Part shown: positions 1-64,000 of the stretch, piece by piece
Layout of the letters: each line of letters opens with the position of its first letter
Numbering within the stretch: the stretch's first letter is position 1
Assembly (NCBI RefSeq): GCF_002899715.1
Contig: NZ_PPEK01000001.1
Location: forward strand, 310,001 to 374,000
Direction: 5' to 3'
Length of the DNA: 64,000 bases
Source of the DNA: Enteroscipio rubneri
GTDB taxonomy: Bacteria; Actinomycetota; Coriobacteriia; Coriobacteriales; Eggerthellaceae
Notes under the pieces: generated by a model
The model's database searches: none
Told to the model about the DNA's origin: nothing
What the model saw: the letters and a program-made list of their open reading frames with translations, nothing else
Translations under genes and position numbers: made by a program

Positions 1-208
1 GGTGAACCTCGATACGCTTGAGGCGGAAAAGGCATCGAAGGAACGCAGCGATGTCTGCGCCGTGCCCGCCTGCGCGGTCGTTGCCGAGAGCGAAGTGGCG
101 TTCGTCTTGGCCGAGGCCTATCTCCAGAAGTTCGGGCGCGATAACATGGCCGATATCAAAGCGGCGGTGAAGGCCTACCGCCAGCGCCTGAAAACGATGG
201 CGCGCTGA
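1..208 (+). CDS. aroC: Chorismate synthase, C-terminal end (partial)
   Basis: Only the last ~68 residues lie in the window; the frame is open to the left edge, so the in-frame GTG at position 2 is an internal codon. The stretch RSDVCAVPACAVVAESEVAF followed by VLAEAYLQKFG matches the conserved C-terminus of chorismate synthase, which converts EPSP to chorismate in the last step of the shikimate pathway in the cytoplasm. The next gene, shikimate kinase, starts 21 bases after the TGA and dehydroquinate synthase follows, so this is an aro operon. The assignment rests on a short fragment plus this strong context. Confidence 0.85.
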   Translation, partial: VNLDTLEAEKASKERSDVCAVPACAVVAESEVAFVLAEAYLQKFGRDNMADIKAAVKAYRQRLKTMAR

Positions 209-229
209 CACGACGACAGGAGACCAGCT

Positions 230-868
230 ATGGAACAATCCGACAAGGCGTCGGGCCGCACGGTCGAGGAAGCTGCCGCGCCTTCGCCGTCCGCGGCCGA
301 GAACGAAGTGCTCATACCGAAATCCGATCGGCCTACCTACGAGCTTGCCCGACCGGTATTCTTTGTGGGCTTTATGGTGGCCGGCAAGACGTCGGTATCG
401 CGCAGGCTCGCGCGCAGCTGCGGCGTCGCATCGGTCGACCTCGACGGCTTCATAGAGCGCCGCGAAGGCAAGCCCATCAACCAGATGTTCGTCGAGATCG
501 GCGAAGACGGCTTTCGCGCGATGGAGACTGCGGCACTCGATGAGTTCGCCGAAAAAGACCCGATGCTCATATCGTGCGGTGGCGGCATCGTACTGCGCCC
601 CGAGAACCGCGAGATTCTCAAGAGCAAGGGCTTCGTGGTGTATCTGCAGGTGACGGCTGAGCAGGCTTACGAGCGCATCGGCGACGTCTCGACGCGCCCG
701 AACTTCCGCGATCTGCCGACGGCGCGCAAGACCATCCAGGCGCGCCTGCCCATGTACGAGGACGTGGCCGACGTTATGGTCGATACGGTGGGCAAGAACA
801 TTCCGACGGTCGCACGCGAAGTGCGCCGCGCGCTTGAGCGAGAGGGTGTTCTGTGCCAACGAAGGTGA
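230..868 (+). CDS. aroK: Shikimate kinase
   Basis: This 212-residue protein phosphorylates shikimate with ATP in chorismate synthesis. The P-loop GFMVAGKT lies at residues 47-54, the shikimate-binding DLD at 70-72 and the glycine-rich SCGGGIVLRPENRE loop near 115-128. A lid/adenine segment with RPNFR and RLPMYEDVADVMVDT follows. About 40 residues at the N-terminus precede the usual start of the family and look low-complexity (Ala/Glu/Ser). The ATG at 230 has an AGGAG about 8 bases upstream. The 3' end overlaps aroB by 16 bases, which suggests translational coupling. Confidence 0.95.
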   Translation: MEQSDKASGRTVEEAAAPSPSAAENEVLIPKSDRPTYELARPVFFVGFMVAGKTSVSRRLARSCGVASVDLDGFIERREGKPINQMFVEIGEDGFRAMETAALDEFAEKDPMLISCGGGIVLRPENREILKSKGFVVYLQVTAEQAYERIGDVSTRPNFRDLPTARKTIQARLPMYEDVADVMVDTVGKNIPTVAREVRRALEREGVLCQRR

Positions 869-1962
869 TCGTCGACATTCCGGGTGAGGCGCCCTATGAC
901 GTGCGCATCGGGTCGGGTGTGCTCGCGCGTCTCGGTTCCCATCTGCGCGCAATGAGCGCGTTTGAAAACGTGGAGCGCGTGCTTGTGGTGACGGACGAGG
1001 AGGTGGCCCGGCTCTACCGCGCCGACGCGAAGGATTCGCTCGCGCAGGCGGGATTCCGTGTGAGCGACATAGCGGTCCCGCCGGGGGAACGTTCGAAGTC
1101 CCTCGACGTGATTGGCGAGATCTGGGAAGCCATGGCCGGCATCGGCCTCGGGCGGGACTGCGCCGTGGCGGCTCTCGGCGGCGGCGTTGTGGGTGATCTG
1201 GCTGGATTCGCCGCTGCCGCCTACATGCGCGGCGTGCCCGTGGTGCAGGTTCCCACCACGTTGCTCTCTATGGTGGACTCCTCTGTCGGCGGGAAGACCG
1301 GCGTGAATCTGGCGGCGGGCAAGAATCTCGTCGGCGCGTTCAAGCAGCCAGCCTATGTCTGCGCCGACACGGCGACGCTGGCTACGCTGCCCGATCGCGA
1401 ATGGACCTGCGGCTGCGCCGAGATAGCCAAGTCTGCCGTCATCGACTCCGACGAGTTCTTCTTCTGGCTTGCCGAAGCCGCAGAGAGGCTTGCTGCACGA
1501 GATGAAGACGTGACGGCCGAGGCCATCGCGCGTTCGGTGGTATTCAAGGCCGATGTCGTCGCCGCCGACAAGGCCGAAAGCAACGGGGTGCGCGAGTGCT
1601 TGAACTACGGCCACACGCTCGGCCATGCCGTGGAGGCCCTGGCAGGTTATGGCACGTTCTCGCATGGGGCAGCCGTGGCGGAGGGCATGAGGTTTGCGGC
1701 ACGCTTGGCTGCGGCGCTCGTCGGAGCGTCCCTTGACTTTGTGCGGGCGCAGGACGATCTGCTCGACGCGCTCGGGCTGCCAGTGCTCGATTGGTTGGCC
1801 GAACCGGCGGACATGCTGGATGCAATGAAGCGGGACAAGAAGGCGCGCGGCGGACGCATTCGCTTCGTGCTGCCGCGCGACGTGGGTTCATGGGAGGTTT
1901 CGGACGTCGATGACGAAATCCTTCTCGAGCACCTTGATGCATGGAGACGATCGAAGGAGTAG
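853..1962 (+). CDS. aroB: 3-dehydroquinate synthase
   Basis: This 369-residue enzyme cyclises DAHP to 3-dehydroquinate, step two of the shikimate pathway, using NAD and a divalent metal. Visible signatures are the NAD-binding GGGVVGDLAGFAAAAYMRG, then VPTTLLSMVDSSVGGKTGVN, and the metal-ligand regions CAEIAKSAVI, NYGHTLGHAVE and SHGAAVAEGM. Length is normal for the family. The GTG at 853 lies inside the end of aroK and gives an N-terminus leading directly into the first family strand (VIVDIPGEAPYDVRIG). Confidence 0.96.
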   Translation: MPTKVIVDIPGEAPYDVRIGSGVLARLGSHLRAMSAFENVERVLVVTDEEVARLYRADAKDSLAQAGFRVSDIAVPPGERSKSLDVIGEIWEAMAGIGLGRDCAVAALGGGVVGDLAGFAAAAYMRGVPVVQVPTTLLSMVDSSVGGKTGVNLAAGKNLVGAFKQPAYVCADTATLATLPDREWTCGCAEIAKSAVIDSDEFFFWLAEAAERLAARDEDVTAEAIARSVVFKADVVAADKAESNGVRECLNYGHTLGHAVEALAGYGTFSHGAAVAEGMRFAARLAAALVGASLDFVRAQDDLLDALGLPVLDWLAEPADMLDAMKRDKKARGGRIRFVLPRDVGSWEVSDVDDEILLEHLDAWRRSKE

Positions 1963-1970
1963 ACGAGCCC

Positions 1971-3179
1971 ATGGACGAACAGGATCTGGACGGGCTGGAA
2001 ATCAGCGAGTTCGGTGCGGCCTCGCATCGAATCGAGAACGTTCGCGCGGCGTGCGCCGAGGAAGGCATGGATGCGTTCCTCGTGCGCGGCACATCGAACA
2101 TCGCGTACTTGACCGCCTTCGACGACGTGTTCGACGATGAGGAAGCGCATGCGCTGCTCGTCACTCCCGATGAGGCGCTGCTCCACACCGATTCGCGCTA
2201 CAGCGAAGCGGCGCGCTCTGCGGCGGTGGACGGCCCGGTGGCGGTTGACGATTCGCGCGTCTCTTTTGCGGCGTTCGCCGTCGGCGCGCCGATCGGTCGC
2301 GCGAGGCTGGCGGTTGCGGGCGAAGGGGGAGCCGAAGGTGTGGCTGATCCGGCAGTTTGCGGCGGGGAAGTCGTGCTGGGCATCGAGGACACGATGACGC
2401 TCAGAGATTACCGCGCGCTGGAGCGGGCGGCCGAGGAAGCGCCGCGGCCCTTCCGGCTTGCGGAGACGACGGGCCTCGTGCTGGGGCTGCGCGCTGTCAA
2501 ATCGCCCTCCGAGCTCGCGCGCATGAAGGCCGCCCAAGTCATTACCGATGCAGCGTATTCCCATATCGTCGGATTCATGCGTCCCGGCATGACCGAGCGT
2601 GCGGTGCAGATCGAGCTTGAGGATTTCATGCTTCGCCATGGTGCGGAGGGTCTTGCATTCCCGTCCATCGTGGCCGCTGGCGCCAACGGCGCCAGCCCTC
2701 ACGCCATCCCCGGCGAGACGAGGCTCGAGGCGGGACAATGTGTCGTGCTCGACTTCGGCGCCCGTGCGTTCGGCTACTGCTCCGATATGACGCGCACGGT
2801 GTTCATGGGTATGCCCGATGCGCGCATGCGCGCCGCCTACGAGGCCATCCGAGCGGCGAACGAGCAGGTGGAAGCTGCGCTTAGGCCCGGTGTGACCGGA
2901 AGGGCCATGCACGAGCTGGCCGAGCAGGTGCTCGCCGATCACGGTTTTGGGGGCGCGATGGGCCACGGGCTGGGACACGGCGTGGGCATGGACGTCCACG
3001 AGGAGCCGTCGCTCTCGCCTCGCAACGAATGCGCGCTTGCCGTCGGCAACGTGGTCACGGTGGAGCCGGGCGTCTATCTGTCGGGCGCGTTCGGCATGCG
3101 CCTGGAGGATTTCGGCGTGCTCATCGAGGATGGATTCAAGGTGTTCACGCAATCGACTCACGACATGGTGATCCTTTAG
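1971..3179 (+). CDS. Xaa-Pro aminopeptidase family (M24B) metallopeptidase
   Basis: This 402-residue cytoplasmic peptidase should remove an N-terminal residue preceding proline. An N-terminal creatinase-like domain (about residues 15-150) is followed by the pita-bread catalytic domain. The five metal ligands are recognisable: Asp in VVLDFGARAFGYCSDMTRTV (two), His in GHGLGHGVGMDVHEEPSLS, Glu in VVTVEPGVYLSG and Glu in MRLEDFGVL. An in-frame ATG exists at 1941, but the ATG at 1971 sits 8 bases after the aroB stop and 11 bases after GAAGGAG, so I prefer 1971. The aro-pepP-efp order is common in Gram-positive bacteria. Confidence 0.92.
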   Translation: MDEQDLDGLEISEFGAASHRIENVRAACAEEGMDAFLVRGTSNIAYLTAFDDVFDDEEAHALLVTPDEALLHTDSRYSEAARSAAVDGPVAVDDSRVSFAAFAVGAPIGRARLAVAGEGGAEGVADPAVCGGEVVLGIEDTMTLRDYRALERAAEEAPRPFRLAETTGLVLGLRAVKSPSELARMKAAQVITDAAYSHIVGFMRPGMTERAVQIELEDFMLRHGAEGLAFPSIVAAGANGASPHAIPGETRLEAGQCVVLDFGARAFGYCSDMTRTVFMGMPDARMRAAYEAIRAANEQVEAALRPGVTGRAMHELAEQVLADHGFGGAMGHGLGHGVGMDVHEEPSLSPRNECALAVGNVVTVEPGVYLSGAFGMRLEDFGVLIEDGFKVFTQSTHDMVIL

Positions 3180-3198
3180 GGAAACATCCTCGCCGATG

Positions 3199-3234
3199 CA
3201 GGAGAGCGCAAGCGCGTCGCTCCCTGGTTTTTTT
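3199..3234 (+). terminator. Rho-independent terminator after the aro/peptidase operon
   Basis: A stem CAGG(A)GAGCG / CGCTCCCTG with one bulged A is followed by seven T residues at 3228-3234. It separates the aro operon from efp. Confidence 0.75.
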
Positions 3235-3253
3235 CTGTGAGCGCTTTGGCTTG

Positions 3254-3282
3254 TTTTCAGGGATGCGTTCGATGAGTATAAT
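3254..3282 (+). promoter_or_regulatory. Sigma-70-type promoter of efp
   Basis: A perfect TATAAT (3277-3282) lies 17 bases after TTTTCA (3254-3259). It is just downstream of a terminator and about 70 bases before the efp start, so efp has its own promoter. Confidence 0.6.
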
Positions 3283-3351
3283 GAAACAGTTTGAACGCCG
3301 ATCGGGACCGTGCAGTACGCAGAGGGCCCGTGAACGAAAGGAATTTCCAGC

Positions 3352-3912
3352 ATGGCTATCTCCACCGCCGATTTCAAGAACGGCATGTGCATCGAGTACA
3401 ATGGCAAGCTCTGCACGATCGTCGAGTTCCAGCACGTCAAGCCTGGCAAGGGCGGCGCGTTCGTCAGAACGAAGCTGCGCGATATCCGCTCGGGCCGCGT
3501 TGTGGACTACACCTTCAACGCGGGCACGAAGTTCGACTCCGTGCGCTTGGAGACGAAGAAGTTGCAGTACCTCTACAACGACGGCGTCGACTTCAACTTC
3601 ATGGACAACGACACCTTCGAGCAGATGGCCATTCCGGCCGACACCGTGGGCGATGCCGCGAAGTGGCTCAAGGAGAACGACGAGGCCAGCCTGCTGTACG
3701 CCGGCGACGAACTGATCAGCATCGAGCCTCAGATGTTCGTGGAGCTCGAAGTGACCGAGACCGATCCCGGCTTCAAGGGCGATACGGTGCAGGGCGGCTC
3801 CAAGCCCGCAACGCTGGAGACCGGCGCGACCGTGCAGGTTCCCATGTTCGTGGAGCCCGGCGACGTGTTGCAGATCGATACGCGCGACGGCCGCTTCATC
3901 AAGCGCGTGTAG
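3352..3912 (+). CDS. efp: Elongation factor P
   Basis: This 186-residue translation factor rescues ribosomes stalled at polyproline stretches by binding near the E site. The three beta-barrel domains of the family fit its normal length. The domain I loop that reaches the peptidyl-transferase centre reads HVKPGKGGAFVRT, with the tip lysine at residue 33. A GAAAGGA ribosome binding site precedes the ATG. The gene is flanked by its own promoter and a strong terminator, so it is monocistronic. No modification gene (epmA/B, ymfI, earP) is seen nearby. Confidence 0.97.
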   Translation: MAISTADFKNGMCIEYNGKLCTIVEFQHVKPGKGGAFVRTKLRDIRSGRVVDYTFNAGTKFDSVRLETKKLQYLYNDGVDFNFMDNDTFEQMAIPADTVGDAAKWLKENDEASLLYAGDELISIEPQMFVELEVTETDPGFKGDTVQGGSKPATLETGATVQVPMFVEPGDVLQIDTRDGRFIKRV

Positions 3913-3940
3913 CTCGGGCCGCTATCGAATACTGTGCGAA

Positions 3941-3976
3941 GACGCTGCGTCCCGCCGGGGGCGCAGCGTCTTTTTT
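3941..3976 (+). terminator. Terminator after efp
   Basis: A perfect 9-bp stem GACGCTGCG / CGCAGCGTC (3941-3949, 3962-3970) is followed by six T residues (3971-3976). Confidence 0.92.
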
Positions 3977-4073
3977 GTTCGCAGGCGATGCGTTCGGACA
4001 GGCCTGACCGCCAGGATACTCGGAAGGCTCGCGCCGAACGCGACGGCGCTTGCTTGAACCTCGCACGTTGGCG

Positions 4074-4370
4074 TTAAAGTCGAGCGTGGTCGATGGGGTT
4101 GGCGATTTGATAGTCGGATGGATCGAAGGCGCTGAGGTCGATGATGTCCTCGAGCCTGACGTTGAACGCATCGGCGAGCTTGACGATGTCTGAGAGCCGC
4201 GCCACCACCAGCCCCCGTTCGATGTCGCTGATGCGCGCATGCTTCGTACCGATCATGTAGCCGAGGCGCTCTTGGGTCAGGTTCTGGCTCTTGCGCAGGG
4301 CGCGGACGTTTTCGCCCAGCTTTCGCGCAAGCTTCTGCACGAGCGGATCCTCGTGCGCCATGCGTTCCAT
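4074..4370 (-). CDS. XRE-family helix-turn-helix regulator
   Basis: This 98-residue protein carries one Cro/CI-type HTH: VRALRKSQNLTQERLGYMIG, then KHARISDIERGL and LSDIVKLADAFNV, the five-helix XRE core at about residues 20-75. It presumably binds DNA as a dimer. An upstream in-frame ATG at 4418 exists, but the ATG at 4370 has GGAGAG four bases upstream and gives the compact family length. It lies downstream of the thioesterase on the same strand with a gap of 220 bases. Its target is unknown. Confidence 0.85.
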   Translation of the reverse strand: MERMAHEDPLVQKLARKLGENVRALRKSQNLTQERLGYMIGTKHARISDIERGLVVARLSDIVKLADAFNVRLEDIIDLSAFDPSDYQIANPIDHARL

Positions 4371-4593
4371 TTTGCTCTCCGCGCCCATGCTGTATAGCGT
4401 AACGGCGCGGATACGCAATGCTGTAACCGAGCGGATACAAACCGACGCTTTTCAATGGACGACCATGGCTATCCCGCGTGCCATGCTGTCCTATCGTGCC
4501 TAAGAATGTTCCGCCGTCACGGTCGATTCCCAATGTGAGGCTCCCGACGATGCGGATCGACGCGAACCGCCGCCCTGCGGCATCTTGCCAAGC

Positions 4594-5085
4594 TCAGTCG
4601 TCCAGGAACTTCGGAGGGAGAGGATCGAAGCCCATCTCGCGCACGGCCATGGAAATAGGCTGAAGCGTGGGGCTGAGATACTGCTTCGACAGGCAGTGCA
4701 CGAGCAGCCGTCCCCGCTCGTCGCGCGCTTCCGCTTCGGTCAGGCAGATGGATCCGCCGCGTTTGACCACGCCGCCTTCGATGGTGACTACGCCCTCGCC
4801 GGACGAGGCGCGCAGGTTGTTGATGGTGAGGTCGAGCGTGATGAACCCGGCGTCTTCCTCGAGCTCGCAGTACAGCGCCCAGTAGGCGGCGCAGTCCACG
4901 AATGACGCATAGGCACCCCCATGAACGCCGCCGAATGCGTTTTGGTGCTTGCGGTCGAGATCGGCCACCGCTCGGCTGTAGCCCTCGCGCATCTCGACGA
5001 GCCTCGTGTTGATCAGCGCGAAGTACGGCGATTGGTTGACAAGCTCGATCACGCGCTCGACATGGTCGGGGTTGAGACGGCGCAT
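4594..5085 (-). CDS. PaaI-type hotdog-fold thioesterase
   Basis: This 163-residue protein is a probable acyl-CoA thioesterase of the PaaI/4HBT superfamily. The family signature is NAFGGVHGGAYASFVDCAAY, in which HGGA begins the central hotdog helix and the following Asp is the likely catalytic residue. LTINNLRASSGEGVVTIEG fits the next beta strands. Two ATGs (5091 and 5085) follow GGAGG; 5085 has the proper six-base spacing and is chosen. Substrate is not evident from neighbours. Confidence 0.85.
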   Translation of the reverse strand: MRRLNPDHVERVIELVNQSPYFALINTRLVEMREGYSRAVADLDRKHQNAFGGVHGGAYASFVDCAAYWALYCELEEDAGFITLDLTINNLRASSGEGVVTIEGGVVKRGGSICLTEAEARDERGRLLVHCLSKQYLSPTLQPISMAVREMGFDPLPPKFLDD

Positions 5086-5275
5086 GGGCATCCTCCTTCG
5101 TGGCAGCTAAATCGCTCTCATTGTAGAGCCGTACAGGTTGATTTGCTCCGGCCAAGGTTCCGCGTCCGTCCGAAACGAGGTTCTGCCTGCCGTTCGTATG
5201 TTCTGGCGCTTTTCGTCCTCCGACCTCCGTCCACCTGCTCCCATATGTTGCTTGTCGGTGAAATTCGCTCGGATC

Positions 5276-5305
5276 GATCAACCATCGCCCTCGTTCATCT
5301 ATAAT
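5276..5305 (+). promoter_or_regulatory. Probable promoter of the carboxylase operon
   Basis: A perfect TATAAT is at 5300-5305 with only a weak -35 (GATCAA, 5276-5281, 18-base spacer). It lies 48 bases before the carboxyltransferase start. Confidence 0.45.
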
Positions 5306-5353
5306 TCGTGTTTCGATCTTTGACTACTTGTAAACCGAAGGGGGTGTGAGTTC

Positions 5354-7237
5354 ATGCCGAGGCTTCAGATCATGGATACCACCATCCGCGACGGCCAGCA
5401 AAGCCTGTGGGCCACGCGCATGCAGATAGGCGACATGCTGCCGATCCTGCCGAAAATGGACCGCGTTGGGTACTGGGCCATCGAGGCATGGGGCGGCGCA
5501 ACGTTCGACACCTGCCTGCGCTTTCTCGACGAGAATCCTTGGGAGCGCCTGCGCTCCATCAAAGCACAGACGCCGAACACGCCGCTCGCCATGCTGTCCC
5601 GCGGGCAGAACCTGGTAGGGTACAAACACTATTCGCGCGAGATCTGCAACCGTTTCATCAAGGCGGCCAAGCGCAACGGCGTGCACGTTTTCCGGGTGTT
5701 CGACGCCCTCAACGACATCCGCAACGTCGTGGACAACGCCGAGGCCATCAAGGAATGCGGAGGCCACTTCGAAGGCGCCATCTCCTACACCATGTCTCCG
5801 GTCCACACGCTGGACAGCTACTTGGAATACGGCCAGAAGATGAAGGACCTGGGCGCCGACTCCATTGCCATCAAGGATATGGCCGGCATGCTGACGCCCT
5901 ACCGCACCGAGCGCATGGTGAAGGCGTTCAACGCCGAGATCGGCCTGCCGCTGCACATCCACTGCCACTACGTGGGCGGCATGGCGCCCGCCAACATCAT
6001 CAAGGCTGCCGAGGCCGGTGCCGCCATCGCGGACACGGCCCACGCGCCGCTCGCCTTCGGCAACTCGCACCCCGCGGTGGAGATGATCGTAGCCGCCCTC
6101 CAGGAGAGCCGCTACGACACGGGGCTCGACCTCGACTTGCTGTTCGAGATCGCCGAGTACTGGGAAGAGGTGCGCAAGCGCGGCCACTACAAGCGCGGCG
6201 TGTCCTCGCTCACGCACATGAAGGTGTACTCGCATCAGGTGCCTGGCGGCATGATGTCGAACCTGGTGTCCCAGCTGGAGATACAGAACGCCGGCGACCG
6301 CCTGCCCGAGGTCATGCAGGAGATCCCGAAGGTGCGTGCCGAGGTGGGCTACCCGCCGCTCGTCACGCCCATGTCGCAGATCGTGGGTACCCAGGCCGTG
6401 TTCAACGTGCTCACCGGCAAGCGCTGGAGCGTCGTGTCCAAGGAGATGAAGGACTACATCTGCGGCTACTACGGCAAGGCGCCGGGCCGCATGGACAAGG
6501 ACATCGTAGCCAAGGTGGTGGGCAACTCCGAGATGCTGCCGCCCGACGTGGCCCCCGGCTCGCTCGTAACCACTACGTACTCCCAGGTGGAGGACGAGAT
6601 CGGCGACCTCGCGAAGAGCGAGGAGGACGTGCTCATGTACGCCCTGTTCCCGAACGAGGCGCGCACGTACCTGAGCAAGCACCGCACATCGGAGAAGGTC
6701 GACTTCCTCATGGAGCAGGAGTCGAGCCATACCAAGGAGGACGATTACGTGGACATCAATCAGATTCGCGAGCTGGTTCGCGTCGCCGAGGAGAGCGGCG
6801 TCGGCGAGATCGTAGTCGAGGAGGAGGGCACGCGCATCGCCGTGCGCATGCCGGGCACGCTGTCGTCGGACGCTGTCGCCGCGGCCGCCCCCGTTGCCGC
6901 CATTGCGCCCGCGCCTGCCGCACCGGCTTCGGCCCCTGCAGCCGACGAACCCGATCGTCCGGCCAACTGGTATGCCGTTACCGCGCCCATGGTGGGTACG
7001 TTCTATACGTCCCCCGGACCCGGCGAGCCGCCGTTCGTGCAGGTGGGCGACGAAGTGGCCGCCAACCAGACGCTGTGTATCGTGGAAGCCATGAAGCTCA
7101 TGAACGAGATAGCCGCCGAGGAGATGGGTACGGTGCGCGAGGTATGCCTCGAGGATGCTTCGCCCGTTGAGTTCGGCACGGTGCTGTTCTACATCGAGCC
7201 TCATGGTGCACCCGCCCCGGCGCCGGAGACGGCATAA
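5354..7237 (+). CDS. Carboxyltransferase (PycB/OadA/5S type) fused to an AccB-type biotin carrier
   Basis: This 627-residue protein has two parts. Residues 1 to ~455 are a metal-dependent HMGL-like carboxyltransferase barrel (MDTTIRDGQQSLWATRM, FRVFDALNDIRN, KDMAGMLTP, HIHCHYVGG) followed by the conserved PycB helical domain. This class moves carboxyl groups between biotin and pyruvate or oxaloacetate. From ~465 the sequence switches to an AccB-like N-terminus (INQIRELVRVAEESGVGEI), an Ala/Pro hinge, and a biotinyl domain with EAMKLMNE, biotin lysine about 581. AccB-type carriers normally belong to acetyl-CoA carboxylase. The stop overlaps the biotin carboxylase start (TAATG), so the two form one enzyme. 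Likely a two-subunit pyruvate carboxylase or a transcarboxylase/decarboxylase component; no membrane beta subunit is nearby. Confidence 0.85.
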   Translation: MPRLQIMDTTIRDGQQSLWATRMQIGDMLPILPKMDRVGYWAIEAWGGATFDTCLRFLDENPWERLRSIKAQTPNTPLAMLSRGQNLVGYKHYSREICNRFIKAAKRNGVHVFRVFDALNDIRNVVDNAEAIKECGGHFEGAISYTMSPVHTLDSYLEYGQKMKDLGADSIAIKDMAGMLTPYRTERMVKAFNAEIGLPLHIHCHYVGGMAPANIIKAAEAGAAIADTAHAPLAFGNSHPAVEMIVAALQESRYDTGLDLDLLFEIAEYWEEVRKRGHYKRGVSSLTHMKVYSHQVPGGMMSNLVSQLEIQNAGDRLPEVMQEIPKVRAEVGYPPLVTPMSQIVGTQAVFNVLTGKRWSVVSKEMKDYICGYYGKAPGRMDKDIVAKVVGNSEMLPPDVAPGSLVTTTYSQVEDEIGDLAKSEEDVLMYALFPNEARTYLSKHRTSEKVDFLMEQESSHTKEDDYVDINQIRELVRVAEESGVGEIVVEEEGTRIAVRMPGTLSSDAVAAAAPVAAIAPAPAAPASAPAADEPDRPANWYAVTAPMVGTFYTSPGPGEPPFVQVGDEVAANQTLCIVEAMKLMNEIAAEEMGTVREVCLEDASPVEFGTVLFYIEPHGAPAPAPETA

Positions 7238-8589
7238 TGTTTAGCAAGATCCTGGTTGCCAACCGAGGCGAGGTGGCGCTGCGCGTCATGCGCGCGGCCA
7301 AGGAGTTGGGCGTGAAGACGGTTGCGGTCTACTCGACTGAGGATGCCGACACCTATCCCGTGCGCTATGCGGACGAGGCGGTGTGCATTGGGCCCGCTCA
7401 GGCAAACCAGAGCTACCTTGTCATGTCCAATATCATCGCGGCGGCAAAGACCACCGGCGCGGAAGCCGTCCATCCCGGTTACGGCTTCCTCGCGGAGAAC
7501 GCCGCGTTCGCACGCGCCTGCGCCGACAACGACCTCGTGTTCATCGGGCCTAGCCCCGACTGCATCGAGCGCATGGGCGACAAGAGTATGGCCCGAGAGA
7601 CCATGAAGGCTTGCGGTGTGCCGACGGTGCCCGGTTCCGACGGCTGCATCGATACGGCGTCCGAAGCCAAGGCGTTCGCCGACACGGTGGGCTATCCGGT
7701 GCTCATCAAGGCCACGGCGGGTGGCGGCGGCAAGGGCATGCGCGAGGTGCACGACCCGACCGACCTCGAGTCGCAATACCAAGCAGCGCGCACCGAGGCG
7801 GGCGCTGCATTTGGCAACGACGGCGTATACCTGGAGAAACTTGTGCTGCGCCCGCGTCATGTGGAGGTGCAGGTGCTCGCTGACGACTTTGGCAACAGCA
7901 TCGCGCTCTGCGAGCGCGACTGCTCCGTGCAACGCCGTCATCAGAAGCTTATCGAGGAAGCGCCGTCCCCGGCCCTCGACGAGGAGTTGCGCCGTGCTAT
8001 GGGCGTGGCCGCCATCAAGGCCGTCCGCGCGGTGGACTACCGCAATGCCGGCACCATCGAGTTCCTCCTCGATGAGCGCGGGCACTTCTACTTCATGGAG
8101 ATGAACACGCGCGTGCAGGTGGAGCACCCGGTGACTGAGCAGATCACCGGTACCGACATCATCAAGGAGCAGCTGCGCATCGCCGCCGGCGAGCCCATGA
8201 GCTGCGCGGATCGCGCTCCGTTCACGCCCTTCGGCCACGCGATGGAGTTCCGCATCAATGCGGAGGACCCCGCGCACGGGTTCCGCCCGTGCCCCGGCAC
8301 TATCACGAAGTTCGAGACTCCGGCGGGACCCGGCGTACGCGTGGAAAGCTATGTGCGCACGGGTTCGCGCATCTCGCCCTACTACGATTCTCTGGTGGCG
8401 AAGCTCGTGGTGTACGGCCAGGATCGCGACGAGGCGCTCGCGCGCGGCCGACGCGCGCTCGACGAGTTCGTGATCGAGGGCATCGCCACCACCATCTCGT
8501 TCCATCGCCGCGTACTCGACAATGCGGTGTTCTGCGCAGGCGAGGCCACAACCGATTTCATTGAAACCCAGATGGGAGATGTGCTATGA
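7237..8589 (+). CDS. accC: Biotin carboxylase subunit
   Basis: This 450-residue protein is an ATP-grasp biotin carboxylase, which uses ATP and bicarbonate to carboxylate biotin on the carrier encoded just upstream. Visible features are the N-terminal SKILVANRGEVALRV, VHPGYGFLAENA, the ATP-grasp glycine loop KATAGGGGKGMREV, RDCSVQRRHQKLIEEAPSP, and the catalytic FMEMNTRVQVEHPVTE. Length is standard for AccC/PycA. The start overlaps the upstream stop by one base and the stop overlaps the next gene (ATGA), so the three genes are translationally coupled. The accC name reflects sequence type; its function may be pyruvate carboxylase subunit A. Confidence 0.93.
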   Translation: MFSKILVANRGEVALRVMRAAKELGVKTVAVYSTEDADTYPVRYADEAVCIGPAQANQSYLVMSNIIAAAKTTGAEAVHPGYGFLAENAAFARACADNDLVFIGPSPDCIERMGDKSMARETMKACGVPTVPGSDGCIDTASEAKAFADTVGYPVLIKATAGGGGKGMREVHDPTDLESQYQAARTEAGAAFGNDGVYLEKLVLRPRHVEVQVLADDFGNSIALCERDCSVQRRHQKLIEEAPSPALDEELRRAMGVAAIKAVRAVDYRNAGTIEFLLDERGHFYFMEMNTRVQVEHPVTEQITGTDIIKEQLRIAAGEPMSCADRAPFTPFGHAMEFRINAEDPAHGFRPCPGTITKFETPAGPGVRVESYVRTGSRISPYYDSLVAKLVVYGQDRDEALARGRRALDEFVIEGIATTISFHRRVLDNAVFCAGEATTDFIETQMGDVL

Positions 8590-8933
8590 CAGATTTGAAC
8601 GTCGATGGTATGGCGCTTGCGCCTGGCGTCGTCGAAACGATCGTATCCATCGCCGTGGGCGAGGTGGAAGGCGTCGCCTCGGTCGGTTCCTCGGCGGCAG
8701 GCGGTTTGCGCTCGGTGTTCGCTGCCAAGCCGTCCACGCAGGGCATCGACATCACGGTGGACGACGAAGACAAGCTGCATGTGGCCATCCGCGTCGATGT
8801 GTACTATGGCTACGCGCTGCCCGACATTGCCGCCAAGCTGCGCCAGGCTGTTGCCGATGCGGTTTCCAGCCAGGTGGGCGCGCAGGTCGGCTCTGTTGAC
8901 GTGTACATCGACGGCATGCAGTTCGCCCGCTAG
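8586..8933 (+). CDS. Asp23/Gls24 family protein
   Basis: This 115-residue protein belongs to the Asp23/Gls24 family, small proteins linked to envelope stress that often sit upstream of nusB in Gram-positive genomes. Typical segments are GVVETIVSIAVGEVEGVASV, ITVDDEDKLHVAIRVDVYYGYALPDIA in part, and VSSQVGAQVGSVDVYIDGMQF. It overlaps the biotin carboxylase stop by four bases, and nusB begins 21 bases later, as in many Firmicutes and Actinobacteria. Its molecular role is not established. Confidence 0.88.
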   Translation: MTDLNVDGMALAPGVVETIVSIAVGEVEGVASVGSSAAGGLRSVFAAKPSTQGIDITVDDEDKLHVAIRVDVYYGYALPDIAAKLRQAVADAVSSQVGAQVGSVDVYIDGMQFAR

Positions 8934-8954
8934 GCGACGGCCGGAAAGACGCAT

Positions 8955-9425
8955 ATGACAGCTAAACGACACGAGCGCACGCGCGCTCGGCGCGCCGCGC
9001 TCCAGGTTCTATACACGAGCGAGATCACCGAGGCCTCGCCTACGGCCATCGCCGAGTCCGGCGAAGGCCGTCTTGCCGAGGACGGCCCGCTACCCGACTA
9101 CGCCCTTACGCTCGTGCGCGGTATCGAAGCGCATCGATGCGCTATCGACGACCAGCTGGTCGTCACATCCGAGAATTGGTCGCTCGTTCGCATGCCCATC
9201 GTCGATCGATCCATTCTCCGCTTGGCTGCCTACGAGATGATGTATGTCGACGACGTGCCTGTGTCCGTGTCCATTAACGAAGCGGTCGAGCTGGCGAAGG
9301 ATTTCGGCGGCGAAGATGAGTCTCCGCGGTTCGTGAACGGCGTGCTGGGGCGCATCGCGAAGCGTTTGGAGGACGCCGCGGCTGCTTCCGACTCCGAAGA
9401 AGGAGGCGAAGCGCGTGGCGTCTGA
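8955..9425 (+). CDS. nusB: Transcription antitermination factor NusB
   Basis: This 156-residue protein is an RNA-binding partner of NusE (S10) at boxA sites of rRNA operons. The Arg-rich start (KRHERTRARRAALQVLYTSE) and the C-terminal core (VDRSILRLAAYEMM, VPVSVSINEAVELAKDFGGEDESPRFVNGVLGRI) are diagnostic. It overlaps xseB by 11 bases. Confidence 0.95.
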   Translation: MTAKRHERTRARRAALQVLYTSEITEASPTAIAESGEGRLAEDGPLPDYALTLVRGIEAHRCAIDDQLVVTSENWSLVRMPIVDRSILRLAAYEMMYVDDVPVSVSINEAVELAKDFGGEDESPRFVNGVLGRIAKRLEDAAAASDSEEGGEARGV

Positions 9426-9762
9426 TTCGTACGACACGTTCGAGGCTGTGAAAAGCCGGCTCGACGAGATCGTCGATGCGGTGAGCGATGATTCGTTGTC
9501 GCTTGACGAGGCCCTCGCCCTCTACGAAGAGGCGGTCGGGCTCGGCCTGCGCGCGGGCGATTTGCTGGAGGAGCGGATCGAGCTGCAGGACGCCGATGAA
9601 GAGATCGCAGACGATGCGGAAGCCCTTGGCGTTGATGCATGCGACTCCGGTCGAAAGACCGGTTCCGCTCAGTTCGACGATGCCGAGGGAGCGGCCGACG
9701 GGGCAGCGGCCGAGCCGGCGCTTGACGCCGGATACCAGACGGGCACGCCGGCTTCGGCGTAG
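9415..9762 (+). CDS. xseB: Exodeoxyribonuclease VII small subunit
   Basis: Residues ~5-70 (YDTFEAVKSRLDEIVDAV, LSLDEALALYEEAVGLGLRA) match the small helical XseB subunit, which wraps around XseA in exonuclease VII. The 115-residue length exceeds the usual ~80; the acidic/alanine-rich C-terminal tail (about residues 72-115) is extra. The start is GTG at 9415 after AAGGAGG inside the end of nusB. The large subunit xseA, usually next door, is not in the window. Confidence 0.88.
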   Translation: MASDSYDTFEAVKSRLDEIVDAVSDDSLSLDEALALYEEAVGLGLRAGDLLEERIELQDADEEIADDAEALGVDACDSGRKTGSAQFDDAEGAADGAAAEPALDAGYQTGTPASA

Positions 9763-9780
9763 CCCTGTAAAGGACGTCTC

Positions 9781-11673
9781 ATGAACGATTCTCGTATTCT
9801 GGACATCGTGTCCTCGCCGGCCGATCTCAAACTGCTCGACGATGAGGAGCTCTCCATCCTCGCGCAGGAGATTCGGGAGGAGATCGTCACGGCGACCTCC
9901 CAGACGGGCGGGCATGTGGCCTCGTCTCTCGGCGCTGTGGAGATCATTCTGGCCGCCCATGCAGTGCTCGATTGCCCGCATGATAAGCTCGTGTTCGATG
10001 TGGGCCACCAGGCCTACGCTCACAAGCTCGTCACGGGTCGCCTGGACGAGTTCAGGACGCTGCGCACCTACGGCGGGCTGTCGGGTTTCCCCAAGCCGGG
10101 GGAAAGCCCCTACGACGTGCATCCGTCTGGTCATGCGTCGGACTCCCTCTCGGTGGCCCTCGGCCTTGCTAAGGCGCGCGACTTAACCGGAGACGACCAG
10201 CGGGTTGTAGCCATCATCGGCGATGCGGCGCTGTCGGGCGGGATGGCTTTCGAGGCGCTCAACCACATAGGCCAGGCGCAGACGCCGCTCGTCGTCATCC
10301 TCAACGACAATGAGATGTCCATATCGCGCAATGTGGGCGCGCTCATGAAGCATCTTGGGTACATGCGGGCGTCCACGCAGTACCGTCAGACGCGCGACTC
10401 CTTGCAGGAGGCGCTCGAGAGCAGCGGCGCCGTGGGCAACGCGCTCGCGAATTTCGGGCGCAACGTGAAGGAATCGATGAAACAGTTCATCATTCCGCGC
10501 TCGATGATTTTCGAGCAGCTGGGCATCCTGTGCACCGCCCCCATCGACGGCCACGACATCAAAGCGCTGCGGGAGACGTTGGCCGCCGTGCTCGAGACGG
10601 ATGGGCCGGTGCTCATGCACGTGGTCACGCGCAAGGGCGCAGGCTACGAGCCGGCGGTTCGCAACCCCGAGAAGTTCCACGGCATCGCGCCGTTCGACAT
10701 TGCGACAGGCGAAGTGAAAAAGAAGCCGTGCAGCGCGCCTTCGTACACGAGCGTGTTCGGCCGGGCTCTCGTGGAAGAGGCGCGTCGCGACGAGCGCATC
10801 GTCGCCATCACGGCTGCCATGAAGGACGGCACGGGCCTGAGTCCCTTTGCCGAAGAGTTCCCCGACCGTTTCGTCGACGCCGGCATTGCCGAGGAACATG
10901 CAGTGGGTATGGCCTCGGGGTTGGCTATCGGTGGCAGAAAGCCGGTTGTGGCCATCTATTCGACGTTTCTGCAGCGCGCCATCGACCAGATGGCCATCAA
11001 CAATGCGCTGGCCGATCTCGATGTGGTGTTCGCCATCGATCGTGCGGGCGTCGTGGGGGAGGACGGTCCGACGCACCACGGCATGTACGATCTCGTGTAC
11101 ACGCGGATGGTGCCGAACATGCGCGTGCTCGCGCCGTCCGACGAGGCCGAGCTCGTGCACGCGCTGCACACGGCACTCGCGCTCGGAGGACCCTTCGCCA
11201 TCCGCTACCCGCGCGGAGCGGCCGAAGGTGTTCCGCTCCCTGAGCAGCCGCGCGTGCTGGAGGAGGGCAAGGCCCGCGTCATGCGCGAAGGAGACGATGC
11301 GGCTATTCTCGCGTTCGGGCGGATGGTGCCCCGGGCGCTCGGCGCGGCGGAGCTTCTAGCCGAACGCGGCATCGAGGCGCGTGTCGTGGACATGCGGTGG
11401 GCCAAGCCTCTCGATGCTCACGAGATTGCGCGTGCTGCGCAGACGAAGCTACTCGTCACGGTCGAAGGCGGCGTCATCGAAGGCGGCGTGGGCGAAGGCG
11501 TGCTCGGAGAGCTGGCGCGTCAGGGACTTTCAGCCCCCGCGTTGACGCTCGGCATTCCCGACCGCTTCGTTCCCCAAGGCAAGTCGGATGATCTTCTGTG
11601 TGACTTGGGCCTCGATGCTGAAGGCATCGCTGCTTCCGTGGAGCGTCGCCTCGCTTCGTCCAATCCATTCTGA
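9781..11673 (+). CDS. dxs: 1-deoxy-D-xylulose-5-phosphate synthase
   Basis: This 630-residue thiamine-diphosphate enzyme condenses pyruvate and glyceraldehyde 3-phosphate in the first step of the MEP isoprenoid pathway. Motifs are FDVGHQAYAHKLVTGR, the ThDP motif IGDAALSGGMAFEALN through LNDNEMSIS, the catalytic-glutamate segment FVDAGIAEEHAVGMASGLA, and VGEDGPTHHG. Three transketolase-like domains are present at full length. The start lies 18 bases after xseB, preceded by AAAGGA, in the familiar nusB-xseB-dxs order. Confidence 0.96.
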   Translation: MNDSRILDIVSSPADLKLLDDEELSILAQEIREEIVTATSQTGGHVASSLGAVEIILAAHAVLDCPHDKLVFDVGHQAYAHKLVTGRLDEFRTLRTYGGLSGFPKPGESPYDVHPSGHASDSLSVALGLAKARDLTGDDQRVVAIIGDAALSGGMAFEALNHIGQAQTPLVVILNDNEMSISRNVGALMKHLGYMRASTQYRQTRDSLQEALESSGAVGNALANFGRNVKESMKQFIIPRSMIFEQLGILCTAPIDGHDIKALRETLAAVLETDGPVLMHVVTRKGAGYEPAVRNPEKFHGIAPFDIATGEVKKKPCSAPSYTSVFGRALVEEARRDERIVAITAAMKDGTGLSPFAEEFPDRFVDAGIAEEHAVGMASGLAIGGRKPVVAIYSTFLQRAIDQMAINNALADLDVVFAIDRAGVVGEDGPTHHGMYDLVYTRMVPNMRVLAPSDEAELVHALHTALALGGPFAIRYPRGAAEGVPLPEQPRVLEEGKARVMREGDDAAILAFGRMVPRALGAAELLAERGIEARVVDMRWAKPLDAHEIARAAQTKLLVTVEGGVIEGGVGEGVLGELARQGLSAPALTLGIPDRFVPQGKSDDLLCDLGLDAEGIAASVERRLASSNPF

Positions 11674-11825
11674 GCGGCTCACTTTACCAAAACTTGATCT
11701 TGCCGTTGCCTGGTTCTGACAGAGTCCGCGTATCATAGACGCGTTTGCTCCGTCATGTCTGCGAGGGGCGGGAATGTACGCGGTCGCGATCGGCCGACAT
11801 CTTCCTGCGACGAAAGGGCTCCTGC

Positions 11826-12878
11826 ATGAACTACGATCTCGGAACGGTCGCCGCCGCGTTATCGGGCGATCCGATCCTCGCGCTCATCATCGTGCTCACG
11901 CTGGGCGCCACCGTGGTGAACGGGGCGACCGACGCGCCCAACGCCATCGCCACCGTCGTGGGCACGAAGGCCATGAAGCCCACGCCCGCCATCGCCATGG
12001 CGGCCGTGTGCAACTTCGTCGGCCTTGCCGGCATCACCATGGTCTCGTCGGCCGTTGCCGCCACCATCTTCAAAATGGTTGACTTCGGCGGCGACAACCA
12101 CGCCGCCCTCGTCGCGTTGGCGGCAGCCATGGTGGCCATCATCGTATGGGGCGTGGCGGCATGGTACTTCGGCATACCCACGTCGCAGAGCCATTCGCTC
12201 ATTGCTGGCATCACCGGCGCGGCCATCGCCCTGCAGGGGGGCCTGGGCGGCGTGAATGGTGGCGAGTGGATGAAGGTGGTATATGGCCTGGTCATTTCTA
12301 CGGTGCTTGGGTTCGGCACCGGATGGCTGTTCACACGCCTCATAAAGAAGGCGTGCCGGGGCGCCGAGCGCTCCAAGGCGAACTCGTTCTTCAAGTGGGC
12401 GCAGATCGTGTCGGGCGCCGGCGTGGCCGTGCTGCACGGCGCGCAGGACGGCCAGAAGTTCCTCTCGCTGTGCATGCTGGGCATCATGCTAGCCATGAGC
12501 GGCCAGTCGGGCGGTGACGTGTCGTTCCCGTTCTGGCTCATCATCATGGTGTCGGCCGTCATGGCGCTGGGCACCGCCGTGGGCGGCAAGAAGATCATTA
12601 AGTCCGTGGGCATGAACATGGTGAAGATGGAGCAGTACCAGGGCTTCGCCGCCTGCCTGTCCGCCTGCTTCTGCATCGGCCTGGCCACGTTCACGGGCCT
12701 GCCGGTGTCCACCACGCATACCAAGACCACCGCCATCATGGGCGTGGGCGCCGAGAAGAGCCTGCGCAACGTGAAATGGGGCCTTGCCGGCCGCATGGTG
12801 GGCACCTGGGTGCTCACGTTTCCCGGCTGCGGCCTGCTGGCGTTTGCGTTCACGCACCTGTTCCTGATGTTCTTCTAG
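11826..12878 (+). CDS. PiT-family inorganic phosphate transporter
   Basis: This 350-residue membrane protein is a low-affinity, cation-coupled phosphate symporter of the PiT family. The duplicated family signatures are visible: NGATDAPNAIATVVGTKAM near residue 30 and GLPVSTTHTKTTAIMGVG near residue 285, with PTSQSHSLIAGITGAAIA between. About ten hydrophobic segments are present. Earlier in-frame codons exist, but the ATG at 11826, after GAAAGGG, gives the standard N-terminus. No PhoU-like partner lies alongside. It converges on the GNAT gene with only 12 bases between. Confidence 0.92.
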   Translation: MNYDLGTVAAALSGDPILALIIVLTLGATVVNGATDAPNAIATVVGTKAMKPTPAIAMAAVCNFVGLAGITMVSSAVAATIFKMVDFGGDNHAALVALAAAMVAIIVWGVAAWYFGIPTSQSHSLIAGITGAAIALQGGLGGVNGGEWMKVVYGLVISTVLGFGTGWLFTRLIKKACRGAERSKANSFFKWAQIVSGAGVAVLHGAQDGQKFLSLCMLGIMLAMSGQSGGDVSFPFWLIIMVSAVMALGTAVGGKKIIKSVGMNMVKMEQYQGFAACLSACFCIGLATFTGLPVSTTHTKTTAIMGVGAEKSLRNVKWGLAGRMVGTWVLTFPGCGLLAFAFTHLFLMFF

Positions 12879-12890
12879 GAGGCGTGCCGA

Positions 12891-13409
12891 TCAGACCTCG
12901 TTCGCCCGCTTTTCCATGATGTAGTCGTCCATGACGAAGCCCTGTCCAATGTCGGTCTCCACCGAGTCGATGGTTTCGAAACCCTTGGCCAGATAGGCTC
13001 GGATGGCCAGATCGTTGTGCTTGTTCACGGTCAGGTACATGGCCGTGAGGCCGCGGGTGCGGCACAGGTCCTCATAGAAGCGGATGGTCTGACCGGCGAA
13101 TCCGCGTCCGCGCTCCTCGGCGCGCAGGTAGATTTTTGAGATGAAGAAGCGGTTAGTCGCAGACTCGACATGTCCGCCCGTGTACCCCACGATGCGGTCG
13201 TCGTCTGCTGCGCGCAAAAACCAGTACTCGTAGGCGTGCTCGGCTATATCGCGCTCGATAGCCGAAAGGCTCTGGAACTGCTCCACCATGTAGTCGGTCT
13301 GCGCCTCGCCGATAAGAGCGGGCCAGTATTCATGCCAGATTTCGCTGGCGAGCGCTGCCAGCGCGGTGCGGTCCTCGGACGTCTTTACAGGAATGAACTC
13401 AATGGTCAT
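12891..13409 (-). CDS. GNAT-family N-acetyltransferase
   Basis: This 172-residue protein has the GNAT fold: IVGYTGGHV, FFISKIYLRAEERGRGFAGQ (the RGRGFAG loop binds the acetyl-CoA pyrophosphate), then TAMYLTVNKHNDLAIRAYLAKGF, the usual C-terminal core. It should transfer an acetyl group to an amine; the substrate is unknown, though the layout resembles small-molecule or ribosomal-protein acetyltransferases. The frame stays open upstream, but the ATG at 13409 has AAAGGA seven bases before it. It diverges from amt. Confidence 0.9.
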   Translation of the reverse strand: MTIEFIPVKTSEDRTALAALASEIWHEYWPALIGEAQTDYMVEQFQSLSAIERDIAEHAYEYWFLRAADDDRIVGYTGGHVESATNRFFISKIYLRAEERGRGFAGQTIRFYEDLCRTRGLTAMYLTVNKHNDLAIRAYLAKGFETIDSVETDIGQGFVMDDYIMEKRANEV

Positions 13410-13651
13410 ACGGTAGTCCTTTCGTGCGGGGGATCGTTCGATACTGTACCGCACATCGATGATCGTTTCGAGAAGAGACGCCTTCACATTCACCTCGCGG
13501 GTTTTCTGCTGGTAAGGCGGATGTTTCCCGCATGTTAAAAGTCCTTTCCAAGCGCGTAAACACTGGTCGATCACGCGGATCGTCCGTTGGAAGGGTGCGA
13601 TCATCGGTTGCGAGCACAGGAAGAAATCGTATCGAAGGAGGTAGATGCAGT

Positions 13652-14926
13652 ATGTTCGACACAGGATCGACGGGCTTCATGATCGTTTGCGCGATGCTTG
13701 TCCTGCTGATGACGCCGGGTCTGGCGTTCTTTTACGGGGGCTTGGGCCGCCGCAAGAACGTCGTGAACACGATGGTCATGTCGTTTGCGGTGCTCGGCAT
13801 CGTCGGCATCACGTGGACGGTGTGCGGCTGGTCGTTCGCGTACGGTGGCGATGGCTCGATTCCGTTCTTCGGGGGCTTCGATCAGATCGGCCTGCAAGGG
13901 CTCGTGGCCAACATCACGAGCGAGGCGCCCGAAGCGCTGAGTCACGACGCGTATCCCACGATGGCCGACGTGGTGTTTCAGTTGGCGTTCTGCATGATCA
14001 CCACGGCCATCATCACGGGCGCGGTGGCCGGTCGCGTGAAGTTCGGCGCGGTGTGCGCGTTCGTGGCCGTGTGGACCGTGGTGGTGTACCCGCCGCTCGC
14101 GCACATGGTGTGGGGCGGCGAGGGCAGCCTCGTGGGCGACACCATCGGGGCGCTCGACTTCGCGGGCGGCGACGTGGTGCACATCTCGTCCGGCCTCACG
14201 GGTCTCATCCTTTGCCTGATCGCCGGCAAGCGGCGCGGGTTCGGCCTGGTGAGCTACCGTCCCCACAACGTGCCGTTCGTCGCGTTGGGCGCCACGCTTT
14301 TGTGGTTCGGTTGGTTCGGCTTCAACGCGGGCTCCGAGTTCGCTCCCGACGGTGTAGCGGCGCTTGCGCTGGTGAACACCGTGGTGGCGTCGGGCGCGGC
14401 GCTCGTGTCGTGGATGCTCATCGAGCGCGTGCGTGCGGGCAAGCCCACGCTCGTGGGCGCGGCGACGGGGCTGGTGGCGGGTCTTGTGGTCATCACGCCG
14501 GCGGCGGGCTTCGTGGAGCCGTGGGCCGCGGTGGTCATGGGCCTCATCGTGTCGCCCGTGTGCTACGTCGCCGTGTCGTTCCTCAAGCGGAAGCTCGGCT
14601 ACGACGACGCGCTCGACGCGTTCGGCATCCATGCGGTCGGCGGCGTCACAGGAGGCGTCCTCACCGGCCTGTTCTGCGTGCCCGAGCTCTCGTGGACCGA
14701 CTTCGGCGGCCTGTTCTACACGGGCGATCCCACGCTGTTAGGTGCGCAGGTGCTCGGCATCCTCGTGACGGTCGTGTTCGTGGGCGTGCTCGACGTGGTG
14801 CTGGGCTTCATCATCAAGGCGTGCTTCAGGGGCAGCTTGCGCGTGAGCGAGGCCGAGGAAGCGCAGGGCCTCGACGTGGCCACCCACGGCGAGAGCGCCT
14901 ACCCAGCCTACGTGGGCCTCGACTGA
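13652..14926 (+). CDS. amt: Ammonium transporter
   Basis: This 424-residue protein has about 11 membrane segments and conducts ammonium across the membrane as a trimer. Family landmarks include LMTPGLAFFYGGLGRRKNVVN, DFAGGDVVHISSGLTGL, LWFGWFGFNAGSE and a late ALDAFGIHAVGGVTGGVLTG-type segment (here DALDAFGIHAVGGVTGGVL) carrying the second pore histidine. The ATG at 13652 is chosen because of the AAGGAGGT site ten bases upstream. glnB follows directly, so PII probably blocks the channel when nitrogen is sufficient. Confidence 0.96.
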   Translation: MFDTGSTGFMIVCAMLVLLMTPGLAFFYGGLGRRKNVVNTMVMSFAVLGIVGITWTVCGWSFAYGGDGSIPFFGGFDQIGLQGLVANITSEAPEALSHDAYPTMADVVFQLAFCMITTAIITGAVAGRVKFGAVCAFVAVWTVVVYPPLAHMVWGGEGSLVGDTIGALDFAGGDVVHISSGLTGLILCLIAGKRRGFGLVSYRPHNVPFVALGATLLWFGWFGFNAGSEFAPDGVAALALVNTVVASGAALVSWMLIERVRAGKPTLVGAATGLVAGLVVITPAAGFVEPWAAVVMGLIVSPVCYVAVSFLKRKLGYDDALDAFGIHAVGGVTGGVLTGLFCVPELSWTDFGGLFYTGDPTLLGAQVLGILVTVVFVGVLDVVLGFIIKACFRGSLRVSEAEEAQGLDVATHGESAYPAYVGLD

Positions 14927-14937
14927 CGACGATTGCT

Positions 14938-14967
14938 GTCGAGGTGTCGCCCGGGCGGCACCTCGAC
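14938..14967 (+). other. Intercistronic hairpin between amt and glnB
   Basis: Arms GTCGAGGTG and CACCTCGAC pair perfectly, and the inner bases extend the stem to about 14 pairs with one G-T wobble. No T-run follows, so it is more likely an mRNA processing/stability element or partial attenuator than a terminator. Confidence 0.7.
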
Positions 14968-14986
14968 TAACGGAAGGAGCACTGTT

Positions 14987-15325
14987 ATGAAGAAGATCAC
15001 GGCCATCGTGCGGCCCGAGAAGCTTGAGCCGCTCAAGGAGGCGCTGTTCGCTGCGCAGGTGTCGGGCATGACCATCTCACAGGTGCAGGGCTGCGGCAAG
15101 CAACACGGGTGGAAGGAATACTACCGCGGCACCGAGGTCATGTTGAACACGATTCCCAAGGTGAAGTTCGAGCTCGTGGTGGACGACGCGGAGGCGGGCC
15201 CGCTCGTCGACCTCATCCGCGCCACGGCGCGCACCGGCGAGGTGGGGGACGGAAAGATATTTGTCTTCCCGGTGGACGAGGTCATCCGCATCCGTACCGG
15301 CGAGACGGGGGAAGCTGCGGTGTAG
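14987..15325 (+). CDS. glnB: PII nitrogen regulatory protein
   Basis: This 112-residue PII signal protein senses 2-oxoglutarate and ATP/ADP and should control Amt. KKITAIVRPEKLEPLKEAL, the T-loop KQHGWKEYYRGTEV, PKVKFELVV and TARTGEVGDGKIFVFPVDEV followed by IRIRTGE are characteristic. Valine occupies residue 51, the position of the uridylylated tyrosine of E. coli GlnB, so control by UMP addition there is excluded. ATG at 14987 with AAGGAG upstream. GlnK would be an equally good name given the amt linkage. Confidence 0.95.
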   Translation: MKKITAIVRPEKLEPLKEALFAAQVSGMTISQVQGCGKQHGWKEYYRGTEVMLNTIPKVKFELVVDDAEAGPLVDLIRATARTGEVGDGKIFVFPVDEVIRIRTGETGEAAV

Positions 15326-15333
15326 AATGGTCT

Positions 15334-15475
15334 TGGCGGAAACCGCCATGCAGAGTCGTCAGAGCTGCTGCGTGCGAGGTTCGGTTGACGAGGTCTCGCA
15401 CGCACGGCTCTGTCCCTCGCGCAAGAGGGGTTCTGCGGTAGCCGATCGCGTGAAGACGGTTTGCTGTGCGATCGG
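15334..15475. ncRNA. Possible structured RNA between glnB and fur-type gene
   Basis: Four consecutive inverted repeats occur in 142 bases: 15334-15339/15343-15348 (6 bp, loop AAA); 15369-15378/15395-15404 (perfect 10 bp, TGCGTGCGAG arm) extended by 15361-15365/15407-15411; 15414-15418/15425-15429 (5 bp); and 15442-15449/15468-15475 (perfect 8 bp, CCGATCGC arm). I see no open frame with a credible start, and no U-run that would make any of these a terminator. Strand and function are unknown. Confidence 0.3.
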
Positions 15476-15553
15476 ACAAGCGGAAGGATGTGTGGATTCC
15501 GCGGCGCGCAGGACTTGGTTGCAGGGGGTGTTTCGTGTCTGACGCTAATGATA

Positions 15554-15559
15554 TACAAT
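15554..15559 (+). promoter_or_regulatory. Candidate -10 box of the Fur-family gene
   Basis: TACAAT lies in an AT-rich patch (about 15545-15600) that stands out from the GC-rich surroundings; the -35 (TTTCGT, 17 bases upstream) is poor. The patch would also suit an autoregulatory Fur/PerR site, but I see no convincing palindrome. Confidence 0.3.
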
Positions 15560-15603
15560 ACTATTTGGTTTGCAGTACAGTTAGTGTCAGGATAGGATGC
15601 GAC

Positions 15604-16023
15604 ATGGCGACCACGGCGAAGCAGGACCGCGCGGCGACGCGCAACACCATACAGCGGACGCTCGTTCTGGAGGCAGTGCGATCATTGCACAACCATCCAA
15701 CGTCGGCCGACGTATACGACGTCGTGCGCGAGCGCCATCCGAACATATCGCGTGCGACGGTGTACCGCAACCTCGGGGTGCTAGCGCAGAGGGGCGAGGT
15801 GCTTCGTGTCGAAGTGCCCAACGGCGCCGATCGCTACGATTTCCACAACAAGCCGCATTACCATGCGAAGTGCCGCGTGTGCGGCGGCGTGTACGACATC
15901 GATATGCCCTACCAACACGACATCGCGTCGCATGTTTCCGACGCTCACGGCTTCACCATCGAGCACCACGAGATCATCTTCGAAGGCGTATGCGCACGCT
16001 GTAAGAAAAGCGCTGAGAACTAG
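15604..16023 (+). CDS. Fur-family metalloregulator (PerR-like)
   Basis: This 139-residue protein has the Fur winged helix (NTIQRTLVLEAVRSLHNHPT, SADVYDVVRERHPNISRATVYRNLGVL) and a C-terminal dimerisation/metal domain. Two CxxC pairs, CRVCGG and CARCKK, give the structural zinc site, and HNKPHYHAKC supplies regulatory metal ligands. It represses iron-, zinc- or peroxide-response genes depending on the metal. FHNKPHYHAKC resembles PerR more than classical Fur, but this is an inference. The ATG at 15604 is chosen; the frame remains open upstream without homology. Confidence 0.88.
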   Translation: MATTAKQDRAATRNTIQRTLVLEAVRSLHNHPTSADVYDVVRERHPNISRATVYRNLGVLAQRGEVLRVEVPNGADRYDFHNKPHYHAKCRVCGGVYDIDMPYQHDIASHVSDAHGFTIEHHEIIFEGVCARCKKSAEN

Positions 16024-16122
16024 GGGTTCAACCCGTTTCGATACCGAGGAACCGCGGTAGCAAACGCTGAAAGAAAAAGCTACTATAGACGAAAGCGGCG
16101 TTCGCCGAATGAGTCGATTGAG

Positions 16123-19100
16123 ATGGCGAGGTACCGCGTGTTCGAATACATGGATGATATATCCGAGATCGTATACGTTGCCGATATTGAGACTCACGAG
16201 CTGCTGTACCTCAACGACTCCGGGCGTCGCCTGTTCGGCGTGGAGGATATCGCGGGGCGCACATGCCACGCAGTGCTGCAGGGATCCAACACTCCGTGTT
16301 GTTTCTGCACGAACACCCGGCTCCGGCACGAGGAGAACTACACGTGGGAGCGTATCAACCCGCTGACGAACCATCGCTACCTGCTGAAAGATCGACTCAT
16401 CGATTGGCAGGGTCGCACGGCGCGGCTCGAAGTCGCGTTCGACATGACGGCAAGCTCGAACGGGCAGGCCGATTTCCGCATTGCGCTCGATGCCGAGAGC
16501 ATGGTGCTGCAGTGTGCTCGCGATCTGAATGCGGCGCACGAACTTGCCAGCGCGACGGACGGCATGTTGCGCCGGTTGGGGGCTTTTCTGCGTGCCGATC
16601 GTGCGCACATGTTCGGCGTGCGGGGCGACCGCATTTTCGGCGTGCGCGAGTGGTGTGCGATCGGAGGGCCTTCTCGCTTGCGCAACCTCGAAACCATCAA
16701 GGAAGCTACGCTTCGCAGATGGGAGCGCTTCTTCTCGCGAGGCGAATGCGTGGTGATCGACGATATCGAAGAGCTCCGTGAAGCTCAGCCCGTCGAGTAC
16801 GCGTTCCTGAAAGACCACGGTATCGATGCGGTGGCGGCCGTTGCGTTGGGGCGGTTGAGCGGGGTCTCGGGGTTTCTTGTGATCGAGAACCCGCAGAAAA
16901 GCCTCATCAAGAACACCCGATCTTCGCTGCAAACGCTCTGCTACTTCTACATGAGCACGGTGCACCGCATCGAGAACGAGAAGAAGCTCACCCTGCTGAG
17001 CTTTCACGATGCGCTGACCGGACTGTACAACCGCAACCGCTATATGAGCGATATCGCTTTCCTCGGCGCGCGCGAAGGCTCGCTCGGTGTTGTGTTCATG
17101 GATGTCAACGACCTCAAACTGGTGAACGACCGCTACGGTCACGGGCGCGGAGACGAGGCCTTGCGCATTTGCGCGGCGAAGATGAGGGCGGCGCTTGGCG
17201 GAGCCGACCTGTACCGCATTGGGGGCGACGAGTTCGTGGCGCTCGCTGTCGATGTCGAGGAGGATGTGTTCGTCGCTATGGTGGACCGCCTCGAGCAGAC
17301 ACTGAAGGTCGAGGAAGGCGAAGCGGGCCTCTTCGTCTCGGTGGGTGCGAGATGGTCGCCGGACTGCAGCAGTGTGGAGGCGTTGTTGACCGCAGCCGAT
17401 CAGGATATGTACGAGAAGAAGCGCTCGTTCCATGCCGAACGAGCGCTGGCGAACGCGCTGCCTTACGAAGACGCGGATCGGTTGGGGCGCGAAGCGCTTG
17501 AGGACGATATCGTGCGCGCGCGGGAGAGCGCGTTGTTGCGCGAGTACAACATGTTGATGAGCGCGCTGCATGTCTCGGTGAGCAAGCATCTGTTCACCGA
17601 GCGGTTCGAGGTGGTGTGGGCGAACGACTACTACTACGCCATGACCGGGTACACGCGTGAGGAGTACGAGGACCTGTTCGACAACTGCTGCGCCGCGTAT
17701 TTCGCGAGCGAGCCCGACGAGTACACCGCCTTGAGCAAGGCGGTCGTGGAAGCGTACGAGGCGGGGGAACCGGGTTACGAGCTTCTCATGCACATGCCCT
17801 GCAAAGGAGGCGTGTACACGTGGATTCGCGTGGTAGGCATGTTCACGAACGAGATTATCGACGGCGCGCCGGTCATCTACGCCACGTTTGTGAACGTTGA
17901 CGACGTGGTGCAGATGGAACGCGAGCGCTCCATAACCTATGACAACATTCCCGGGTTCGTGGCGCGTTATCGCGTGGCGCGAGACGGGCTCATGCTGCTG
18001 TACGGCAACAAGCGATTCGTCGATTTCTTCGGCCCGATCGGCGACGTTTCGTCAAACTCGCTGCTGCAAGAGAATCTCCAGATCAACGACGCGGTAATTG
18101 GCGCTCAATACGAGCGTATGCGCAACGGCGAGCCCGTATCGTTCGATGCGGAGGCGTTGAGCGTTCAAGGGAATCGCGCCGCATTCAAGATTTACGCCGA
18201 ATGCGTCAACCGCATCGAAGGCGATCCGGTGTACCTCGTGCTGTATCTCGACATGACGGAGATTGTCGAGCAGCGGCACTTGACGGAACGGGCGATGGCC
18301 CAGCTGCGGGAGCTCGCATACGTGGATCCAGTGACCGGCGGGCGGAATCGCGTGAGCTTCGAGTCGGATGCGACCTCCGTGCTGAAAAGTGCATCTGAGG
18401 GCGCGTACGCGTTCGTCTCCCTCGATGTCGACAAGTTCAAGGTGATCAACGATCAATTCGGGCTTGAGCAGGGCGATGCGGTGCTCAAGGTGCTGTACGA
18501 CAGCATCGCGGGGCAGCTCGACGCGGGCGAGTTCGTCGGGCGCATTTCCGCCGATCTGTTCAACCTGCTGCTCAAGACGAACGCTTCCCAGCGCCTCGAA
18601 GCGCGACTCGAGGAGATGATCGCCGAGGCGAATCGCGCGCTCGTGTTCGACGGCGTGAACACCTACCTGCTGACCGCCACCGCAGGCGTGTACGTGGTGG
18701 ACGATCCTGCGCTGCCGATGATCCGCATTCGCGATCGCGCGAACGTGGCGCGCAAGAAAGCCGGCGCGCGGCGCGCGGGACGCCTGTGCTCGTGTCGTCT
18801 GTACAGCAACGAGGACCGCGTGCGCCTTGCGAACGAGAAGGATATCGAGAATCGTATGCGCGAAGCGCTCGGGGCGGGCGAGTTCGTCGTGCACCTTCAG
18901 CCGAAGCTCGATCTGCGCAGCGGCAAGGTGGTGGGCGCCGAGGCACTCGTGCGATGGCAGGATCCTTCGAAGGGCCTTGTACCGCCAAACGACTTCATTC
19001 CGCTCTTCGAGCGCAACGGATTCGTCGTTGACCTCGATCTGCACGTGTTCGAACAGGTGTGCGGGTTGCAGCGCGCGTGGGCCGATGCCGGCATGCGACC

Positions 19101-19632
19101 GATTCCCGTGTCGGTGAACCTGTCGCGCATGCATCTGCGCGATCCGCGCTTTCTCGATCGGTTCGAAGCCATCCGCATCGCCCATGGCGTTCCTGCTGCG
19201 CTCATCGAGTTCGAGCTCACCGAGACGCTCGTGTTCGAGGACCCACAGATGCTGTCCGGCGTTATTGATCGCATCCATCAAGCGGGATACACCTGTTCCA
19301 TGGACGATTTCGGCAGCGGGTACTCGTCGCTCAACGTGCTGAAGAACCTTGAGGTGGACGTGCTCAAGCTCGACCGGGTGTTCTTCGACGCGTCGGAGGC
19401 GGGTGATGCGCGCGCAACCGACATCATCGCCGTCGTCATTGAGCTGGCGAAGCGCCTTGGCATGAAGACGGTTGCCGAGGGCGTGGAGACCGAGGCGCAG
19501 CGTCGCTTTCTCGCCGAAGAGGGATGCGACATGATCCAGGGTTTCCTGTTCTCTCGGCCGGTGCCGCCGGACGAATTCGAACACCGAGCATTCGGCCGAT
19601 CATGCGATGACGCACGGTCGGAATTATCGTGA
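16123..19632 (+). CDS. Multidomain PAS/GAF-like, dual GGDEF, EAL protein
   Basis: This 1169-residue protein probably makes and degrades cyclic di-GMP. Order: PAS-like (~1-105), GAF-like sensor (~130-270), GGDEF 1 (~285-440) with an intact GGDEF at about 367-371, PAS-like region (~460-700), a second GGDEF-like domain (~715-850) whose motif is degraded to ISADLF near 807, then an EAL domain (~900-1160). EAL residues look complete: EALVRW at 940, NLSRMHL, ELTETLVF, DDFGSGYSS, KLDR, AEGVET. No RxxD inhibitory site is obvious before GGDEF 1. No transmembrane segments are seen, so it is cytosolic. It stands alone with no linked effector. Confidence 0.9.
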   Translation: MARYRVFEYMDDISEIVYVADIETHELLYLNDSGRRLFGVEDIAGRTCHAVLQGSNTPCCFCTNTRLRHEENYTWERINPLTNHRYLLKDRLIDWQGRTARLEVAFDMTASSNGQADFRIALDAESMVLQCARDLNAAHELASATDGMLRRLGAFLRADRAHMFGVRGDRIFGVREWCAIGGPSRLRNLETIKEATLRRWERFFSRGECVVIDDIEELREAQPVEYAFLKDHGIDAVAAVALGRLSGVSGFLVIENPQKSLIKNTRSSLQTLCYFYMSTVHRIENEKKLTLLSFHDALTGLYNRNRYMSDIAFLGAREGSLGVVFMDVNDLKLVNDRYGHGRGDEALRICAAKMRAALGGADLYRIGGDEFVALAVDVEEDVFVAMVDRLEQTLKVEEGEAGLFVSVGARWSPDCSSVEALLTAADQDMYEKKRSFHAERALANALPYEDADRLGREALEDDIVRARESALLREYNMLMSALHVSVSKHLFTERFEVVWANDYYYAMTGYTREEYEDLFDNCCAAYFASEPDEYTALSKAVVEAYEAGEPGYELLMHMPCKGGVYTWIRVVGMFTNEIIDGAPVIYATFVNVDDVVQMERERSITYDNIPGFVARYRVARDGLMLLYGNKRFVDFFGPIGDVSSNSLLQENLQINDAVIGAQYERMRNGEPVSFDAEALSVQGNRAAFKIYAECVNRIEGDPVYLVLYLDMTEIVEQRHLTERAMAQLRELAYVDPVTGGRNRVSFESDATSVLKSASEGAYAFVSLDVDKFKVINDQFGLEQGDAVLKVLYDSIAGQLDAGEFVGRISADLFNLLLKTNASQRLEARLEEMIAEANRALVFDGVNTYLLTATAGVYVVDDPALPMIRIRDRANVARKKAGARRAGRLCSCRLYSNEDRVRLANEKDIENRMREALGAGEFVVHLQPKLDLRSGKVVGAEALVRWQDPSKGLVPPNDFIPLFERNGFVVDLDLHVFEQVCGLQRAWADAGMRPIPVSVNLSRMHLRDPRFLDRFEAIRIAHGVPAALIEFELTETLVFEDPQMLSGVIDRIHQAGYTCSMDDFGSGYSSLNVLKNLEVDVLKLDRVFFDASEAGDARATDIIAVVIELAKRLGMKTVAEGVETEAQRRFLAEEGCDMIQGFLFSRPVPPDEFEHRAFGRSCDDARSELS

Positions 19633-19670
19633 GGGTTCGTTAAAAAGAGTGCGGAGCTCTGGTACCTCTG

Positions 19671-19679
19671 TGCTATACT
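19671..19679 (+). promoter_or_regulatory. Extended -10 promoter of rpsA
   Basis: TGCTATACT is an extended -10 element (TGN plus TATACT) with no good -35. It would give a 5' leader of about 160 bases before rpsA, long enough for the autoregulation known for S1 genes; no specific structure was identified. Confidence 0.45.
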
Positions 19680-19845
19680 ACTATGGCTTATAACGCACAA
19701 GCTGTAAGCGCATTGTAATGTAGGCCCCCGAGACATGTTTGTTACGCCGCTGCACGGGCAAGTTTCTTGCACAAGCGAACATGGTGAAGTAGCAAGTAAT
19801 CATGACGAAGGGTCCCCGATTGGTAGGAATTGAAAGGGGTCCGTT

Positions 19846-21051
19846 TTGACCGACATCAAAAACACGTCCGTCATCGACTTCGAAGACATCTCCGACGCTC
19901 AAATGAACGAGATGATCGACGGTACGCTGACCGATTTCGACGAGGGCGATCTCGTCGACGGCACGGTCGTCAAGATCGAGCACGACGAGGTGCTCGTGGA
20001 CATCGGCTTCAAGAGCGAGGGCGTCATCCCCTCCCGCGAGCTGTCCATCCGCAAGGACGCTGATCCGTCCGACATCGTGAACCTGGGCGACGAGATTGAA
20101 GCTCTCGTGCTCCAGAAGGAGGACAAGGACGGTCGTCTAATCCTGTCCAAGAAGCGTGCCGAGTACGAGCGTGCTTGGATTCGCGTCGAAGAGAAGTTCA
20201 AGGCCGGCGAAGTGGTCACGGGCGAGGTTATCGAAGTCGTCAAGGGCGGCCTCATCCTCGACATCGGTCTGCGCGGCTTCCTGCCGGCGTCGCTGGTCGA
20301 CCTCCGTCGCGTCAAGGACCTCGACATGTACTTGGGCACCGAGATCGAAGCTCGCGTCATCGAGATGGACCGCAACCGCAACAACGTCGTGCTGTCCCGT
20401 CGCGTGCTGCTCGAGGAAGGCCGCAAGAACGAGCGCGCCGAGATCCTCGCGAAGCTTTCCAAGGGCATGCGCCTCAAGGGAACCGTTTCCTCGATCGTCG
20501 ACTTCGGCGCGTTCGTCGACCTCGGCGGCATCGACGGCCTGGTGCATATCTCCGAGCTGTCGTGGAACCATGTCAATCATCCCTCCGAGGTCGTCAAGGT
20601 GGGCGACGAGGTGGAGGTCGAGGTCTTGGACGTCGACTTGCAGCGCGAGCGCATCTCGCTCGGCCTCAAGCAGACGACGGAGGATCCGTGGATCAAGCTC
20701 GTCGAGAGCTACCCGGTGGGCACCATCGTCGACGGCAAGGTGACGAAGATTGTGCCGTTCGGCGCGTTCATCGAGCTCGGCCAGTCCATCGAGGGCCTCG
20801 TGCACATTTCCGAGATGGCCATGCGCCACATCGACACCCCGGCCCAGGTCGTCAAGGCCGGCGACGAGGTGAAGGTGAAGGTCATGGAGATCAACCCGGA
20901 TCGTCGTCGCATCTCCCTGTCCATGAAGGCCGCCGCGGCTGAGCTGGGCTACGAGATCGAGGTCGACGAGACCATCCAGGCTGAGGAGCGTCCGGCCAAG
21001 AAGAAGGCCGAGAAGAAGGAAGTTCCTGCCGAGGAGGCCGCAGCGGAATAG
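19846..21051 (+). CDS. rpsA: 30S ribosomal protein S1
   Basis: This 401-residue protein contains four S1 RNA-binding repeats at roughly residues 37-105, 120-190, 205-275 and 292-362. The third and fourth show the best consensus (VSSIVDFGAFVDLGGIDGLV and KIVPFGAFIELGQSIEGLV). Four repeats is typical of Gram-positive S1, shorter than the six-repeat proteobacterial form. The C-terminus is a charged Lys/Glu/Ala tail (KKKAEKKEVPAEEAAAE). The start is TTG at 19846 after GAAAGGGG, giving TDIKNTSVIDFED. A terminator follows. Confidence 0.95.
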   Translation: MTDIKNTSVIDFEDISDAQMNEMIDGTLTDFDEGDLVDGTVVKIEHDEVLVDIGFKSEGVIPSRELSIRKDADPSDIVNLGDEIEALVLQKEDKDGRLILSKKRAEYERAWIRVEEKFKAGEVVTGEVIEVVKGGLILDIGLRGFLPASLVDLRRVKDLDMYLGTEIEARVIEMDRNRNNVVLSRRVLLEEGRKNERAEILAKLSKGMRLKGTVSSIVDFGAFVDLGGIDGLVHISELSWNHVNHPSEVVKVGDEVEVEVLDVDLQRERISLGLKQTTEDPWIKLVESYPVGTIVDGKVTKIVPFGAFIELGQSIEGLVHISEMAMRHIDTPAQVVKAGDEVKVKVMEINPDRRRISLSMKAAAAELGYEIEVDETIQAEERPAKKKAEKKEVPAEEAAAE

Positions 21052-21084
21052 CACGCATCTGCTTAGTTTAGATTGTTCGATTGG

Positions 21085-21116
21085 CGGGGCCGATGCGTAA
21101 GCGTCGGCCCCGTTTT
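21085..21116 (+). terminator. Terminator after rpsA
   Basis: A 9-bp perfect stem CGGGGCCGA / TCGGCCCCG, extended inward, is followed by TTTT. It ends only 20 bases before the mnmA start. Confidence 0.8.
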
Positions 21117-21135
21117 CTCCAGGAGGAGGAATCGG

Positions 21136-22203
21136 GTGTCTCAAAGGCGCAGCGTCGGGCGTATCGCGCTCGGCATGAGCGGGGGCGTCGACAGTGCGGT
21201 TTCGGCTGCGCTGCTGCTTCGTGCCGGATACGAGGTGATCGGCGTCACGTGCCGGTTCCGAGACGACGCGGCGAACGCGCAGGCAGCGGCTGATGCGGCA
21301 GCGGTCTGCGCGCACCTGGGCATCGAGCATATAGAGCGCGATTGCGTCGAGATGTTTGAGCGCGTCGTGATCTGCCCGTTCGTCTCGGCCTACGTTGAAG
21401 GCCTCACGCCGAGTCCTTGCGTGGGCTGCAACGCGCTGTGCAAGGTGCCCGCTCTCCTGGAAGCGGGCGATGCGTGCGGATGCGATCGCGTGGCTACGGG
21501 GCATTACGCGCGCATTGTGCGCATGCGGGCGAGTGGCCGCTTCGCTGTGAAGACGGCGCTCGACATACGCAAGGACCAAAGCTACATGCTCGCTCTGCTC
21601 TCGCAGGATCAGCTTGCGCGCCTCGTGTTGCCGCTCGGCGGCACGACGAAGGTGGACGTGCGCTTGACGGCGGCTGATCTGGATCTACCAGTGGCCGAGA
21701 AGCCCGAGAGCCAGGATGTGTGCTTCGTTGAGGGCGACTATCGGGATTTTCTCCGCGAGCGAGGCGTCGTGGATGCGCCGGGCGCTATCGTGGATCGTAC
21801 GGGGCGGGAGCTTGGCCGACACGGGGGACTTGCGAATTATACGGTCGGGCAACGCAAAGGCATCGGCGTGGCGGCGGAGGAGCCGTACTATGTGGTGGGC
21901 AAGCATGTCGAAACGGGAGAGCTTGTGGTCGGTTTTGCCGAAGATGCGCAGATCGGCGCAGTACGCGTGCGCGGGCTGCAGTGGCAAGCCGTTAGTCGTC
22001 CTCCTGAGCCGCGCGCAGCGTTCGTGAAACTGCGGTACCGCAGCCGAGCGGTTCCGTGTATCATTAAACCGGAAGGTTCGTGCGGCGCGCGCATCGCGCT
22101 GAGAAGCCCGCAGCCAACAACGGCGCCGGGGCAGTATGCGGTCCTCTACGAGGGTGACACGGTGCTCGGAGGCGGCATGATCGAGGAGGTAGAGCAAGCA
22201 TGA
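21136..22203 (+). CDS. mnmA: tRNA-specific 2-thiouridylase MnmA
   Basis: This 355-residue enzyme thiolates U34 of Lys/Glu/Gln tRNAs using ATP and relayed sulfur. The PP-loop LGMSGGVDSAVSAALL, the cysteine-bearing TPSPCVGCNALCK, VATGHYARI, KDQSYMLALLSQDQL, and PESQDVCFVEGDY with the second conserved cysteine are all present, followed by YTVGQRKGIGV. The start is GTG at 21136 with AGGAGGAGG upstream. It overlaps coaE by four bases. Confidence 0.95.
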   Translation: MSQRRSVGRIALGMSGGVDSAVSAALLLRAGYEVIGVTCRFRDDAANAQAAADAAAVCAHLGIEHIERDCVEMFERVVICPFVSAYVEGLTPSPCVGCNALCKVPALLEAGDACGCDRVATGHYARIVRMRASGRFAVKTALDIRKDQSYMLALLSQDQLARLVLPLGGTTKVDVRLTAADLDLPVAEKPESQDVCFVEGDYRDFLRERGVVDAPGAIVDRTGRELGRHGGLANYTVGQRKGIGVAAEEPYYVVGKHVETGELVVGFAEDAQIGAVRVRGLQWQAVSRPPEPRAAFVKLRYRSRAVPCIIKPEGSCGARIALRSPQPTTAPGQYAVLYEGDTVLGGGMIEEVEQA

Positions 22204-22799
22204 GGAAGCTGTTCATCATCGGCGGTATGGGCGCGGGCAAGTCGACGGCGCGCAAGACGCTGGTAGACCAGGGCCTGCCTTTCATCGACCTCGACAAGGT
22301 CGGCCACGATATCCTTCTGTGGGATACGGTTAAAAGCGACTTGGTGGAAGCGTTCGGGGAGGATATCATCGGTTCCGACGGTGAGATCGATCGCGGCGCT
22401 CTTGCTCGCAAGGCCTTCGTCAGCCCGGCAGATACACGCAAGCTCAATCGCCTCACCATGCCCCGTATTGAGGAGTCGTTCACCGACCGTCTGAAGGATC
22501 TGGAGAACGAGGGCCACAAGGCCGTGGTTGTCGAATACTCCGTGTTCAAGAACCGCCAGACATCGATCGCCTACGATGCTGACGTGGTTATCGCGGTGCT
22601 TGCTCCGCTCGACATGCGCATTGAGCGCGCGGTCAAGAGCGGCTGGGACGAGGACGACGTGCGTCGCCGTATTGCCCGCCAGATCACCGATGCCGAGCGC
22701 ATTGAGGCAGCCGACGTGGTATTCAACAACGACGGCACCCCCGAGGAGATGCGCAACAAGGTGCTAGCCTGGTGGAGCGAGTACTCGAAGGATCTGTAA
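22200..22799 (+). CDS. coaE: Dephospho-CoA kinase
   Basis: This 199-residue enzyme adds the 3' phosphate in the last step of CoA synthesis. The P-loop GGMGAGKST is at residues 8-16, the acceptor region IDLDKVGHDILLW follows, and the lid-type R-rich segment RVKSGWDEDDVRRRIARQ (here RAVKSGWDEDDVRRRI) is present. Length is typical. ATGA overlap with mnmA indicates coupling. Confidence 0.92.
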   Translation: MRKLFIIGGMGAGKSTARKTLVDQGLPFIDLDKVGHDILLWDTVKSDLVEAFGEDIIGSDGEIDRGALARKAFVSPADTRKLNRLTMPRIEESFTDRLKDLENEGHKAVVVEYSVFKNRQTSIAYDADVVIAVLAPLDMRIERAVKSGWDEDDVRRRIARQITDAERIEAADVVFNNDGTPEEMRNKVLAWWSEYSKDL

Positions 22800-22803
22800 A
22801 GCG

Positions 22804-22832
22804 AACGAAGCCCGGCAATCGGGCTTCGTTTT
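22804..22832 (+). terminator. Bidirectional terminator between coaE and yeiH-type gene
   Basis: An 11-bp perfect stem AACGAAGCCCG / CGGGCTTCGTT with loop GCAAT overlaps a short T-run on the plus strand (22829-22832). The symmetric arrangement may also stop minus-strand transcription from the convergent transporter. Confidence 0.85.
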
Positions 22833-22856
22833 CTCGGGCGATATTCGATGTTCCGG

Positions 22857-23930
22857 CTACCACAGCCCGAGGACGTGCTGCATCCCCAGGCTGACGGCGG
22901 CTATGGCGATCCAGCAGCAAAGCCCCATAAAGATGGGCTTGCCGCCGGTTTTCACCAGATGCACAATATCGGTGTTCAGACCGATGGCCGCCATGGCCAT
23001 GACTATGAAGAATTTCGACAGCGTCTTGAGCGGCTCGAACAGCATCATGTCGACGCCGGCAGCTGCAGCGAGCGTCGTGATGACGGATGCGAGTAGGAAC
23101 AGCACGATGAATGCTGGCAGCGCACGGCGCAAACTAAACCCGCCAAGTTTGCCCGAGGGCATGACCACATTGTGCTGCTGCGCCTCGAGTGCGGCTGGAT
23201 CGCGACGCTCGCGTCGTGCCACCCAGATACCGAGTACGAGCGTGATGGGGATGATGGCGAGCGTGCGCGTGAGCTTCACAATGGTGGCCTGATCGAGCGC
23301 ATTCGATCCCGGATGCATGCCGTCCCACGCGGCGGCAGCGGCTGTGACCGAAGAAGTGTCGTTTACCGCGGTGCCGGCGAACAGGCCGAAGCCTTCGTTC
23401 GACATACCGAGCGCACCTCCGAGTGAGGGGAAGATGAGCGCTGCCAGCACGTTGAACAGGAAGATGACAGAAATGGCCTGAGCGACGTCTTTGTCGTCGG
23501 CCTTGATGACCGGCGCGGTGGCCGCGATGGCTGAGCCTCCGCAGATGGACGATCCCACGCCGATGAGCGTCGACGTTTCCGACGGCATGTGCAGCACTGA
23601 ATGGAGCGCGAACGCAACGATGAGCGCCGTGGCGACCGTGGCGCCGATGATGGGAAGCGACATCATGCCCACCTGGGCAATCTGAGCAAGGTTCAGACCG
23701 AAGCCTAGCAACACGACGGCGGCCTGCAGCACCTTCTTTCCGGTGAACGCGATGCCGTGCTGCACGGATCCGCGCGTAGGCTGCTTCCAGAACACGGCCA
23801 GAGCCATGCCGGCCACGATGGCGAACACGGGCCCGCCGATGAGGGGAAGCGCTTGCCCGGCGAACCAGCACGGCAGGGCTATGGCCAGGCATACGACCAC
23901 GCCGGGGAGGTGCTTCTTGATTGTGCTCAT
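22857..23930 (-). CDS. YeiH/UPF0324-family membrane transporter
   Basis: This 357-residue protein has ten or so membrane segments and the conserved family stretches [44 protein letters not shown] and [12 protein letters not shown]. Members are annotated as putative sulfate/sulfonate exporters, but direct evidence for the substrate is sparse. The frame begins earlier, but the ATG at 23930 follows AAAGGAA and begins a normal cytosolic N-terminus. It is divergent from uvrB and carries no linked LysR gene, unlike many homologues. Confidence 0.88.
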
Positions 23931-24126
23931 GCCGGTTCCTTTTTGTCTGTCCGCCGCCGACGGCGATCGAGTATACCACGGCATGCCGGTACGCCTCGAA
24001 CAGGGTGGAGAATCGATATCGATTTAAGATGGAGCGCACGTCGGGCGAGCGACAACTCACGTTGGATCAGCGATGGGACCGGTGCAGGCTTGTCGCGGAA
24101 GCTTCCCGCTCCTTACGGTTTTATCA

Positions 24127-24140
24127 CGAACATATGTTCA
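24127..24140. promoter_or_regulatory. LexA-binding SOS box upstream of uvrB
   Basis: CGAACATATGTTCA matches the Gram-positive LexA consensus CGAAC-N4-GTTCG with one mismatch. It overlaps the predicted -35 of uvrB, as expected for repression until DNA damage. Confidence 0.8.
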
Positions 24141-24163
24141 TGTCAGGTCGGCTGTGCTACACT
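24135..24163 (+). promoter_or_regulatory. uvrB promoter
   Basis: TGTTCA (24135-24140) and TACACT (24158-24163) are separated by 17 bases; the -35 is covered by the LexA box. Confidence 0.55.
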
Positions 24164-24193
24164 GGTTCCCTTACCTATGCGGGAAGGAGCAGC

Positions 24194-26344
24194 ATGGCGC
24201 ATCTCTCTAACATCGATGGTCTTGAAATGGAGGGCAAGCTGCCGGAGGTGCGGCTGGCAACGACGCCTCTCAAGGTGGTGTCGCCCTACGAGCCGTCGGG
24301 CGACCAGCCGCAGGCCATCGAGAAGCTGGCCCGCGGGGTCGAGGACGGCCTGCGCTACCAGACGCTCCTGGGCGTGACGGGCTCGGGCAAGACGTTCACC
24401 ATGGCCAAGACCATCGAGGCCGTGCAGAAGCCCACGCTGGTCATGGCGCCGAACAAGACGCTCGCGGCCCAGCTGGCCAGCGAGCTGAAGGAGTTCTTCC
24501 CGAACAACTCCGTGGTGTACTTCGTGTCGTATTACGACTACTACCAGCCCGAGGCCTACGTGCCCTCGTCCGACACGTTCATCGAGAAGGACGCCTCCAT
24601 CAACGAGGAAGTGGAGAAGCTGCGCCATGCGGCCACGTCGGCCCTGCTCTCGCGGCGCGACTGCATCGTGGTGGCCTCGGTGTCGTGCATCTACGGCATC
24701 GGCTCGCCCATGGACTATGCCGGCATGGCGGTGTTCGTGGACAAGCAGAAGGAGATGGACCGCGACGACGTCATCCACGAGCTCATCGACATCCAGTACG
24801 ACCGCAACGACTACGAGCTGAAGCGCGGCACGTTCCGCGTGCGCGGCGACAACCTGGACGTGTTCCCGCCCTATGCGGACAACCCGTTGCGCATCGAGTT
24901 CTGGGGCGACGAGATAGAGCGCATTGCGGAAGTGGACAACGTCACGGGCGAGGTGGTGAACGAGTTCGAGGCGCTGCCCATCTGGCCCGCGTCGCACTAC
25001 GTGGCCACGCGCCCGAAGATGGACCGCGCGCTCGGCACCATCCGCGACGAGCTGCGCGAGCGCCTGCAGCAGTTCAAGGAGGAGGGCAAGCTGCTCGAGG
25101 CGCAGCGTTTGGAGATGCGCACGAACTACGATCTGGAGATGATGGAGACGATGGGCTTCTGCTCCGGCATCGAGAACTACTCGCGCCACATCGACGGGCG
25201 CTCGCCGGGCGAGCCGCCCTACACGCTCATCGACTACTTCCCGAAGGACTTCCTCTGCATCATCGACGAGAGCCACGTGACGGTGCCGCAGATCCGCGGC
25301 ATGCACGAGGGCGACCGCTCGCGCAAGATCACGCTGGCCGAGCACGGGTTCCGCCTGCCCAGCTGCCTGGACAACCGCCCTTTGCGCTTCGACGAGTTCG
25401 AAGAGCGCATTCCGCAGTTCGTGTACGTGTCGGCCACGCCGGGCGACTACGAGCAGAAGGTGTCGCAGCAGCAGGTGGAGCAGATCATCCGCCCGACCGG
25501 CCTGCTGGACCCCGAGATCATCGTGCGCGGGAGCGCCTCCCAGATCGACGACATCATCGACGAGTCCAAGGACCGTGCCGCCCGCGACGAGCGCGTGCTC
25601 ATTACCACCCTCACGAAGAAGATGGCGGAGGATTTGACCGACCACTTGCTTGACCAGGGCGTGAAGGCGCGTTACATGCACTCGGACATCGCCACGCTCG
25701 AACGCGTGGAGATCCTGCGCGAGCTGCGCCAGGGCAAGTTCGACGTGCTCGTGGGCATCAACCTGCTGCGCGAGGGCCTGGATTTGCCCGAGGTCTCGCT
25801 CGTGGCCATCCTCGATGCCGACAAGGAGGGGTTCCTGCGCAACCACCGCTCGCTCATCCAGACCATCGGCCGCGCCGCCCGCAACGTGTCGGGCCAGGTC
25901 ATCATGTACGCCGACAAGATGACCGACTCCATGGCGCTTGCCATCGACGAGACGAAGCGCCGCCGCTCCATACAGATGCAGTACAACGAGGACCACGGCA
26001 TAGAGCCGCAGACCATCCGCAAGGCCATCAACGACATCATGGACTACGTGACCGACGAGGTGGGCAACACCACGGCCGAGCAGGTGAACGCCGAGCTGGC
26101 CGCGCTCTCGCGCGAGGAGGTGCTGCGCATCATAGCCTCCATGGAGGACGAGATGGCCTCGGCGTCCCAGAGCATGGACTACGAGGAGGCGGCCCGCCTG
26201 CGCGACCAAGTGGTGAAGCTGCGCGCGAGTGTGGAGGGTTCAAGCGAGGAGGACGTGCTGAAAGATCTGAAGAAGGGCGCCCGCAAGGGCAGCGCCTTCG
26301 GCAACCGCAAGAACGCTGCCTACGGGAGCAGCCGAAGGTCATAG
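24194..26344 (+). CDS. uvrB: Excinuclease ABC subunit B
   Basis: This 716-residue damage-recognition helicase of nucleotide excision repair is complete. Walker A GVTGSGKT is near residue 60, the beta-hairpin region [15 protein letters not shown] follows, then [23 protein letters not shown], and helicase motifs [18 protein letters not shown] and QTIGRAARN. The C-terminal UVR motif ([17 protein letters not shown]) binds UvrC. The ATG at 24194 after AAGGAGC is chosen over longer in-frame alternatives. An SOS box lies upstream. Confidence 0.97.
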
Positions 26345-26410
26345 GGGCTCAATCGGCCTCGCGTGGTAGAATCATCAAACTTGCACGATCGCAGGGGAGG
26401 CGATTCGAGT

Positions 26411-27328
26411 ATGAGAATCGAGCAGCTGCGCTATTTCATCGATGTGGCCCAAACGCAATCACTTACGAGGTCAGCGAGCAATCTGTTCATTTCGCCGCAG
26501 GGACTGAGTCAGGCGATAACCGCTCTCGAGAAGGAATGCGGCATGACGTTCTTCGAGCGTTCGAAGAACGGGCTCGTGCTCAACGATAAGGGTTCGGCGC
26601 TGCGTGAGTTGGCGATCGATCTGTGCGCGCGGGTTGACACGTTCAACCTCAACGTTGCCCAACTGGCAGACGTTCGAACGGAGCTGGGGAAAGAGGCGTT
26701 CTCGCTCTACCTGCCCCCGCTGATCATCTTAGGCGATGCGCTTGCACCCTTAATGGATGAGCTCGAACACGCGTTTTCCTCCGTCGACTTTTCGGTGTCC
26801 GAGAAGAATTTGGACGACGTGCCCGCCCGGTGCCCGAGCCTTATGGAGGGGGGCAACTGCGTGGCTCTCGCAAACGTCCCGGATTTCCGGGAGGGAGAGC
26901 TGGCCGATCTCGTCGGCTTCTGCACTGATTGCTTTCTTGAGATGCCTATCGTCGCGAAGATCCATCGCTCATCGCCGCTTGCGGGCAAGCGCTATCTGAC
27001 GAAACAAGAGCTATCGACGCTGCCTCTGGTTTGCTTCAACGAGCCAGTGATGGAGTCGGTCATCATGGAGCTGGTACGGGAATTCGGAGAGCCTCACATC
27101 GTTTTGAAGGGTTCGACCGGTGCGATGCTCCAGGTGCGCAAAGACGCCGTGGCGGTGTCGGTCGGCCTCCTTCCTCCCTCGGACGAAACCATCTCCATTC
27201 CCATTTCAGACCCGATGCTGCTCAGGATAGTCGCCGTCTATCCTGAGGACCTGCCCGCCAAAAGCCTCGACCTCATCGCCGCCATCAAGCGGTTCTTCGT
27301 CGATCGCTACCCCCAGTATCAAAAGTAA
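26411..27328 (+). CDS. LysR-family transcriptional regulator
   Basis: This 305-residue protein has the N-terminal LysR winged HTH (MRIEQLRYFIDVAQTQSLTR, SASNLFISPQGLSQAITALEKECGMTFFERSKNGLVLNDKG) and an effector-binding domain from about residue 90. The effector domain is divergent; the ligand cannot be named. It sits directly upstream of, and on the same strand as, a molybdoenzyme operon, so it is a likely dedicated regulator. The ATG at 26411 fits the family N-terminus; the open frame upstream to 26363 is not homologous. Confidence 0.9.
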   Translation: MRIEQLRYFIDVAQTQSLTRSASNLFISPQGLSQAITALEKECGMTFFERSKNGLVLNDKGSALRELAIDLCARVDTFNLNVAQLADVRTELGKEAFSLYLPPLIILGDALAPLMDELEHAFSSVDFSVSEKNLDDVPARCPSLMEGGNCVALANVPDFREGELADLVGFCTDCFLEMPIVAKIHRSSPLAGKRYLTKQELSTLPLVCFNEPVMESVIMELVREFGEPHIVLKGSTGAMLQVRKDAVAVSVGLLPPSDETISIPISDPMLLRIVAVYPEDLPAKSLDLIAAIKRFFVDRYPQYQK

Positions 27329-27347
27329 CTCTAGGTTTCAGCACAGC

Positions 27348-27372
27348 ACGGCAAAACGCTGGATTCTGCCGT
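27348..27372. promoter_or_regulatory. Inverted repeat in the LysR-oxidoreductase intergenic region
   Basis: ACGGCA and TGCCGT are separated by 13 bases, 144 bases before the catalytic subunit gene. Placement and size suit a LysR-type operator, but a weak terminator for lysR is an alternative. There is no T-run. Confidence 0.35.
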
Positions 27373-27515
27373 CTGTCTGCGGCGTCGCCCGTGCGTCAAG
27401 CTGTGCTTTACGACGCTCGAATAAGCTGTTTATGGCCAGGACTCCCGTATGGCTCCACACTGCAAAGTGCGTGCAGAGGTGCGCGCATGAAGCGAGAGAC
27501 GTACAAGGAGGATGT

Positions 27516-30209
27516 ATGGATGCAGCGAAGGTTGTTCCAGCAACCACCCGGCGAACGTTCCTGAAGGGCGGCGCGGCGCTCGCTGCGGCGCTTGCCATCG
27601 GAGCCCATGTCGCACCGGGAAAAGCCGAAGCGCTCACCGAATCCGAAGGGGGAGGCAAGGAGGGAGGAACGTGGGTCACATCGTTCTGCGGCACGTGCAT
27701 TTGGACTAACTGCGGGCTTGAGGTGAAGGTTATCGACGGCGTTGCCGTGGAGGTTCGCGGCAACAAGGATCACCCGTCGAACAAGGGCACTATGTGCCCG
27801 CGCGGCGCGGCCCAGCTGATGAACCTGTACAACCCGTACCGGTTCAAGGCGCCGGTGAAGCGTACGAACCCAGAAAAGGGGCTTGATGTGGATCCGGGTT
27901 GGCAGGAAATATCCTGGGACGAGGCCAAGGGCATCATCTTCGAGAAAATGGCGGCCGTGCGTGACACCGACCCTCGAAGGCTTATGTTCATGTACGGGTT
28001 TGGCGATACGCTGCACGAAGGTCCGTTCACCAAGCTGTTCACGGGCATTTTCGGAACGCCGAACTATGCGATGAGCGCTGGTCCTTTGTGCGAGGTGCAC
28101 CATGCCCCGCAGCTGTTTAACAATACGTTCGTTGACCGCATTGACGTAGGGTATTGCAACTACCTCATCACGCTGGGCCGCAACATGGGCGCCCAGGCGG
28201 CGTTTGCGAGTGGACCTGCGCGCGCCATGGCCGATGCGTGGAAGCGCGGCATGAAGACCGTTGTGGTGGATCCGCACTCCAACGTGGAGGCGTCCCATGG
28301 CGAATGGCTGCCCATCACGCCCGGCGGCGACATGGCATTCGTCATGTCCATGGCCAACGTGCTTTTGCACGAGCTGGACGTCTATGATGCGGTATATCTG
28401 CGCGATCGCACGAACGCCCCGTACCTGATCCAGGACGATCTGGACTACGCGCGGGATGCCGGTACGGGAAAACCGCTTGTGTGGGATGTCTCGGCGGGCG
28501 GAGCCAAGACCTATGACGACGAGACGTTGGGCGAGCTTGCGCTCACCGGCTCCTACACCGTCAACGGTCAACCGGTCGAACCCGCATTCGAGAAAATCAA
28601 GGCCAGCGTGAAGGATGCCACGCCCGAGTGGGCAGCCGAAAAGACCGGCATCGCCGCTGAAACCATCCGTCGCATAACAGCGGAGTTCGCCGAGGAAGCG
28701 CGCATCGGATCCATCATCGTCATCGACGGCGTGGAGCTTCCCTATCGGCCCGTGTGCATTGCGACCGGTCGCGGCGCCGCCAACACCATGCAGGGCATGC
28801 GCACCTATTACGTCGCCGACCTCGTGAACGCCCTGGTGGGGGCAATCGGGGTTCCAGGGTCCGTCATTCATGCGGATGGGCCGAAGTTCGTTGTGGAGGA
28901 CGGCGTGATCCACGATGTCCTCATGGCGGAAACATTCCTTCCCGCCTACGATGCCGGATTCTCCATTCCCTTCAAAGACCTGACGGGCAAGCAGTTCTCC
29001 GCCCTGGCGAAGTTCCCTATCCTGACCACGACGATGGGCGCCATCGTCGACCCCCAGAAGTACTTCGTGGACTACGACATCGACGTCATGTTCCCCATCG
29101 GGGCGAACCCGTTCATGGCCGATTCCAGCCGGGACTTGTGTGTGGCGGCATTCCAGAAGGTTCCTTTCACCTGGACGGTCGGCTACAACATGGACGAGAC
29201 GTCCATGTTTTGCGATGTCGTACTGCCCGAACACTCGAGCCTCGAGCGTCAGCAGATCCGCCCGGTCGACGAAACCATGACCGTGGGCCGCGACACCATC
29301 GCGCTGGCAGGCGTGAACTACAAGGAGTCGCCCGTCGAGCATGTTTACGACACCTGCCAGTACGAGGACATCATCATGGAGATGGCGTATTACCTGGGAT
29401 ATGGTCCGAAGCTTAACGCTATGACCAGTGGGTTCTTCAAATTGGTCGGGACGGAGTTCGCGCTCGACCCTGCAAAAGAATACACCTATGCCGAGATCAT
29501 CGAGAACTACCTGCAGAGCATCGCCGGCAACGGGAAAGGTATCGATTGGTTCCGTGAGCACGGCTTTTACACCTATAAGGTGCCCATCGAGGAATGCTAC
29601 GACTACGTGGCCCAATCTGTTGGTCGCGTGCCCGTATACAACTGGCGTGACTTCATGGTGGGGAGACACCTCAAGGCGAACTGCGAGAAGTGGGGCGTGG
29701 AGCAACCCGGGTGGGAGGGCCGGATGGGAGAAGTGTACGCCGAGTACACGCCGCTGCCCGAGTGGCACGACAACTTCCTGACCGATCCTTCGGACGAGTT
29801 CGATCTGTTCGCGGTGAACTGGAAAATCAGCCCGCGCATTTTAGGTCTGGGCGGCCAGGACGAGAATCCATGGCTGCGCGAGGTGGTGGAGAACCTCGAG
29901 TTCGACGATCTGCGCATCCAGATCAATCCGGCGGCTGCCGAAGAGCGGGGCCTGCGGGACGGCGACCGCGTCATCGTTGAATCGCAGCACGGTGGCTCGA
30001 CCGAAGGCGTGTTGAAGGTGACCGGCCTCATGCAGCGCAACTCGCTCGGCTTTCCCGCGCAGGGCGGGCATGTGGCACCTTTCATGAACCCCACGGCTCG
30101 GCGTGGCACCACGTACAACCAGCTCTTGTCGGCAGACGACGGCAAATACTTCCCCGAAAGCGGCTCGATATCCATCGCTGCTCGCGTGAAGATTCGGAAG
30201 GCGGAATAG
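27516..30209 (+). CDS. Tat-exported molybdopterin oxidoreductase, catalytic subunit (operon 1)
   Basis: This 897-residue member of the DMSO reductase superfamily starts with a Tat signal (TTRRTFLKGG, Arg 12-13) and a likely cleavage after PGKAEA. A [4Fe-4S] site is formed by C58, C61, C66 and C94 (FCGTCIWTNC, GTMCPRG). The motif AGPLCEVHH places Cys192 at the expected molybdenum ligand position, as in the Psr/Phs/Arr and related groups rather than serine-ligated DMSO reductases. Molybdopterin domains and a C-terminal dinucleotide-binding barrel (INPAAAEERGLRDGDRVIVE) complete it. It is followed by ferredoxin, NrfD anchor and TorD genes, so it is an exported, quinone-linked complex. Substrate unknown; sulfur, arsenic or organic reductases are possible. 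Confidence 0.9.
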   Translation: MDAAKVVPATTRRTFLKGGAALAAALAIGAHVAPGKAEALTESEGGGKEGGTWVTSFCGTCIWTNCGLEVKVIDGVAVEVRGNKDHPSNKGTMCPRGAAQLMNLYNPYRFKAPVKRTNPEKGLDVDPGWQEISWDEAKGIIFEKMAAVRDTDPRRLMFMYGFGDTLHEGPFTKLFTGIFGTPNYAMSAGPLCEVHHAPQLFNNTFVDRIDVGYCNYLITLGRNMGAQAAFASGPARAMADAWKRGMKTVVVDPHSNVEASHGEWLPITPGGDMAFVMSMANVLLHELDVYDAVYLRDRTNAPYLIQDDLDYARDAGTGKPLVWDVSAGGAKTYDDETLGELALTGSYTVNGQPVEPAFEKIKASVKDATPEWAAEKTGIAAETIRRITAEFAEEARIGSIIVIDGVELPYRPVCIATGRGAANTMQGMRTYYVADLVNALVGAIGVPGSVIHADGPKFVVEDGVIHDVLMAETFLPAYDAGFSIPFKDLTGKQFSALAKFPILTTTMGAIVDPQKYFVDYDIDVMFPIGANPFMADSSRDLCVAAFQKVPFTWTVGYNMDETSMFCDVVLPEHSSLERQQIRPVDETMTVGRDTIALAGVNYKESPVEHVYDTCQYEDIIMEMAYYLGYGPKLNAMTSGFFKLVGTEFALDPAKEYTYAEIIENYLQSIAGNGKGIDWFREHGFYTYKVPIEECYDYVAQSVGRVPVYNWRDFMVGRHLKANCEKWGVEQPGWEGRMGEVYAEYTPLPEWHDNFLTDPSDEFDLFAVNWKISPRILGLGGQDENPWLREVVENLEFDDLRIQINPAAAEERGLRDGDRVIVESQHGGSTEGVLKVTGLMQRNSLGFPAQGGHVAPFMNPTARRGTTYNQLLSADDGKYFPESGSISIAARVKIRKAE

Positions 30210-30212
30210 GCT

Positions 30213-30812
30213 ATGCGCTACGGAATGATTATCGACTTGGGGCGCTGCATCGGATGCAACGCCTGCACTATCGCCTGCAAACAGAAGAACGCCACGCTTC
30301 CCGGAGTGTTCTGGTGCAAGGTGGGCGTGAGCGAGGAAGGGTCCTATCCGCACGCATATAAGAAGATCATGCCCACGCTGTGCAATCATTGCGAGAATCC
30401 CACGTGCGTGCATGTATGCCCGACGGGAGCAAGCTACAAGCGGGACGACGGCATCGTGCTGGTTGACAAGGACAAGTGCATCGGCTGCCGCTATTGCATG
30501 GCCGCCTGCCCCTACGAGGCGCGCACGTTCGATTTCGGCGACCGCACAGGCTACTTTCCGGAGCGGGGAAACAACGCCTATGAGGACGCGACGGCGTATA
30601 AGCACGTCAAGGGCACCGTAAGCAAATGCATCCTGTGTGCCGACAAGATTGACGAAGGCGACATCCCAGCGTGCGCGCGCGTCTGCCCCACAGGCGCGCG
30701 TATATTCGGCGACTTGGACAGCGAGGAAATGCAGGCGCTTGTCAAAGAGGGTGCTTACCAGCCACGTCCTGACGAACGGACCAACCCGTCCGTCTACTAT
30801 CTGCCAAAATAG
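30213..30812 (+). CDS. Four-cluster ferredoxin subunit (PsrB/DmsB type)
   Basis: This 199-residue electron-transfer subunit has four cysteine clusters: CIGCNACTIACK, CNHCENPTCVHVCPTGA, CIGCRYCMAACPYEAR and CILCADKIDEGDIPACARVC. That is the standard layout linking the molybdenum subunit to the membrane anchor. It has no signal of its own and is presumably carried through the Tat system with the catalytic partner. It starts three bases after the catalytic subunit. Confidence 0.93.
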   Translation: MRYGMIIDLGRCIGCNACTIACKQKNATLPGVFWCKVGVSEEGSYPHAYKKIMPTLCNHCENPTCVHVCPTGASYKRDDGIVLVDKDKCIGCRYCMAACPYEARTFDFGDRTGYFPERGNNAYEDATAYKHVKGTVSKCILCADKIDEGDIPACARVCPTGARIFGDLDSEEMQALVKEGAYQPRPDERTNPSVYYLPK

Positions 30813-30822
30813 GGGGAAAGAC

Positions 30823-31911
30823 ATGCTAGCCAACACATCGAAAAAAGAAAAGACGGTGCTGATCGCCGCCGCCGTACTGGCTGTCGTCGGCATCGGAGCC
30901 TGGGTATGCCAACTGATGCAGGGCATGCGGGTGACCGGGCTTGACAATACAATCATCTGGGGCCTTGCGATTGCGGTGTTCTTCGCGATCATCGCAGCCG
31001 GAGCCGGTCTTCTCATGCTGTGCGGGCTGTCAGAGTATCTCGGCTTCATGAATGACACGCAACGCACGCAGGGCATTGCGTTCTCCCTCGCCGCCATGGC
31101 GACGGGCGGGGTGCTGATCATCATGGATCTGGGCAATCCCGCGCAGTTTCTGTACCTCATAGGATCGTTCAACTTCACGTCGTTTACCGTGCTTGATTTC
31201 TGGTTTCTCACGCTGACGATGGTTGCGGCCGTCGTGTACCTCATCATGGCGCGAGCCAGCATGTCCACGAAGGCCGTGGGTACGATTGCCGCCGTGCTTG
31301 GCGTTGGTCTCATCGTGGTCGAGGGTATCCTGCTGGCAAACAATACGTCGCATCATCTGTGGGCTTCGCCCATGTCGGTCGTGTCTTTCCTGGTCGGCGC
31401 GTTTCTTGGCGGCAGCGCGCTTCTGGCCGTGATCGCCCCTGAGCACAAGAAGGTGTTCATGGTCGCTTTGGTGACGAGCGCGCTGGTGACGTTCGCTGAA
31501 GTGGGCACGAGCCTGGTTGCTGGCACGGACTTGGCCCGCAGTACCATGCAGTCGGTGGTTGCCGGCCCGTTCGCCCCGTACTTCTATTTCCAGCTTGTCA
31601 TTGGCATTGTTGTGCCTTTTGCGCTCCTGGTTAAGACGAATCGCGTTGTGCTGGCGGCCTTGTGCGGCGTCGTGGGCCTGGCAGCGGAGAAGCTCTGGCT
31701 TCTGTGCGCAGGAGAAACGGAGATCTGGGTGCAGATGCACCATATCGGACCCCTGCAGGCCACGCAGCAGTTCAGCTATGTTCCCACGCCTGTGGAAGTT
31801 GCCATCACGGCGGGCGCGATCGGCATTGGGGTGTTTTTATTCCTGTTCATCAAAAACGCCTTATACAAGACCGCCGACAAATCCATGAGCGATGGAGCGG
31901 CGGGTGAGTAG
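30823..31911 (+). CDS. NrfD/PsrC-family membrane anchor (operon 1)
   Basis: This 362-residue polytopic protein has eight to nine hydrophobic segments and fits the NrfD/PsrC/DmsC group, which exchanges electrons with the quinone pool without heme. GLLMLCGLSEYLGF, GGVLIIMDLGNPAQFLYLI and SFTVLDFWFLTLT resemble the conserved first half. The ATG at 30823 follows AGGGGGAAAG and lies ten bases after the ferredoxin gene. Confidence 0.88.
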   Translation: MLANTSKKEKTVLIAAAVLAVVGIGAWVCQLMQGMRVTGLDNTIIWGLAIAVFFAIIAAGAGLLMLCGLSEYLGFMNDTQRTQGIAFSLAAMATGGVLIIMDLGNPAQFLYLIGSFNFTSFTVLDFWFLTLTMVAAVVYLIMARASMSTKAVGTIAAVLGVGLIVVEGILLANNTSHHLWASPMSVVSFLVGAFLGGSALLAVIAPEHKKVFMVALVTSALVTFAEVGTSLVAGTDLARSTMQSVVAGPFAPYFYFQLVIGIVVPFALLVKTNRVVLAALCGVVGLAAEKLWLLCAGETEIWVQMHHIGPLQATQQFSYVPTPVEVAITAGAIGIGVFLFLFIKNALYKTADKSMSDGAAGE

Positions 31912-31922
31912 CCTGAGGTCGA

Positions 31923-31963
31923 TGCGGGCCGACGGGTGGGTTCTGCTTGGCCGCCGGCCCGCA
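31923..31963 (+). other. Intercistronic hairpin between nrfD-type gene and torD
   Basis: TGCGGGCCG and CGGCCCGCA form a perfect 9-bp stem extended by three more pairs past one mismatch. No T-run follows. It probably adjusts the level of the downstream chaperone message. Confidence 0.65.
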
Positions 31964-32041
31964 CGTGCTGACTGATTGACATCCATGAGCTGTCATACGA
32001 TTGCGTTAAGCCGGCTGTATTCGAATTCGCAAGGAGAAGCG

Positions 32042-32680
32042 ATGACAAAGACGGAGGAAATGACACAGAATCGAGCCTTATGGGAGGGGGTTTCGACGAC
32101 GTTCGACTTTCTGGCCCAAACGGCCAATACGACTCCTGACGAGGCGTCGATCACCGAACTATTGGCAGCCGTGCGTGCGGTTCCCGATGATGGGGGGACA
32201 AGCGGCTGCGAGGCGATGCGACAGTACGCGGACGAATGTGCGAACGTACCGATGAGCCAAGTGGCACGGGAGCTGGCAGTCGATTGGACGCTGCTGTTTC
32301 GCGGGATGAACCGTCAGACGGGACCGAAGCCGCCCTATGCTGGCGCATGGCTGTCGAGCGACGGCGTGGGCATCGCGGAGATGTGCGCTGTCAATAAGCA
32401 CTACGTGATGGCGGGCTTCGGTACGAGCGGGAAGGTGGGTAACCGGCACGACTACTTCGGCATCGAGCTCGAATTCGTCGGACGTATGGCCCGTCGCATC
32501 GCCGAAGGCGACGAGCGCGCTGCGGACGCCTTGACGTCATTCCTCGATTCCTCGGTCCTGCCTTGGTTTGGCGCGTTTGTGGCGCAAGCGGCGCAGAAGG
32601 GCAAGACGGCGTTTTGGAGAGGATATCTCGAACTTGTCGAGGCCTCGCTCGCAGACGTGCGAGAGCTTCTTGCGGCGTAA
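32042..32680 (+). CDS. TorD/DmsD-family maturation chaperone (operon 1)
   Basis: This 212-residue all-helical protein carries the family segment RHDYFGIELEFVGRMARRI (compare D/H-x-x-x-ELEF). Such chaperones bind the Tat signal of the partner molybdoenzyme and hold it until cofactor insertion is complete. The ATG at 32042 follows AAGGAGAAG. A perfect TTGACA at 31976-31981 lies upstream, but I see no well-spaced -10. Confidence 0.88.
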   Translation: MTKTEEMTQNRALWEGVSTTFDFLAQTANTTPDEASITELLAAVRAVPDDGGTSGCEAMRQYADECANVPMSQVARELAVDWTLLFRGMNRQTGPKPPYAGAWLSSDGVGIAEMCAVNKHYVMAGFGTSGKVGNRHDYFGIELEFVGRMARRIAEGDERAADALTSFLDSSVLPWFGAFVAQAAQKGKTAFWRGYLELVEASLADVRELLAA

Positions 32681-32789
32681 CCGTCGCGCTTCTTTTCAGG
32701 CACTCGCCTGTTCAGGGGAGGCGACCCTCGCGCTTGGGATAGAATGCTGGCAGACGCTTCTGCAGGCACGGGGTCGAAGAGAGGTCGCG

Positions 32790-33695
32790 ATGGGTGGCAT
32801 ATCGGTGCTGGTCATGCTGTCGGTGATGGGGACGCTTGCGATTGTCATCTTGGGCGTCGTGTTTGTTGCGCTGGCGATGTTCGTGGCGGCTACCATCGTG
32901 GGCATCGTGTTCGCGTGCCGTACGAAAACACGTCGTGAACAGGGAAAGAAGCTCAAGGGACTCATTGCCATCCCCCTTGTGTTGTATGCGCTGAGCATTC
33001 CCGTGCTCGTATGGTTTGCGGTCGTCTGGGTGATTCCGCTCGCCGCCGACGTGGAGGGGGATCAATATTATGAATTCTCCCAAGCCATAACCCGCCATGA
33101 CCCGGCGGGGTTGGAAGCGTGCTTCGAAGCGCATGCCCTCGCATTCGATGAGACGGGCGCCGAGTCGCTCGAAGCGCTTTTGACCTGTGCGGTCGAGTAC
33201 GGTGATGTCGAGTGCGCTGAGATTGTGCTGCGCGAGGCCGAGGCGGCCGAGAAGTCGATCGATCTGAACGAGCCGCTGCAGCTGTTCTCCATGGACGGAG
33301 AACCGTACAACGCTGAGTACACCCTTATCCGCGCGGCCGGCGAGGGTTCCAGCTCGTCCCGTATGTTGGCGCTGCTGCTCGATGCAGGGGCTGATCCGAA
33401 CGTTTCCAGCTTGCTCGATGCGGACGGCTCTACGGCGCTCCATTTGGTATGCGAGGGAAGCGACATACGATTTTGGGAACCCGATAGCGTGGAAGCGGCC
33501 TGCGCCGAGCAAGAGCGGGCGATACGTGTGTTGCTCGCGGCGGGGGCCGACCCTGCGGCGCTTGACCGCAGGGGCGAGACGCCGGGCGACTCGTATGGCG
33601 CGTTGATAGAGCGGCTTGTCGAGGAAGGGTCGCTGCCGCGCGAGCGCGCGGACCAGCTGCTCGCTGCGAACGCGTCCGTGTTGAACGTGCCGTAG
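32790..33695 (+). CDS. Membrane protein with ankyrin-like repeats
   Basis: This 301-residue protein begins with two hydrophobic segments (about residues 3-40 and 55-80) followed by a soluble region. There, ALLLDAGADPNVSSLLDADGSTALHLVCEG and VLLAAGADPAALDRRGETPGD are clear ankyrin-type units, with two weaker ones before. It probably displays a protein-binding domain at the membrane. The ATG at 32790 has GAGAGG upstream; the longer open frame overlaps torD and is not used. Function and partner are unknown. Confidence 0.75.
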   Translation: MGGISVLVMLSVMGTLAIVILGVVFVALAMFVAATIVGIVFACRTKTRREQGKKLKGLIAIPLVLYALSIPVLVWFAVVWVIPLAADVEGDQYYEFSQAITRHDPAGLEACFEAHALAFDETGAESLEALLTCAVEYGDVECAEIVLREAEAAEKSIDLNEPLQLFSMDGEPYNAEYTLIRAAGEGSSSSRMLALLLDAGADPNVSSLLDADGSTALHLVCEGSDIRFWEPDSVEAACAEQERAIRVLLAAGADPAALDRRGETPGDSYGALIERLVEEGSLPRERADQLLAANASVLNVP

Positions 33696-33746
33696 GCTGA
33701 TCATGTCCAGGGTGGTTGCGACCAGATGGTGAAGCTGCGCGTGTAG

Positions 33747-33780
33747 GCGGAAGGCGGCATCGAGCACTGCCGCCTTCCGC
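33747..33780. terminator. Hairpin between convergent genes
   Basis: A perfect 13-bp stem (33747-33759 and 33768-33780, arm GCGGAAGGCGGCA) with an 8-base loop sits between the ankyrin gene (+) and the methyltransferase (-). There is no T-run on either side, so it is only terminator-like. Confidence 0.55.
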
Positions 33781-33790
33781 GAAGCCGTTG

Positions 33791-34552
33791 TCAGATCTTC
33801 CTGCCAATATAGAAGACGTACCCGTAGTGCCGCCGGTAGCGCGCGTACAGGTCCACCTCGCGCCGGTTTTCCGCGACGAAGGCCTCCACCGCCCCGTCGC
33901 CGGGGTACTTCTTCAGCAGCCCCTCGAGGGCGGCCTCTCGCGGGGCGAAGTAGTTGTCTGTCCAGCAAGCCTCCGACAGCGCGAATGAGGCGACGAACGC
34001 GTAGCCGCATTGCTGCATGGCCTCGATGTTGCGCTCGACGGGGTCCAGCCTGCTGCCGGCGTCCAGCCAGAAGCGCTCGATGACGGCGGGCCGCTCGTCC
34101 GTGAGCCACGAGGGGCAGGTGGCCGCAACGTAGCCGCCGCGCTTGAGGAAGCCGTGCCAATGCGCAAGCCCCCTCTTGAAGCCAATGCTGTCTATGGCGC
34201 CTTCCGACCAGATGAGGTCGAGCGACTCCCGGTCGAACGGCAGGTCGTCCATCAGGCCGACGACCCCCTTCACGCGGTCCGCGACGCCGCGCGCCCGGGC
34301 GCTCGCGGTCAGCACGTCGATGAACGCGGGGAACATATCCAGTCCGACGACGGTCGCGGCCAGCCGGCTCGCCAGGACCATCGTCTGGGGGCCGGTCCCG
34401 CATCCCAGGTCCGCAACCTTCGATATGCGCTCGATGCCGTCGATAAAGCCCAGCGCCTTGAGCGTCGTCTCGGTGCTGCCGGGCCCCTGCCGCTCCAACC
34501 CCGCATGGACCTCGACCAGCAGGTTCATGGCGGAGGGTCGTTCGTTGTCCAC
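33791..34552 (-). CDS. Class I SAM-dependent methyltransferase
   Basis: This ~253-residue protein has a Rossmann methyltransferase core: motif I VADLGCGTGPQT, motif II-like VVGLDMFPAFID, DDLPFDRESLDLIWSEGAID and a later FLKRGGYVAATCPSWL. The C-terminus (ARYRRHYGYVFYIGRK) resembles UbiE/Coq5-like small-molecule methyltransferases. I chose GTG 34552, five bases after AAGGAGG, over an in-frame start at 34573. It is 31 bases downstream of an MFS exporter gene on the same strand, so the two may act on the same compound. Confidence 0.85.
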   Translation of the reverse strand: MDNERPSAMNLLVEVHAGLERQGPGSTETTLKALGFIDGIERISKVADLGCGTGPQTMVLASRLAATVVGLDMFPAFIDVLTASARARGVADRVKGVVGLMDDLPFDRESLDLIWSEGAIDSIGFKRGLAHWHGFLKRGGYVAATCPSWLTDERPAVIERFWLDAGSRLDPVERNIEAMQQCGYAFVASFALSEACWTDNYFAPREAALEGLLKKYPGDGAVEAFVAENRREVDLYARYRRHYGYVFYIGRKI

Positions 34553-34583
34553 GATGCCTCCTTCCCTTCGCACGCGGTCGGCG

Positions 34584-35879
34584 TCAGCCCGCGGCGGTTT
34601 CGTCGGCGCCGTCGCGCACGGTGGCCGCCTTGTCGCAATCGAGCGCGCGCACGCTCTTCGGCAGGTATATCACCGCGCCCAGCACAATGCACACCAGGCC
34701 GTCCACCACGAAGAAGGGCGCGATGCCGATGCCCTCGGCCAGGACGCCGCCCAGCGCGACGCCCACCGGCGACGCCAAGCCGATGGCCGCCGTGGTGAAG
34801 CCCAGCGCGCGCCCCGTTTTCTCGGGCGGCACGTTCTTCTGCACCAGCGTGATGAGCGGGCCGTTGAACCAGGCGCACGCCATGGCCATGACGGCGCACA
34901 GCACCGCGAACGCGGGGAACATCTGCGGCGTGAGCAGCCCGCAGACGGACGTGGTCGCGCCCACGATCAGCGCCGCCACGGCCATGAGTCCGGCCAGGCG
35001 CCTGCCGCCGCCCCAGGCCATGAGGATGACCGAGCCGATGATCATGCCGATGCCGAAGGTCGCCTCCACGAGCGACGCCATGTACCCGTCGCCGTTGAAA
35101 TGGTCGTAGGTCATGAGCGGGAACACGGCGCTCAACGGCGCGAACGCCATGAGTCCGATGGTGATGCCCACGATGAGCACCACCAGGCCGCGGGTGGCGG
35201 CGAGCGCTCGCCAGCCGTCGAGCATGTTGGCGAGCACGTGCTGGTTGTCGGTGGCCGCGTCGTGCACGGTGGGGATCTTCGCCAGCGCAAGGCCCGCCAC
35301 GGCCACCAGCGCGCCGAAGAAGTCCAGGAACATGACCGAATGGAATCCCAGGGTGGTGTACAGGAAGATGCCGAACGCCGGCGCGCCGATGCTTGCGATG
35401 GACATGAGCAGCTGGTCCATCGTGTTGATGCGCAGCAGGTGCTTCTCGGGCACGAGCAGGGGCATGGCGGCCATCATGGCCGGCCCGTGGAACGACTGCC
35501 CCACGCTGCGCACGATGACCATGATCAGGATGAGGCCGAAGGTCACGTGCCCCATGAGGATGACGATGCCCAGCGCAAGTGACACCAGTCCTATTCCCAG
35601 GTCGGCCGCGATCATGACGGTTTTGCGGTTGTACTTGTCGGCGATGACGCCGCCGAAGGGCGACAGCAGTCCCTGCGGCAGGTAGGCGCAGATGGTGGCG
35701 ACGGCAAGCGCCAGCGCGCTTCCGGTGGACTCGGTGATGTACCACACCGCGGCGTATCCGGCGGCGTAGCTGGTCACCATGGAGACGGCTTGGCCGCCCC
35801 AGATGACGGCGATCACGGTCAGCCAGCGCTTCGGCAGCGGGCGCCCGGCGGCACTCATGAGCGTGGGAGATTCGGTCAT
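34584..35879 (-). CDS. MFS efflux transporter (MFS_3/MefA-like)
   Basis: This 431-residue protein has about twelve membrane segments and the MFS loop GGVIADKYNRKTVMIAADLG between TM2 and TM3. YITESTGSALALAVATICAYLPQGLLSP resembles the macrolide/multidrug MFS_3 group (MefA, enterobactin exporter). It is preceded by AAGGAG. Together with the downstream methyltransferase it may export or protect against a small molecule; the substrate is not predictable. Confidence 0.88.
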   Translation of the reverse strand: MTESPTLMSAAGRPLPKRWLTVIAVIWGGQAVSMVTSYAAGYAAVWYITESTGSALALAVATICAYLPQGLLSPFGGVIADKYNRKTVMIAADLGIGLVSLALGIVILMGHVTFGLILIMVIVRSVGQSFHGPAMMAAMPLLVPEKHLLRINTMDQLLMSIASIGAPAFGIFLYTTLGFHSVMFLDFFGALVAVAGLALAKIPTVHDAATDNQHVLANMLDGWRALAATRGLVVLIVGITIGLMAFAPLSAVFPLMTYDHFNGDGYMASLVEATFGIGMIIGSVILMAWGGGRRLAGLMAVAALIVGATTSVCGLLTPQMFPAFAVLCAVMAMACAWFNGPLITLVQKNVPPEKTGRALGFTTAAIGLASPVGVALGGVLAEGIGIAPFFVVDGLVCIVLGAVIYLPKSVRALDCDKAATVRDGADETAAG

Positions 35880-36206
35880 GGAGAACTCCTTGTGTTTCGA
35901 TGGGGAAGGCGGCCGCGTCGATCGGGCGCGGCATGCATTTCAGTGTGAGGTTGCGGCGGCTGCTCTGCCAGCCATTCTCGTTGGCAATTCGGGCGCAACG
36001 AGACGTTGCGCATGGGCAGGCATGCGCGCAGACGTCACCGGTTACAGAAATGCATGAAACATCGAGACAGAGCTCCTTGGAAGACGGCGAAACGGCGATC
36101 AGTGTACCATGCGTGCGAACGCTGTCAAGGGAGTGGGTTCATGCGCCCCGGTTTGCGCCGTCGCACGATAAGGGGTTACAATCTCACTTCGGACAAAGGA
36201 GGGGAA
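35880..36206. other. Divergent intergenic region, MFS operon / NrfD operon
   Basis: I see no gene in these 327 bases. The right end holds the candidate promoter of the NrfD-GntR-slipin operon. The left end must hold the MFS promoter, but no convincing box was found. Confidence 0.5.
36153..36182 (+). promoter_or_regulatory. Candidate promoter of the NrfD-GntR-slipin operon
   Basis: TTGCGC and TACAAT are separated by 18 bases. The start codon lies 24 bases after the -10, leaving room for a short leader containing the AAAGGAGG site. Confidence 0.45.
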
Positions 36207-37079
36207 GTGTCGAGCTCGCTCATCATCGCGTACCTTTTCCTGGGCGGCGCCGGCGCGGGCATGCTCTTCGTCCTGTCGGCTGTAAGCTTCTTCTCGCCGT
36301 CGCGAGATCTCGATCTCGACGGGTCGGGCCGCCTGCAGCCGTGGGGATCGTATGCGCGTCTTTACGGCCTCGGGTACTGCGTCTCTTTGGCAATCTGCAT
36401 AGTCGCGGCGCTGTGTCTCGTGTTCGATATGGCTCGTCCCGACGCGATTCTTGGCCTCATCTTCAATCCGAACGTATCGGTCGTTTCCATCGGCGCCTAT
36501 GGGCTCGGCCTCTGCATCGCATTGAATGCCGCCCTCGCGATCATATGGCTTTCGCATTTCAGACCGAACATCATGCTCTGTCGCATCGTCTCAGCGCTTG
36601 CGATCGTTGCGGCTTGTGTGGTTATGTCGTACACCGGTCTTCTGCTCGGCATCATTCCACATGCGGTCTTCTGGCAGTCGCCGCTGATCGTCGTTCTGTT
36701 TGTTCTTTCGTCGCTTTCGTGCGGCATCGCTTTGGTTGTGCTGGCGATGATGGCGTTTCGGCTGCTCGCACCGTTTTGGAACGCTGCGCGTACCGTGCTG
36801 TTAGTTGACGGGGTGCTCATCGGGGTCGAATTGATCGTGCTCACCGTCTTCATCGCATCCTCCCAGCAGAGCGCTCCTGAAGCGGTTGAGACGTTGGTGA
36901 CGGGGGACCTTGCGGCGCTTTTCTGGACGGGGCTCGTGGCGATGGGACTCGTGGTGCCGCTTGCGATGGAGCTTGCTTCGCGCTGGAAGGTGGGGCTGGA
37001 TGTCCACCCGTGCATTCCCGCCGTGCTCGTTCTCATCGGGGGGCTGTGTTTGAGAATCTGCATCGTCTTCGCAGCTTGA
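36207..37079 (+). CDS. Orphan NrfD/DmsC-like membrane protein
   Basis: This 290-residue polytopic protein has about eight hydrophobic segments. YLFLGGAGAGMLFVLSAV near the N-terminus is the glycine-rich first helix typical of NrfD/DmsC subunits, and FDMARPDAILGLIFNPNVSV matches the conserved second region. Such proteins pass electrons between quinones and iron-sulfur subunits, but no catalytic or ferredoxin gene is in its operon. The next genes encode a GntR regulator and an SPFH protein. GTG 36207, seven bases after AAAGGAGG, is the best start; the longer open frame lacks homology. Confidence 0.78.
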   Translation: MSSSLIIAYLFLGGAGAGMLFVLSAVSFFSPSRDLDLDGSGRLQPWGSYARLYGLGYCVSLAICIVAALCLVFDMARPDAILGLIFNPNVSVVSIGAYGLGLCIALNAALAIIWLSHFRPNIMLCRIVSALAIVAACVVMSYTGLLLGIIPHAVFWQSPLIVVLFVLSSLSCGIALVVLAMMAFRLLAPFWNAARTVLLVDGVLIGVELIVLTVFIASSQQSAPEAVETLVTGDLAALFWTGLVAMGLVVPLAMELASRWKVGLDVHPCIPAVLVLIGGLCLRICIVFAA

Positions 37080-37130
37080 TTGTTCGAGCAAGGTTATACT
37101 GTGGCGAAACGGCAAGAAGCAAGGAGTGAC

Positions 37131-37547
37131 ATGTTCCCCTTCGAGATGGACAACGAAAGCGGTGTGCCGCTGTGGATACAGCTGCGCAACCGCCTCGTCC
37201 ACCTCATCAACTCCGGTTACTACAAGCCGGGCGATCAGCTTCCCACGGTGCACGCCATGGCTTCCGAGCTGTCCATCAATTACAACACGGTGAACAAGGT
37301 GTACGTCAACCTTGCGAACGACGGGTACATCACCTCCATCCGCGGGCGCGGCGCTTTCGTCAACGACTTTGATTCCGATATGAGCCAGGAGCATGCGCAG
37401 GCGGTCGAACAAGTGCTCGACGAGTGCATAGCCGCGTGTATGGATCTGGGACTTTCCCTCCAGGATGTGGCGGCCGCCATGCGAAAGCAGATTCGCAAGA
37501 CCGAGAAAAGCCAGGTGTCCGACAAGACGCCGCCGACAAGGAGCTGA
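37131..37547 (+). CDS. GntR-family regulator, short YtrA-like form
   Basis: This 138-residue protein has the GntR winged HTH (VPLWIQLRNRLVHLINSGYY, KPGDQLPTVHAMASELSINYNTVNKVYVNLANDGYI, RGRGAFV) followed by a short helical tail instead of a large effector domain, the YtrA layout. The ATG at 37131 follows AAGGAG. It lies between an NrfD-like gene and a slipin gene, three bases before the latter, so it probably controls its own operon. Confidence 0.88.
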   Translation: MFPFEMDNESGVPLWIQLRNRLVHLINSGYYKPGDQLPTVHAMASELSINYNTVNKVYVNLANDGYITSIRGRGAFVNDFDSDMSQEHAQAVEQVLDECIAACMDLGLSLQDVAAAMRKQIRKTEKSQVSDKTPPTRS

Positions 37548-37550
37548 CCT

Positions 37551-38498
37551 ATGGGATCGAGCAAGAAAGAGCGTCGCATCAGCAGTGCGGCATCGCATTT
37601 CGAGGCGTCTCCGAGCGGGCGACAGGACGTGGCGCTGCAACGCGCCTCGCGCAATGGCATCTACTTCTTCCAGATGGCGCTGTTCTTCATTGCGTTCGGA
37701 CTCGTCTGCCTTGCCTTCTTCCTGCTTGCGGGCAGCGTTGGCTTCGTGGCTGTCGCCGTCGCTTCGGTTGTCGCGCTGCTGCTGGTTTCGTGCACGCATG
37801 TCGCCCAGCAGTGGGAGCGTGTCGTGGTCATGCGCCTCGGTCGGTTCAAGTGCGTCAAAGGCCCGGGCATCTTCTTTACGGTACCGCTGGTTGACTATTG
37901 CACTATGCGCGTTGACCAGCGCATTCGGTCAACTGCGTTCGGAGCCGAAGAAACGCTGACGGCCGATCTTGTCCCGCTTGACGTCGATGCCGTGCTGTTT
38001 TGGATGGTGCACGATACCGAGAAGGCCTGCACCGTGGTCGACGATTACGAGCTGTTGGTGCTTCAGTCGTCTCAGACCATCCTGCGCGATGCCATCGGCC
38101 GCGCGAACGTGGCCGAGGTCACGTCGCGTCGCGAGCAGCTTGACCGCGAGTTGAAGCGCTTGCTGGAAGACAAGGTCGCCCCGTGGGGCGTCACGGTGCT
38201 TTCCGTGGAGATCCGCGATATCCTTATGCCCAAGGAGCTGCAAGATGTCATGTCCATGGAGGCCCAGGCCGAGCAGAAGCGCAAGGCTCGCGTGGTGCTC
38301 ATGGAGGCGGAGCAGGATATCTCCGAGATGATGGGCGGCATCGCCTCGGCGTACGATCAGGACGACAAGGCTATGCAGCTGCGGCAGATGCACCTGCTTT
38401 ACGAGGGGGTCAAAGAGGGCAGGGGCGCGGTCGTCGTTCCCAGCTCGTGGGGCGATTCCTTCGGCGAACAGGTGGGCAAGGGCATCGCGGGCGAATAG
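37551..38498 (+). CDS. Slipin/stomatin-like SPFH-domain membrane protein
   Basis: This 315-residue protein has two adjacent hydrophobic segments (about residues 38-83) and an SPFH domain starting at QQWERVVVMRLGRFKCVKGPG. VPLDVDAVLFWMVHD, LQSSQTILRDAIGRANVAEV and LSVEIRDILMPKELQDVM then follow, as in slipins. It likely oligomerises into membrane microdomain scaffolds. No NfeD-like protease partner follows. The short gap behind the GntR gene indicates one operon. Confidence 0.88.
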   Translation: MGSSKKERRISSAASHFEASPSGRQDVALQRASRNGIYFFQMALFFIAFGLVCLAFFLLAGSVGFVAVAVASVVALLLVSCTHVAQQWERVVVMRLGRFKCVKGPGIFFTVPLVDYCTMRVDQRIRSTAFGAEETLTADLVPLDVDAVLFWMVHDTEKACTVVDDYELLVLQSSQTILRDAIGRANVAEVTSRREQLDRELKRLLEDKVAPWGVTVLSVEIRDILMPKELQDVMSMEAQAEQKRKARVVLMEAEQDISEMMGGIASAYDQDDKAMQLRQMHLLYEGVKEGRGAVVVPSSWGDSFGEQVGKGIAGE

Positions 38499-38631
38499 CC
38501 GACATGGTAATCGGCGTCGCTGAGGCCGGTGCGTCCATGCTGAGGGCGCGCGGGTGCTACGCGTTTCGGCGGTCCGTCGTCGCGCGCATTTCTATCTCAA
38601 AATAGAATAATCGGACCCATCGGTGGAGCTT

Positions 38632-38665
38632 GACTTTTCATATGAAAACATGTTTTCATATGAAA
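38632..38665. promoter_or_regulatory. 34-bp perfect palindrome made of two TTTTCATATGAAAA sites
   Basis: Two copies of the 14-bp palindrome TTTTCATATGAAAA (38633-38646 and 38651-38664) flank CATG, and the whole 34 bases are self-complementary. The block begins inside a TTGACT -35 (38628-38633) and covers where the -10 should be. It is AT-rich in a GC-rich genome, as expected for a strong double operator upstream of molybdoenzyme operon 2. Confidence 0.75.
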
Positions 38666-38666
38666 A

Positions 38667-38680
38667 GCGGATTGGCCAAT
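38667..38680. promoter_or_regulatory. Adjacent 14-bp palindrome GGATTGGCCAATCC
   Basis: This perfect palindrome starts one base after the 34-bp operator block. It may be an additional regulator site or the base of a leader hairpin. Confidence 0.45.
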
Positions 38681-38778
38681 CCTTCAAGACGAGAACGGGG
38701 AAGGCTTCTGCCATCATGGGGGATATGCCTTCTTCTCAGGTGCGCATTGCGCACATGAAGAAAAAGGAGGGGGAAGCA

Positions 38779-41238
38779 ATGTCTGCAGTCGCAGCATCGA
38801 CCGCGAATCTGACGCGGCGCAATTTCCTCAAGGCGAGCATCGCCGTAGCGGGCGGGACATGGCTTGGAACCGCTATCGGCTGCTCTTCGGGCGATTCTCT
38901 TTCGGGAGAAGGCTCATCTTCGCAAGCGGAGGAACAGGTGTTCAACGGCGTGTGCAAGCCGAACTGTTTCCACGGGTGCCAGCTCAAGGTTCATGTTCGA
39001 GAAGGCAAAGTCGTAAAAACGTCGGCCGCGCCGTATCCGAACCCGGAATTCAACCGTATTTGCCTGCGCGGTCTTTCACATGTGACCAACATCTACGACC
39101 CCGATCGCGTGCAGTATCCGCTCAAACGCGTCGGGGAACGCGGTGCGAACGAATGGGAGCGCATCAGCTGGGAAGACGCGATAGCCGAGATTGCCGAGAA
39201 GTTCACGAGCTATCGCGAAGAGTTTGGCGACCAAGCCGTCATGAAATGCGCGGTGAGTGGGAATTATGGTTCGATCAACGGCGGTTTCACGAGCAAGTTC
39301 TTCAGCTCCATCAATGCTTCCACCATGGCGCCGAGCCTTGACTTGAGCAATGCCATCGGTTTGAACCGCGTCGTGGGATGGGCGGGAACGTGGATGGGCA
39401 ACGATCCGCGCGACCTGAAGAACGCGAAAAACATCTTTATCTGGGGTAACAATATCACCGATGCGCAAATCCATGAATGGCATTTCGTGGCTGATGCTAT
39501 CGAGGCGGGCTCGAACGTCATCGTCGTCGATCCGATCTTTACACATATGGCTGCGAAAGCGCAAAAGTTCGTTCCCATCAGGCCGGGGGCGGATGCGGCG
39601 CTCATCCTTTCGATGATGCAAGTGGTCATAGAGGAAGATCTCATAGATCGCGAGTTCATGCAGAAATACACCGTTGCCCCGTTCCTCGTCCGCGACGATA
39701 CGGGCATGTTCTTGCGTATGAGCGATGTGGGCGTTCAACCTGCGGAGGGGCCCGTCAATCTACTCACCGGAGAGCCGACCAAGATCGATCCGGCCGTCGT
39801 ATGGGATGGCGTGGCCGGTGCGTCCGCATCGTCCGCCGAATGCGCCGCCCCTGAGATAGAAGGCGAATTCACCGTCGAGGGCGTTGCGTGCCATACTGCG
39901 TACAGCCTGTTGAAGGCAGAAGCTTCTCAATATCCGCCAGACGTGGCAGAGGGCATCACCGAAGTTCCAGCTGCCACCATTGTCGAACTCGCGCACCTTG
40001 CAGCCGATGGACCGGTCACGCATCGCGTCGGTTGGGGACCGCAGGCATACGACAACGGCGTCCATCCTCATCATGCAGGGGCTGCCCTTGCGGCCATTAC
40101 GGGACAGATGTGCGAGCCCGGCAAAATCTATGGATGCGCGGATATCAACGGTTTCACCGGGTTCGATGCAACGCTGAGCGCTCCGGCGACTCCGGTAACG
40201 TCGCCGACAATATCCAACCTGATCATGCCCGAGGTTATGGAGACGGGCACGTACATGGGCGAAGACATCGTCATCAAGGCGCTTTGGGTTTACCAGGGCA
40301 ATCCGCTGTGCACGTTCGTCGACAGCAATGCGAAAAAGAAGATGTTTGACAAGTTCGAATTCATCGTTACCGTCGACTCCATGCTTACCGATACGGCTCG
40401 CTATTCGGATATGGTGCTGCCTTGCGCCCAGTTCTTCGAGTACGAGGATATCGTGGGCAGCGGCAACAACAACCACGTCGTCCATTGCGACAAGGCTATC
40501 GATCCTCCGTTCGAAGCAAAGCCGGATACGGAGATCATGCGCATGCTTGCAGAGAAGATGGGCATGGCCGACCTGTTCCCCGAGAGCGATTCCGAATGGC
40601 TGCAGAAATACGTGGACACGGAGGCTGCAGCGGCGTTGGGCATCAGCTACGACGCGTTGAAGGAGAAGAAGGCTATCCGGTGGGCGCCCGATCCGCTTGT
40701 GCGGTGGACGGACAAGAAGTTCCTGACGCCGTCCGGCCGAATGGAGTTCTACGTCGAAGCGCCGACTCCGATGGATTACTACGGCCAGCAGATCGACGTC
40801 AATCGCGAGCACCTGCCGCGGTTCTTCCCGCCGACCGAGGCATGGCCCGAGAATCCTCTCCACGAGAAGTATCCCTTCGTCCTGCTGTCCGAGCGCCCGC
40901 GATTCCGTGTGCACGGGCAGTGGTTCAACAACAGAATCCTTCGCGAACTCGACCCTGAGCCCACGGTGAAGATCAACCCCGCCGATGCCGCCGCCAAGGG
41001 CATCAAGACGGGCGACCATGTCGAATGCTACAACGATCGAGGCCACGCGGTGGCCATGGCGGTGCTCAATGAGGCCGTACGGCCCGGCACCCTCGTATAT
41101 CCGAAGAGCTGGCAGGTCCATCAGCACCTTGCAGGCGGTTGGTCCGAGCTTTCGTCCTCGTCGCACGACCCGGTGGCGGTGAACCAAAGCTACATGGACG
41201 AGCTCTGCGACATTCGCGCATGGGAAGGAGCTGAATAA
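38779..41238 (+). CDS. Tat-exported molybdopterin oxidoreductase, DmsA-like catalytic subunit (operon 2)
   Basis: This 819-residue protein carries a Tat signal (LTRRNFLKAS, Arg 13-14) ending in AIGC, so Cys35 may be lipidated. The [4Fe-4S] ligands are C59, C63, C67 and C95 (C-x3-C-x3-C), the DmsA-like spacing. SLDLSNAIG puts Ser190 at the molybdenum ligand position, consistent with serine-ligated DMSO/TMAO/biotin-sulfoxide reductases. Typical C-terminal motifs are GRMEFYVEAP, LLSERPRFRVHGQW and INPADAAAKGIKTGDHVE. The ATG at 38779 follows AAAGGAGGGGG; the open frame upstream crosses the operator. The acceptor is likely an S- or N-oxide but is unproven. Confidence 0.9.
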   Translation: MSAVAASTANLTRRNFLKASIAVAGGTWLGTAIGCSSGDSLSGEGSSSQAEEQVFNGVCKPNCFHGCQLKVHVREGKVVKTSAAPYPNPEFNRICLRGLSHVTNIYDPDRVQYPLKRVGERGANEWERISWEDAIAEIAEKFTSYREEFGDQAVMKCAVSGNYGSINGGFTSKFFSSINASTMAPSLDLSNAIGLNRVVGWAGTWMGNDPRDLKNAKNIFIWGNNITDAQIHEWHFVADAIEAGSNVIVVDPIFTHMAAKAQKFVPIRPGADAALILSMMQVVIEEDLIDREFMQKYTVAPFLVRDDTGMFLRMSDVGVQPAEGPVNLLTGEPTKIDPAVVWDGVAGASASSAECAAPEIEGEFTVEGVACHTAYSLLKAEASQYPPDVAEGITEVPAATIVELAHLAADGPVTHRVGWGPQAYDNGVHPHHAGAALAAITGQMCEPGKIYGCADINGFTGFDATLSAPATPVTSPTISNLIMPEVMETGTYMGEDIVIKALWVYQGNPLCTFVDSNAKKKMFDKFEFIVTVDSMLTDTARYSDMVLPCAQFFEYEDIVGSGNNNHVVHCDKAIDPPFEAKPDTEIMRMLAEKMGMADLFPESDSEWLQKYVDTEAAAALGISYDALKEKKAIRWAPDPLVRWTDKKFLTPSGRMEFYVEAPTPMDYYGQQIDVNREHLPRFFPPTEAWPENPLHEKYPFVLLSERPRFRVHGQWFNNRILRELDPEPTVKINPADAAAKGIKTGDHVECYNDRGHAVAMAVLNEAVRPGTLVYPKSWQVHQHLAGGWSELSSSSHDPVAVNQSYMDELCDIRAWEGAE

Positions 41239-41240
41239 CC

Positions 41241-41861
41241 ATGACCCATTACGGAATGGCGATCGATAAGAAGCGTTGCATCGCCTGCAACACCTGCTGC
41301 GTCGGCTGCAAGGTTGAGAACAACCTTCCCGAGAACATGTGGTGGAACCGCGTGGTCAACGAAGGCGGAGAGAATCCGGATTCGCCGTCGGGTACCTATC
41401 CCGAACTCAAGATGAGCGCCTATACCCTGTCCTGCCAGCACTGCATCAATCCAGCCTGCGTGAGCGTGTGCCCTTCCGAGGCGACCTATCGGGATGCGGA
41501 AACCGGCATCGTCATGCAGGATTTGGATAAGTGCATCGGCTGCAACCTGTGCATTGAAGCCTGCCCCTACGGGGTGCGCACCTTGCAGGAAGACGAGCCG
41601 GTCTATTACACCGATTTCGCTCTCGGCGGAGAGGGCGCGCCTGGGCATATCGCCGGCACGGTGGAGAAGTGCACCTTCTGCCATCACCGCGTGGTGAACG
41701 GCGAGCAGCCCTTCTGCGTGGAAGTGTGCCCGGCCCGCGCACGCACGTTCGGCGATTTGGATGATCCGGACTCCGACCTTTCGAAGCTGATTGCCTCCCG
41801 CGAGTGCGAACAGCTTCAGCTGGACGCGGGCACCGGGCCGAGCGTGTACCTGCTCGTGTAA
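41241..41861 (+). CDS. Four-cluster ferredoxin subunit, DmsB type (operon 2)
   Basis: This 206-residue protein contains four cysteine groups: CIACNTCCVGCK, CQHCINPACVSVCPSEA, CIGCNLCIEACPYGVR and CTFCHHRVVNGEQPFCVEVC. It relays electrons from the membrane protein to the molybdenum subunit. It begins two bases after the catalytic gene and has no signal peptide. Confidence 0.93.
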   Translation: MTHYGMAIDKKRCIACNTCCVGCKVENNLPENMWWNRVVNEGGENPDSPSGTYPELKMSAYTLSCQHCINPACVSVCPSEATYRDAETGIVMQDLDKCIGCNLCIEACPYGVRTLQEDEPVYYTDFALGGEGAPGHIAGTVEKCTFCHHRVVNGEQPFCVEVCPARARTFGDLDDPDSDLSKLIASRECEQLQLDAGTGPSVYLLV

Positions 41862-41900
41862 CAGCGTGACCGCGCATGCATCTGCCATGCGTTTGTCCCC

Positions 41901-41937
41901 GGGCCGACCTGCGATACCCTCCCGTGCAGGTCGGCCC
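41901..41937 (+). other. Intercistronic hairpin in operon 2
   Basis: A perfect 12-bp stem (41901-41912 / 41926-41937, arm GGGCCGACCTGC) lies between the ferredoxin and membrane-subunit genes. No T-run follows; partial attenuation or RNA protection is likely. Confidence 0.65.
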
Positions 41938-41958
41938 CCTGATAAGAGGTGATCCGCG

Positions 41959-42690
41959 ATGAGCCAGATCGTTTCGGCGACCCTTGTTGTCGTCTTCGCC
42001 GTGGTGTTCAGGGGTGCGGTGAAACAGCGCCCCGTCCTGTTCTATGTCCTTGCGGCGCTCGTGGCCGCCGTCGGCATGTACTTCACGTTCAACCCCAGTC
42101 CGGGCGGCATGGTGCGTGCACTTGCCTATGCTATTCAGAAGGGGCATCCGGGGTTCTCGATGCTGGCTCTCGTCATGTTCGTCGGTGTCTTTGATCGCAA
42201 ATCGGTTGTGCGCCGGGCGCTGGGACCCGTGAGGGGAGAGCTGTCCATTATCGGCGCCATCCTCATGCTGGCCCACGCCGTTCCCTATCTGGCGAATTAC
42301 CTCGCCATGGCGGGCGCGGTATTCTCCCTCAAGCCGAGCGTGCAGATGTCGCTTGCTTTGGCTGTTGTGCTGCTCTTCCTGCTTGGCGTGCTTGCCGTGA
42401 CATCGATTAAGGCGCTGTCCGTTCGCATGGACGCCCGAACGTGGAAGCGCATCCAGCGGCTCGTTTACCCCTTCTTCCTGCTCGTTTTCGTACACCTGCT
42501 TGGGTATATGCTGGTTCCCCTGAGGGCGGGGGCCACCGATCTGCTTGTCGGATTCGGGTTTTACGTAGTGATCTTTGCAGCATATCTGGTACTGAGAACG
42601 AGACGCTTCATACTTGACCGACGGGTCGGACTGCCGGAGTACGGCGCGGCATCGGCCATGATCAGCACTTCCAAGGAGGCTACGCAATGA
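41959..42690 (+). CDS. Heme-b-type membrane protein (operon 2 anchor candidate)
   Basis: This 243-residue protein has about six hydrophobic segments. Histidines inside or next to helices (KGHPGFSM, LMLAHAVPYLANYL, LVFVHLLGYML) are spaced as in ferric-reductase-like/MsrQ heme-b proteins. It occupies the place where an NrfD/DmsC anchor is normally found, so it may be the quinol-oxidising subunit. It overlaps the following torD by four bases. Family placement is from pattern only. Confidence 0.7.
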   Translation: MSQIVSATLVVVFAVVFRGAVKQRPVLFYVLAALVAAVGMYFTFNPSPGGMVRALAYAIQKGHPGFSMLALVMFVGVFDRKSVVRRALGPVRGELSIIGAILMLAHAVPYLANYLAMAGAVFSLKPSVQMSLALAVVLLFLLGVLAVTSIKALSVRMDARTWKRIQRLVYPFFLLVFVHLLGYMLVPLRAGATDLLVGFGFYVVIFAAYLVLRTRRFILDRRVGLPEYGAASAMISTSKEATQ

Positions 42691-43331
42691 TGCAAGAGCA
42701 TTGGATTGATAAAGCGGAGCTGTTCGAGACGCTTTCGCTTGCTTATCTCTACTATCAGAGAGAAACGGTTGAAGTGCTTACAACCGGCGCGTATGCCGAC
42801 GTGCTGTGCGAGGCGATGGCTGCGGTCGGACTTGACGAGGGCCTTGTGTCCGATGTGCGCGCGACGCTGGCCGCCTATCAAGGGGCCGATGTCGAAGAGC
42901 TGTTTCATGCGCTGCGCGTGGAATACACGCGGTTGTTCGTGGGCGCGCCGCATGCAATCGTGTCCCCCTATGCGGGCATATGGTATGCGGAAGAGGTGGG
43001 TGTCACGCCGGTGCTGTTCGTGAATAAGGAGTCCATGGCAGTCGAGCGCTTCATGAAGGCCTGCGGCGTGGACCGTCCTGAGCAGACGAACGAGCCGCTT
43101 GATCATATTGGATCAGAGCTCGAGTTTCTCGAATACCTGTGTCTGGACTGCGCAGGCGTTGTCAACAAGGATGCCGATATTGTGCCCGCCGGTTCGTATG
43201 AGACGTTCTACCAGGAACGGTTTATCGTGTTTGCCAAGCGTTTTGCGGCGGCGGTTGCGCAGAGCAGCAGCGAACCGCTGCTGCGTGCTGCGAGTTCGGT
43301 ACTCCTTGCGCTTCCTGACGAAGCGCTGTAA
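42687..43331 (+). CDS. TorD/DmsD-family maturation chaperone (operon 2)
   Basis: This 214-residue helical protein has the diagnostic DHIGSELEFLEYLCL motif and VEYTRLFVGAPHAIVSPYAGIWY, typical of TorD/NarJ-type chaperones. It should recognise the Tat leader of the operon 2 catalytic subunit. The ATGA overlap ties its translation to the membrane subunit. Confidence 0.92.
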   Translation: MMQEHWIDKAELFETLSLAYLYYQRETVEVLTTGAYADVLCEAMAAVGLDEGLVSDVRATLAAYQGADVEELFHALRVEYTRLFVGAPHAIVSPYAGIWYAEEVGVTPVLFVNKESMAVERFMKACGVDRPEQTNEPLDHIGSELEFLEYLCLDCAGVVNKDADIVPAGSYETFYQERFIVFAKRFAAAVAQSSSEPLLRAASSVLLALPDEAL

Positions 43332-43372
43332 AAAGTGCAGCTTCGGGATCAATAGCTCCCAACCTGCGAACT

Positions 43373-43446
43373 CCCCTGAGGCGGAAAGGCCCGGCGCGAC
43401 CGTCGCTTTGCTCCCGGGATCGCGCCGGGCCTTTCCGCCTCAGGGG
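43373..43446. repeat. Perfect 27-bp inverted repeat with 20-base loop
   Basis: 43373-43399 and 43420-43446 are exact reverse complements (first arm begins CCCCTGAGGCGGAAAGG). It lies 41 bases after torD. There is no T-run; size and perfection suggest a dispersed repeat or small mobile element more than a plain terminator, though it would stop or stabilise the transcript. Confidence 0.75.
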
Positions 43447-43888
43447 GCTCGGGGTTGCGGAAGCCGTGCAGGAAGTCCTTGGGGCGTGCGGGGCTGGGGG
43501 ACTCGCTTCGCTTGATCGGTTGTTGCGTGTGCTGCCGCCGAAATTGGGCGAAGATGGCAGAAAAGACGCAATCCTGTAACCTGTTTCACGTGCGATTTGG
43601 AGTGCTTCACGCGCGAACAGTTGTTTTTGCTTTGCAGGCGAAGAATATACCGGCAACACGCTTTACCATCGTCGTTTCGCATGTTTCGCATTACAGAATC
43701 GCGTTCTTCCTACCATTTCTGTCCATACGCCCGGCTGTCCCGCTGTCCATACGCCCGGCCCCCGTCTCTTCGCGCGCCGTCTGCTGCCGTGCAGAAAAAA
43801 CGGCCAGAACCGGCGCCCGTCTATGCTCAGTCACCTTTGATATTCCGCAGGTCAGTTCGTGTTGTCTTCTTGGGCGAGCGAGGCGTGC
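43447..43888. other. Intergenic region without a recognisable gene
   Basis: These 442 bases separate operon 2 from a broken minus-strand gene. Open frames here show no family resemblance and unusual composition, so I call none. The left half is GC-rich; the right half is more mixed and contains a short direct repeat. It may be debris from loss of the rest of the flavoprotein gene. Confidence 0.5.
43720..43759 (+). repeat. Two direct copies of a 16-base unit
   Basis: TGTCCATACGCCCGGC occurs at 43720-43735 and 43744-43759, a 24-base period. Confidence 0.6.
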
Positions 43889-44125
43889 TCATTGGATGCC
43901 ATGCGGCGACAGCCGAAAGCATTTCTGGCTCACGCCGCACACGATGACGTCGTATTCGTCGTCCCAGCTGACGTTGGCAGCGGATGCTCCGCTGCGTGCG
44001 CTGTCGCCGCCTGCTGCCTGCGGTGCGCATCCGGCCAACCCTCTGACTGCAAGCGCACCGAGACCGGCGGCCGCTGTTCCGAGGAAGTTCCTGCGCGACA
44101 GTCCCTGCGTCTTTGCGTTTTCCAT
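43889..44125 (-). pseudogene. Truncated Tat-exported flavoprotein (FAD-binding fumarate reductase-like), N-terminal remnant
   Basis: The ATG at 44125 follows AGGAAAGG and opens with a Tat signal (GLSRRNFLGTAAAGLGALAV) ending in LAGC, a lipobox-like site. After a Ser/Ala linker comes SWDDEYDVIVCG, which is where the FAD-binding GxGxxG loop starts in fumarate-reductase-like flavoproteins of this family. The match stops there: the next residues are VSQKCFRLSPHGIQ and then a stop after 78 residues. No catalytic remainder was found downstream. A large deletion or frameshift is likely. Confidence 0.75.
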
Positions 44126-44317
44126 GATTGCCCCTTTCCTCACGATTCGCAGCGCTTCTTTTGCTTGCGTTATCAGGGAGTATAGAAAGGCGCAGGGGCG
44201 GATACAACGGCGTGGAGCCACGATGCGGAACCGGTGTTCCACGATGTGGCACGCCGTGCGTTGCGATGCCTCGGTGCGAACGGGTGCTCGGGGCACGGGG
44301 CTGCTTGGAGGGCGAAT

Positions 44318-45232
44318 TCAGCCAGCCAGGAACCGAATGTTGAGATCGACGGCTGTGAGAATACCCGCCACCGAGCCGCCGTTCGTGTATTGCCACAGGT
44401 CAAAGTCGAATTGTCCCGTGGGGACGGCGACGTCGTATTCGGCGAACCAGACCGGACGATTGCCGAACGCGTTGCTGCCGAAGCGTGCAATGTCCTGCTT
44501 GTTCCCGTAGATCATGGTTGCATAGCCCGCCTGCTCGATGCGCTCGCAGAATGCGCGAGCGCACGCCGTCAGCTCATCGCCCATTATGCGGTTTGCTCGT
44601 CCCGCTGCGTCCGGCACCGGCTCGTGATCGAAAACGACGGGCAGGCGGAGCGAGCGTCCGTCAAGCAGCGCAAGCGCAAACTCGGCTTCCTCGCGCGCTT
44701 CGTCTTCCGTTGTGGCCTGCGAGAAGAAGTATGCGCCCGTTTCGAGGCCGGCGGCTGCGGCACCGTCCAAATTGGCGGCGGCCTGTTCATCGGCGTACAG
44801 GGCGCCTTCGGTGTAGCCACGGTTGCCAAGACGGACGATGGCAAAATCGATGCCGTCGCGTGCGACGGCCTGCCAATCGATGTCACCCTGATGATCCGAC
44901 ACGTCCACGCCAAGATCGGAGCACAACGCACCCCCTTCGTAATAGGCAAGCCGGTCGCCGTTGGCTGTCAAGCCGTTCCAGTCGTAGGGACTTACATAGG
45001 GCCCGTCGTTCGGCTGGTCGGATGGGGTATGCATACAGGTGGACAGGAAAACGATAAGGGCGAGCAGCATGAGGCCCGCAAGGGCAAAGGGCGCAAAAGC
45101 CGGCAGGCGCCACACTCGTCGCGTAGCCTCGGTGTGATGTCGTGGGACGGGGGCGGGACGTCCCGAGGCTCTGCGCAACGGGCGGGTTGGGCAGCGGGTA
45201 TTCGTGCGGTAACGGGACTTCATAAAACCCAT
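44318..45232 (-). CDS. GH25-family lysozyme (muramidase), membrane-anchored
   Basis: This 304-residue protein has a basic cytosolic N-terminus, one membrane segment (about residues 48-66) and an extracellular GH25 domain. GVDVSDHQGDIDWQAVARDG, FAIVRLGNRGYTEG, GAYFFSQATTEDEAREEAEF, LPVVFDHEPV (with the catalytic acidic pair) and LWQYTNGGSVAGI with DLN are all GH25 landmarks. It should cut the MurNAc-GlcNAc bond of peptidoglycan. A start at 45223 is also possible. It lies 89 bases downstream of the aminosugar cassette on the same strand. Confidence 0.9.
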   Translation of the reverse strand: MGFMKSRYRTNTRCPTRPLRRASGRPAPVPRHHTEATRRVWRLPAFAPFALAGLMLLALIVFLSTCMHTPSDQPNDGPYVSPYDWNGLTANGDRLAYYEGGALCSDLGVDVSDHQGDIDWQAVARDGIDFAIVRLGNRGYTEGALYADEQAAANLDGAAAAGLETGAYFFSQATTEDEAREEAEFALALLDGRSLRLPVVFDHEPVPDAAGRANRIMGDELTACARAFCERIEQAGYATMIYGNKQDIARFGSNAFGNRPVWFAEYDVAVPTGQFDFDLWQYTNGGSVAGILTAVDLNIRFLAG

Positions 45233-45321
45233 GCTATCAAAAACGCAGCCTCGTGCTCGGACCGTGCCGCCCCTCCATCAAATACAAAGAGCCGCATGTC
45301 GCTCGATCGCGTTGAGCTTTA

Positions 45322-46470
45322 CTACTGCACACCCAGTCGGAGGGCTTCCAGATCCTCGGTTCCATCCGTTCCCAACACCAGGCATCCGAATCGCGTGGAA
45401 GAGTCGGTGCACGCATGGTCAAAGGGACCGATCTCGGTTGCAAGCGCTACCCATTCGGGATGTTCGCGCTGCACAGCGCGCACGATGTCGGCATCCTGCT
45501 CGTCGATGACGAACTTGATGATGGCATGCAGGTGCGGTTTCGTGACCGGCTTCAGGTTGGGTTCGATGCCGAGTGCGGCATCCACGACGGCGCCGACATA
45601 ATCGATGCCGGTGGACAGCGGTACGGCATGGCTTCCCATATAATCACCGGCCATGCGTGTTCCCACTTCCACCATCTTCACGGTGCCATCAGGCATGACC
45701 ATGACCTCGGGGCACGACGCCCCCTGCGTCATGCCCATGGCATCGAGCGCGGCCGAGCACACCCGCTTGATTTCGTCTAAGACCTCTGGGCTCACCCGTC
45801 CCGGTTGCAGGTGTCCGCTCTCGATAAAGCGAGGGTGCCCCGTCGTCCACTTCTCGGTCAGCGCCATGAAATGATGTTCGCCCCGCCAGCTGAAGTGCTC
45901 GACGCAGAACTCCCGGCCCTCCATGTACTCTTCGACAAGGGCCGTGCCGTTGAACCCTGCTTCAAACGCTTCGTCGAGCGCCCAATCCAGCTCGGCTATG
46001 CTATCGATACGGTTGATGCCGCGGCTGCCGCTGCGGTCGGTTGCCTTCACCATAAGGGGAAATTCCATCGCGGAGAGATCGGGCGTCTCACCGCGATGCA
46101 CGACCACATGCCGAGGGCTCGGCACGCCGCACGCATCGAAGCGTTCGCGCATGAGGTATTTATTGGTGGAGACGCGGGTGCATTCCATCGAATTGCCGGG
46201 GAGGCCGAGCGCGCAGGCAACGTAGTTGACGGCGATGCTGCCTAAATCGGAGCCGATGGTGCAGATGCCGTCGACGCCGATGCTTCGGCATGCGTCCAGA
46301 ATGGCCTCATGCTCCACGATGCTGATGGGGTGGAATACGTCGGCCGTGCGCTCGCCTACATCGCCTGCTTCCCAAGCGAATACATGAGTTTCCAATCCCT
46401 TCTCCTGGGCTTTTAAAATAAGCGGATTCTGGAAGTCCGAGGCGCCGATGATCGCAAGCTTGCCCGTCAT
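45322..46470 (-). CDS. ATP-grasp carboxylate-amine ligase-like protein
   Basis: This 382-residue protein has the ATP-grasp layout: N-terminal pre-ATP domain (MTGKLAIIGASDFQNPLILKA), STNKYLMRERFDACGVPSPR, FPLMVKATDRSGSRGI, ALVEEYMEGREFCVE, and the Mg-binding MVEVGTRMAGDYMGSHAVPL. Such enzymes join a carboxylate to an amine through an acyl phosphate. As last gene of a cassette that should make a 4-amino sugar on a lipid carrier, it may acylate that sugar, for example with an amino acid. That is inference. It starts 11 bases after the upstream gene. Confidence 0.85.
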   Translation of the reverse strand: MTGKLAIIGASDFQNPLILKAQEKGLETHVFAWEAGDVGERTADVFHPISIVEHEAILDACRSIGVDGICTIGSDLGSIAVNYVACALGLPGNSMECTRVSTNKYLMRERFDACGVPSPRHVVVHRGETPDLSAMEFPLMVKATDRSGSRGINRIDSIAELDWALDEAFEAGFNGTALVEEYMEGREFCVEHFSWRGEHHFMALTEKWTTGHPRFIESGHLQPGRVSPEVLDEIKRVCSAALDAMGMTQGASCPEVMVMPDGTVKMVEVGTRMAGDYMGSHAVPLSTGIDYVGAVVDAALGIEPNLKPVTKPHLHAIIKFVIDEQDADIVRAVQREHPEWVALATEIGPFDHACTDSSTRFGCLVLGTDGTEDLEALRLGVQ

Positions 46471-46481
46471 TGTTTCGTCTC

Positions 46482-46835
46482 CTATCCGAAAAACGCATAA
46501 ATGAAAATGCCGCCGAGGATAAGTGCGAGTGCAACCAGCTTACGGCGATCGAGCTTTTCTTTGAATATCCACACGCCGAAGGCGGTCACGTATACATAGC
46601 TGGTGGCCTCAAGCACCGGTCCCAACGAGAGCGGGATGCCCCGGTAGGCAATGACCGTGACAAGCGTGCAGCCGACGAAGAGGATGTAGGCTGCAATGAC
46701 GAGCGGATTGAGATACTCTTGTATGCGGCTCTCCCGTGGGCGCTCGGCGGACTTCTTCAGCATCACCTGGCTGACCGATGCCACGAAGACGCTGACGAGC
46801 ATGATGCCAGCATAGAAAAGCTCGGTCTGGCTCAT
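46482..46835 (-). CDS. Small EamA/SMR membrane protein, ArnE-like
   Basis: This 117-residue protein has four membrane segments. IPLSLGPVLEATSYVYVTAFGVWIFKEKLDRRKLVALALILGGIFI resembles the C-terminal half of ArnE-type and EmrE-like proteins, which work as pairs. ArnE/ArnF flip undecaprenyl-phosphate-aminoarabinose. The start overlaps the stop of the next SMR gene by four bases, so the two are made together, consistent with a heterodimer. Confidence 0.82.
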   Translation of the reverse strand: MSQTELFYAGIMLVSVFVASVSQVMLKKSAERPRESRIQEYLNPLVIAAYILFVGCTLVTVIAYRGIPLSLGPVLEATSYVYVTAFGVWIFKEKLDRRKLVALALILGGIFIYAFFG

Positions 46836-47290
46836 GCGGCATCACCGGACTTCTCGCGTGATCCATCGCCCTCGCCATGCTCTTCAGCATGCGGGAGCGA
46901 AGGAGCATCGGTTATACCCGGCTGGTCGTTTTCGTCGTTGGATGCATCGGCACGCGCAAACAGTACGATGCCGACCATGATGACGGCGGCGCCGACAAGC
47001 TTGCCCGGCGTTACCGCTTCTCCGAACAACACCGCTCCCCAAAAAATGCCCCAGACGATGGTGATGGCGCGGTTGGCGAAGGCGCTGGAAAGGGACATGC
47101 GTTTGATGATCTGCTGCCATCCCAGCGCATAGATGCCCAGAAACATGAGCATCAGGCCGTAGAACAGAAAGAACGTAAAATCGGGGAATCCAGCGCCGGC
47201 TGCATACTTGCTGCACACATCGCTCAATGCGTAAATGCCGAGCAACACGTGGAGGCCCAGCAGCATCTTTATGCGTCCCGGTTGCGCCAT
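46832..47290 (-). CDS. Small EamA/SMR membrane protein, ArnF-like, with acidic tail
   Basis: This 152-residue protein has four membrane segments (LLGLHVLLGIYALSDVCSKY, FLFYGLMLMFLGIYALGW, IVWGIFWGAVLFGE, LVGAAVIMVGIVLFA) and then an acidic, probably disordered tail of about 40 residues. It pairs with the preceding-numbered SMR gene as a likely lipid-linked sugar flippase. The ATG at 47290 lies seven bases after the glycosyltransferase stop; the frame extends upstream inside that gene and is not used. Confidence 0.78.
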   Translation of the reverse strand: MAQPGRIKMLLGLHVLLGIYALSDVCSKYAAGAGFPDFTFFLFYGLMLMFLGIYALGWQQIIKRMSLSSAFANRAITIVWGIFWGAVLFGEAVTPGKLVGAAVIMVGIVLFARADASNDENDQPGITDAPSLPHAEEHGEGDGSREKSGDAA

Positions 47291-47297
47291 CTCGCGA

Positions 47298-48269
47298 CTA
47301 TTCCTCGCCTTCGCGATGGGTTGCGGGGCGGCGATCGTGAACATCGCGCACCACATACTGCGGGATCTTGTTCAGGCTCAGGTAGATACGGCCGACGTAC
47401 TCTCCGAGCACGCCCAACAGCAACATGATGAGGCCTCCTATGACCAAAAGTCCCGCCATGAGCGAGGTCCAGCCCTCGTTGGTGGAGGGATCGAGCAGTC
47501 TCTGTACGATCAGCACCACCGTCAGTACAAAGCCAACGACGGCGAACAGGAGGCCTGCGATGGTGGCGATGCGCAGAGGCACGACGGAGAACGCCGTGAA
47601 TCCATTTGCCCACAGACTCACGAGTTTGTGCAGGCTGTATCCCGATGCTCCCACCTCGCGCGCACGGTGGACGATCGGGACGTTGCAGTATGACTGTACC
47701 GCCTGGAACAGCAGCCCCTCAATGTAGGGATACGGGTTCTCGTAGCGCAGCGCGCTATCCACGACGAAGCGCTTGCAGGCGAAATAGCTCGTCTGCTCCA
47801 GATCGCGCGGGATGCCCATGAGGACATGATTGCACCAGTAGTTGAATTTGCTGCCCATGTTGCGGAAGATGTTGTGCTGCTTGTGGCCGCTGTAGCTGGC
47901 GTACACGATGTCGTATCCCTCGGCCACCTTGTCCACAAGCTTGAACATCTCGTCAGCGGGCGTCTGGCCGTCATCGTCGAGGCATACCACGATGTCGCCA
48001 TGCACCTGGGCGAATCCTGCCATGATGGCGGCGTGCTGGCCGAAGTTTCGCGCCAGATTGATGGCCACGATGCGCGCTGATTGCTCTGCCAGGGTAGCGA
48101 TGGCGCGTGCTGTGGCGCCGTCATCGGGCGAGCCGTCGTTCACGAGTATGATTTCGAGATCATAGTCGGTGCGCAGCGCAGCCGCCCGCTCGATTTCTTC
48201 GATAACCGCACTGATGGTTGCCGAAGAGCAGTAACAGGGTATAACGCAGGAAACCAAGGAGTCAGCCAT
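47298..48269 (-). CDS. ArnC/GtrB-like polyprenyl-phosphate glycosyltransferase
   Basis: This 323-residue GT2 enzyme has a cytosolic GT-A domain (VSCVIPCYCSSATI, ILVNDGSPDDG, NLARNFGQHAAIMAGFAQVHGDIVVCLDDDGQTP) and two C-terminal membrane helices (about residues 235-260 and 270-295). The DDD and the end motif LLGVLGEYVGRIYLSLNKIPQYVV are shared with ArnC and GtrB. It should move a sugar from a nucleotide to undecaprenyl phosphate. Context suggests the sugar is a 4-amino-4,6-dideoxyhexose. It lies four bases after the aminotransferase. Confidence 0.9.
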   Translation of the reverse strand: MADSLVSCVIPCYCSSATISAVIEEIERAAALRTDYDLEIILVNDGSPDDGATARAIATLAEQSARIVAINLARNFGQHAAIMAGFAQVHGDIVVCLDDDGQTPADEMFKLVDKVAEGYDIVYASYSGHKQHNIFRNMGSKFNYWCNHVLMGIPRDLEQTSYFACKRFVVDSALRYENPYPYIEGLLFQAVQSYCNVPIVHRAREVGASGYSLHKLVSLWANGFTAFSVVPLRIATIAGLLFAVVGFVLTVVLIVQRLLDPSTNEGWTSLMAGLLVIGGLIMLLLGVLGEYVGRIYLSLNKIPQYVVRDVHDRRPATHREGEE

Positions 48270-48273
48270 GGCG

Positions 48274-49419
48274 TCAGTCGCACCGTCCTCGGTCGGCGTA
48301 AAAGCTTCTGATGGCGGCGATCACACGCGCACGATCTGCTTCTTCCAGACCGTAGTATAGCGGCAGGCGCACGAGCCGCTCGCTTTCGCGTGTGGTGAAC
48401 CGATCAATGCCGGAGAAGCGGCCGAACTTCAAGCCGGCGGGCGCAGAATGCAAAGGGACGTAGTGAAACACCGCCTGCACGCCACATGCTCGCAGGTGCG
48501 CTATCAGCTCCGTTCGCTCGGCCAGGTTGGCGCACTTGAGAAAGAAGAGATGGGCGTTATGGACGCAGTCGTCTGGCACGACGGGCAGTTCAACCCGCTC
48601 TGCCTGGGCGAGCGGGGCAAACGCCTCCCAATAGGCGTTCCAGGTTGCGAGCCGGTTGTCGTTGATGGCATCGGCCTGCTCCAGTTGCGCCCACAGGTAG
48701 GCGGCGTTCAGGTCGGCCGGCAGATAGCTGCTTCCGTAATCGACCCACGTATACTTATCGATCTGCCCGCGAAAGAACTTCGAGCGATTCGTGCCCTTCT
48801 CGCGCAGAATCTCAGCGGCTTCGTTGAAGCGTTCGTCGCGGATGAGCAGCGCGCCGCCTTCGCCCATGGAATAGTTCTTGGTTTCATGGAAGGAGAAGCA
48901 GCCGAAGTGGCCGATGGTTCCCAACGCGCGCCCCTTATACGAGCTCATCACGCCCTGGGCGGCATCTTCGACCACGTAGAGATCGTGGCGAGCCGCTATG
49001 TCCATGATGACATCCATGTTGCAGGCGACCCCCGCGTAATGCACGACGAACAAGGCGCGCGTGGAGGGGGTGATGGCGGCTTCAATTTTCGTCTCGTCGA
49101 TGTTCATCGTGTCGGGGCGGATATCGACAAACACCGGGGTCGCACCGGCCATGATGACGGCATCTGCCGTGGATGAGAACGTGAAGCTGGGCAGGATGAC
49201 CTCATCGCCCTCGTGCAGGTTGCAGAGGCGTGCCGCCATCTCAAGAGCGGCGGTGCCGCTGGTGGTGAGCAGCACTTTCTGCGCGCCGAATCGATGCTCC
49301 ATCCACGCGCTGCAGCAATGGGTGAAGGTGCCGTCACCGCATATCTTGTGCTCGTCGACGCATTGTCGCAGATAGTCGAATGCGGTGTCGATACAGGGGG
49401 GTATGTTGAAACTGATCAT
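48274..49419 (-). CDS. DegT/DnrJ aminotransferase, WecE (RffA)-like
   Basis: This 381-residue PLP enzyme closely follows WecE: NIPPCIDTAFDYLRQ, KICGDGTFT, VLLTTSGTAALEMAARL, RPDTMNIDETKIEAAIT, VVHYAGVACNMDVIM, VVEDAAQGVMSSYKGRALGT, and FSFHETKNYSMGEGGAL with the PLP lysine. REKGTNRSKFFRGQIDKYTW is also WecE-like. WecE makes dTDP-4-amino-4,6-dideoxygalactose (Fuc4N). The dTDP-sugar supply genes rmlA/rmlB are not in the window. Its start overlaps the upstream YfhO-type gene by four bases. Confidence 0.9.
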   Translation of the reverse strand: MISFNIPPCIDTAFDYLRQCVDEHKICGDGTFTHCCSAWMEHRFGAQKVLLTTSGTAALEMAARLCNLHEGDEVILPSFTFSSTADAVIMAGATPVFVDIRPDTMNIDETKIEAAITPSTRALFVVHYAGVACNMDVIMDIAARHDLYVVEDAAQGVMSSYKGRALGTIGHFGCFSFHETKNYSMGEGGALLIRDERFNEAAEILREKGTNRSKFFRGQIDKYTWVDYGSSYLPADLNAAYLWAQLEQADAINDNRLATWNAYWEAFAPLAQAERVELPVVPDDCVHNAHLFFLKCANLAERTELIAHLRACGVQAVFHYVPLHSAPAGLKFGRFSGIDRFTTRESERLVRLPLYYGLEEADRARVIAAIRSFYADRGRCD

Positions 49420-52241
49420 ATGGATGCCTTCGCGTCGGGGTGCTGTCTTGTGCGACGGAGCACCTGATAGCCGATGACGACAGCTCCGAGCGCTATCACG
49501 CCTGCGCCCGTAGCCAAAGCTCCCGCTTCCAGGCCGGGCGTCATGAACGTCAGCTTCACCTCGTGCTGTCCCGGTTGAAGCTCAAGCGCCATGAACCCGG
49601 TGTTCGCTCGTTTGAGCTCGGCTGGCTGGCCGTCGACGGTTGCACTCCACCCCGAAGAAAAGGGGACGCTCAAAAACAGCGCCTCTTCTTTGGCTGCATC
49701 TACCGAGCAGGTGATCTCGTTCGTGCCGAACCGCAGGTTCTCAACGGGGGTGGTCTCGAGCTCTGAAACGTGGTCGTCGAGCGATGCCATGGGCTGGCAG
49801 ACGGCGCCCAACGTGTCGAACCGGTAGATTCCCGCCTGGTTGAATGTCAGGGTGATGGAGCTTTGCGCTTCGTCTGAGTACCCCATATTCACAAGCCACT
49901 CATCTTTCCCGCCGTACATATGCCACGTTTCTACGGAGTTGATGATTTGGCGGGTTGCGGTTCCCTTGTCGGATGCGAGTTTGATGAAATAGTCGGTTGG
50001 CGCAGTCCACTCGAGGTTTTGCTTGTACAGCTTTGCTTTCTGGTGCCAGGTCATGGCCGCAAATGTTTCTGCGCTGACTGAATCCAAAGGCGAGACGGGT
50101 TCGTAGCTGAGGCCGTCGGCATACAGGTAGGTCTCGCTGTCGGCGAGTCCCTCGAACGTGAGCTGCAACGTTGCACCCGGTGATGTCACGCGAATGGCGC
50201 CATCCTCCACCGTGACGCCCGAGCCGGGCGTATAGGATGTTTCGAGTTCGCGCGATTCGAGATTGAGCTGTGCTTCGGGAAGCGTCGAGTCTTCGAGCAC
50301 GACGCCTTGAAGCAGGCTTTCCTGACGCTGCGCGGGGGAGAGTCCGTCATAGACCGAGCGGGGCACCTGCGCGTCATAGACGAAGGCGAGCGGCAGGGCA
50401 TGCTCCGCTTCGTACACCTCGTAGTTTTTGTCGACGATCTTGCCGGTTGCCACGGGCTCGTCGTTGCCGTAGCTATAAGGCGGCTGCACTCCTGCGGGAA
50501 CGAGGAAGTATTTTACGCCCGCCAGCGTGTCCAAGATGGCCCGCGCTCCGGTGTCCCGGTAGGAGAAATTGATATTAGTTTCGGAAACTCCCAGTTCAGT
50601 ATGGTATGCATCGATGTAGCTATTGTAGAAGCTGTTGTAGAAATCGATGCCGGACAAACCGAGAACCGCGCTGTCATTACGCAGCCGCGCCAGCGTCGAA
50701 GGATCTGCGTCGTAGCGCCACGTCCCCTGATCATCCAGGTTGGCCACCAGGATGTTGGGCGATTGCGAAGTCAATCTTTGGTACATAGTTCCCAAAGGCG
50801 TCGAGGACTTCCCGATGCCGCCCTCTTCGGGAGACACCAAGTAGAATGCGTTGCAGGCCAGGCCGGCTACGAGACACGCGACGATGCCCATCTGGCGCGT
50901 TTGCTCGGACAAGCCCTTTTGGATGACGACCATCAAGGTTGCCGTCAGTACGACGCACGCGGCAACGGTCTGCTCCGTCCGGGCTTGCGGCACGAGGATG
51001 GTGAATATGCCGAAGACAAGCGATGCAACCACGAGCGCTTTCGCCTCGCGAGAACCGACCGCAAGCAAGTTCGGAAGCATTTTGGCCACGATAAAACAGA
51101 CGAGCAGCGCAAACGCCCAAACCCAGCGGTTTGTTGCGTAGTTGAAGCCATTGAGCACGCTTCCGCACACCGGCAGAAACAGTACGACAACCAGAGCTAC
51201 GAAGCACCATTTCAGCAACCGGTGTTGTTTGCGCTGCGTGAACAACAGTACGCAGGCAAGGAACGCCAAACCGCCAAATCCAATGTAGCAGTCGCTTCCC
51301 ACGCCCGTCGTGCTCATAAAACCCGCGATAGTCGAAAAGTAGAAATCCGGAGAATACAGTGCAGGCACCGTGACGCCGCCCTCGACAAAGCGCTCGTTAC
51401 CGAAGAGGCCGACGAGCGCAGGTCCGAGTGATATTCCTGCAATGAGGATGCCGACGCATAAGAAAGCCATAAACCGAAGCGCCCACAGCGCAAAGCATCC
51501 GATGCCCATGCGCCCCTTCACGACGATCACGCGCGCCGCGCAGTAGGGGACAAGGAACAGGCAGGCCATATACGAAAAATAATACGAGATGATAAACAGC
51601 GCAGCCGCGCTGAGGATGAACACGAAGGGCCGCTCGCCTGCCAAGATCTTCTCAACGCCCAGCAACAGCAAGGGGAATAGCACCATCGGCCAAGCGCCCG
51701 CCGGCCAGAACGTCACGGCAAGTGCCGTACCGCAGAGCGCGTACAGTAGGGCCGCAAGGAGGGTGGGGAAGCGTCCGGTGCCGAACCTGAAAGCGAAGAG
51801 CGAAAACGCAGCTCCTGCGAGGTAGAGCCTGAACACCACGAGGAACTGGAAGAGGTACTCAGAGTATTGCTCGGGACAGAGCCCTGAAAGCAGGTTTAAC
51901 GGGTCGAAGATGACATCGAGCGTTGCCAGGATGTCGCTTCCGTAGCCTAGCGTGTAGGACCAGAGCGGCACCTGCCAGCCCTGCCCGGAAAGCAGGTTCG
52001 AGAATATCTCTCGCAGCCATTGCCCTTCGTAGACGAAATACGGATAGTACTGCTCAAGTCCGTCGACGCTCCAGACGATGGATCGCCCGTTTGAGGGGTA
52101 CACGAAAAGGACGATGAAGGCGACAACAATAAAGCTGAGCGTATAACACGCCCAGTATACGCGTTTCTTGCGAGCGGGGTCGTCCCCCCCCCTCGTGCGT
52201 ACCTTGTTGTATGCGTTCAGGAGCTTCTCTTGAAAGGCCAT
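49416..52241 (-). CDS. YfhO-family GT-C membrane glycosyltransferase
   Basis: This 941-residue protein has a dozen or so membrane segments in its first half, an extracellular C-terminal beta-rich region (~530-900) and a final helix near residue 910 with a basic cytosolic end. IVWSVDGLEQYYPYFVYEGQWL in the first outer loop and PLWSYTLGYGSD are typical of YfhO, with the acidic residue expected at the active site. YfhO relatives use polyprenyl-phosphate sugars to decorate teichoic acid or other surface polymers. Here it heads a coupled operon supplying such a donor. No ribosome binding site precedes the ATG. Confidence 0.88.
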   Translation of the reverse strand: MAFQEKLLNAYNKVRTRGGDDPARKKRVYWACYTLSFIVVAFIVLFVYPSNGRSIVWSVDGLEQYYPYFVYEGQWLREIFSNLLSGQGWQVPLWSYTLGYGSDILATLDVIFDPLNLLSGLCPEQYSEYLFQFLVVFRLYLAGAAFSLFAFRFGTGRFPTLLAALLYALCGTALAVTFWPAGAWPMVLFPLLLLGVEKILAGERPFVFILSAAALFIISYYFSYMACLFLVPYCAARVIVVKGRMGIGCFALWALRFMAFLCVGILIAGISLGPALVGLFGNERFVEGGVTVPALYSPDFYFSTIAGFMSTTGVGSDCYIGFGGLAFLACVLLFTQRKQHRLLKWCFVALVVVLFLPVCGSVLNGFNYATNRWVWAFALLVCFIVAKMLPNLLAVGSREAKALVVASLVFGIFTILVPQARTEQTVAACVVLTATLMVVIQKGLSEQTRQMGIVACLVAGLACNAFYLVSPEEGGIGKSSTPLGTMYQRLTSQSPNILVANLDDQGTWRYDADPSTLARLRNDSAVLGLSGIDFYNSFYNSYIDAYHTELGVSETNINFSYRDTGARAILDTLAGVKYFLVPAGVQPPYSYGNDEPVATGKIVDKNYEVYEAEHALPLAFVYDAQVPRSVYDGLSPAQRQESLLQGVVLEDSTLPEAQLNLESRELETSYTPGSGVTVEDGAIRVTSPGATLQLTFEGLADSETYLYADGLSYEPVSPLDSVSAETFAAMTWHQKAKLYKQNLEWTAPTDYFIKLASDKGTATRQIINSVETWHMYGGKDEWLVNMGYSDEAQSSITLTFNQAGIYRFDTLGAVCQPMASLDDHVSELETTPVENLRFGTNEITCSVDAAKEEALFLSVPFSSGWSATVDGQPAELKRANTGFMALELQPGQHEVKLTFMTPGLEAGALATGAGVIALGAVVIGYQVLRRTRQHPDAKASI

Positions 52242-52252
52242 GCGTACAGAAT

Positions 52253-52281
52253 AGTATCAGTCGACACCAAACGGGCGACAA
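52253..52281 (-). promoter_or_regulatory. Promoter of the aminosugar cassette
   Basis: On the minus strand TTGTCG (52281-52276) and GATACT (52258-52253) are 17 bases apart. The ATG of the YfhO gene begins only 11 bases after the -10, so transcription should start within about five bases of the start codon. Confidence 0.55.
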
Positions 52282-52472
52282 AACGTAAAACTTTCGACAT
52301 TTAGCAAGATCGAGTCCTCACAGGCTGTTTGCTTAACCCTCACAGGCTTTGTGATGAGCGGTATCGCCTGGGCCACATCACCATCGCGCCGCTTGAGACG
52401 GTGCAGATGTGTTCAAAGATACAGCTGGTGTTGCTTGCGGGATAGGGGCAGGCGTTCGAGCGGCTCCATCCC

Positions 52473-53285
52473 TCATACGCTGCACGTTCCGCCGATGCGA
52501 CGAGCTTCGGCGACATCCAGATAATCGCAGGCCACGAGCCTGTCGAGAACCTGCTGCTGCCGTTCGCGAGCAAGGTCTGCATCTGCCGTCGGCGCATAGG
52601 CCGACGGCGCGTTCGGGATGCCGGCGAGCATCGTGGACTCACAGGCGTCGAGTGCGGCCGCATCTTCTCCGAAGTATCCGACGCTCGCCGCACCCACGCC
52701 GTACAGGCCGTCACCGAAGTAGATGGAGTTCACGTACAGCTCGAGGATTTCGCGCTTCGAGAAATGCTGCTCGATGCTCAACGCCATGAACATTTCGGCG
52801 ATCTTCCGATCGACGGTTTGTTCTTGGGTGAAGTACTGGTTTTTCGCAAGCTGCTGCGTGATGGTGCTGCCGCCTTCGACGATCGATCCGGCCTGGATAT
52901 CGTGGACGAGCGCGCGGAGGCAGGCTATAGGGTCGATGCCGGGATGCGCGTAGAAGCGATGATCTTCCACGGATACGACGGCTTGTACGTACAGATCGGG
53001 CAGTTCGCCGATCGGTGTGAACAGCTCGCTTCCCTCGATGGCGGCGGCCATGTCTTCGAGGCTCGTCTCGGCGAGCGCATCGTGGTACAAAAGGAAGCCG
53101 CGCGCTACGAACACGAGCAACACGAGGAGCAGGCCGACGAGCACGAATGCCAAGAGGCGTTTGAGCGCACGCGCCGGATCGAGGTGGCGCTGCCGGACGG
53201 GAGCCGCCCGCATGACGCGGGCGGGGCGCGAGCTTCCGATGAACCTTGCCGTGCCTCCTTGATGCGATGTCGTCGCGCGTGCCAT
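52473..53285 (-). CDS. GT51 monofunctional peptidoglycan transglycosylase
   Basis: This 270-residue protein has one N-terminal membrane anchor (about residues 43-65) and a GT51 domain without a transpeptidase domain. The five GT51 motifs are visible, including VVSVEDHRFYAHPGIDPIA with the catalytic glutamate, GGSTITQQLAKNQYF, KIAEMFMALSIEQHFSKREILELYVN and YFGDGLYGVGAA. It polymerises lipid II into glycan strands. The start at 53285 follows AAAGG. Confidence 0.93.
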   Translation of the reverse strand: MARATTSHQGGTARFIGSSRPARVMRAAPVRQRHLDPARALKRLLAFVLVGLLLVLLVFVARGFLLYHDALAETSLEDMAAAIEGSELFTPIGELPDLYVQAVVSVEDHRFYAHPGIDPIACLRALVHDIQAGSIVEGGSTITQQLAKNQYFTQEQTVDRKIAEMFMALSIEQHFSKREILELYVNSIYFGDGLYGVGAASVGYFGEDAAALDACESTMLAGIPNAPSAYAPTADADLARERQQQVLDRLVACDYLDVAEARRIGGTCSV

Positions 53286-53538
53286 AGCATTGCCTTTCTC
53301 GAAGCGTTTGCTCTGCTGTCCAGTATGGCAAACGTGTCTTAAGGCAACCTTACCTGCCGCTTGTCCGCAACTTACAATTCTGCAAGAAACACCCGCGCAT
53401 ATGTCCGGGCAAAAGCGAAGGAGAATCCGGTCGGAATTTCAGCAGGCTCGGCCGGAAACAGCGGGCGCGCTGGCGGAAGCACGGGCGGCACAGGGCAAAA
53501 GCTGGTGCGGAAAAGGAGCGCGGCGGGCAGACGCACCC

Positions 53539-54240
53539 TTAGAACTCCCGATGCTCGTAGAGCTTGAGCGAGATCGCGCCCGATACTGCGTAGATGGCAC
53601 AGGTCGCCACAGCGACGAGCGCCGTCAGCTGGAGCGAGCCTTCAGGCGATTTCACCCAGTTCACGAAATCCAGTACGAATTGCTGCGATGCGAAGCCGGT
53701 GAGGTCGGCCACGTATCCCAGGGGTATGAACAGCAGGAAGAGCAGAGGAACGTAGCGCACGGCTTTCGTCATCCCGAAACGTGTTGTCATGGGCAGGATG
53801 ATGGACAGCATGATCAGCATCATGCCGAGTCCGCCTACGGATACGAGTACGAGCGGCTGCCAGCCGAAGTCGCCCATCATATCCTCGAACGATACGACCT
53901 CGGGCAGCACGAGCGAGAGGGCGAACACGATGCCGACAGCCACAAACCCCAGCACCAGGCCGCAGATGGTGAACAGAAGCGCGCTGGCGTAGCGGCCGAG
54001 CACGATGTCGGTGCGGGACAAAGGCAGCGTGAGGCGCAGCGACTGCCAATTGTTGCGCTCGTCGAGACTGATGATCGTAAACACGAGCGTGAACGGTATC
54101 AGCACCGTGAGCAGCACGAGCGCAGTATACACGTTTCCCATGAAGGTGCCGATGAGTACGGCTACGATCATTCCGGTGACAAGCTGGGAAAGCAGGTATT
54201 TCTTGCCGGTGAGCAAGTCGAACATGAGCATGGTTTTCAT
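53539..54240 (-). CDS. ABC-2 type permease
   Basis: This 233-residue membrane protein has six hydrophobic segments and the ABC2_membrane_5-like stretch SLDERNNWQSLRLTLPLSRTDIVLGRYASALLF. It pairs with the upstream ATPase, whose stop it overlaps by four bases. The frame extends further upstream, but the ATG at 54240 begins the family (MKTMLMFDLLTGKKYL). Likely exports a peptide or drug; the YtrA-type regulator fits a cell-wall stress exporter. Confidence 0.86.
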   Translation of the reverse strand: MKTMLMFDLLTGKKYLLSQLVTGMIVAVLIGTFMGNVYTALVLLTVLIPFTLVFTIISLDERNNWQSLRLTLPLSRTDIVLGRYASALLFTICGLVLGFVAVGIVFALSLVLPEVVSFEDMMGDFGWQPLVLVSVGGLGMMLIMLSIILPMTTRFGMTKAVRYVPLLFLLFIPLGYVADLTGFASQQFVLDFVNWVKSPEGSLQLTALVAVATCAIYAVSGAISLKLYEHREF

Positions 54241-55124
54241 CGGGTTTCTCCCTTCAGCATGAGCGACATGTAGGTGTCGATTTCGCTGCGCTCGATCGCC
54301 ACCTGCGGGAAGCGTGCAGCGAACGCTTGACGATCGGGCACGAGCACGGCCGTGCCGTAGGCACTGCGTTCGAAATGCAGAGTGCCTCGTGTGAAAAAGC
54401 CGCTGTCGACGATGGCGTCGAACTCGGCCGCGCGGCACTGCGCCACTCCTGCTACGTCGGTGATAGCGTCCTTTTCCACCGAGAACACGATGTTGCCCTC
54501 GTCGATGCATACGATGTAGTCGGCGATCTTCTCCAGATCGCTTGTGATGTGGCTGGACATGAGAATGCCGCGCCCATCCTCGTTCATGAACATGCGCAGT
54601 GTATCCAGTGCTTCTTCGCGGGCCATGGGGTCGAGGCCGGCAGTGGCCTCGTCGAGGATGAGCAGGTCAGGATCGTGAGCCAGCGCGCACGCCAGCGAAA
54701 GCTTCATGCCCATGCCGCGGGATAGATCCTTCACCGCCTTGTCCTCGGGTAGTTGGAATGTTCTGGCGAACGAGCGAAACGAACCGGGATTCCAATTCTC
54801 ATAGCACTGGGCCATGAGTTTGCCCACGGTCTTCACGGTAAGCTCTTCGGGAAACGAACACGTGTCGAATACCACGCCGATGCGTTGTTTCAGCTCTGCG
54901 AGGCGCTTCTGAGGGGCGCCGACGGTCTCCTCGCCGAATAGCGAGACAGTGCCGGCATCGGGCTCGATGAGGCCGAGGACGGCTTTGATAGTGGTGGTCT
55001 TGCCGGCGCCGTTGGAGCCGATGAAACCGACGACGCTGCCGGCCGGCACGCTCAGGTTCACGTCTTCGAGATCGAAGCCGTCGTAGTGCTTTTCCAAATT
55101 CTGTATGCGCAAAAGATCGCTCAT
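54237..55124 (-). CDS. ABC transporter ATP-binding protein
   Basis: This 295-residue ATPase has Walker A GSNGAGKT (residues 36-43), a signature LSRGMGMKLSLACAL, and Walker B DLLILDEATAGLDPMAREE with SSHITSD as the H-loop. Its ~80-residue C-terminal extension is common in BcrA/YtrB-type ATPases. It works with the permease that overlaps it and is controlled by the GntR gene 65 bases upstream. Confidence 0.94.
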   Translation of the reverse strand: MSDLLRIQNLEKHYDGFDLEDVNLSVPAGSVVGFIGSNGAGKTTTIKAVLGLIEPDAGTVSLFGEETVGAPQKRLAELKQRIGVVFDTCSFPEELTVKTVGKLMAQCYENWNPGSFRSFARTFQLPEDKAVKDLSRGMGMKLSLACALAHDPDLLILDEATAGLDPMAREEALDTLRMFMNEDGRGILMSSHITSDLEKIADYIVCIDEGNIVFSVEKDAITDVAGVAQCRAAEFDAIVDSGFFTRGTLHFERSAYGTAVLVPDRQAFAARFPQVAIERSEIDTYMSLMLKGETR

Positions 55125-55189
55125 CAGTCGTCACTTTCTTCCGTGGTCGAACGGTCTGGATATCCGGCATGGCGGGTCGGAATGTCCGA

Positions 55190-55561
55190 TCAGTCCTCCA
55201 TGAGGAGGTCGAGCATGTCGTGAAGCTCGCTCGGCGCGACGCCCGCGCTGCGGGCCTCGTCCAGCGCGCGCGCCATCAGCTCCTCGATGTGCTTCAGACG
55301 CTCTTCGCGCAGAAGCTCCATGTTGCCGCCGGCGACGAAGCTTCCCTTGCCCTGCACCGTCTCGATGAACCCTTGGGCCTCGAGGTCGGCGTAAGCACGC
55401 TTCGTGGTGATGACGCTGATGCGCAGGTCGTTCGCCAGCGCGCGCATCGAGGGAAGCTGGGCGCCCTCCGCGAGCGTTCCGCTGAGGATGAGGTTCTTCA
55501 TCTGGGCGGTTATCTGCTCGTAGATGGGCTTATCGCTTGCGTTCGAGATGATGATGTCCAA
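55190..55561 (-). CDS. GntR/YtrA-family repressor of the ABC operon
   Basis: This 123-residue protein has the GntR HTH (KPIYEQITAQMKNLILSGTL, GAQLPSMRALANDLRISVITTKRAYADLEAQGF, GKGSFVAGG) and a short helical dimerisation tail, the YtrA subfamily. YtrA members repress ABC exporters induced by cell-wall antibiotics, and here the ABC genes follow directly. Confidence 0.92.
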   Translation of the reverse strand: MDIIISNASDKPIYEQITAQMKNLILSGTLAEGAQLPSMRALANDLRISVITTKRAYADLEAQGFIETVQGKGSFVAGGNMELLREERLKHIEELMARALDEARSAGVAPSELHDMLDLLMED

Positions 55562-55757
55562 CGGTGCTCCTGTTCGGTCTACCCATCGCTGCTTGCTGGC
55601 GCCGCTCGCGTCGAACGTGCCCGCCGTGCGGTCCCTGCAGCGTTGGCGCGGTGTGCGAGCATCGCGGCGTCCCGCGGTGCTCGGGTGGTACGTCGCGGCG
55701 TCCCGCTTCGCACCGAGAGGGGCCGAGCACGTTCCTCATCCCCTCTGATTCGGGTGG

Positions 55758-55780
55758 CCATGCACTTTTACCGTGCATGG
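55758..55780. promoter_or_regulatory. Palindromic operator candidate for the GntR/YtrA regulator
   Basis: CCATGCAC and GTGCATGG (8-bp arms) flank seven bases. A second, imperfect repeat GTGTATAT / ATATGCAC follows at 55780-55800. Both lie just downstream of the gntR promoter, well placed for autorepression. Confidence 0.55.
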
Positions 55781-55800
55781 TGTATATACCCGATATGCAC

Positions 55801-55828
55801 ACTATAATCACGATAAGCATTGTGTCAA
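55801..55828 (-). promoter_or_regulatory. Promoter of the gntR-ABC operon
   Basis: On the minus strand a perfect TTGACA (55828-55823) and TATAGT (55806-55801) are 16 bases apart. Confidence 0.7.
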
Positions 55829-55949
55829 GGGAAATCCGGATGTTTTTTTGCGGCGATATCGGTGCTGCGGTTTTACAATTCGCGGCTCTACGAAAGAAAC
55901 GACCGCTCTGGAGATTTGCTAGTATGAGTTCGTGGGAAAGGAGGCTGTC

Positions 55950-56312
55950 GTGAACGACGTGCTGTTCTTGGAGTATCCAAAGTGCTCCACGTGCAAGAAG
56001 GCGAATATGTGGCTCGATGCGCACGACGTGGCGTACGTGAGTCGCCATATCGTTGAGGACAACCCGACTGCCGAGGAGCTGATGGCGTGGCACCAAAAGA
56101 GCGGTCTTCCCGTGCGCCGTTTCTTCAATACGAGCGGCGTGCTCTACCGTGAACGCAACGTAAAGGCACTTCTCGATGCGGGGATGCGCGACGAAGAGGC
56201 CTGTGCGTTGCTCGCGGAGAACGGGATGTTGGTCAAGCGCCCGATTGTGGTGGGGGAGGACTTCGTGCTCGTGGGCTTCAAAGAGGTCGAGTGGGAGCGG
56301 ATGCTTCTCTAG
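55950..56312 (+). CDS. ArsC/Spx-family thioredoxin-fold protein
   Basis: This 120-residue protein has the family start NDVLFLEYPKCSTCKKANMWLD with a CxxC pair, followed by LPVRRFFNTSGVLYRERN and the conserved NGMLVKRPIVVGEDFVLVGFKE end. Members are arsenate reductases, YffB-like reductases or Spx-type RNA polymerase regulators. The CSTC active site and RPIV suit YffB or arsenate-reductase-like proteins; no ars genes are nearby. The start is GTG at 55950 after AAAGGAGG. Confidence 0.85.
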   Translation: MNDVLFLEYPKCSTCKKANMWLDAHDVAYVSRHIVEDNPTAEELMAWHQKSGLPVRRFFNTSGVLYRERNVKALLDAGMRDEEACALLAENGMLVKRPIVVGEDFVLVGFKEVEWERMLL

Positions 56313-56330
56313 CGCTCGACACTGTCGAAC

Positions 56331-56777
56331 CTACAGTTCGACGGTGTCGAGCCACAGTGTGAACGGGCCGTCGTTTACCAGGGACACATCCATATACGCG
56401 CCGAAGCGACCTGTTTCCACGTGGCGCGCATCGCGGCGTGCGCGCTCGACAAACCACTCGTAAAGGAGCTTGGCGTCGTCGGGCGAGCCCGCGTTGGTGA
56501 ACGAAGGACGGTTTCCCCGCTTGCAGCTGGCGAATAGGGTGAACTGCGAGACGACGAGCACCTCGCCTCCCACGTCTGCAAGCGATAGGTTCGTCTTGCC
56601 GCTTTCATCTTCGAAGATGCGCAGTCTTCCGATTTTGCTCCAGAGGCGTTCGGCCTGATCTTCAGTATCCTCATGGCCGATGCCGAGGAGGATGACGATT
56701 CCCCGCCCGATGCTGCCGACGGTCTCTCCGTCGATGTCCACCTGCGCGCTCGTTACGCGCTGCACCACCGCCCGCAT
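56331..56777 (-). CDS. dtd: D-aminoacyl-tRNA deacylase
   Basis: This 148-residue enzyme removes D-amino acids (and mischarged glycine) from t[37 protein letters not shown], the [17 protein letters not shown] motif and [13 protein letters not shown], carrying the Gly-cisPro pair, are characteristic. The ATG at 56777 starts the family sequence exactly; upstream in-frame sequence is not homologous. It converges with the ArsC-like gene. Confidence 0.95.
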
Positions 56778-56884
56778 GGAAGACTCCCTTCTCCGTGTGA
56801 TCGATCGTGCACCAGTATACCGGGGTTTACAGCGAGCGGGGCGGGGCGTATAACGAAGCAGAAGCAACCCGAGAGGAGCGATGT

Positions 56885-57400
56885 ATGACCTACGCCATCG
56901 TGTATGACAGCAGAACCGGCAATACCGAAGCGCTTGCGCGCGCCGTGGCCGCTGCGTTGCCCGATAAAGGGAGGCTTGCGTTCGGGCGCATCGGCGAAGC
57001 GGATGTCGAAGCGGTCGCTGCGGCCGAGCGTGTGTATGTCGGCTTCTGGACGAACCGCGGCGACTGCACCGACGACACGGCCGAACTGTTGTCCTCGTTG
57101 GACGGCAAGGAGGTTTTCTTGTTCGGCACGTGCGGCTTCGGTGCCGATGCGACGTACTTCGCAGCTGTGGTTGCCCGCGTGGCCATGCACGTGCCCGAAT
57201 CGGCGCGGATCATCGGTACGTTCATGTGCCAAGGCCGCATGCCGGCGAGCGTTCGCGAACGCTACAAGCAGCAGGCAGAGACCAACCCCGCGCAGGAACC
57301 GCGTATGCGCCAGCTCATCGAGAATTTCGATGCAGCGCTCGAACATCCCGACGACCACGATCTCGCCTGCTTGCGGGCCCGTGTCGAGGAGACGGCCTGA
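56885..57400 (+). CDS. Flavodoxin-family protein (BilS-like)
   Basis: This 171-residue protein begins with a flavodoxin FMN-phosphate loop ([19 protein letters not shown]) and has [31 protein letters not shown] and [10 protein letters not shown], a pattern I associate with short gut-bacterial flavodoxins, including the BilS partner of bilirubin reductase. No bilR-like gene is in the window, so the role stays open. The ATG at 56885 follows GAGAGGAG. Confidence 0.78.
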
Positions 57401-57410
57401 GGAGGCTTTC

Positions 57411-57671
57411 ATGGCGAACTTAACCGATCTTCCTAACATCGGCCCTTACGCGGCCGAACAGCTTGTCCGGGTGGGAATCGAAACGTCCGAGGATCTGCTG
57501 GCGCTCGGTGCCGAACGGGCCTGGCTGAAGGTGCAGACCATCGATCCTGGCGCATGCCTGCATCTGCTGTATGGCCTCGAAGGAGCGGTGCAAGGTATTC
57601 CGAAGAAGGAGCTCGATTCCACCCGCAAGCGCGAACTCAAGGAGTTCATGGACGCGAACAAACTTACATAA
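57411..57671 (+). CDS. TfoX C-terminal-domain protein
   Basis: This 86-residue protein is essentially one TfoX_C helix-hairpin-helix domain: LTDLPNIGPYAAEQLVRVGI, TSEDLLALGAERAWLKVQ, CLHLLYGLEGAVQGIPKKEL. The domain probably binds DNA or protein; standalone forms have no assigned function. It starts ten bases after the flavodoxin gene behind a GAGGAGG site, so the two share an operon. Confidence 0.88.
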   Translation: MANLTDLPNIGPYAAEQLVRVGIETSEDLLALGAERAWLKVQTIDPGACLHLLYGLEGAVQGIPKKELDSTRKRELKEFMDANKLT

Positions 57672-57754
57672 GGCGCCGGTCGCGATGGCGCGTGCGCGTG
57701 CCTATCGCTTTCGTAGAAGCAGGTTCGCTTCCGCCCATCGAAGGCTCTCTCTGC

Positions 57755-57783
57755 TTGTCTCGGCAATCTGCTCGTTGTATAGT
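57755..57783 (+). promoter_or_regulatory. Promoter of the TetR operon
   Basis: TTGTCT (57755-57760) and TATAGT (57778-57783) are separated by exactly 17 bases. Confidence 0.65.
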
Positions 57784-57793
57784 GCGCTTGTAA

Positions 57794-57809
57794 TATAACG
57801 AGTGTTATA
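57794..57809. promoter_or_regulatory. Palindromic TetR operator candidate
   Basis: TATAAC-GAGT-GTTATA is a perfect inverted repeat with a four-base centre. It starts 11 bases after the -10, on top of the expected transcription start, and 15 bases before the tetR start codon. Confidence 0.65.
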
Positions 57810-57824
57810 CAGGGGAGGGCCGGT

Positions 57825-58379
57825 ATGCGGGAGCAGCGGGTTGCCAAGGAGGCGGTGCTCGACGCGGCGCTCGGCATCGTACGCGAGCAGGGCGAAGCAG
57901 CGCTGAGCGCGCGGGCGGTGGCGCAGCGGGCGGGATGCTCGGTACAACCCATCTACAGCCTGTTCGGCAACATGGGCGAACTCATGCGCCGGCTTTACGA
58001 ACACGCCCGCGCATGGGCACAGACGTTTCATCGCGAGCACGCGGGCGATGGGCGCAACCCTTTCGAGTCGCATGGCCTTTCGCATCTGCGACTTGCGCGC
58101 GAGGAGCGGTTGCTGTTTCATTTCCTGTACCTGTCGCCGCATATGGGGGCGGCGGGCTTCGAAGACGTATACGAAAGTGTGGCTGTCGACGGTGTGCAAC
58201 GATGCGTCGAAGAGTTGGGCGGCCTTTCGCCCGAAGAGGCACGGAAATTGTACCTGCACATGATCGTGTATGTGCATGGCATGGCTGCCATGCTGGCCAC
58301 AGGGGCCGAATTCGACGATGACGAGCTGTGCGAGCGCATGGACGAGGCGTTTCATGGCCTGCTTGCGTCGGTGAGGTGA
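57825..58379 (+). CDS. TetR-family regulator
   Basis: This 184-residue protein has a TetR HTH (VAKEAVLDAALGIVREQGEA, LSARAVAQRAGCSVQPIYSLFGNMGELM) and a C-terminal helical ligand domain resembling the WHG type. Its operon continues with a 26-codon frame and a polyferredoxin, and its own promoter carries a fitting palindrome. The inducer is unknown. Confidence 0.92.
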   Translation: MREQRVAKEAVLDAALGIVREQGEAALSARAVAQRAGCSVQPIYSLFGNMGELMRRLYEHARAWAQTFHREHAGDGRNPFESHGLSHLRLAREERLLFHFLYLSPHMGAAGFEDVYESVAVDGVQRCVEELGGLSPEEARKLYLHMIVYVHGMAAMLATGAEFDDDELCERMDEAFHGLLASVR

Positions 58380-58384
58380 GGACG

Positions 58385-58465
58385 ATGGCCGAAGAACAAG
58401 TGCCGGCTTCGAAAAAGAAGCCCAGGGCGAACCATCTGATGGTCCGGAACGGGTATTCCGCATGA
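58385..58465 (+). CDS. 26-residue micro-ORF between tetR and the NapH-like gene
   Basis: The frame reads MAEEQVPASKKKPRANHLMV then RNGYSA. Its stop overlaps the next start as ATGA, and it starts six bases after tetR, with GAGG close upstream. The lysine-rich content and precise linking suggest a real coupling peptide, but homology cannot be judged at this length. Confidence 0.45.
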   Translation: MAEEQVPASKKKPRANHLMVRNGYSA

Positions 58466-59244
58466 GGCGCGAGGAAGCAACGACGCGGGAGACGGTGCGC
58501 GAGCGTCGCGAGAGGGGCAGAAAACGTCAGCGCGTGCGGCGCCTCGCGTTGCTCGTATCGTTTCTGCTGTTCCCGATAACCATTTTCTATTTCTCGCCGG
58601 TTCTCATCATCGAAGGGGCGCTCGAAGGCGTCGTGGTGGCGAGCGCACTCGTGTTCACGATCCAATTTCTGCTGGCTTTGGTCGTGCGCCGGGCATGGTG
58701 CGGCTGGGCGTGTGCGGCGGGCGCGCTGCAAGAATTTGAGGCCGATGCGGTGAGCAAGCGGGCGAACCTCGGGTGGCGTACGTGCATCAAGTATGTCATC
58801 TGGGTCCCATGGGTATGCTCTATCGTCGCGTGCGCCTGGATAGCGGGCGGGTTCACGATGGTCGACCCGTTGGCCGGCATACCGGGCGGCGTGTCGATGA
58901 ACAGCCCGCTCGGTCTGCCTATCTATTTTGGCATCGTGACGCTCTTTTTCGTGCCCAATTTGTTTCTGGGACGACGAGCCATGTGTCATTGCATCTGCTG
59001 GATGGCGCCGTTCATGGTTTTGGGAGAGAAGCTGGGTGCAGCGCTGCATCTGCCTCAGCTGAGAATCGAGACCGAACCGGATCGTTGTGTCGGCTGCGGG
59101 AAGTGCGAACTTGCCTGTCCGATGAGCTTGCCGGTGGAGTGTCTGCTGCAAGCGGGGACGATCGGCGACGCCGAATGCATCCAGTGCGCCGCCTGCGCTG
59201 ATGCATGCCCGAAAGATGCGCTCAAGCTGCGGATGGGGAGGTAG
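58462..59244 (+). CDS. NapH-like membrane polyferredoxin
   Basis: This 260-residue protein has an Arg-rich start, about four membrane helices, and the NapH/YccM cysteine motifs RRAWCGWACAAGALQE and RRAMCHCICWMAPF on the cytosolic side. Two C-terminal [4Fe-4S] sites follow: CVGCGKCELACPM and CIQCAACADACPKDAL. Such proteins pass electrons between quinones and soluble or exported acceptors. No reductase is linked; it is under the TetR gene. Confidence 0.87.
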   Translation: MRREEATTRETVRERRERGRKRQRVRRLALLVSFLLFPITIFYFSPVLIIEGALEGVVVASALVFTIQFLLALVVRRAWCGWACAAGALQEFEADAVSKRANLGWRTCIKYVIWVPWVCSIVACAWIAGGFTMVDPLAGIPGGVSMNSPLGLPIYFGIVTLFFVPNLFLGRRAMCHCICWMAPFMVLGEKLGAALHLPQLRIETEPDRCVGCGKCELACPMSLPVECLLQAGTIGDAECIQCAACADACPKDALKLRMGR

Positions 59245-59360
59245 CGTCCGAAAAGACGCGCGCAGCGCCGCGGTTCGCTCGTTCTGCCGCTCCGCCGATT
59301 GGCGTCCGTTTTGTGAGAAAGGCGATGGCCGACGAGAGCCGGAGCGCCTTCTCCCTGCGG

Positions 59361-60350
59361 CTAGAGCAGGCGTTCGATCTGTGCAAGCTTGTAGGCGCGC
59401 ATCGGCAGCGGGTGGCCGCTCTTCGGGAATGCATGCATGCCTCTGATCGGTTCGAGGCTTTCGTGGACGCTGATTCCCGACAAAGTCAGTCCAAGCGTTC
59501 TGGCGCGGGAGGCGATGGTTCCTCCGTATGCCGTTACGATTTCGCGTAGCTCTTTCGGATCGCTCGAATAGAGATGGCAGCGATAGCGGGCCGTCCCGCT
59601 GCGGGCGGTTTTGCTGAACGAGATCTCGTCGAGCGAGGCTCCTTCCACTCGTTCGAGTACGGCCCATGCCTGCTCGTAATCCTCGAACGCCTGGCAGAAC
59701 GCGCGCTTGAGAATTTCCAACAGTCTGGACTCGTCTTTGATCTGGTAATCCGTGCCCTCTCGCCCGATCCAGCTGTTCGAAGGGTCGGGCTGCGACGACG
59801 GATCGCCCGAGGTCACCGTCATGGCGGTTTTGAATCGCTCGGAGATGCGAGGATCGTCGATCCTGTTGGCAAGCGCAGCGATGTCCTCGTCACTGGTCGC
59901 CTCACGCTGCGCAGGCATCTCCTTCCGGTTGCTTCGTGCATGCGAGTGCAGCTTTTCAACGAGTTCTGGAAAGAGATGGCGTTCTTTGGCATCCTTGGTT
60001 GCGAAGCGGATGACCAGACTTTGAAAATGGATGCCTTCCTGGGCGAGCATCAAAACCAGCAACTCCCGGCGCGCGTTCAACTCGGAATTTGCGAGTGAGT
60101 CATCGACGTACACGCACAGGTTGTATCGATCCTTGTCGCTGCCAGGGCCTTTTCGGGGTGCTTGGTCTTTTTCGAAGAACATGATGTTCGTATGGGCGAG
60201 CAGATATTCGGCCGCCTCGGGATTGTCCGCCCAGGCTTTGCGAACGGATTGGGCGTACTTTTCGTTATTCTGTGCAGTGCGAAGGACGGCCGCCAGCTCG
60301 GGGCCGAATTCGGCAAGCACGTTCGATGCGCCGGTACCTACGCTTTGCAC
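59361..60350 (-). CDS. Uncharacterised protein, possibly with a DciA/DUF721-like N-terminal domain
   Basis: I do not recognise this 329-residue protein with confidence. The segment YNLCVYVDDSLANSELNARRELLVLMLAQEGIHF (about residues 77-110) resembles the DUF721/DciA helicase-loader core, preceded by VLAEFGPELAAVLR as in that family. The remaining ~200 residues are charged and match nothing I know. GTG 60350 lies five bases after AAGGAGG; an ATG at 60365 would place that site inside the gene. No replication genes lie nearby, which weakens the DciA idea. Confidence 0.6.
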   Translation of the reverse strand: MQSVGTGASNVLAEFGPELAAVLRTAQNNEKYAQSVRKAWADNPEAAEYLLAHTNIMFFEKDQAPRKGPGSDKDRYNLCVYVDDSLANSELNARRELLVLMLAQEGIHFQSLVIRFATKDAKERHLFPELVEKLHSHARSNRKEMPAQREATSDEDIAALANRIDDPRISERFKTAMTVTSGDPSSQPDPSNSWIGREGTDYQIKDESRLLEILKRAFCQAFEDYEQAWAVLERVEGASLDEISFSKTARSGTARYRCHLYSSDPKELREIVTAYGGTIASRARTLGLTLSGISVHESLEPIRGMHAFPKSGHPLPMRAYKLAQIERLL

Positions 60351-60424
60351 TCCGCCCTCCTTCATTCAACGGTACGAGCATTGTAGCGAATTCCACCCGC
60401 ACGCAAAAATCTTTTTCCGAGCGC

Positions 60425-60455
60425 TTGACCCTCACGTAACGGAAGGGTGTAAGGT
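60425..60455 (+). promoter_or_regulatory. MerR-type promoter with 19-bp spacer and dyad
   Basis: TTGACC (60425-60430) and TAAGGT (60450-60455) are 19 bases apart, the overlong spacing used by MerR-family activators. The spacer region carries the dyad ACCCT..CGT.ACG..AGGGT centred at 60438, so the gene is probably autoactivated. Confidence 0.75.
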
Positions 60456-60491
60456 GCGAATATGATCGCGATCGAAGGAAGGAGGCAGCTC

Positions 60492-61271
60492 ATGGAACGC
60501 GAGCAGGCGGAACACGGCTACACGGTGCACGAACTGGCCGCGTTGTCGGGGTGCACGGTGCGCACGTTGCACCACTATGACGAGCTGGGGCTGGTGCGCG
60601 CGCAGCGCGCGGCGAACGGATACCGTCGCTACGGGCCCGCCGAGGTTGACCGGCTGCAGCAGGTGCTGCTGTATCGCGAATGCGATATGCCGCTGGCCGA
60701 CATCGGGCGACTGCTGGACGACCCTGCGTTCGACGCGCGCGATGCGCTGGCCGGCCATCTGCGCGAGCTGCATGCGCGCAAGGAGCGCCTCGACGGATTG
60801 ATTGCGAGCGTGGAGAAAACGCTCGCCTGTATGGAAGGTTCCACCAGTATGGAAGACCAGGAAAAATTCGAGGCTTTCAAGCAGGGCCTCGTCGACGAGA
60901 ACGAGCGCCGGTACGGCGAAGAGGTGCGCGAGCGTTGGGGCGACGACGCCGCCGACGCGAGCAACGCGAAGCTCATGGGCATGAGCGTCGAGCAGTACCG
61001 TCGAACGCAGGAGCTGGAGCAGGGCGTCAAGGATGCGCTGCAGGCGGCGATAGAGGCGGGTGATCCGGCGGGCGAGGATGCGCTCCGTGCGGCCGACCTG
61101 CACCGCCAGTGGCTGTGCGCCTTCTGGAAAGACGGCACGTACTCCAAGGCCGCGCACCGGGGTATCGCTGAAATGTACGTGGCCGACGACCGCTTCAGGG
61201 CCTACTACGAAGTTGTCGCTCCCGGCGCCGCCGAATTCCTCCGCGACGCCATCCGAGCCTACTGCGCGTAA
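60492..61271 (+). CDS. MerR-family activator with TipAS-like domain
   Basis: This 259-residue protein has a MerR HTH (YTVHELAALSGCTVRTLHHYDELGLV, NGYRRYGPAEVDRL), a coiled-coil dimerisation helix (about 95-120) and a TipAS drug-recognition domain with EKFEAFKQGLVDENERRYGEEVRERWGD and a late WCAFWKDGTYSKAAHRGIAEMY-like pocket (here WLCAFWKDGTYSKAAHRGI). TipA/Mta-type proteins activate multidrug responses. The ATG at 60492 follows GGAGG. No drug pump is adjacent; the only visible target is its own promoter. Confidence 0.92.
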   Translation: MEREQAEHGYTVHELAALSGCTVRTLHHYDELGLVRAQRAANGYRRYGPAEVDRLQQVLLYRECDMPLADIGRLLDDPAFDARDALAGHLRELHARKERLDGLIASVEKTLACMEGSTSMEDQEKFEAFKQGLVDENERRYGEEVRERWGDDAADASNAKLMGMSVEQYRRTQELEQGVKDALQAAIEAGDPAGEDALRAADLHRQWLCAFWKDGTYSKAAHRGIAEMYVADDRFRAYYEVVAPGAAEFLRDAIRAYCA

Positions 61272-61314
61272 AAGGTCCGCGTCCCTCCGCCGTTCGCGGC
61301 GGCGGGGCGCGGAC
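61270..61314 (-). terminator. Terminator with UUCG loop for the MoxR operon
   Basis: A long stem with CCGCCG-TTCG-CGGCGG at the apex (61287-61302) and GTCCGC / GCGGAC at the base reads into TTTT on the minus strand (61273-61270). It follows the MoxR stop and faces the convergent merR gene. Confidence 0.8.
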
Positions 61315-61319
61315 GCAGG

Positions 61320-62831
61320 CTACTCGTCTTCCGTCAAATCCAAACGGTTGATGCGGTCGATCAGATCGGAGCCGCGCTCGTAGAACAGCAGGTCCTCGTT
61401 GTGGGCGAAGTAGCGCTCGCAGCCGTGGTCGTTGATGAAGGACATGCCGTAGCGGTTGACGGACAGGTCGGTGACGAGCAGCAGCATCTCCTGGCCGCTG
61501 CCGAACGCGTCCTCGACGAACCGGAAAGCGCTGTCGAGCGCGCTCGAGGTGTCTGCGATGCGCGCGTCGAGCGCGTCGACCTGCTCGGCGAACAGCTCCT
61601 TGACGCGCGAGAACGGCACGCCGCCGCCCGCCGCGTCGCAGCGCAGCGCGCGATCGACCAGCGCGAGCGTGCGCTCGTACGCCACGTACTTCTCGTCCGA
61701 CAGCAGCCCCGCCTTGCGCTCGGTGGCCAGCCGCGCTTGCAGCGAGGCGGCTTCCTCGCGCAGCAGGGGCAGCACGTTCACGTCGTCGCCTTCGAGCGCA
61801 TCGCGCAGCGCGGCAAGCCTGCCATGCATGAACTCTACGGCGCGCTCCTCCAGCACGGTGTCGCGCAGGCGGCTGCCGAGGGCGTCGGTGATGAGGCCCA
61901 TGAGCGAGACGCGCTCGTCGAAGGCGGCCTCGCGGGCGCGGTCGAGCACGCCCGGCTCGGCTTCGCCGGCCAGGATGCGGTCGATCTGGTAGTCCGCTCG
62001 GTACTTCGTGAACAGGTCGTAGTACACGCTGAAGCGCTTCGCGATTTCAGCATTCTGCACGTATTGGCCGATCAGCAGCTCGTCGACGGGGATGCCCCGT
62101 TCCTCGTACAGCTTCATCATGGCCGACAGGTCGTCCCAGCCGCGCGCGGTGACGAACGACTTGCCGTCCACGGTGGTCTCCACGCGGTAGAAGTGGTCGC
62201 GCTCGATGTCGAGGTAGGTGAGCACGGCGGGATGCACGCCCGTCTCCACGGCGAAGTCGCGCCAGGCGGCGAAGTCGGGCTCCACGTCGATGCGCTTGAG
62301 GCGGTCCCATGTGGCGATGTCGAAATCGTGCGCCGTGCGGTTGTACTCGGGCGGGTTACCGGCCGTCACCACGATCCAGCCGTCCGGCACGCGATGGCGT
62401 CCGAAGATCTTGTACTGCAAGAACTGCAGCATCGCAGGCGTCAGCGTTTCCGACACGCAGTTGATCTCGTCGAGGAACAGGATGCCCTCGCGCTTGCCGG
62501 TGGCCTCCATGGAATCGTACACGGCGGCGATGATCTCGCTCATCGTGTACTCGGACACGTCGTACTCCACGCCGTCGTAGGTCTTCTTCGCGATGAAGGG
62601 CAGGCCGAGCGCGCTTTGGCGCGTGTGGTGCGTCATCGAGTACGACACGAACCCCACGTCGAGGTCCTGCGCGATCTGCTCCATGATGGCCGTCTTGCCG
62701 ATGCCGGGCGCGCCCAGCAGGAACACGGGGCGCTGTCGCTCGGTGGGGAGGCGGTAGGTGCCGAACTCGTCCTTCGAGAAGTAGGCGACCATCGCGTTTT
62801 TGATCTGCTGCTTGGCTTGCTGGATGTCCAT
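61320..62831 (-). CDS. MoxR-type AAA+ ATPase
   Basis: This 503-residue protein has an AAA+ core: Walker A FLLGAPGIGKTAIMEQI, sensor-like THHTRQSALGLPF, Walker B ILFLDEINCVSETLTPAMLQFLQ, and VTAGNPPEYNRTAHDFDIATWDRLKR with the arginine region. The long C-terminal region (from ~300) is helical and family-specific. MoxR ATPases act with VWA-domain partners in assembly or metal insertion, and such a partner is encoded just upstream. The ATG at 62831 follows AAAGGAAG. Confidence 0.9.
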   Translation of the reverse strand: MDIQQAKQQIKNAMVAYFSKDEFGTYRLPTERQRPVFLLGAPGIGKTAIMEQIAQDLDVGFVSYSMTHHTRQSALGLPFIAKKTYDGVEYDVSEYTMSEIIAAVYDSMEATGKREGILFLDEINCVSETLTPAMLQFLQYKIFGRHRVPDGWIVVTAGNPPEYNRTAHDFDIATWDRLKRIDVEPDFAAWRDFAVETGVHPAVLTYLDIERDHFYRVETTVDGKSFVTARGWDDLSAMMKLYEERGIPVDELLIGQYVQNAEIAKRFSVYYDLFTKYRADYQIDRILAGEAEPGVLDRAREAAFDERVSLMGLITDALGSRLRDTVLEERAVEFMHGRLAALRDALEGDDVNVLPLLREEAASLQARLATERKAGLLSDEKYVAYERTLALVDRALRCDAAGGGVPFSRVKELFAEQVDALDARIADTSSALDSAFRFVEDAFGSGQEMLLLVTDLSVNRYGMSFINDHGCERYFAHNEDLLFYERGSDLIDRINRLDLTEDE

Positions 62832-62850
62832 GCGGTGCTTCCTTTCCAAA

Positions 62851-62885
62851 ATGTCCCAAATGGGGACAGTCCCCATTTGGGACAT
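62851..62885. repeat. Near-perfect palindrome, 17-bp arms with one-base centre
   Basis: 62851-62867 and 62869-62885 are exact reverse complements around a single A (arm ATGTCCCAAATGGGGAC). It fills most of the 59-base gap between the VWA and MoxR genes. It looks like a REP-type repeat or an attenuating hairpin. Confidence 0.75.
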
Positions 62886-62890
62886 GTTCC

Positions 62891-64000
62891 TCAGTCGTTC
62901 AGGATGACGGTTTCGCCGAGCTCCACCTTCATGGCCCACGCGGGAACGTGCGGGCTGGCGGCGGCGGATGCGTCGTCGACGAAGACGAACGCGGTATCGT
63001 AGTCGGGCTTGCGGGTCGGGTAGGTGCCCTGGCCGTCGGTGAAGTAGATGAGGCCGCCCAGGTTCGTGAGGTCGCCGCGCTCCACGGCGTCGTCGACGTA
63101 GGCGAACACGGGGCGGAAGTCGGTGCCTCCCAGCCCCTTGATCTCGAGATCGTCCAGGTAGTCGTCCAGATCACGCAGGTTCGCGATGCGGGCGACGTCC
63201 GTGATGGCGGCGTCGCACTGCATGATGAGCACGTTCATGTCGGCGAAGAAGCTCGTTTCCTGCTCGAGGATGGCATACGTCTTCTCGATGAAGTGGCGCA
63301 CGAGGCCGTCCTTCGTTGAGGCCGACGTGTCGATGGCGATGACGAAGTCGCGGATGCGCTTCTCCTCCACGTACTCGAGCGGCTCGATGAGCGGCAGGTT
63401 TCCGTAGCGCTCCAAGCCGTAACAGTAGTAGACGTAGTCGAACTCGTCGTCGTTCACGCGGATCTGCTCGCCCATGCGGGCGAACTTGCGCAGGAATTCG
63501 CGGTAGTCCTGCTTCTCGCGCGTGACGGCGCGCAGGTTCATGGCGAGGTTCGCGCCTTTGACGCCCCAGAGCTTGGCGTAGGCGTCCAGCTGCACGCCCA
63601 TCTCGAGCGCGGCGTTCTTCCATTGTTCGCGCGAGCGGTCGAGGTTTACGGTGTCGGCGAACCGCTCGCCCACGGAGGGCTTGGCGTTCTCGGGCGCTTC
63701 CTTCTGCGTTATGTCGTCCGGGTCCATGCCGCGGTGCGAGGCGTGGCTGCGCTTGGCGCTGGCGGCGTCCGGCGGCAGCTCGGCATCGGTGCCGCTCTCG
63801 GCGGGCCCGGACGCGGGCGCCGTGGACGAGCCGTCCTCCTGCTCCTCGGCGCGCCGGCCCTCCTCGGAGACGTCGCCCTCGCCCTCGGCGGCCATCAGGC
63901 GGTACCAGGGATCGTGGTCGTCCACGTAGAAGGGAGCGCGCAGCTCGGCCAGCTCGGAGGCGTCCAGGCCCTCGTCCTGCAAATAGCGGTACACCGTCTC
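62891..64000 (-). CDS. VWA-domain protein (DUF2201-like), partial
   Basis: At least 369 residues are in the window and the frame stays open at the right edge; the first in-frame GTG at 63994 is not a proven start. The C-terminal domain has an intact MIDAS metal site: FVIAIDTSAST (DxSxS), GLGGTDFRP (Thr) and YFTDGQGTYP (Asp). The middle is a charged, acidic linker (~30-110) and the N-terminal part resembles the metallopeptidase-like half of DUF2201 proteins. It precedes MoxR, forming the usual MoxR-VWA pair; clients are unknown. Confidence 0.85.
   Translation of the reverse strand, partial: ETVYRYLQDEGLDASELAELRAPFYVDDHDPWYRLMAAEGEGDVSEEGRRAEEQEDGSSTAPASGPAESGTDAELPPDAASAKRSHASHRGMDPDDITQKEAPENAKPSVGERFADTVNLDRSREQWKNAALEMGVQLDAYAKLWGVKGANLAMNLRAVTREKQDYREFLRKFARMGEQIRVNDDEFDYVYYCYGLERYGNLPLIEPLEYVEEKRIRDFVIAIDTSASTKDGLVRHFIEKTYAILEQETSFFADMNVLIMQCDAAITDVARIANLRDLDDYLDDLEIKGLGGTDFRPVFAYVDDAVERGDLTNLGGLIYFTDGQGTYPTRKPDYDTAFVFVDDASAAASPHVPAWAMKVELGETVILND

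Follow-up and report, generated by a model that had tools for sequence, protein, structure and literature searches.

The part of the window described here (the window being the whole 64,000-nucleotide stretch of DNA that was analysed) holds, in order, a GNAT acetyltransferase gene on the minus strand, amt, glnB, a gap, a gene for a Fur-family regulator and a large open reading frame, which, from the appearance of its translation, we take to resemble a GGDEF/EAL protein. Pfam backs the GNAT, Amt, P-II and Fur-family identities: the ammonium transporter gene amt (13652–14926, plus strand) matches PF00909 and scores 431 bits with TIGR00836, above cut-off; the P-II nitrogen regulator gene glnB (14987–15325, plus strand) is above cut-off with PF00543 and has a positive codon score; and the Fur-family gene (15604–16023, plus strand) is above cut-off with PF01475, its top NCBIfam score being for a PerR-type regulator, yet below all cut-offs. 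We presume glnB to be the last gene of its operon. The genome measures 2.83 Mb, has a G+C content of 62.8% (over the 464 kb examined) and encodes rho (622 bits, above cut-off); judged by GlnB, its closest relatives are Eggerthellaceae. No tRNA or tmRNA was found within the window.

Four stem-loops on the plus strand occupy 15334–15475, 3′ of the glnB stop codon, which ends at 15325, and 5′ of the Fur-family gene, and they lie where the initial annotation had placed them. The first, H1 (15334–15348), starts 9 nt from the stop codon and is a predicted 6-bp hairpin of −8.6 kcal/mol. The main hairpin, H2 (15360–15412), starts 35 nt from the stop codon and has a predicted energy of −37.5 kcal/mol (z −6.1), with a stem of 18 bp interrupted by one bulged base and 4 further pairs at the top. 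H3 (15414–15429) is a predicted 5-bp hairpin, and the best fold of H4 (15442–15475) has −14.0 kcal/mol; the gaps between successive hairpins are 11, 1 and 12 nt. The two perfect stems of 8–10 bp that had been noticed earlier correspond to the 10-bp arms within H2 (15369–15378 and 15395–15404) and the 8-bp outer arms of H4. Additionally, a 6-bp helix that is predicted only (15350–15355 with 15431–15436, thus spanning 15350–15436 on the plus strand) would enclose H2 and H3 in a three-way junction, and this part of the fold (15350–15437) reaches a z of −5.1 against shuffles.

The structure in the glnB–Fur gap exceeds chance. The stretch 15334–15475 folds at −76.2 kcal/mol (z −4.75) and the slightly longer stretch 15326–15475 has a z of −4.15, and in neither case did any of 200 shuffles fold as well; z values from 40–60 shuffles vary, the glnB stretch having given −3.4, −4.3 and −5.4 in separate runs. 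Relative to its composition, the reverse strand folds comparably, with z values of −4.96 and −5.50, as is usual for inverted repeats. As in a canonical (L-shaped) intrinsic terminator, a stable GC-rich hairpin stands shortly 3′ of the last stop codon, but the U-tract that should follow it is absent: the bases directly 3′ of H2, TCCCTCGC, hold 2 T in 8 nt, and a consensus scan of 14900–16150 gave no terminator-like site on the plus strand.

Hairpins behind genes here and behind glnB elsewhere

How unusual is a cluster of this kind for this genome? Within 464 kb of the genome, we surveyed the 3′ sides of genes whose spacer measures 100 nt or more (n = 172), using crude codon-score gene calls, some of which are wrong, and letting convergent spacers enter twice. 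Among these 3′ sides, z falls below −2 in 56, below −3 in 34 and below −4 in 24, as compared with 6, 3 and 0 of 117 coding stretches and 5, 3 and 0 of 47 divergent-promoter spacers. The glnB stretch ranks 19th of the 172 by z and 8th by its best 56-nt hairpin energy; its hairpins are not unusual in this genome. The 8 nt that follow contain at most 2 T in 36 of 61 strong 3′ hairpins and at least 4 T in only 6 of the 61, which makes U-poor hairpins frequent behind genes here. The mean T count after strong 3′ hairpins (2.03) is higher than after coding hairpins (1.26), and some of the 3′ hairpins may therefore be canonical; the glnB one is not. The glnB hairpins look like ordinary end-of-message structures, such as are found behind many genes of this bacterium.

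A further survey covered 54 distinct glnB 3′ flanks, mostly from Coriobacteria (loci up to L070), with a flank dropped if its first 80 nt were identical to those of an earlier flank or if it was shorter than 400 nt. Genes were again called crudely by codon score, in places wrongly: at L033, for instance, a minus-strand gene is called at 2 nt, yet the Fur gene lies at 164 nt. With these calls, the flanks fall into three groups. Where 100 nt or more are free, or no following gene is called, z is −2 or lower in 21 of 38; the intermediate flanks give 9 of 12, and the small group with a same-strand gene within 40 nt gives 0 of 4. Many relatives carry different, often very stable hairpins after glnB, whatever gene comes next, and the stems vary in sequence from relative to relative. 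Several glnB flanks with free space are unstructured (e.g. L021, L025, L054 and L063). Very strong inverted repeats, above that of the window, stand behind glnB at L048 and L028 (z −10.6 and −8.1); at L048 the outer stem, AT-rich and 15 bp long, could be a small mobile palindrome.

The hairpin structure travels with glnB. In genome G001, of the same genus, the Fur gene is present without an amt–glnB neighbour, and the hairpins are absent; the Fur gene there adjoins what by eye is apparently the same GNAT gene, with no amt–glnB in between. The amt–glnB pair has thus been gained or lost at the GNAT–Fur junction. G001 is the only other genome of the genus examined, and the junction that lacks amt–glnB lies at L134 1234–1503; its glnB is found elsewhere (L009), with an open reading frame apparently starting immediately behind it.

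Conservation of the hairpin region

Neither the sequence of the hairpin region nor its pairing could be followed into relatives. Among the matches listed by BLASTN against 138 family genomes, the whole stretch is matched only in its own genome (E 7.7e-120) and the remaining matches are short, the best covering 32 nt at an E of 7.8e-4; no listed match that could be compared falls at a glnB–Fur spacer. When 11 glnB–Fur spacers are aligned, the hairpin region fails to align, and RNAalifold run on such spacers predicted 0 pairs. Stem covariation had been named in the initial annotation as a check on the stems, and a pair count that includes the window row seems at first to provide it (62.4% paired, with 0 of 500 shuffles as high), but the window row contributes 47 of the 170 cells of this count by construction. 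The 10 relatives without that row pair in register in 48.0% of 123 cells, as against 41.6–54.0% when the same relatives are slid by 1 to 5 columns. In other words, the covariation suggested by the higher figure disappears when that row is left out, and a lack of stem covariation is one of the two refuting signs that the initial annotation had named. Rfam gave no match at gathering score, nor at E up to 1. From these comparisons, the hairpin region appears to be conserved neither as sequence nor as structure, and we reject a conserved noncoding RNA on the Rfam, sequence and covariation results together.

These results bear most directly on the idea that the stretch is a regulatory small RNA whose body would be the three-way junction and which would be either transcribed on its own or cleaved from the amt–glnB 3′ UTR. 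Small RNAs derived from 3′ UTRs are a familiar and well-known theme in bacteria, and the very stable, compact fold with its predicted junction (z −5.1 for 15350–15437) would suit such a molecule. Against it stand the lack of sequence conservation among the matches listed in the 138 family genomes and the lack of covariation, a consensus scan without a promoter-like site, the absence of an Rfam match, and the finding that structure equally strong is common behind genes of this genome. Among the matches listed, the literature on Eggerthella lenta small or noncoding RNA holds no small RNA of Eggerthella, and that on glnB/amtB together with small RNA holds no amt–glnB 3′ UTR RNA. We regard a small RNA as unlikely. 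Very unlikely indeed is a regulatory RNA particular to this species that would consist of 15350–15437, either cut out of the amt–glnB 3′ UTR or kept there, and would report ammonium status to other genes.

A putative promoter and operator of the Fur-family gene

Downstream of the hairpins lies a conserved block (15546–15566, plus strand) that is a putative promoter/operator of the Fur-family gene. It is a 21-base, AT-rich, partly dyad-symmetric sequence (TAATGATATACAATACTATTT) that matches TAATGATATAYAATMCTATTW, and all 12 invariant columns of the 11-spacer alignment fall inside it. The block contains TATAAT in most relatives, is common to several genera, is present in G001 although no glnB is there, and occurs as a single copy in the window's genome at up to 3 mismatches. 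Judging from this pattern, the block is probably the Fur gene's promoter together with its own (autoregulatory) operator; it would separate two transcription units, with a start site for the Fur transcript that we infer.

Could the hairpins be a 5′ leader of the Fur-family gene, an attenuator or riboswitch-like element, as had been suggested? They lie on the same strand as that gene and upstream of it. However, in the window and, by our own reading, in 10 of the 11 aligned glnB–Fur spacers they lie upstream of the promoter/operator block, and therefore they are hardly a leader of the Fur gene. Additionally, with a z of −1.34, the spacer that follows the hairpins (15476–15603) is not unusually structured, and the Fur gene of G001 has the promoter block in front of it and no unusual structure (z +0.43). 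The exception is G036 (L012), whose strongest hairpin is found downstream of the Fur operator block, an arrangement that speaks for a leader; we nonetheless consider a leader in the window quite unlikely. In the G036 interval (L012 1219–1497, minus strand), a perfect hairpin of ~15 bp tailed by TTTT and two copies of a ~36-base repeat separate the operator block from the Fur gene, and the Fur transcript of that genome may carry a leader terminator. G036 also has two glnB copies (C229:3040–3375 and C136:2562–2897), which are similarly close to the window GlnB (81% and 79%).

An element acting at the level of DNA, i.e. REP-like dispersed palindromes, a recombination site or a protein-binding palindrome, would agree with the perfect inverted repeats and with the good folding of both strands, but the stretch is not conserved in relatives, and we hold such an element to be very improbable. 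We reject a REP-like dispersed repeat on the single match in the genome itself at E ≤ 0.001, and a link to mobile elements on the absence of any match in phage and plasmid collections. Least probable of all is a short coding sequence or gene remnant: open frames span the stretch on both strands, but mean codon log-odds are negative for all five ORF stretches across the gap (−0.19 to −0.50, whereas glnB and amt each have +0.41 and the Fur-family gene +0.22), which speaks against a hidden gene and agrees with the original description of the stretch as free of genes, and a six-frame comparison of 15326–15603 with 129 loci gave a best E of only 0.017.

A probable 3′ end of the amt–glnB message

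The reading that we favour, and consider likely, is that the amt–glnB mRNA has its 3′ end region at 15334–15475, in the form of a U-poor hairpin cluster. Among the functions originally offered for the stretch, a 3′ UTR module of amt–glnB is supported, if this simply means a terminator or 3′-end structure, and the Fur leader and the separate small RNA are not. The position directly behind the glnB stop codon favours this reading, as do the surveys of gene 3′ sides and of glnB flanks, the unstructured Fur spacer of G001 and the presence of rho. Against it, no T-run follows the main hairpin (2 T in 8 nt); several relatives' glnB flanks with free space lack structure; G036 has its strongest hairpin past the Fur operator block; and four hairpins with a possible three-way junction are more than a minimal terminator needs.

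On the 3′-end reading, a GC-rich stem-loop cluster with almost no U-tract would fix and protect the 3′ end of the amt–glnB transcript, and the same cluster would insulate the Fur-family gene, itself started from its own promoter further downstream. Transcription would end at the hairpin cluster, and a mechanistic question follows; does Rho release the transcript just downstream, with trimming back to the stem-loops, or is release driven by a hairpin that has no U-tract? We lean slightly toward Rho release and trimming.

Comparable 3′ ends have been described in other bacteria. According to the account in PMC8269248, Term-seq in Streptomyces clavuligerus assigned 353 of 1,427 mapped ends to a class that is highly structured and U-poor ('HS-U-lack TEPs'), explained there as U-less intrinsic terminators or as stem-loop-protected ends of Rho-terminated transcripts. 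As in this class, characterized in that account, a strong stem-loop rich in G+C stands in a GC-rich genome and has fewer than 3 U among the 8 nt that follow it (H2 followed by TCCCTCGC). The S. clavuligerus ends were mapped, whereas the glnB hairpins are predicted from sequence, and they comprise four stems in an organism of another group (Eggerthellaceae-type).

A second precedent is the proposal of Gupta and Pal (2021) that hairpin clusters without poly-U act as terminators, made for 13 genomes (PMC8355165). As that proposal is outlined, the hairpins lie less than 15 nt apart and start within 80 nt of the stop codon, and poly-U is not needed; the glnB cluster shares this spacing and position and has no poly-U. 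The differences are that the stems reported there have 2–10 bp, whereas that of H2 has 18 bp, and that those clusters rest on RNA-seq coverage, whereas ours was read from the DNA only. For mycobacteria, a review summarizes U-less, I-shaped terminators alongside a dominant role of Rho (PMC12288462), and its reference list reflects conflicting findings on the U-tract; the glnB stretch resembles the I-shaped terminators as summarized there in having a hairpin without a U-tail ~50 nt or less from the stop codon.

What does this mean for the organism? Long hairpins are commonplace behind genes here, and in this GC-rich genome a stable intergenic fold therefore does not on its own point to a regulatory RNA, which makes for a clean negative. 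If U-poor clusters do end transcripts in this bacterium, its genome would be a place in which to test U-less termination against Rho release followed by trimming.

Follow-up and report, generated by a model that had tools for sequence, protein, structure and literature searches.

Among the YtrA-type regulators of the GntR family, YtrASa of Sulfolobus acidocaldarius (PDB 6sbs) represses from a 14-bp site situated over the start site, and a contact between its Arg42 and a GC pair in the half-site has been proposed (PMC6746942). Most described YtrA regulators have one long site (~24 bp) and ABC transporter neighbours, and a survey of GntR proteins revealed an Arg-G correlation for helix 2 (PMC4494728). 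The Eggerthellaceae possess many paralogous molybdoenzyme operons, some with known activity on drugs, dietary compounds or host compounds, and little is known of how most of these operons are controlled.

The locus considered here is a palindromic block in the 280-bp gap between the stop codon of an SPFH gene (38498) and the start of a molybdoenzyme gene (38779). It belongs to the window, i.e., the whole analysed stretch of 64,000 nucleotides of Enteroscipio rubneri DNA. The features of the locus, in window coordinates, are as follows.

36006-37079, plus strand: NrfD-like membrane protein, cassette partner (start codon unsure)
37131-37547, plus strand: YtrA-type GntR regulator, 138 aa, with His41; proposed binder of the palindrome pair
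37551-38498, plus strand: SPFH/Band 7 protein, cassette partner
38592-38609, plus strand: AT-rich 18-bp dyad CTATCTCAAAATAGAATA (family consensus TATYCTCAAAATAGAATA), centred 29 bp upstream of the -35
38630-38635, plus strand: predicted -35, TTGACT (TTGA kept in all motif-bearing relatives)
38634-38667, no strand: 34-bp perfect palindrome CTTTTCATATGAAAACATGTTTTCATATGAAAAG, putative operator pair
38635-38648, no strand: putative operator site 1, TTTTCATATGAAAA, within the -35/-10 spacer
38653-38666, no strand: putative operator site 2, TTTTCATATGAAAA, across the predicted -10 and start site
38654-38659, plus strand: predicted weak -10, TTTCAT (18-bp spacer, 17 in relatives)
38669-38682, plus strand: GGATTGGCCAATCC, predicted early-transcribed palindrome or stem with a GGCC centre, 44 bp from the -35 start
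38779-41238, plus strand: molybdopterin oxidoreductase (DMSO reductase superfamily), first gene of the target operon
41241-41861, plus strand: 4Fe-4S electron-transfer subunit
41959-42690, plus strand: ferric-reductase-like membrane protein
42687-43331, plus strand: TorD/NarJ-type chaperone

The GntR protein carries an N-terminal winged helix-turn-helix (PF00392, E 9e-14, residues 18-77), and with ~60 of its 138 aa past this domain it matches in length the reduced C-terminal part (~50 aa, two helices) of YtrA-type regulators. Its best solved matches, 6sbs (YtrASa, the first), 3neu, 4ham and 4r1h, are YtrA-type as well. Several traits that are typical of or common in the subfamily, but not strictly defining, are absent. 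First, the helix 2 arginine at the proposed base-contact position is missing, the window protein and its motif-bearing relatives having His41, while other relatives with a scored operator pair have Arg at residue 41. Second, paired 14-bp sites are found instead of a long (~24 bp) single palindromic operator. Third, the place of the neighbouring ABC transporter operon is taken by the nrfD-gntR-SPFH cassette. A second small GntR-domain protein, ~27-33% identical to the first, is encoded in the window at 55190-55561 on the minus strand.

The target enzyme contains PF00384, PF01568 and PF04879 along with a twin-arginine leader (RRNFLK), as befits the DMSO reductase superfamily. It reached no NCBIfam equivalog cut-off, and an S- or N-oxide as its substrate is a guess.

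Two copies of TTTTCATATGAAAA, 18 bp apart and parted by CATG, make up the 34-bp perfect palindrome reported in the earlier note and confirmed at 38634-38667. The 34-mer far exceeds what chance would give: palindromes in 30 simulated 64-kb windows reached 24 bp at most, and two matches to TTTTCATATGAAAA with at most two mismatches were seen where 0.02 were expected per window. The overlap with a TTGACT -35 proposed in the same note is supported, the palindrome starting at 38634 within the conserved hexamer predicted as the -35 (38630-38635), and the palindromes do appear to cover the promoter of the molybdoenzyme operon as a putative operator block. The suggestion of two dimer sites also stands, as a prediction; their placement on one face of the helix through a spacing of about two turns does not, since 18 bp is 1.7 turns (1.6-1.7 with the 17 bp of relatives) and two dimers would lie off one face.

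In the 2.83-Mb host genome the exact 14-mer is unique to this block, and allowing two mismatches adds one further site, on another contig. A genome scan for copies at random places inside genes, which had been proposed as a check, found exact matches solely in the SPFH-molybdoenzyme gap. The motif was rejected as the mark of a genome-wide regulon, as it occupies a single place in the host genome. Across the family, exact TTTTCATATGAAAA occurs in six of 136 Eggerthellaceae genomes, in five of which (the window's included) it precedes an orthologous molybdoenzyme operon. The molybdoenzymes of the other four are best orthologues of the window's (55-59% identity), and their motif pairs are 17 bp apart, the sites being conserved in genomes G052, G054 and G055 and one copy being altered to TTTTCCTATGAAAA in G133. 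The exact tandem is limited to four of the motif-bearing genomes (398 genomes of the class were searched). In the other sampled species of the host's genus (G062), both the motif and a close match to the molybdoenzyme are absent. In all five motif-bearing operon loci a gntR-SPFH pair is located directly upstream, and the GntR proteins of the relatives are 63-70% identical to the window's. The genes common to these loci are nrfD, gntR, SPFH, the molybdoenzyme and the Fe-S subunit, and partly the membrane protein and the chaperone; GntR is the sole shared DNA-binding protein, since this set holds no other.

The remaining genome (G129) has a single exact TTTTCATATGAAAA at L049:628-641, with a TOBE-domain gene on one side and a solute-binding ABC transporter operon, perhaps for molybdate, on the other, and the site sits in the tail of a terminator-like hairpin. 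Its standing as a sixth member is doubtful, as the stretch contains no GntR cassette or molybdoenzyme and the single site lies beside that hairpin. Another arrangement was seen in G065 (L048, reverse strand, ~9811-9845), where an even longer inverted repeat encloses the two TTATCCTAGGATAA sites and extends over ATACCAAG/CTTGGTAT and the -10.

GntR of the window's type was found in 88 of 136 genomes, and the inspected cases nearly always belonged to an nrfD-gntR-SPFH cassette. Eighty cassette loci, found via the GntR alignment, were scanned for operator patterns. The pattern TTnTCnTAnGAnAA occurred 87 times, in 48 of the 80 loci, against at most 9 occurrences (median 0) for rearranged palindromic patterns. 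A matrix built from these sites gave 175 hits vs 8 in reversed sequence; since the same loci had served to train it, the independent points are the reversed control and where the sites lie. Relatives with an Arg-type GntR carry TTRTCNTANGAYAA sites at a fixed place. All but one of the 159 strong sites in the 80 loci are situated either in the SPFH-molybdoenzyme gap (114) or 5' of nrfD, 0.8-1.7 kb upstream of gntR (44), the last one being elsewhere, and the 340 kb made up of cassette genes and the sequence downstream gave none, be it inside nrfD/gntR, SPFH or the molybdoenzyme. The sites 5' of nrfD suggest autoregulation in Arg-type relatives; the window has no site at this place.

In a gap-free alignment, residue 41 falls on Arg42 of YtrASa (6sbs), for which the half-site contact was proposed; this agrees with the Arg-G rule of the GntR survey. 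His41 is accompanied by T at site position 3 in all five distinct promoters, and Arg41 by G or A in all 52. The operator letter seems to have switched in step with the residue by which the regulator would read it, a strong correlation that is unreplicated, because the tree shows a single switch to His/T: all His/T rows fall into one clade (support 100/99), close to the Arg-type cassette L082, which has 21-bp spacing.

The arrangement of the promoter differs between the two groups. In Arg-type promoters the order is site 1, 7 bp, site 2, the -10 TATAGT, and then the GGCC palindrome; the -35 TTGATT overlaps the start of site 2, which occupies the 17-bp spacer, and the sites are two helical turns apart (21 bp in 40 cases, 22 bp in 7). 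In the window's clade site 1 lies directly behind TTGACT, in the spacer, and site 2 on the -10 and start, with a spacing of 17-18 bp. As the distance from the -35 to the GGCC palindrome is constant (43-48 bp across the window's clade and Arg-type promoters), the promoter would have stayed in place while the operator pair moved. The dyad TATYCTCAAAATAGAATA is centred 39-40 bp before the -35 in most Arg-type promoters; the window's clade has it at 28-29 bp, nearer to the -35 by one helical turn. With a matrix for the dyad, 37 of 45 promoters scored above the 99% level of shuffles; since these very promoters had been used to fit the matrix, the constant distance is the better evidence. Judging by this position, the dyad is a possible class-I activator site.

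The third palindrome, GGATTGGCCAATCC, begins one base after the 34-mer, as had been noted, following a single C (38668); its end is at 38682, two bases past the 38680 given before. A lone 14-bp palindrome of this kind is unremarkable, since the window contains 14 palindromes of at least 14 bp against 8.5 in simulations; what is remarkable is its conservation at a fixed place. The view that it belongs to the same site as the pair finds no support, as it stays at a set distance from the -35 where the operator shifts and also turns up behind promoters with other operators; for the former reason it was also ruled out as a third GntR site. Motif-bearing relatives with the GGCC element have it 44-47 bp from the -35 start, and most of the cassette promoters (noted in L083-L158) contain it just after the predicted start. 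With at most one mismatch, 47 of 136 genomes contain GAATTTGGCCAATTC, far more than in the reversed control; of 30 copies that were inspected, 25 lie ahead of a molybdoenzyme, in the same orientation, and one more is at a contig end by a gntR-SPFH pair. The arms of the element co-vary, and its centre is 4 or 5 nt, the extra base always being on the 5' side, which hints at an RNA stem. Single-strand folding of the element was no better than that of shuffles, and it may be an RNA stem or a protein site.

The GGCC element also occurs in promoters of another GntR group having a different operator. This second group (L177, L184, L193, L200; also L014-L016) adjoins molybdoenzymes and has TVRALAVDLDISYNTVNRAY as helix 2 in L014-L018; in the promoters of these enzymes, the GGCC element comes after another operator-like block, ATTGTCGCAAGACATTGTGATAAT.

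The block is very probably the operator of the adjacent YtrA-type GntR, two dimers of which, bound to the 14-bp palindromes, would keep RNA polymerase off the molybdoenzyme operon; this reading comes from sequence comparison. The protein, encoded ~1.1 kb upstream of the block, would place one dimer in the spacer behind the -35 and the other over the -10 and start site until a signal frees them. Already a candidate in the earlier note, it is now strongly favoured as the regulator, being the sole shared DNA-binding protein and having a site type that tracks its sequence. It is probably a repressor covering the promoter, repression being deduced from the position of the sites. Because the protein is almost without a ligand domain and is nearly always flanked by NrfD-like and SPFH proteins, the signal may reach it through these membrane-type neighbours. 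Several observations count against the operator reading: the exact motif in G129 precedes an ABC transporter operon without a GntR cassette, most described YtrA regulators have one ~24 bp site and ABC transporters, and the His/T switch arose a single time.

The main rival to repression is activation by the same GntR through the spacer site, where binding would remodel the promoter in a MerR-like geometry. It draws on the location of site 1 in the spacer, shared by Arg-type promoters, and on the weak -10 TTTCAT, which also fits a promoter needing activation. MerR promoters, however, have an over-long spacer, and the spacer here is 17-18 bp. Moreover, site 2 covers the -10 and start, and the YtrA-type protein that has been studied represses (PMC6746942), so activation seems clearly unlikely.

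Still less probable is that the GntR neighbour is incidental and the pair is bound by another regulator, such as LysR (26411-27328), a transmembrane LuxR, or a distant one. The GntR alone is common to the motif loci, and site type tracks GntR sequence family-wide, although the 14-mer formally holds T-N11-A, a loose LysR signature, transmembrane LuxRs control enzyme operons of E. lenta (PMC9734109), and the G129 motif has no GntR cassette. The LysR gene, named as a candidate before, is ~10 kb away and missing from the gene set that the motif loci have in common; LysR and transmembrane LuxR are both unlikely binders, as neither belongs to that set. Finally, a hairpin, cruciform or terminator is hardly credible: any perfect inverted repeat can fold, but no other direct support was found (terminator prediction made no call at the palindrome and an Rfam search of it gave no match), the predicted start, about 38665-38668 at the end of site 2, would leave most of the palindrome untranscribed, and the 14-mers, although kept in relatives, are anywhere from 17 to 22 bp apart there, so that the long repeat is altered or lost.

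Beyond the operator assignment to the YtrA-type GntR, a wider and rather doubtful possibility is that nrfD-gntR-SPFH is a membrane-coupled sensing module, in which the membrane neighbours would hold or release GntR by respiratory state, operator specificity would separate the copies, and the window's clade would have escaped cross-talk by one switch (Arg41 to His, G/A to T, with the pair moved onto the -10).

No description of a GntR tied to molybdoenzyme operons in Eggerthellaceae was found in the open-access literature. What appears to be new is the probable coupling of a YtrA-type regulator to an operator of two 14-bp sites ahead of a respiratory target, together with a natural switch of specificity. 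For one class of molybdoenzyme operons there is now a candidate regulator, along with an operator code that is precise and a promoter plan that stays fixed across dozens of genomes. The switch between His and Arg, matched by a base change, offers a natural test of the helix 2 contact proposed for YtrA, and also of how paralogous regulators avoid cross-talk.

YtrASa, the closest solved relative by sequence, resembles the window's regulator in being a small GntR with a reduced C-terminal part, in its 14-bp semi-palindromic core site over the start site, and in a very small regulon beside its own gene with membrane proteins nearby. It differs in being archaeal, in having one core site with flanking half-sites and Arg42 at the position of His41, and in its target, which is not a respiratory molybdoenzyme. 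Bacterial YtrA regulators (PMC4494728) share the subfamily, size and local regulation, and for Arg-type relatives the Arg-G rule in helix 2, but they usually control ABC-transporter operons from single ~24 bp sites, in contrast to the paired 14-bp sites and nrfD-gntR-SPFH cassette described here. The transmembrane LuxRs of Eggerthella lenta (PMC9734109) belong to an unrelated protein family and no such gene is common to the motif loci; yet they, too, act locally on molybdoenzyme operons and come from the same bacterial family.
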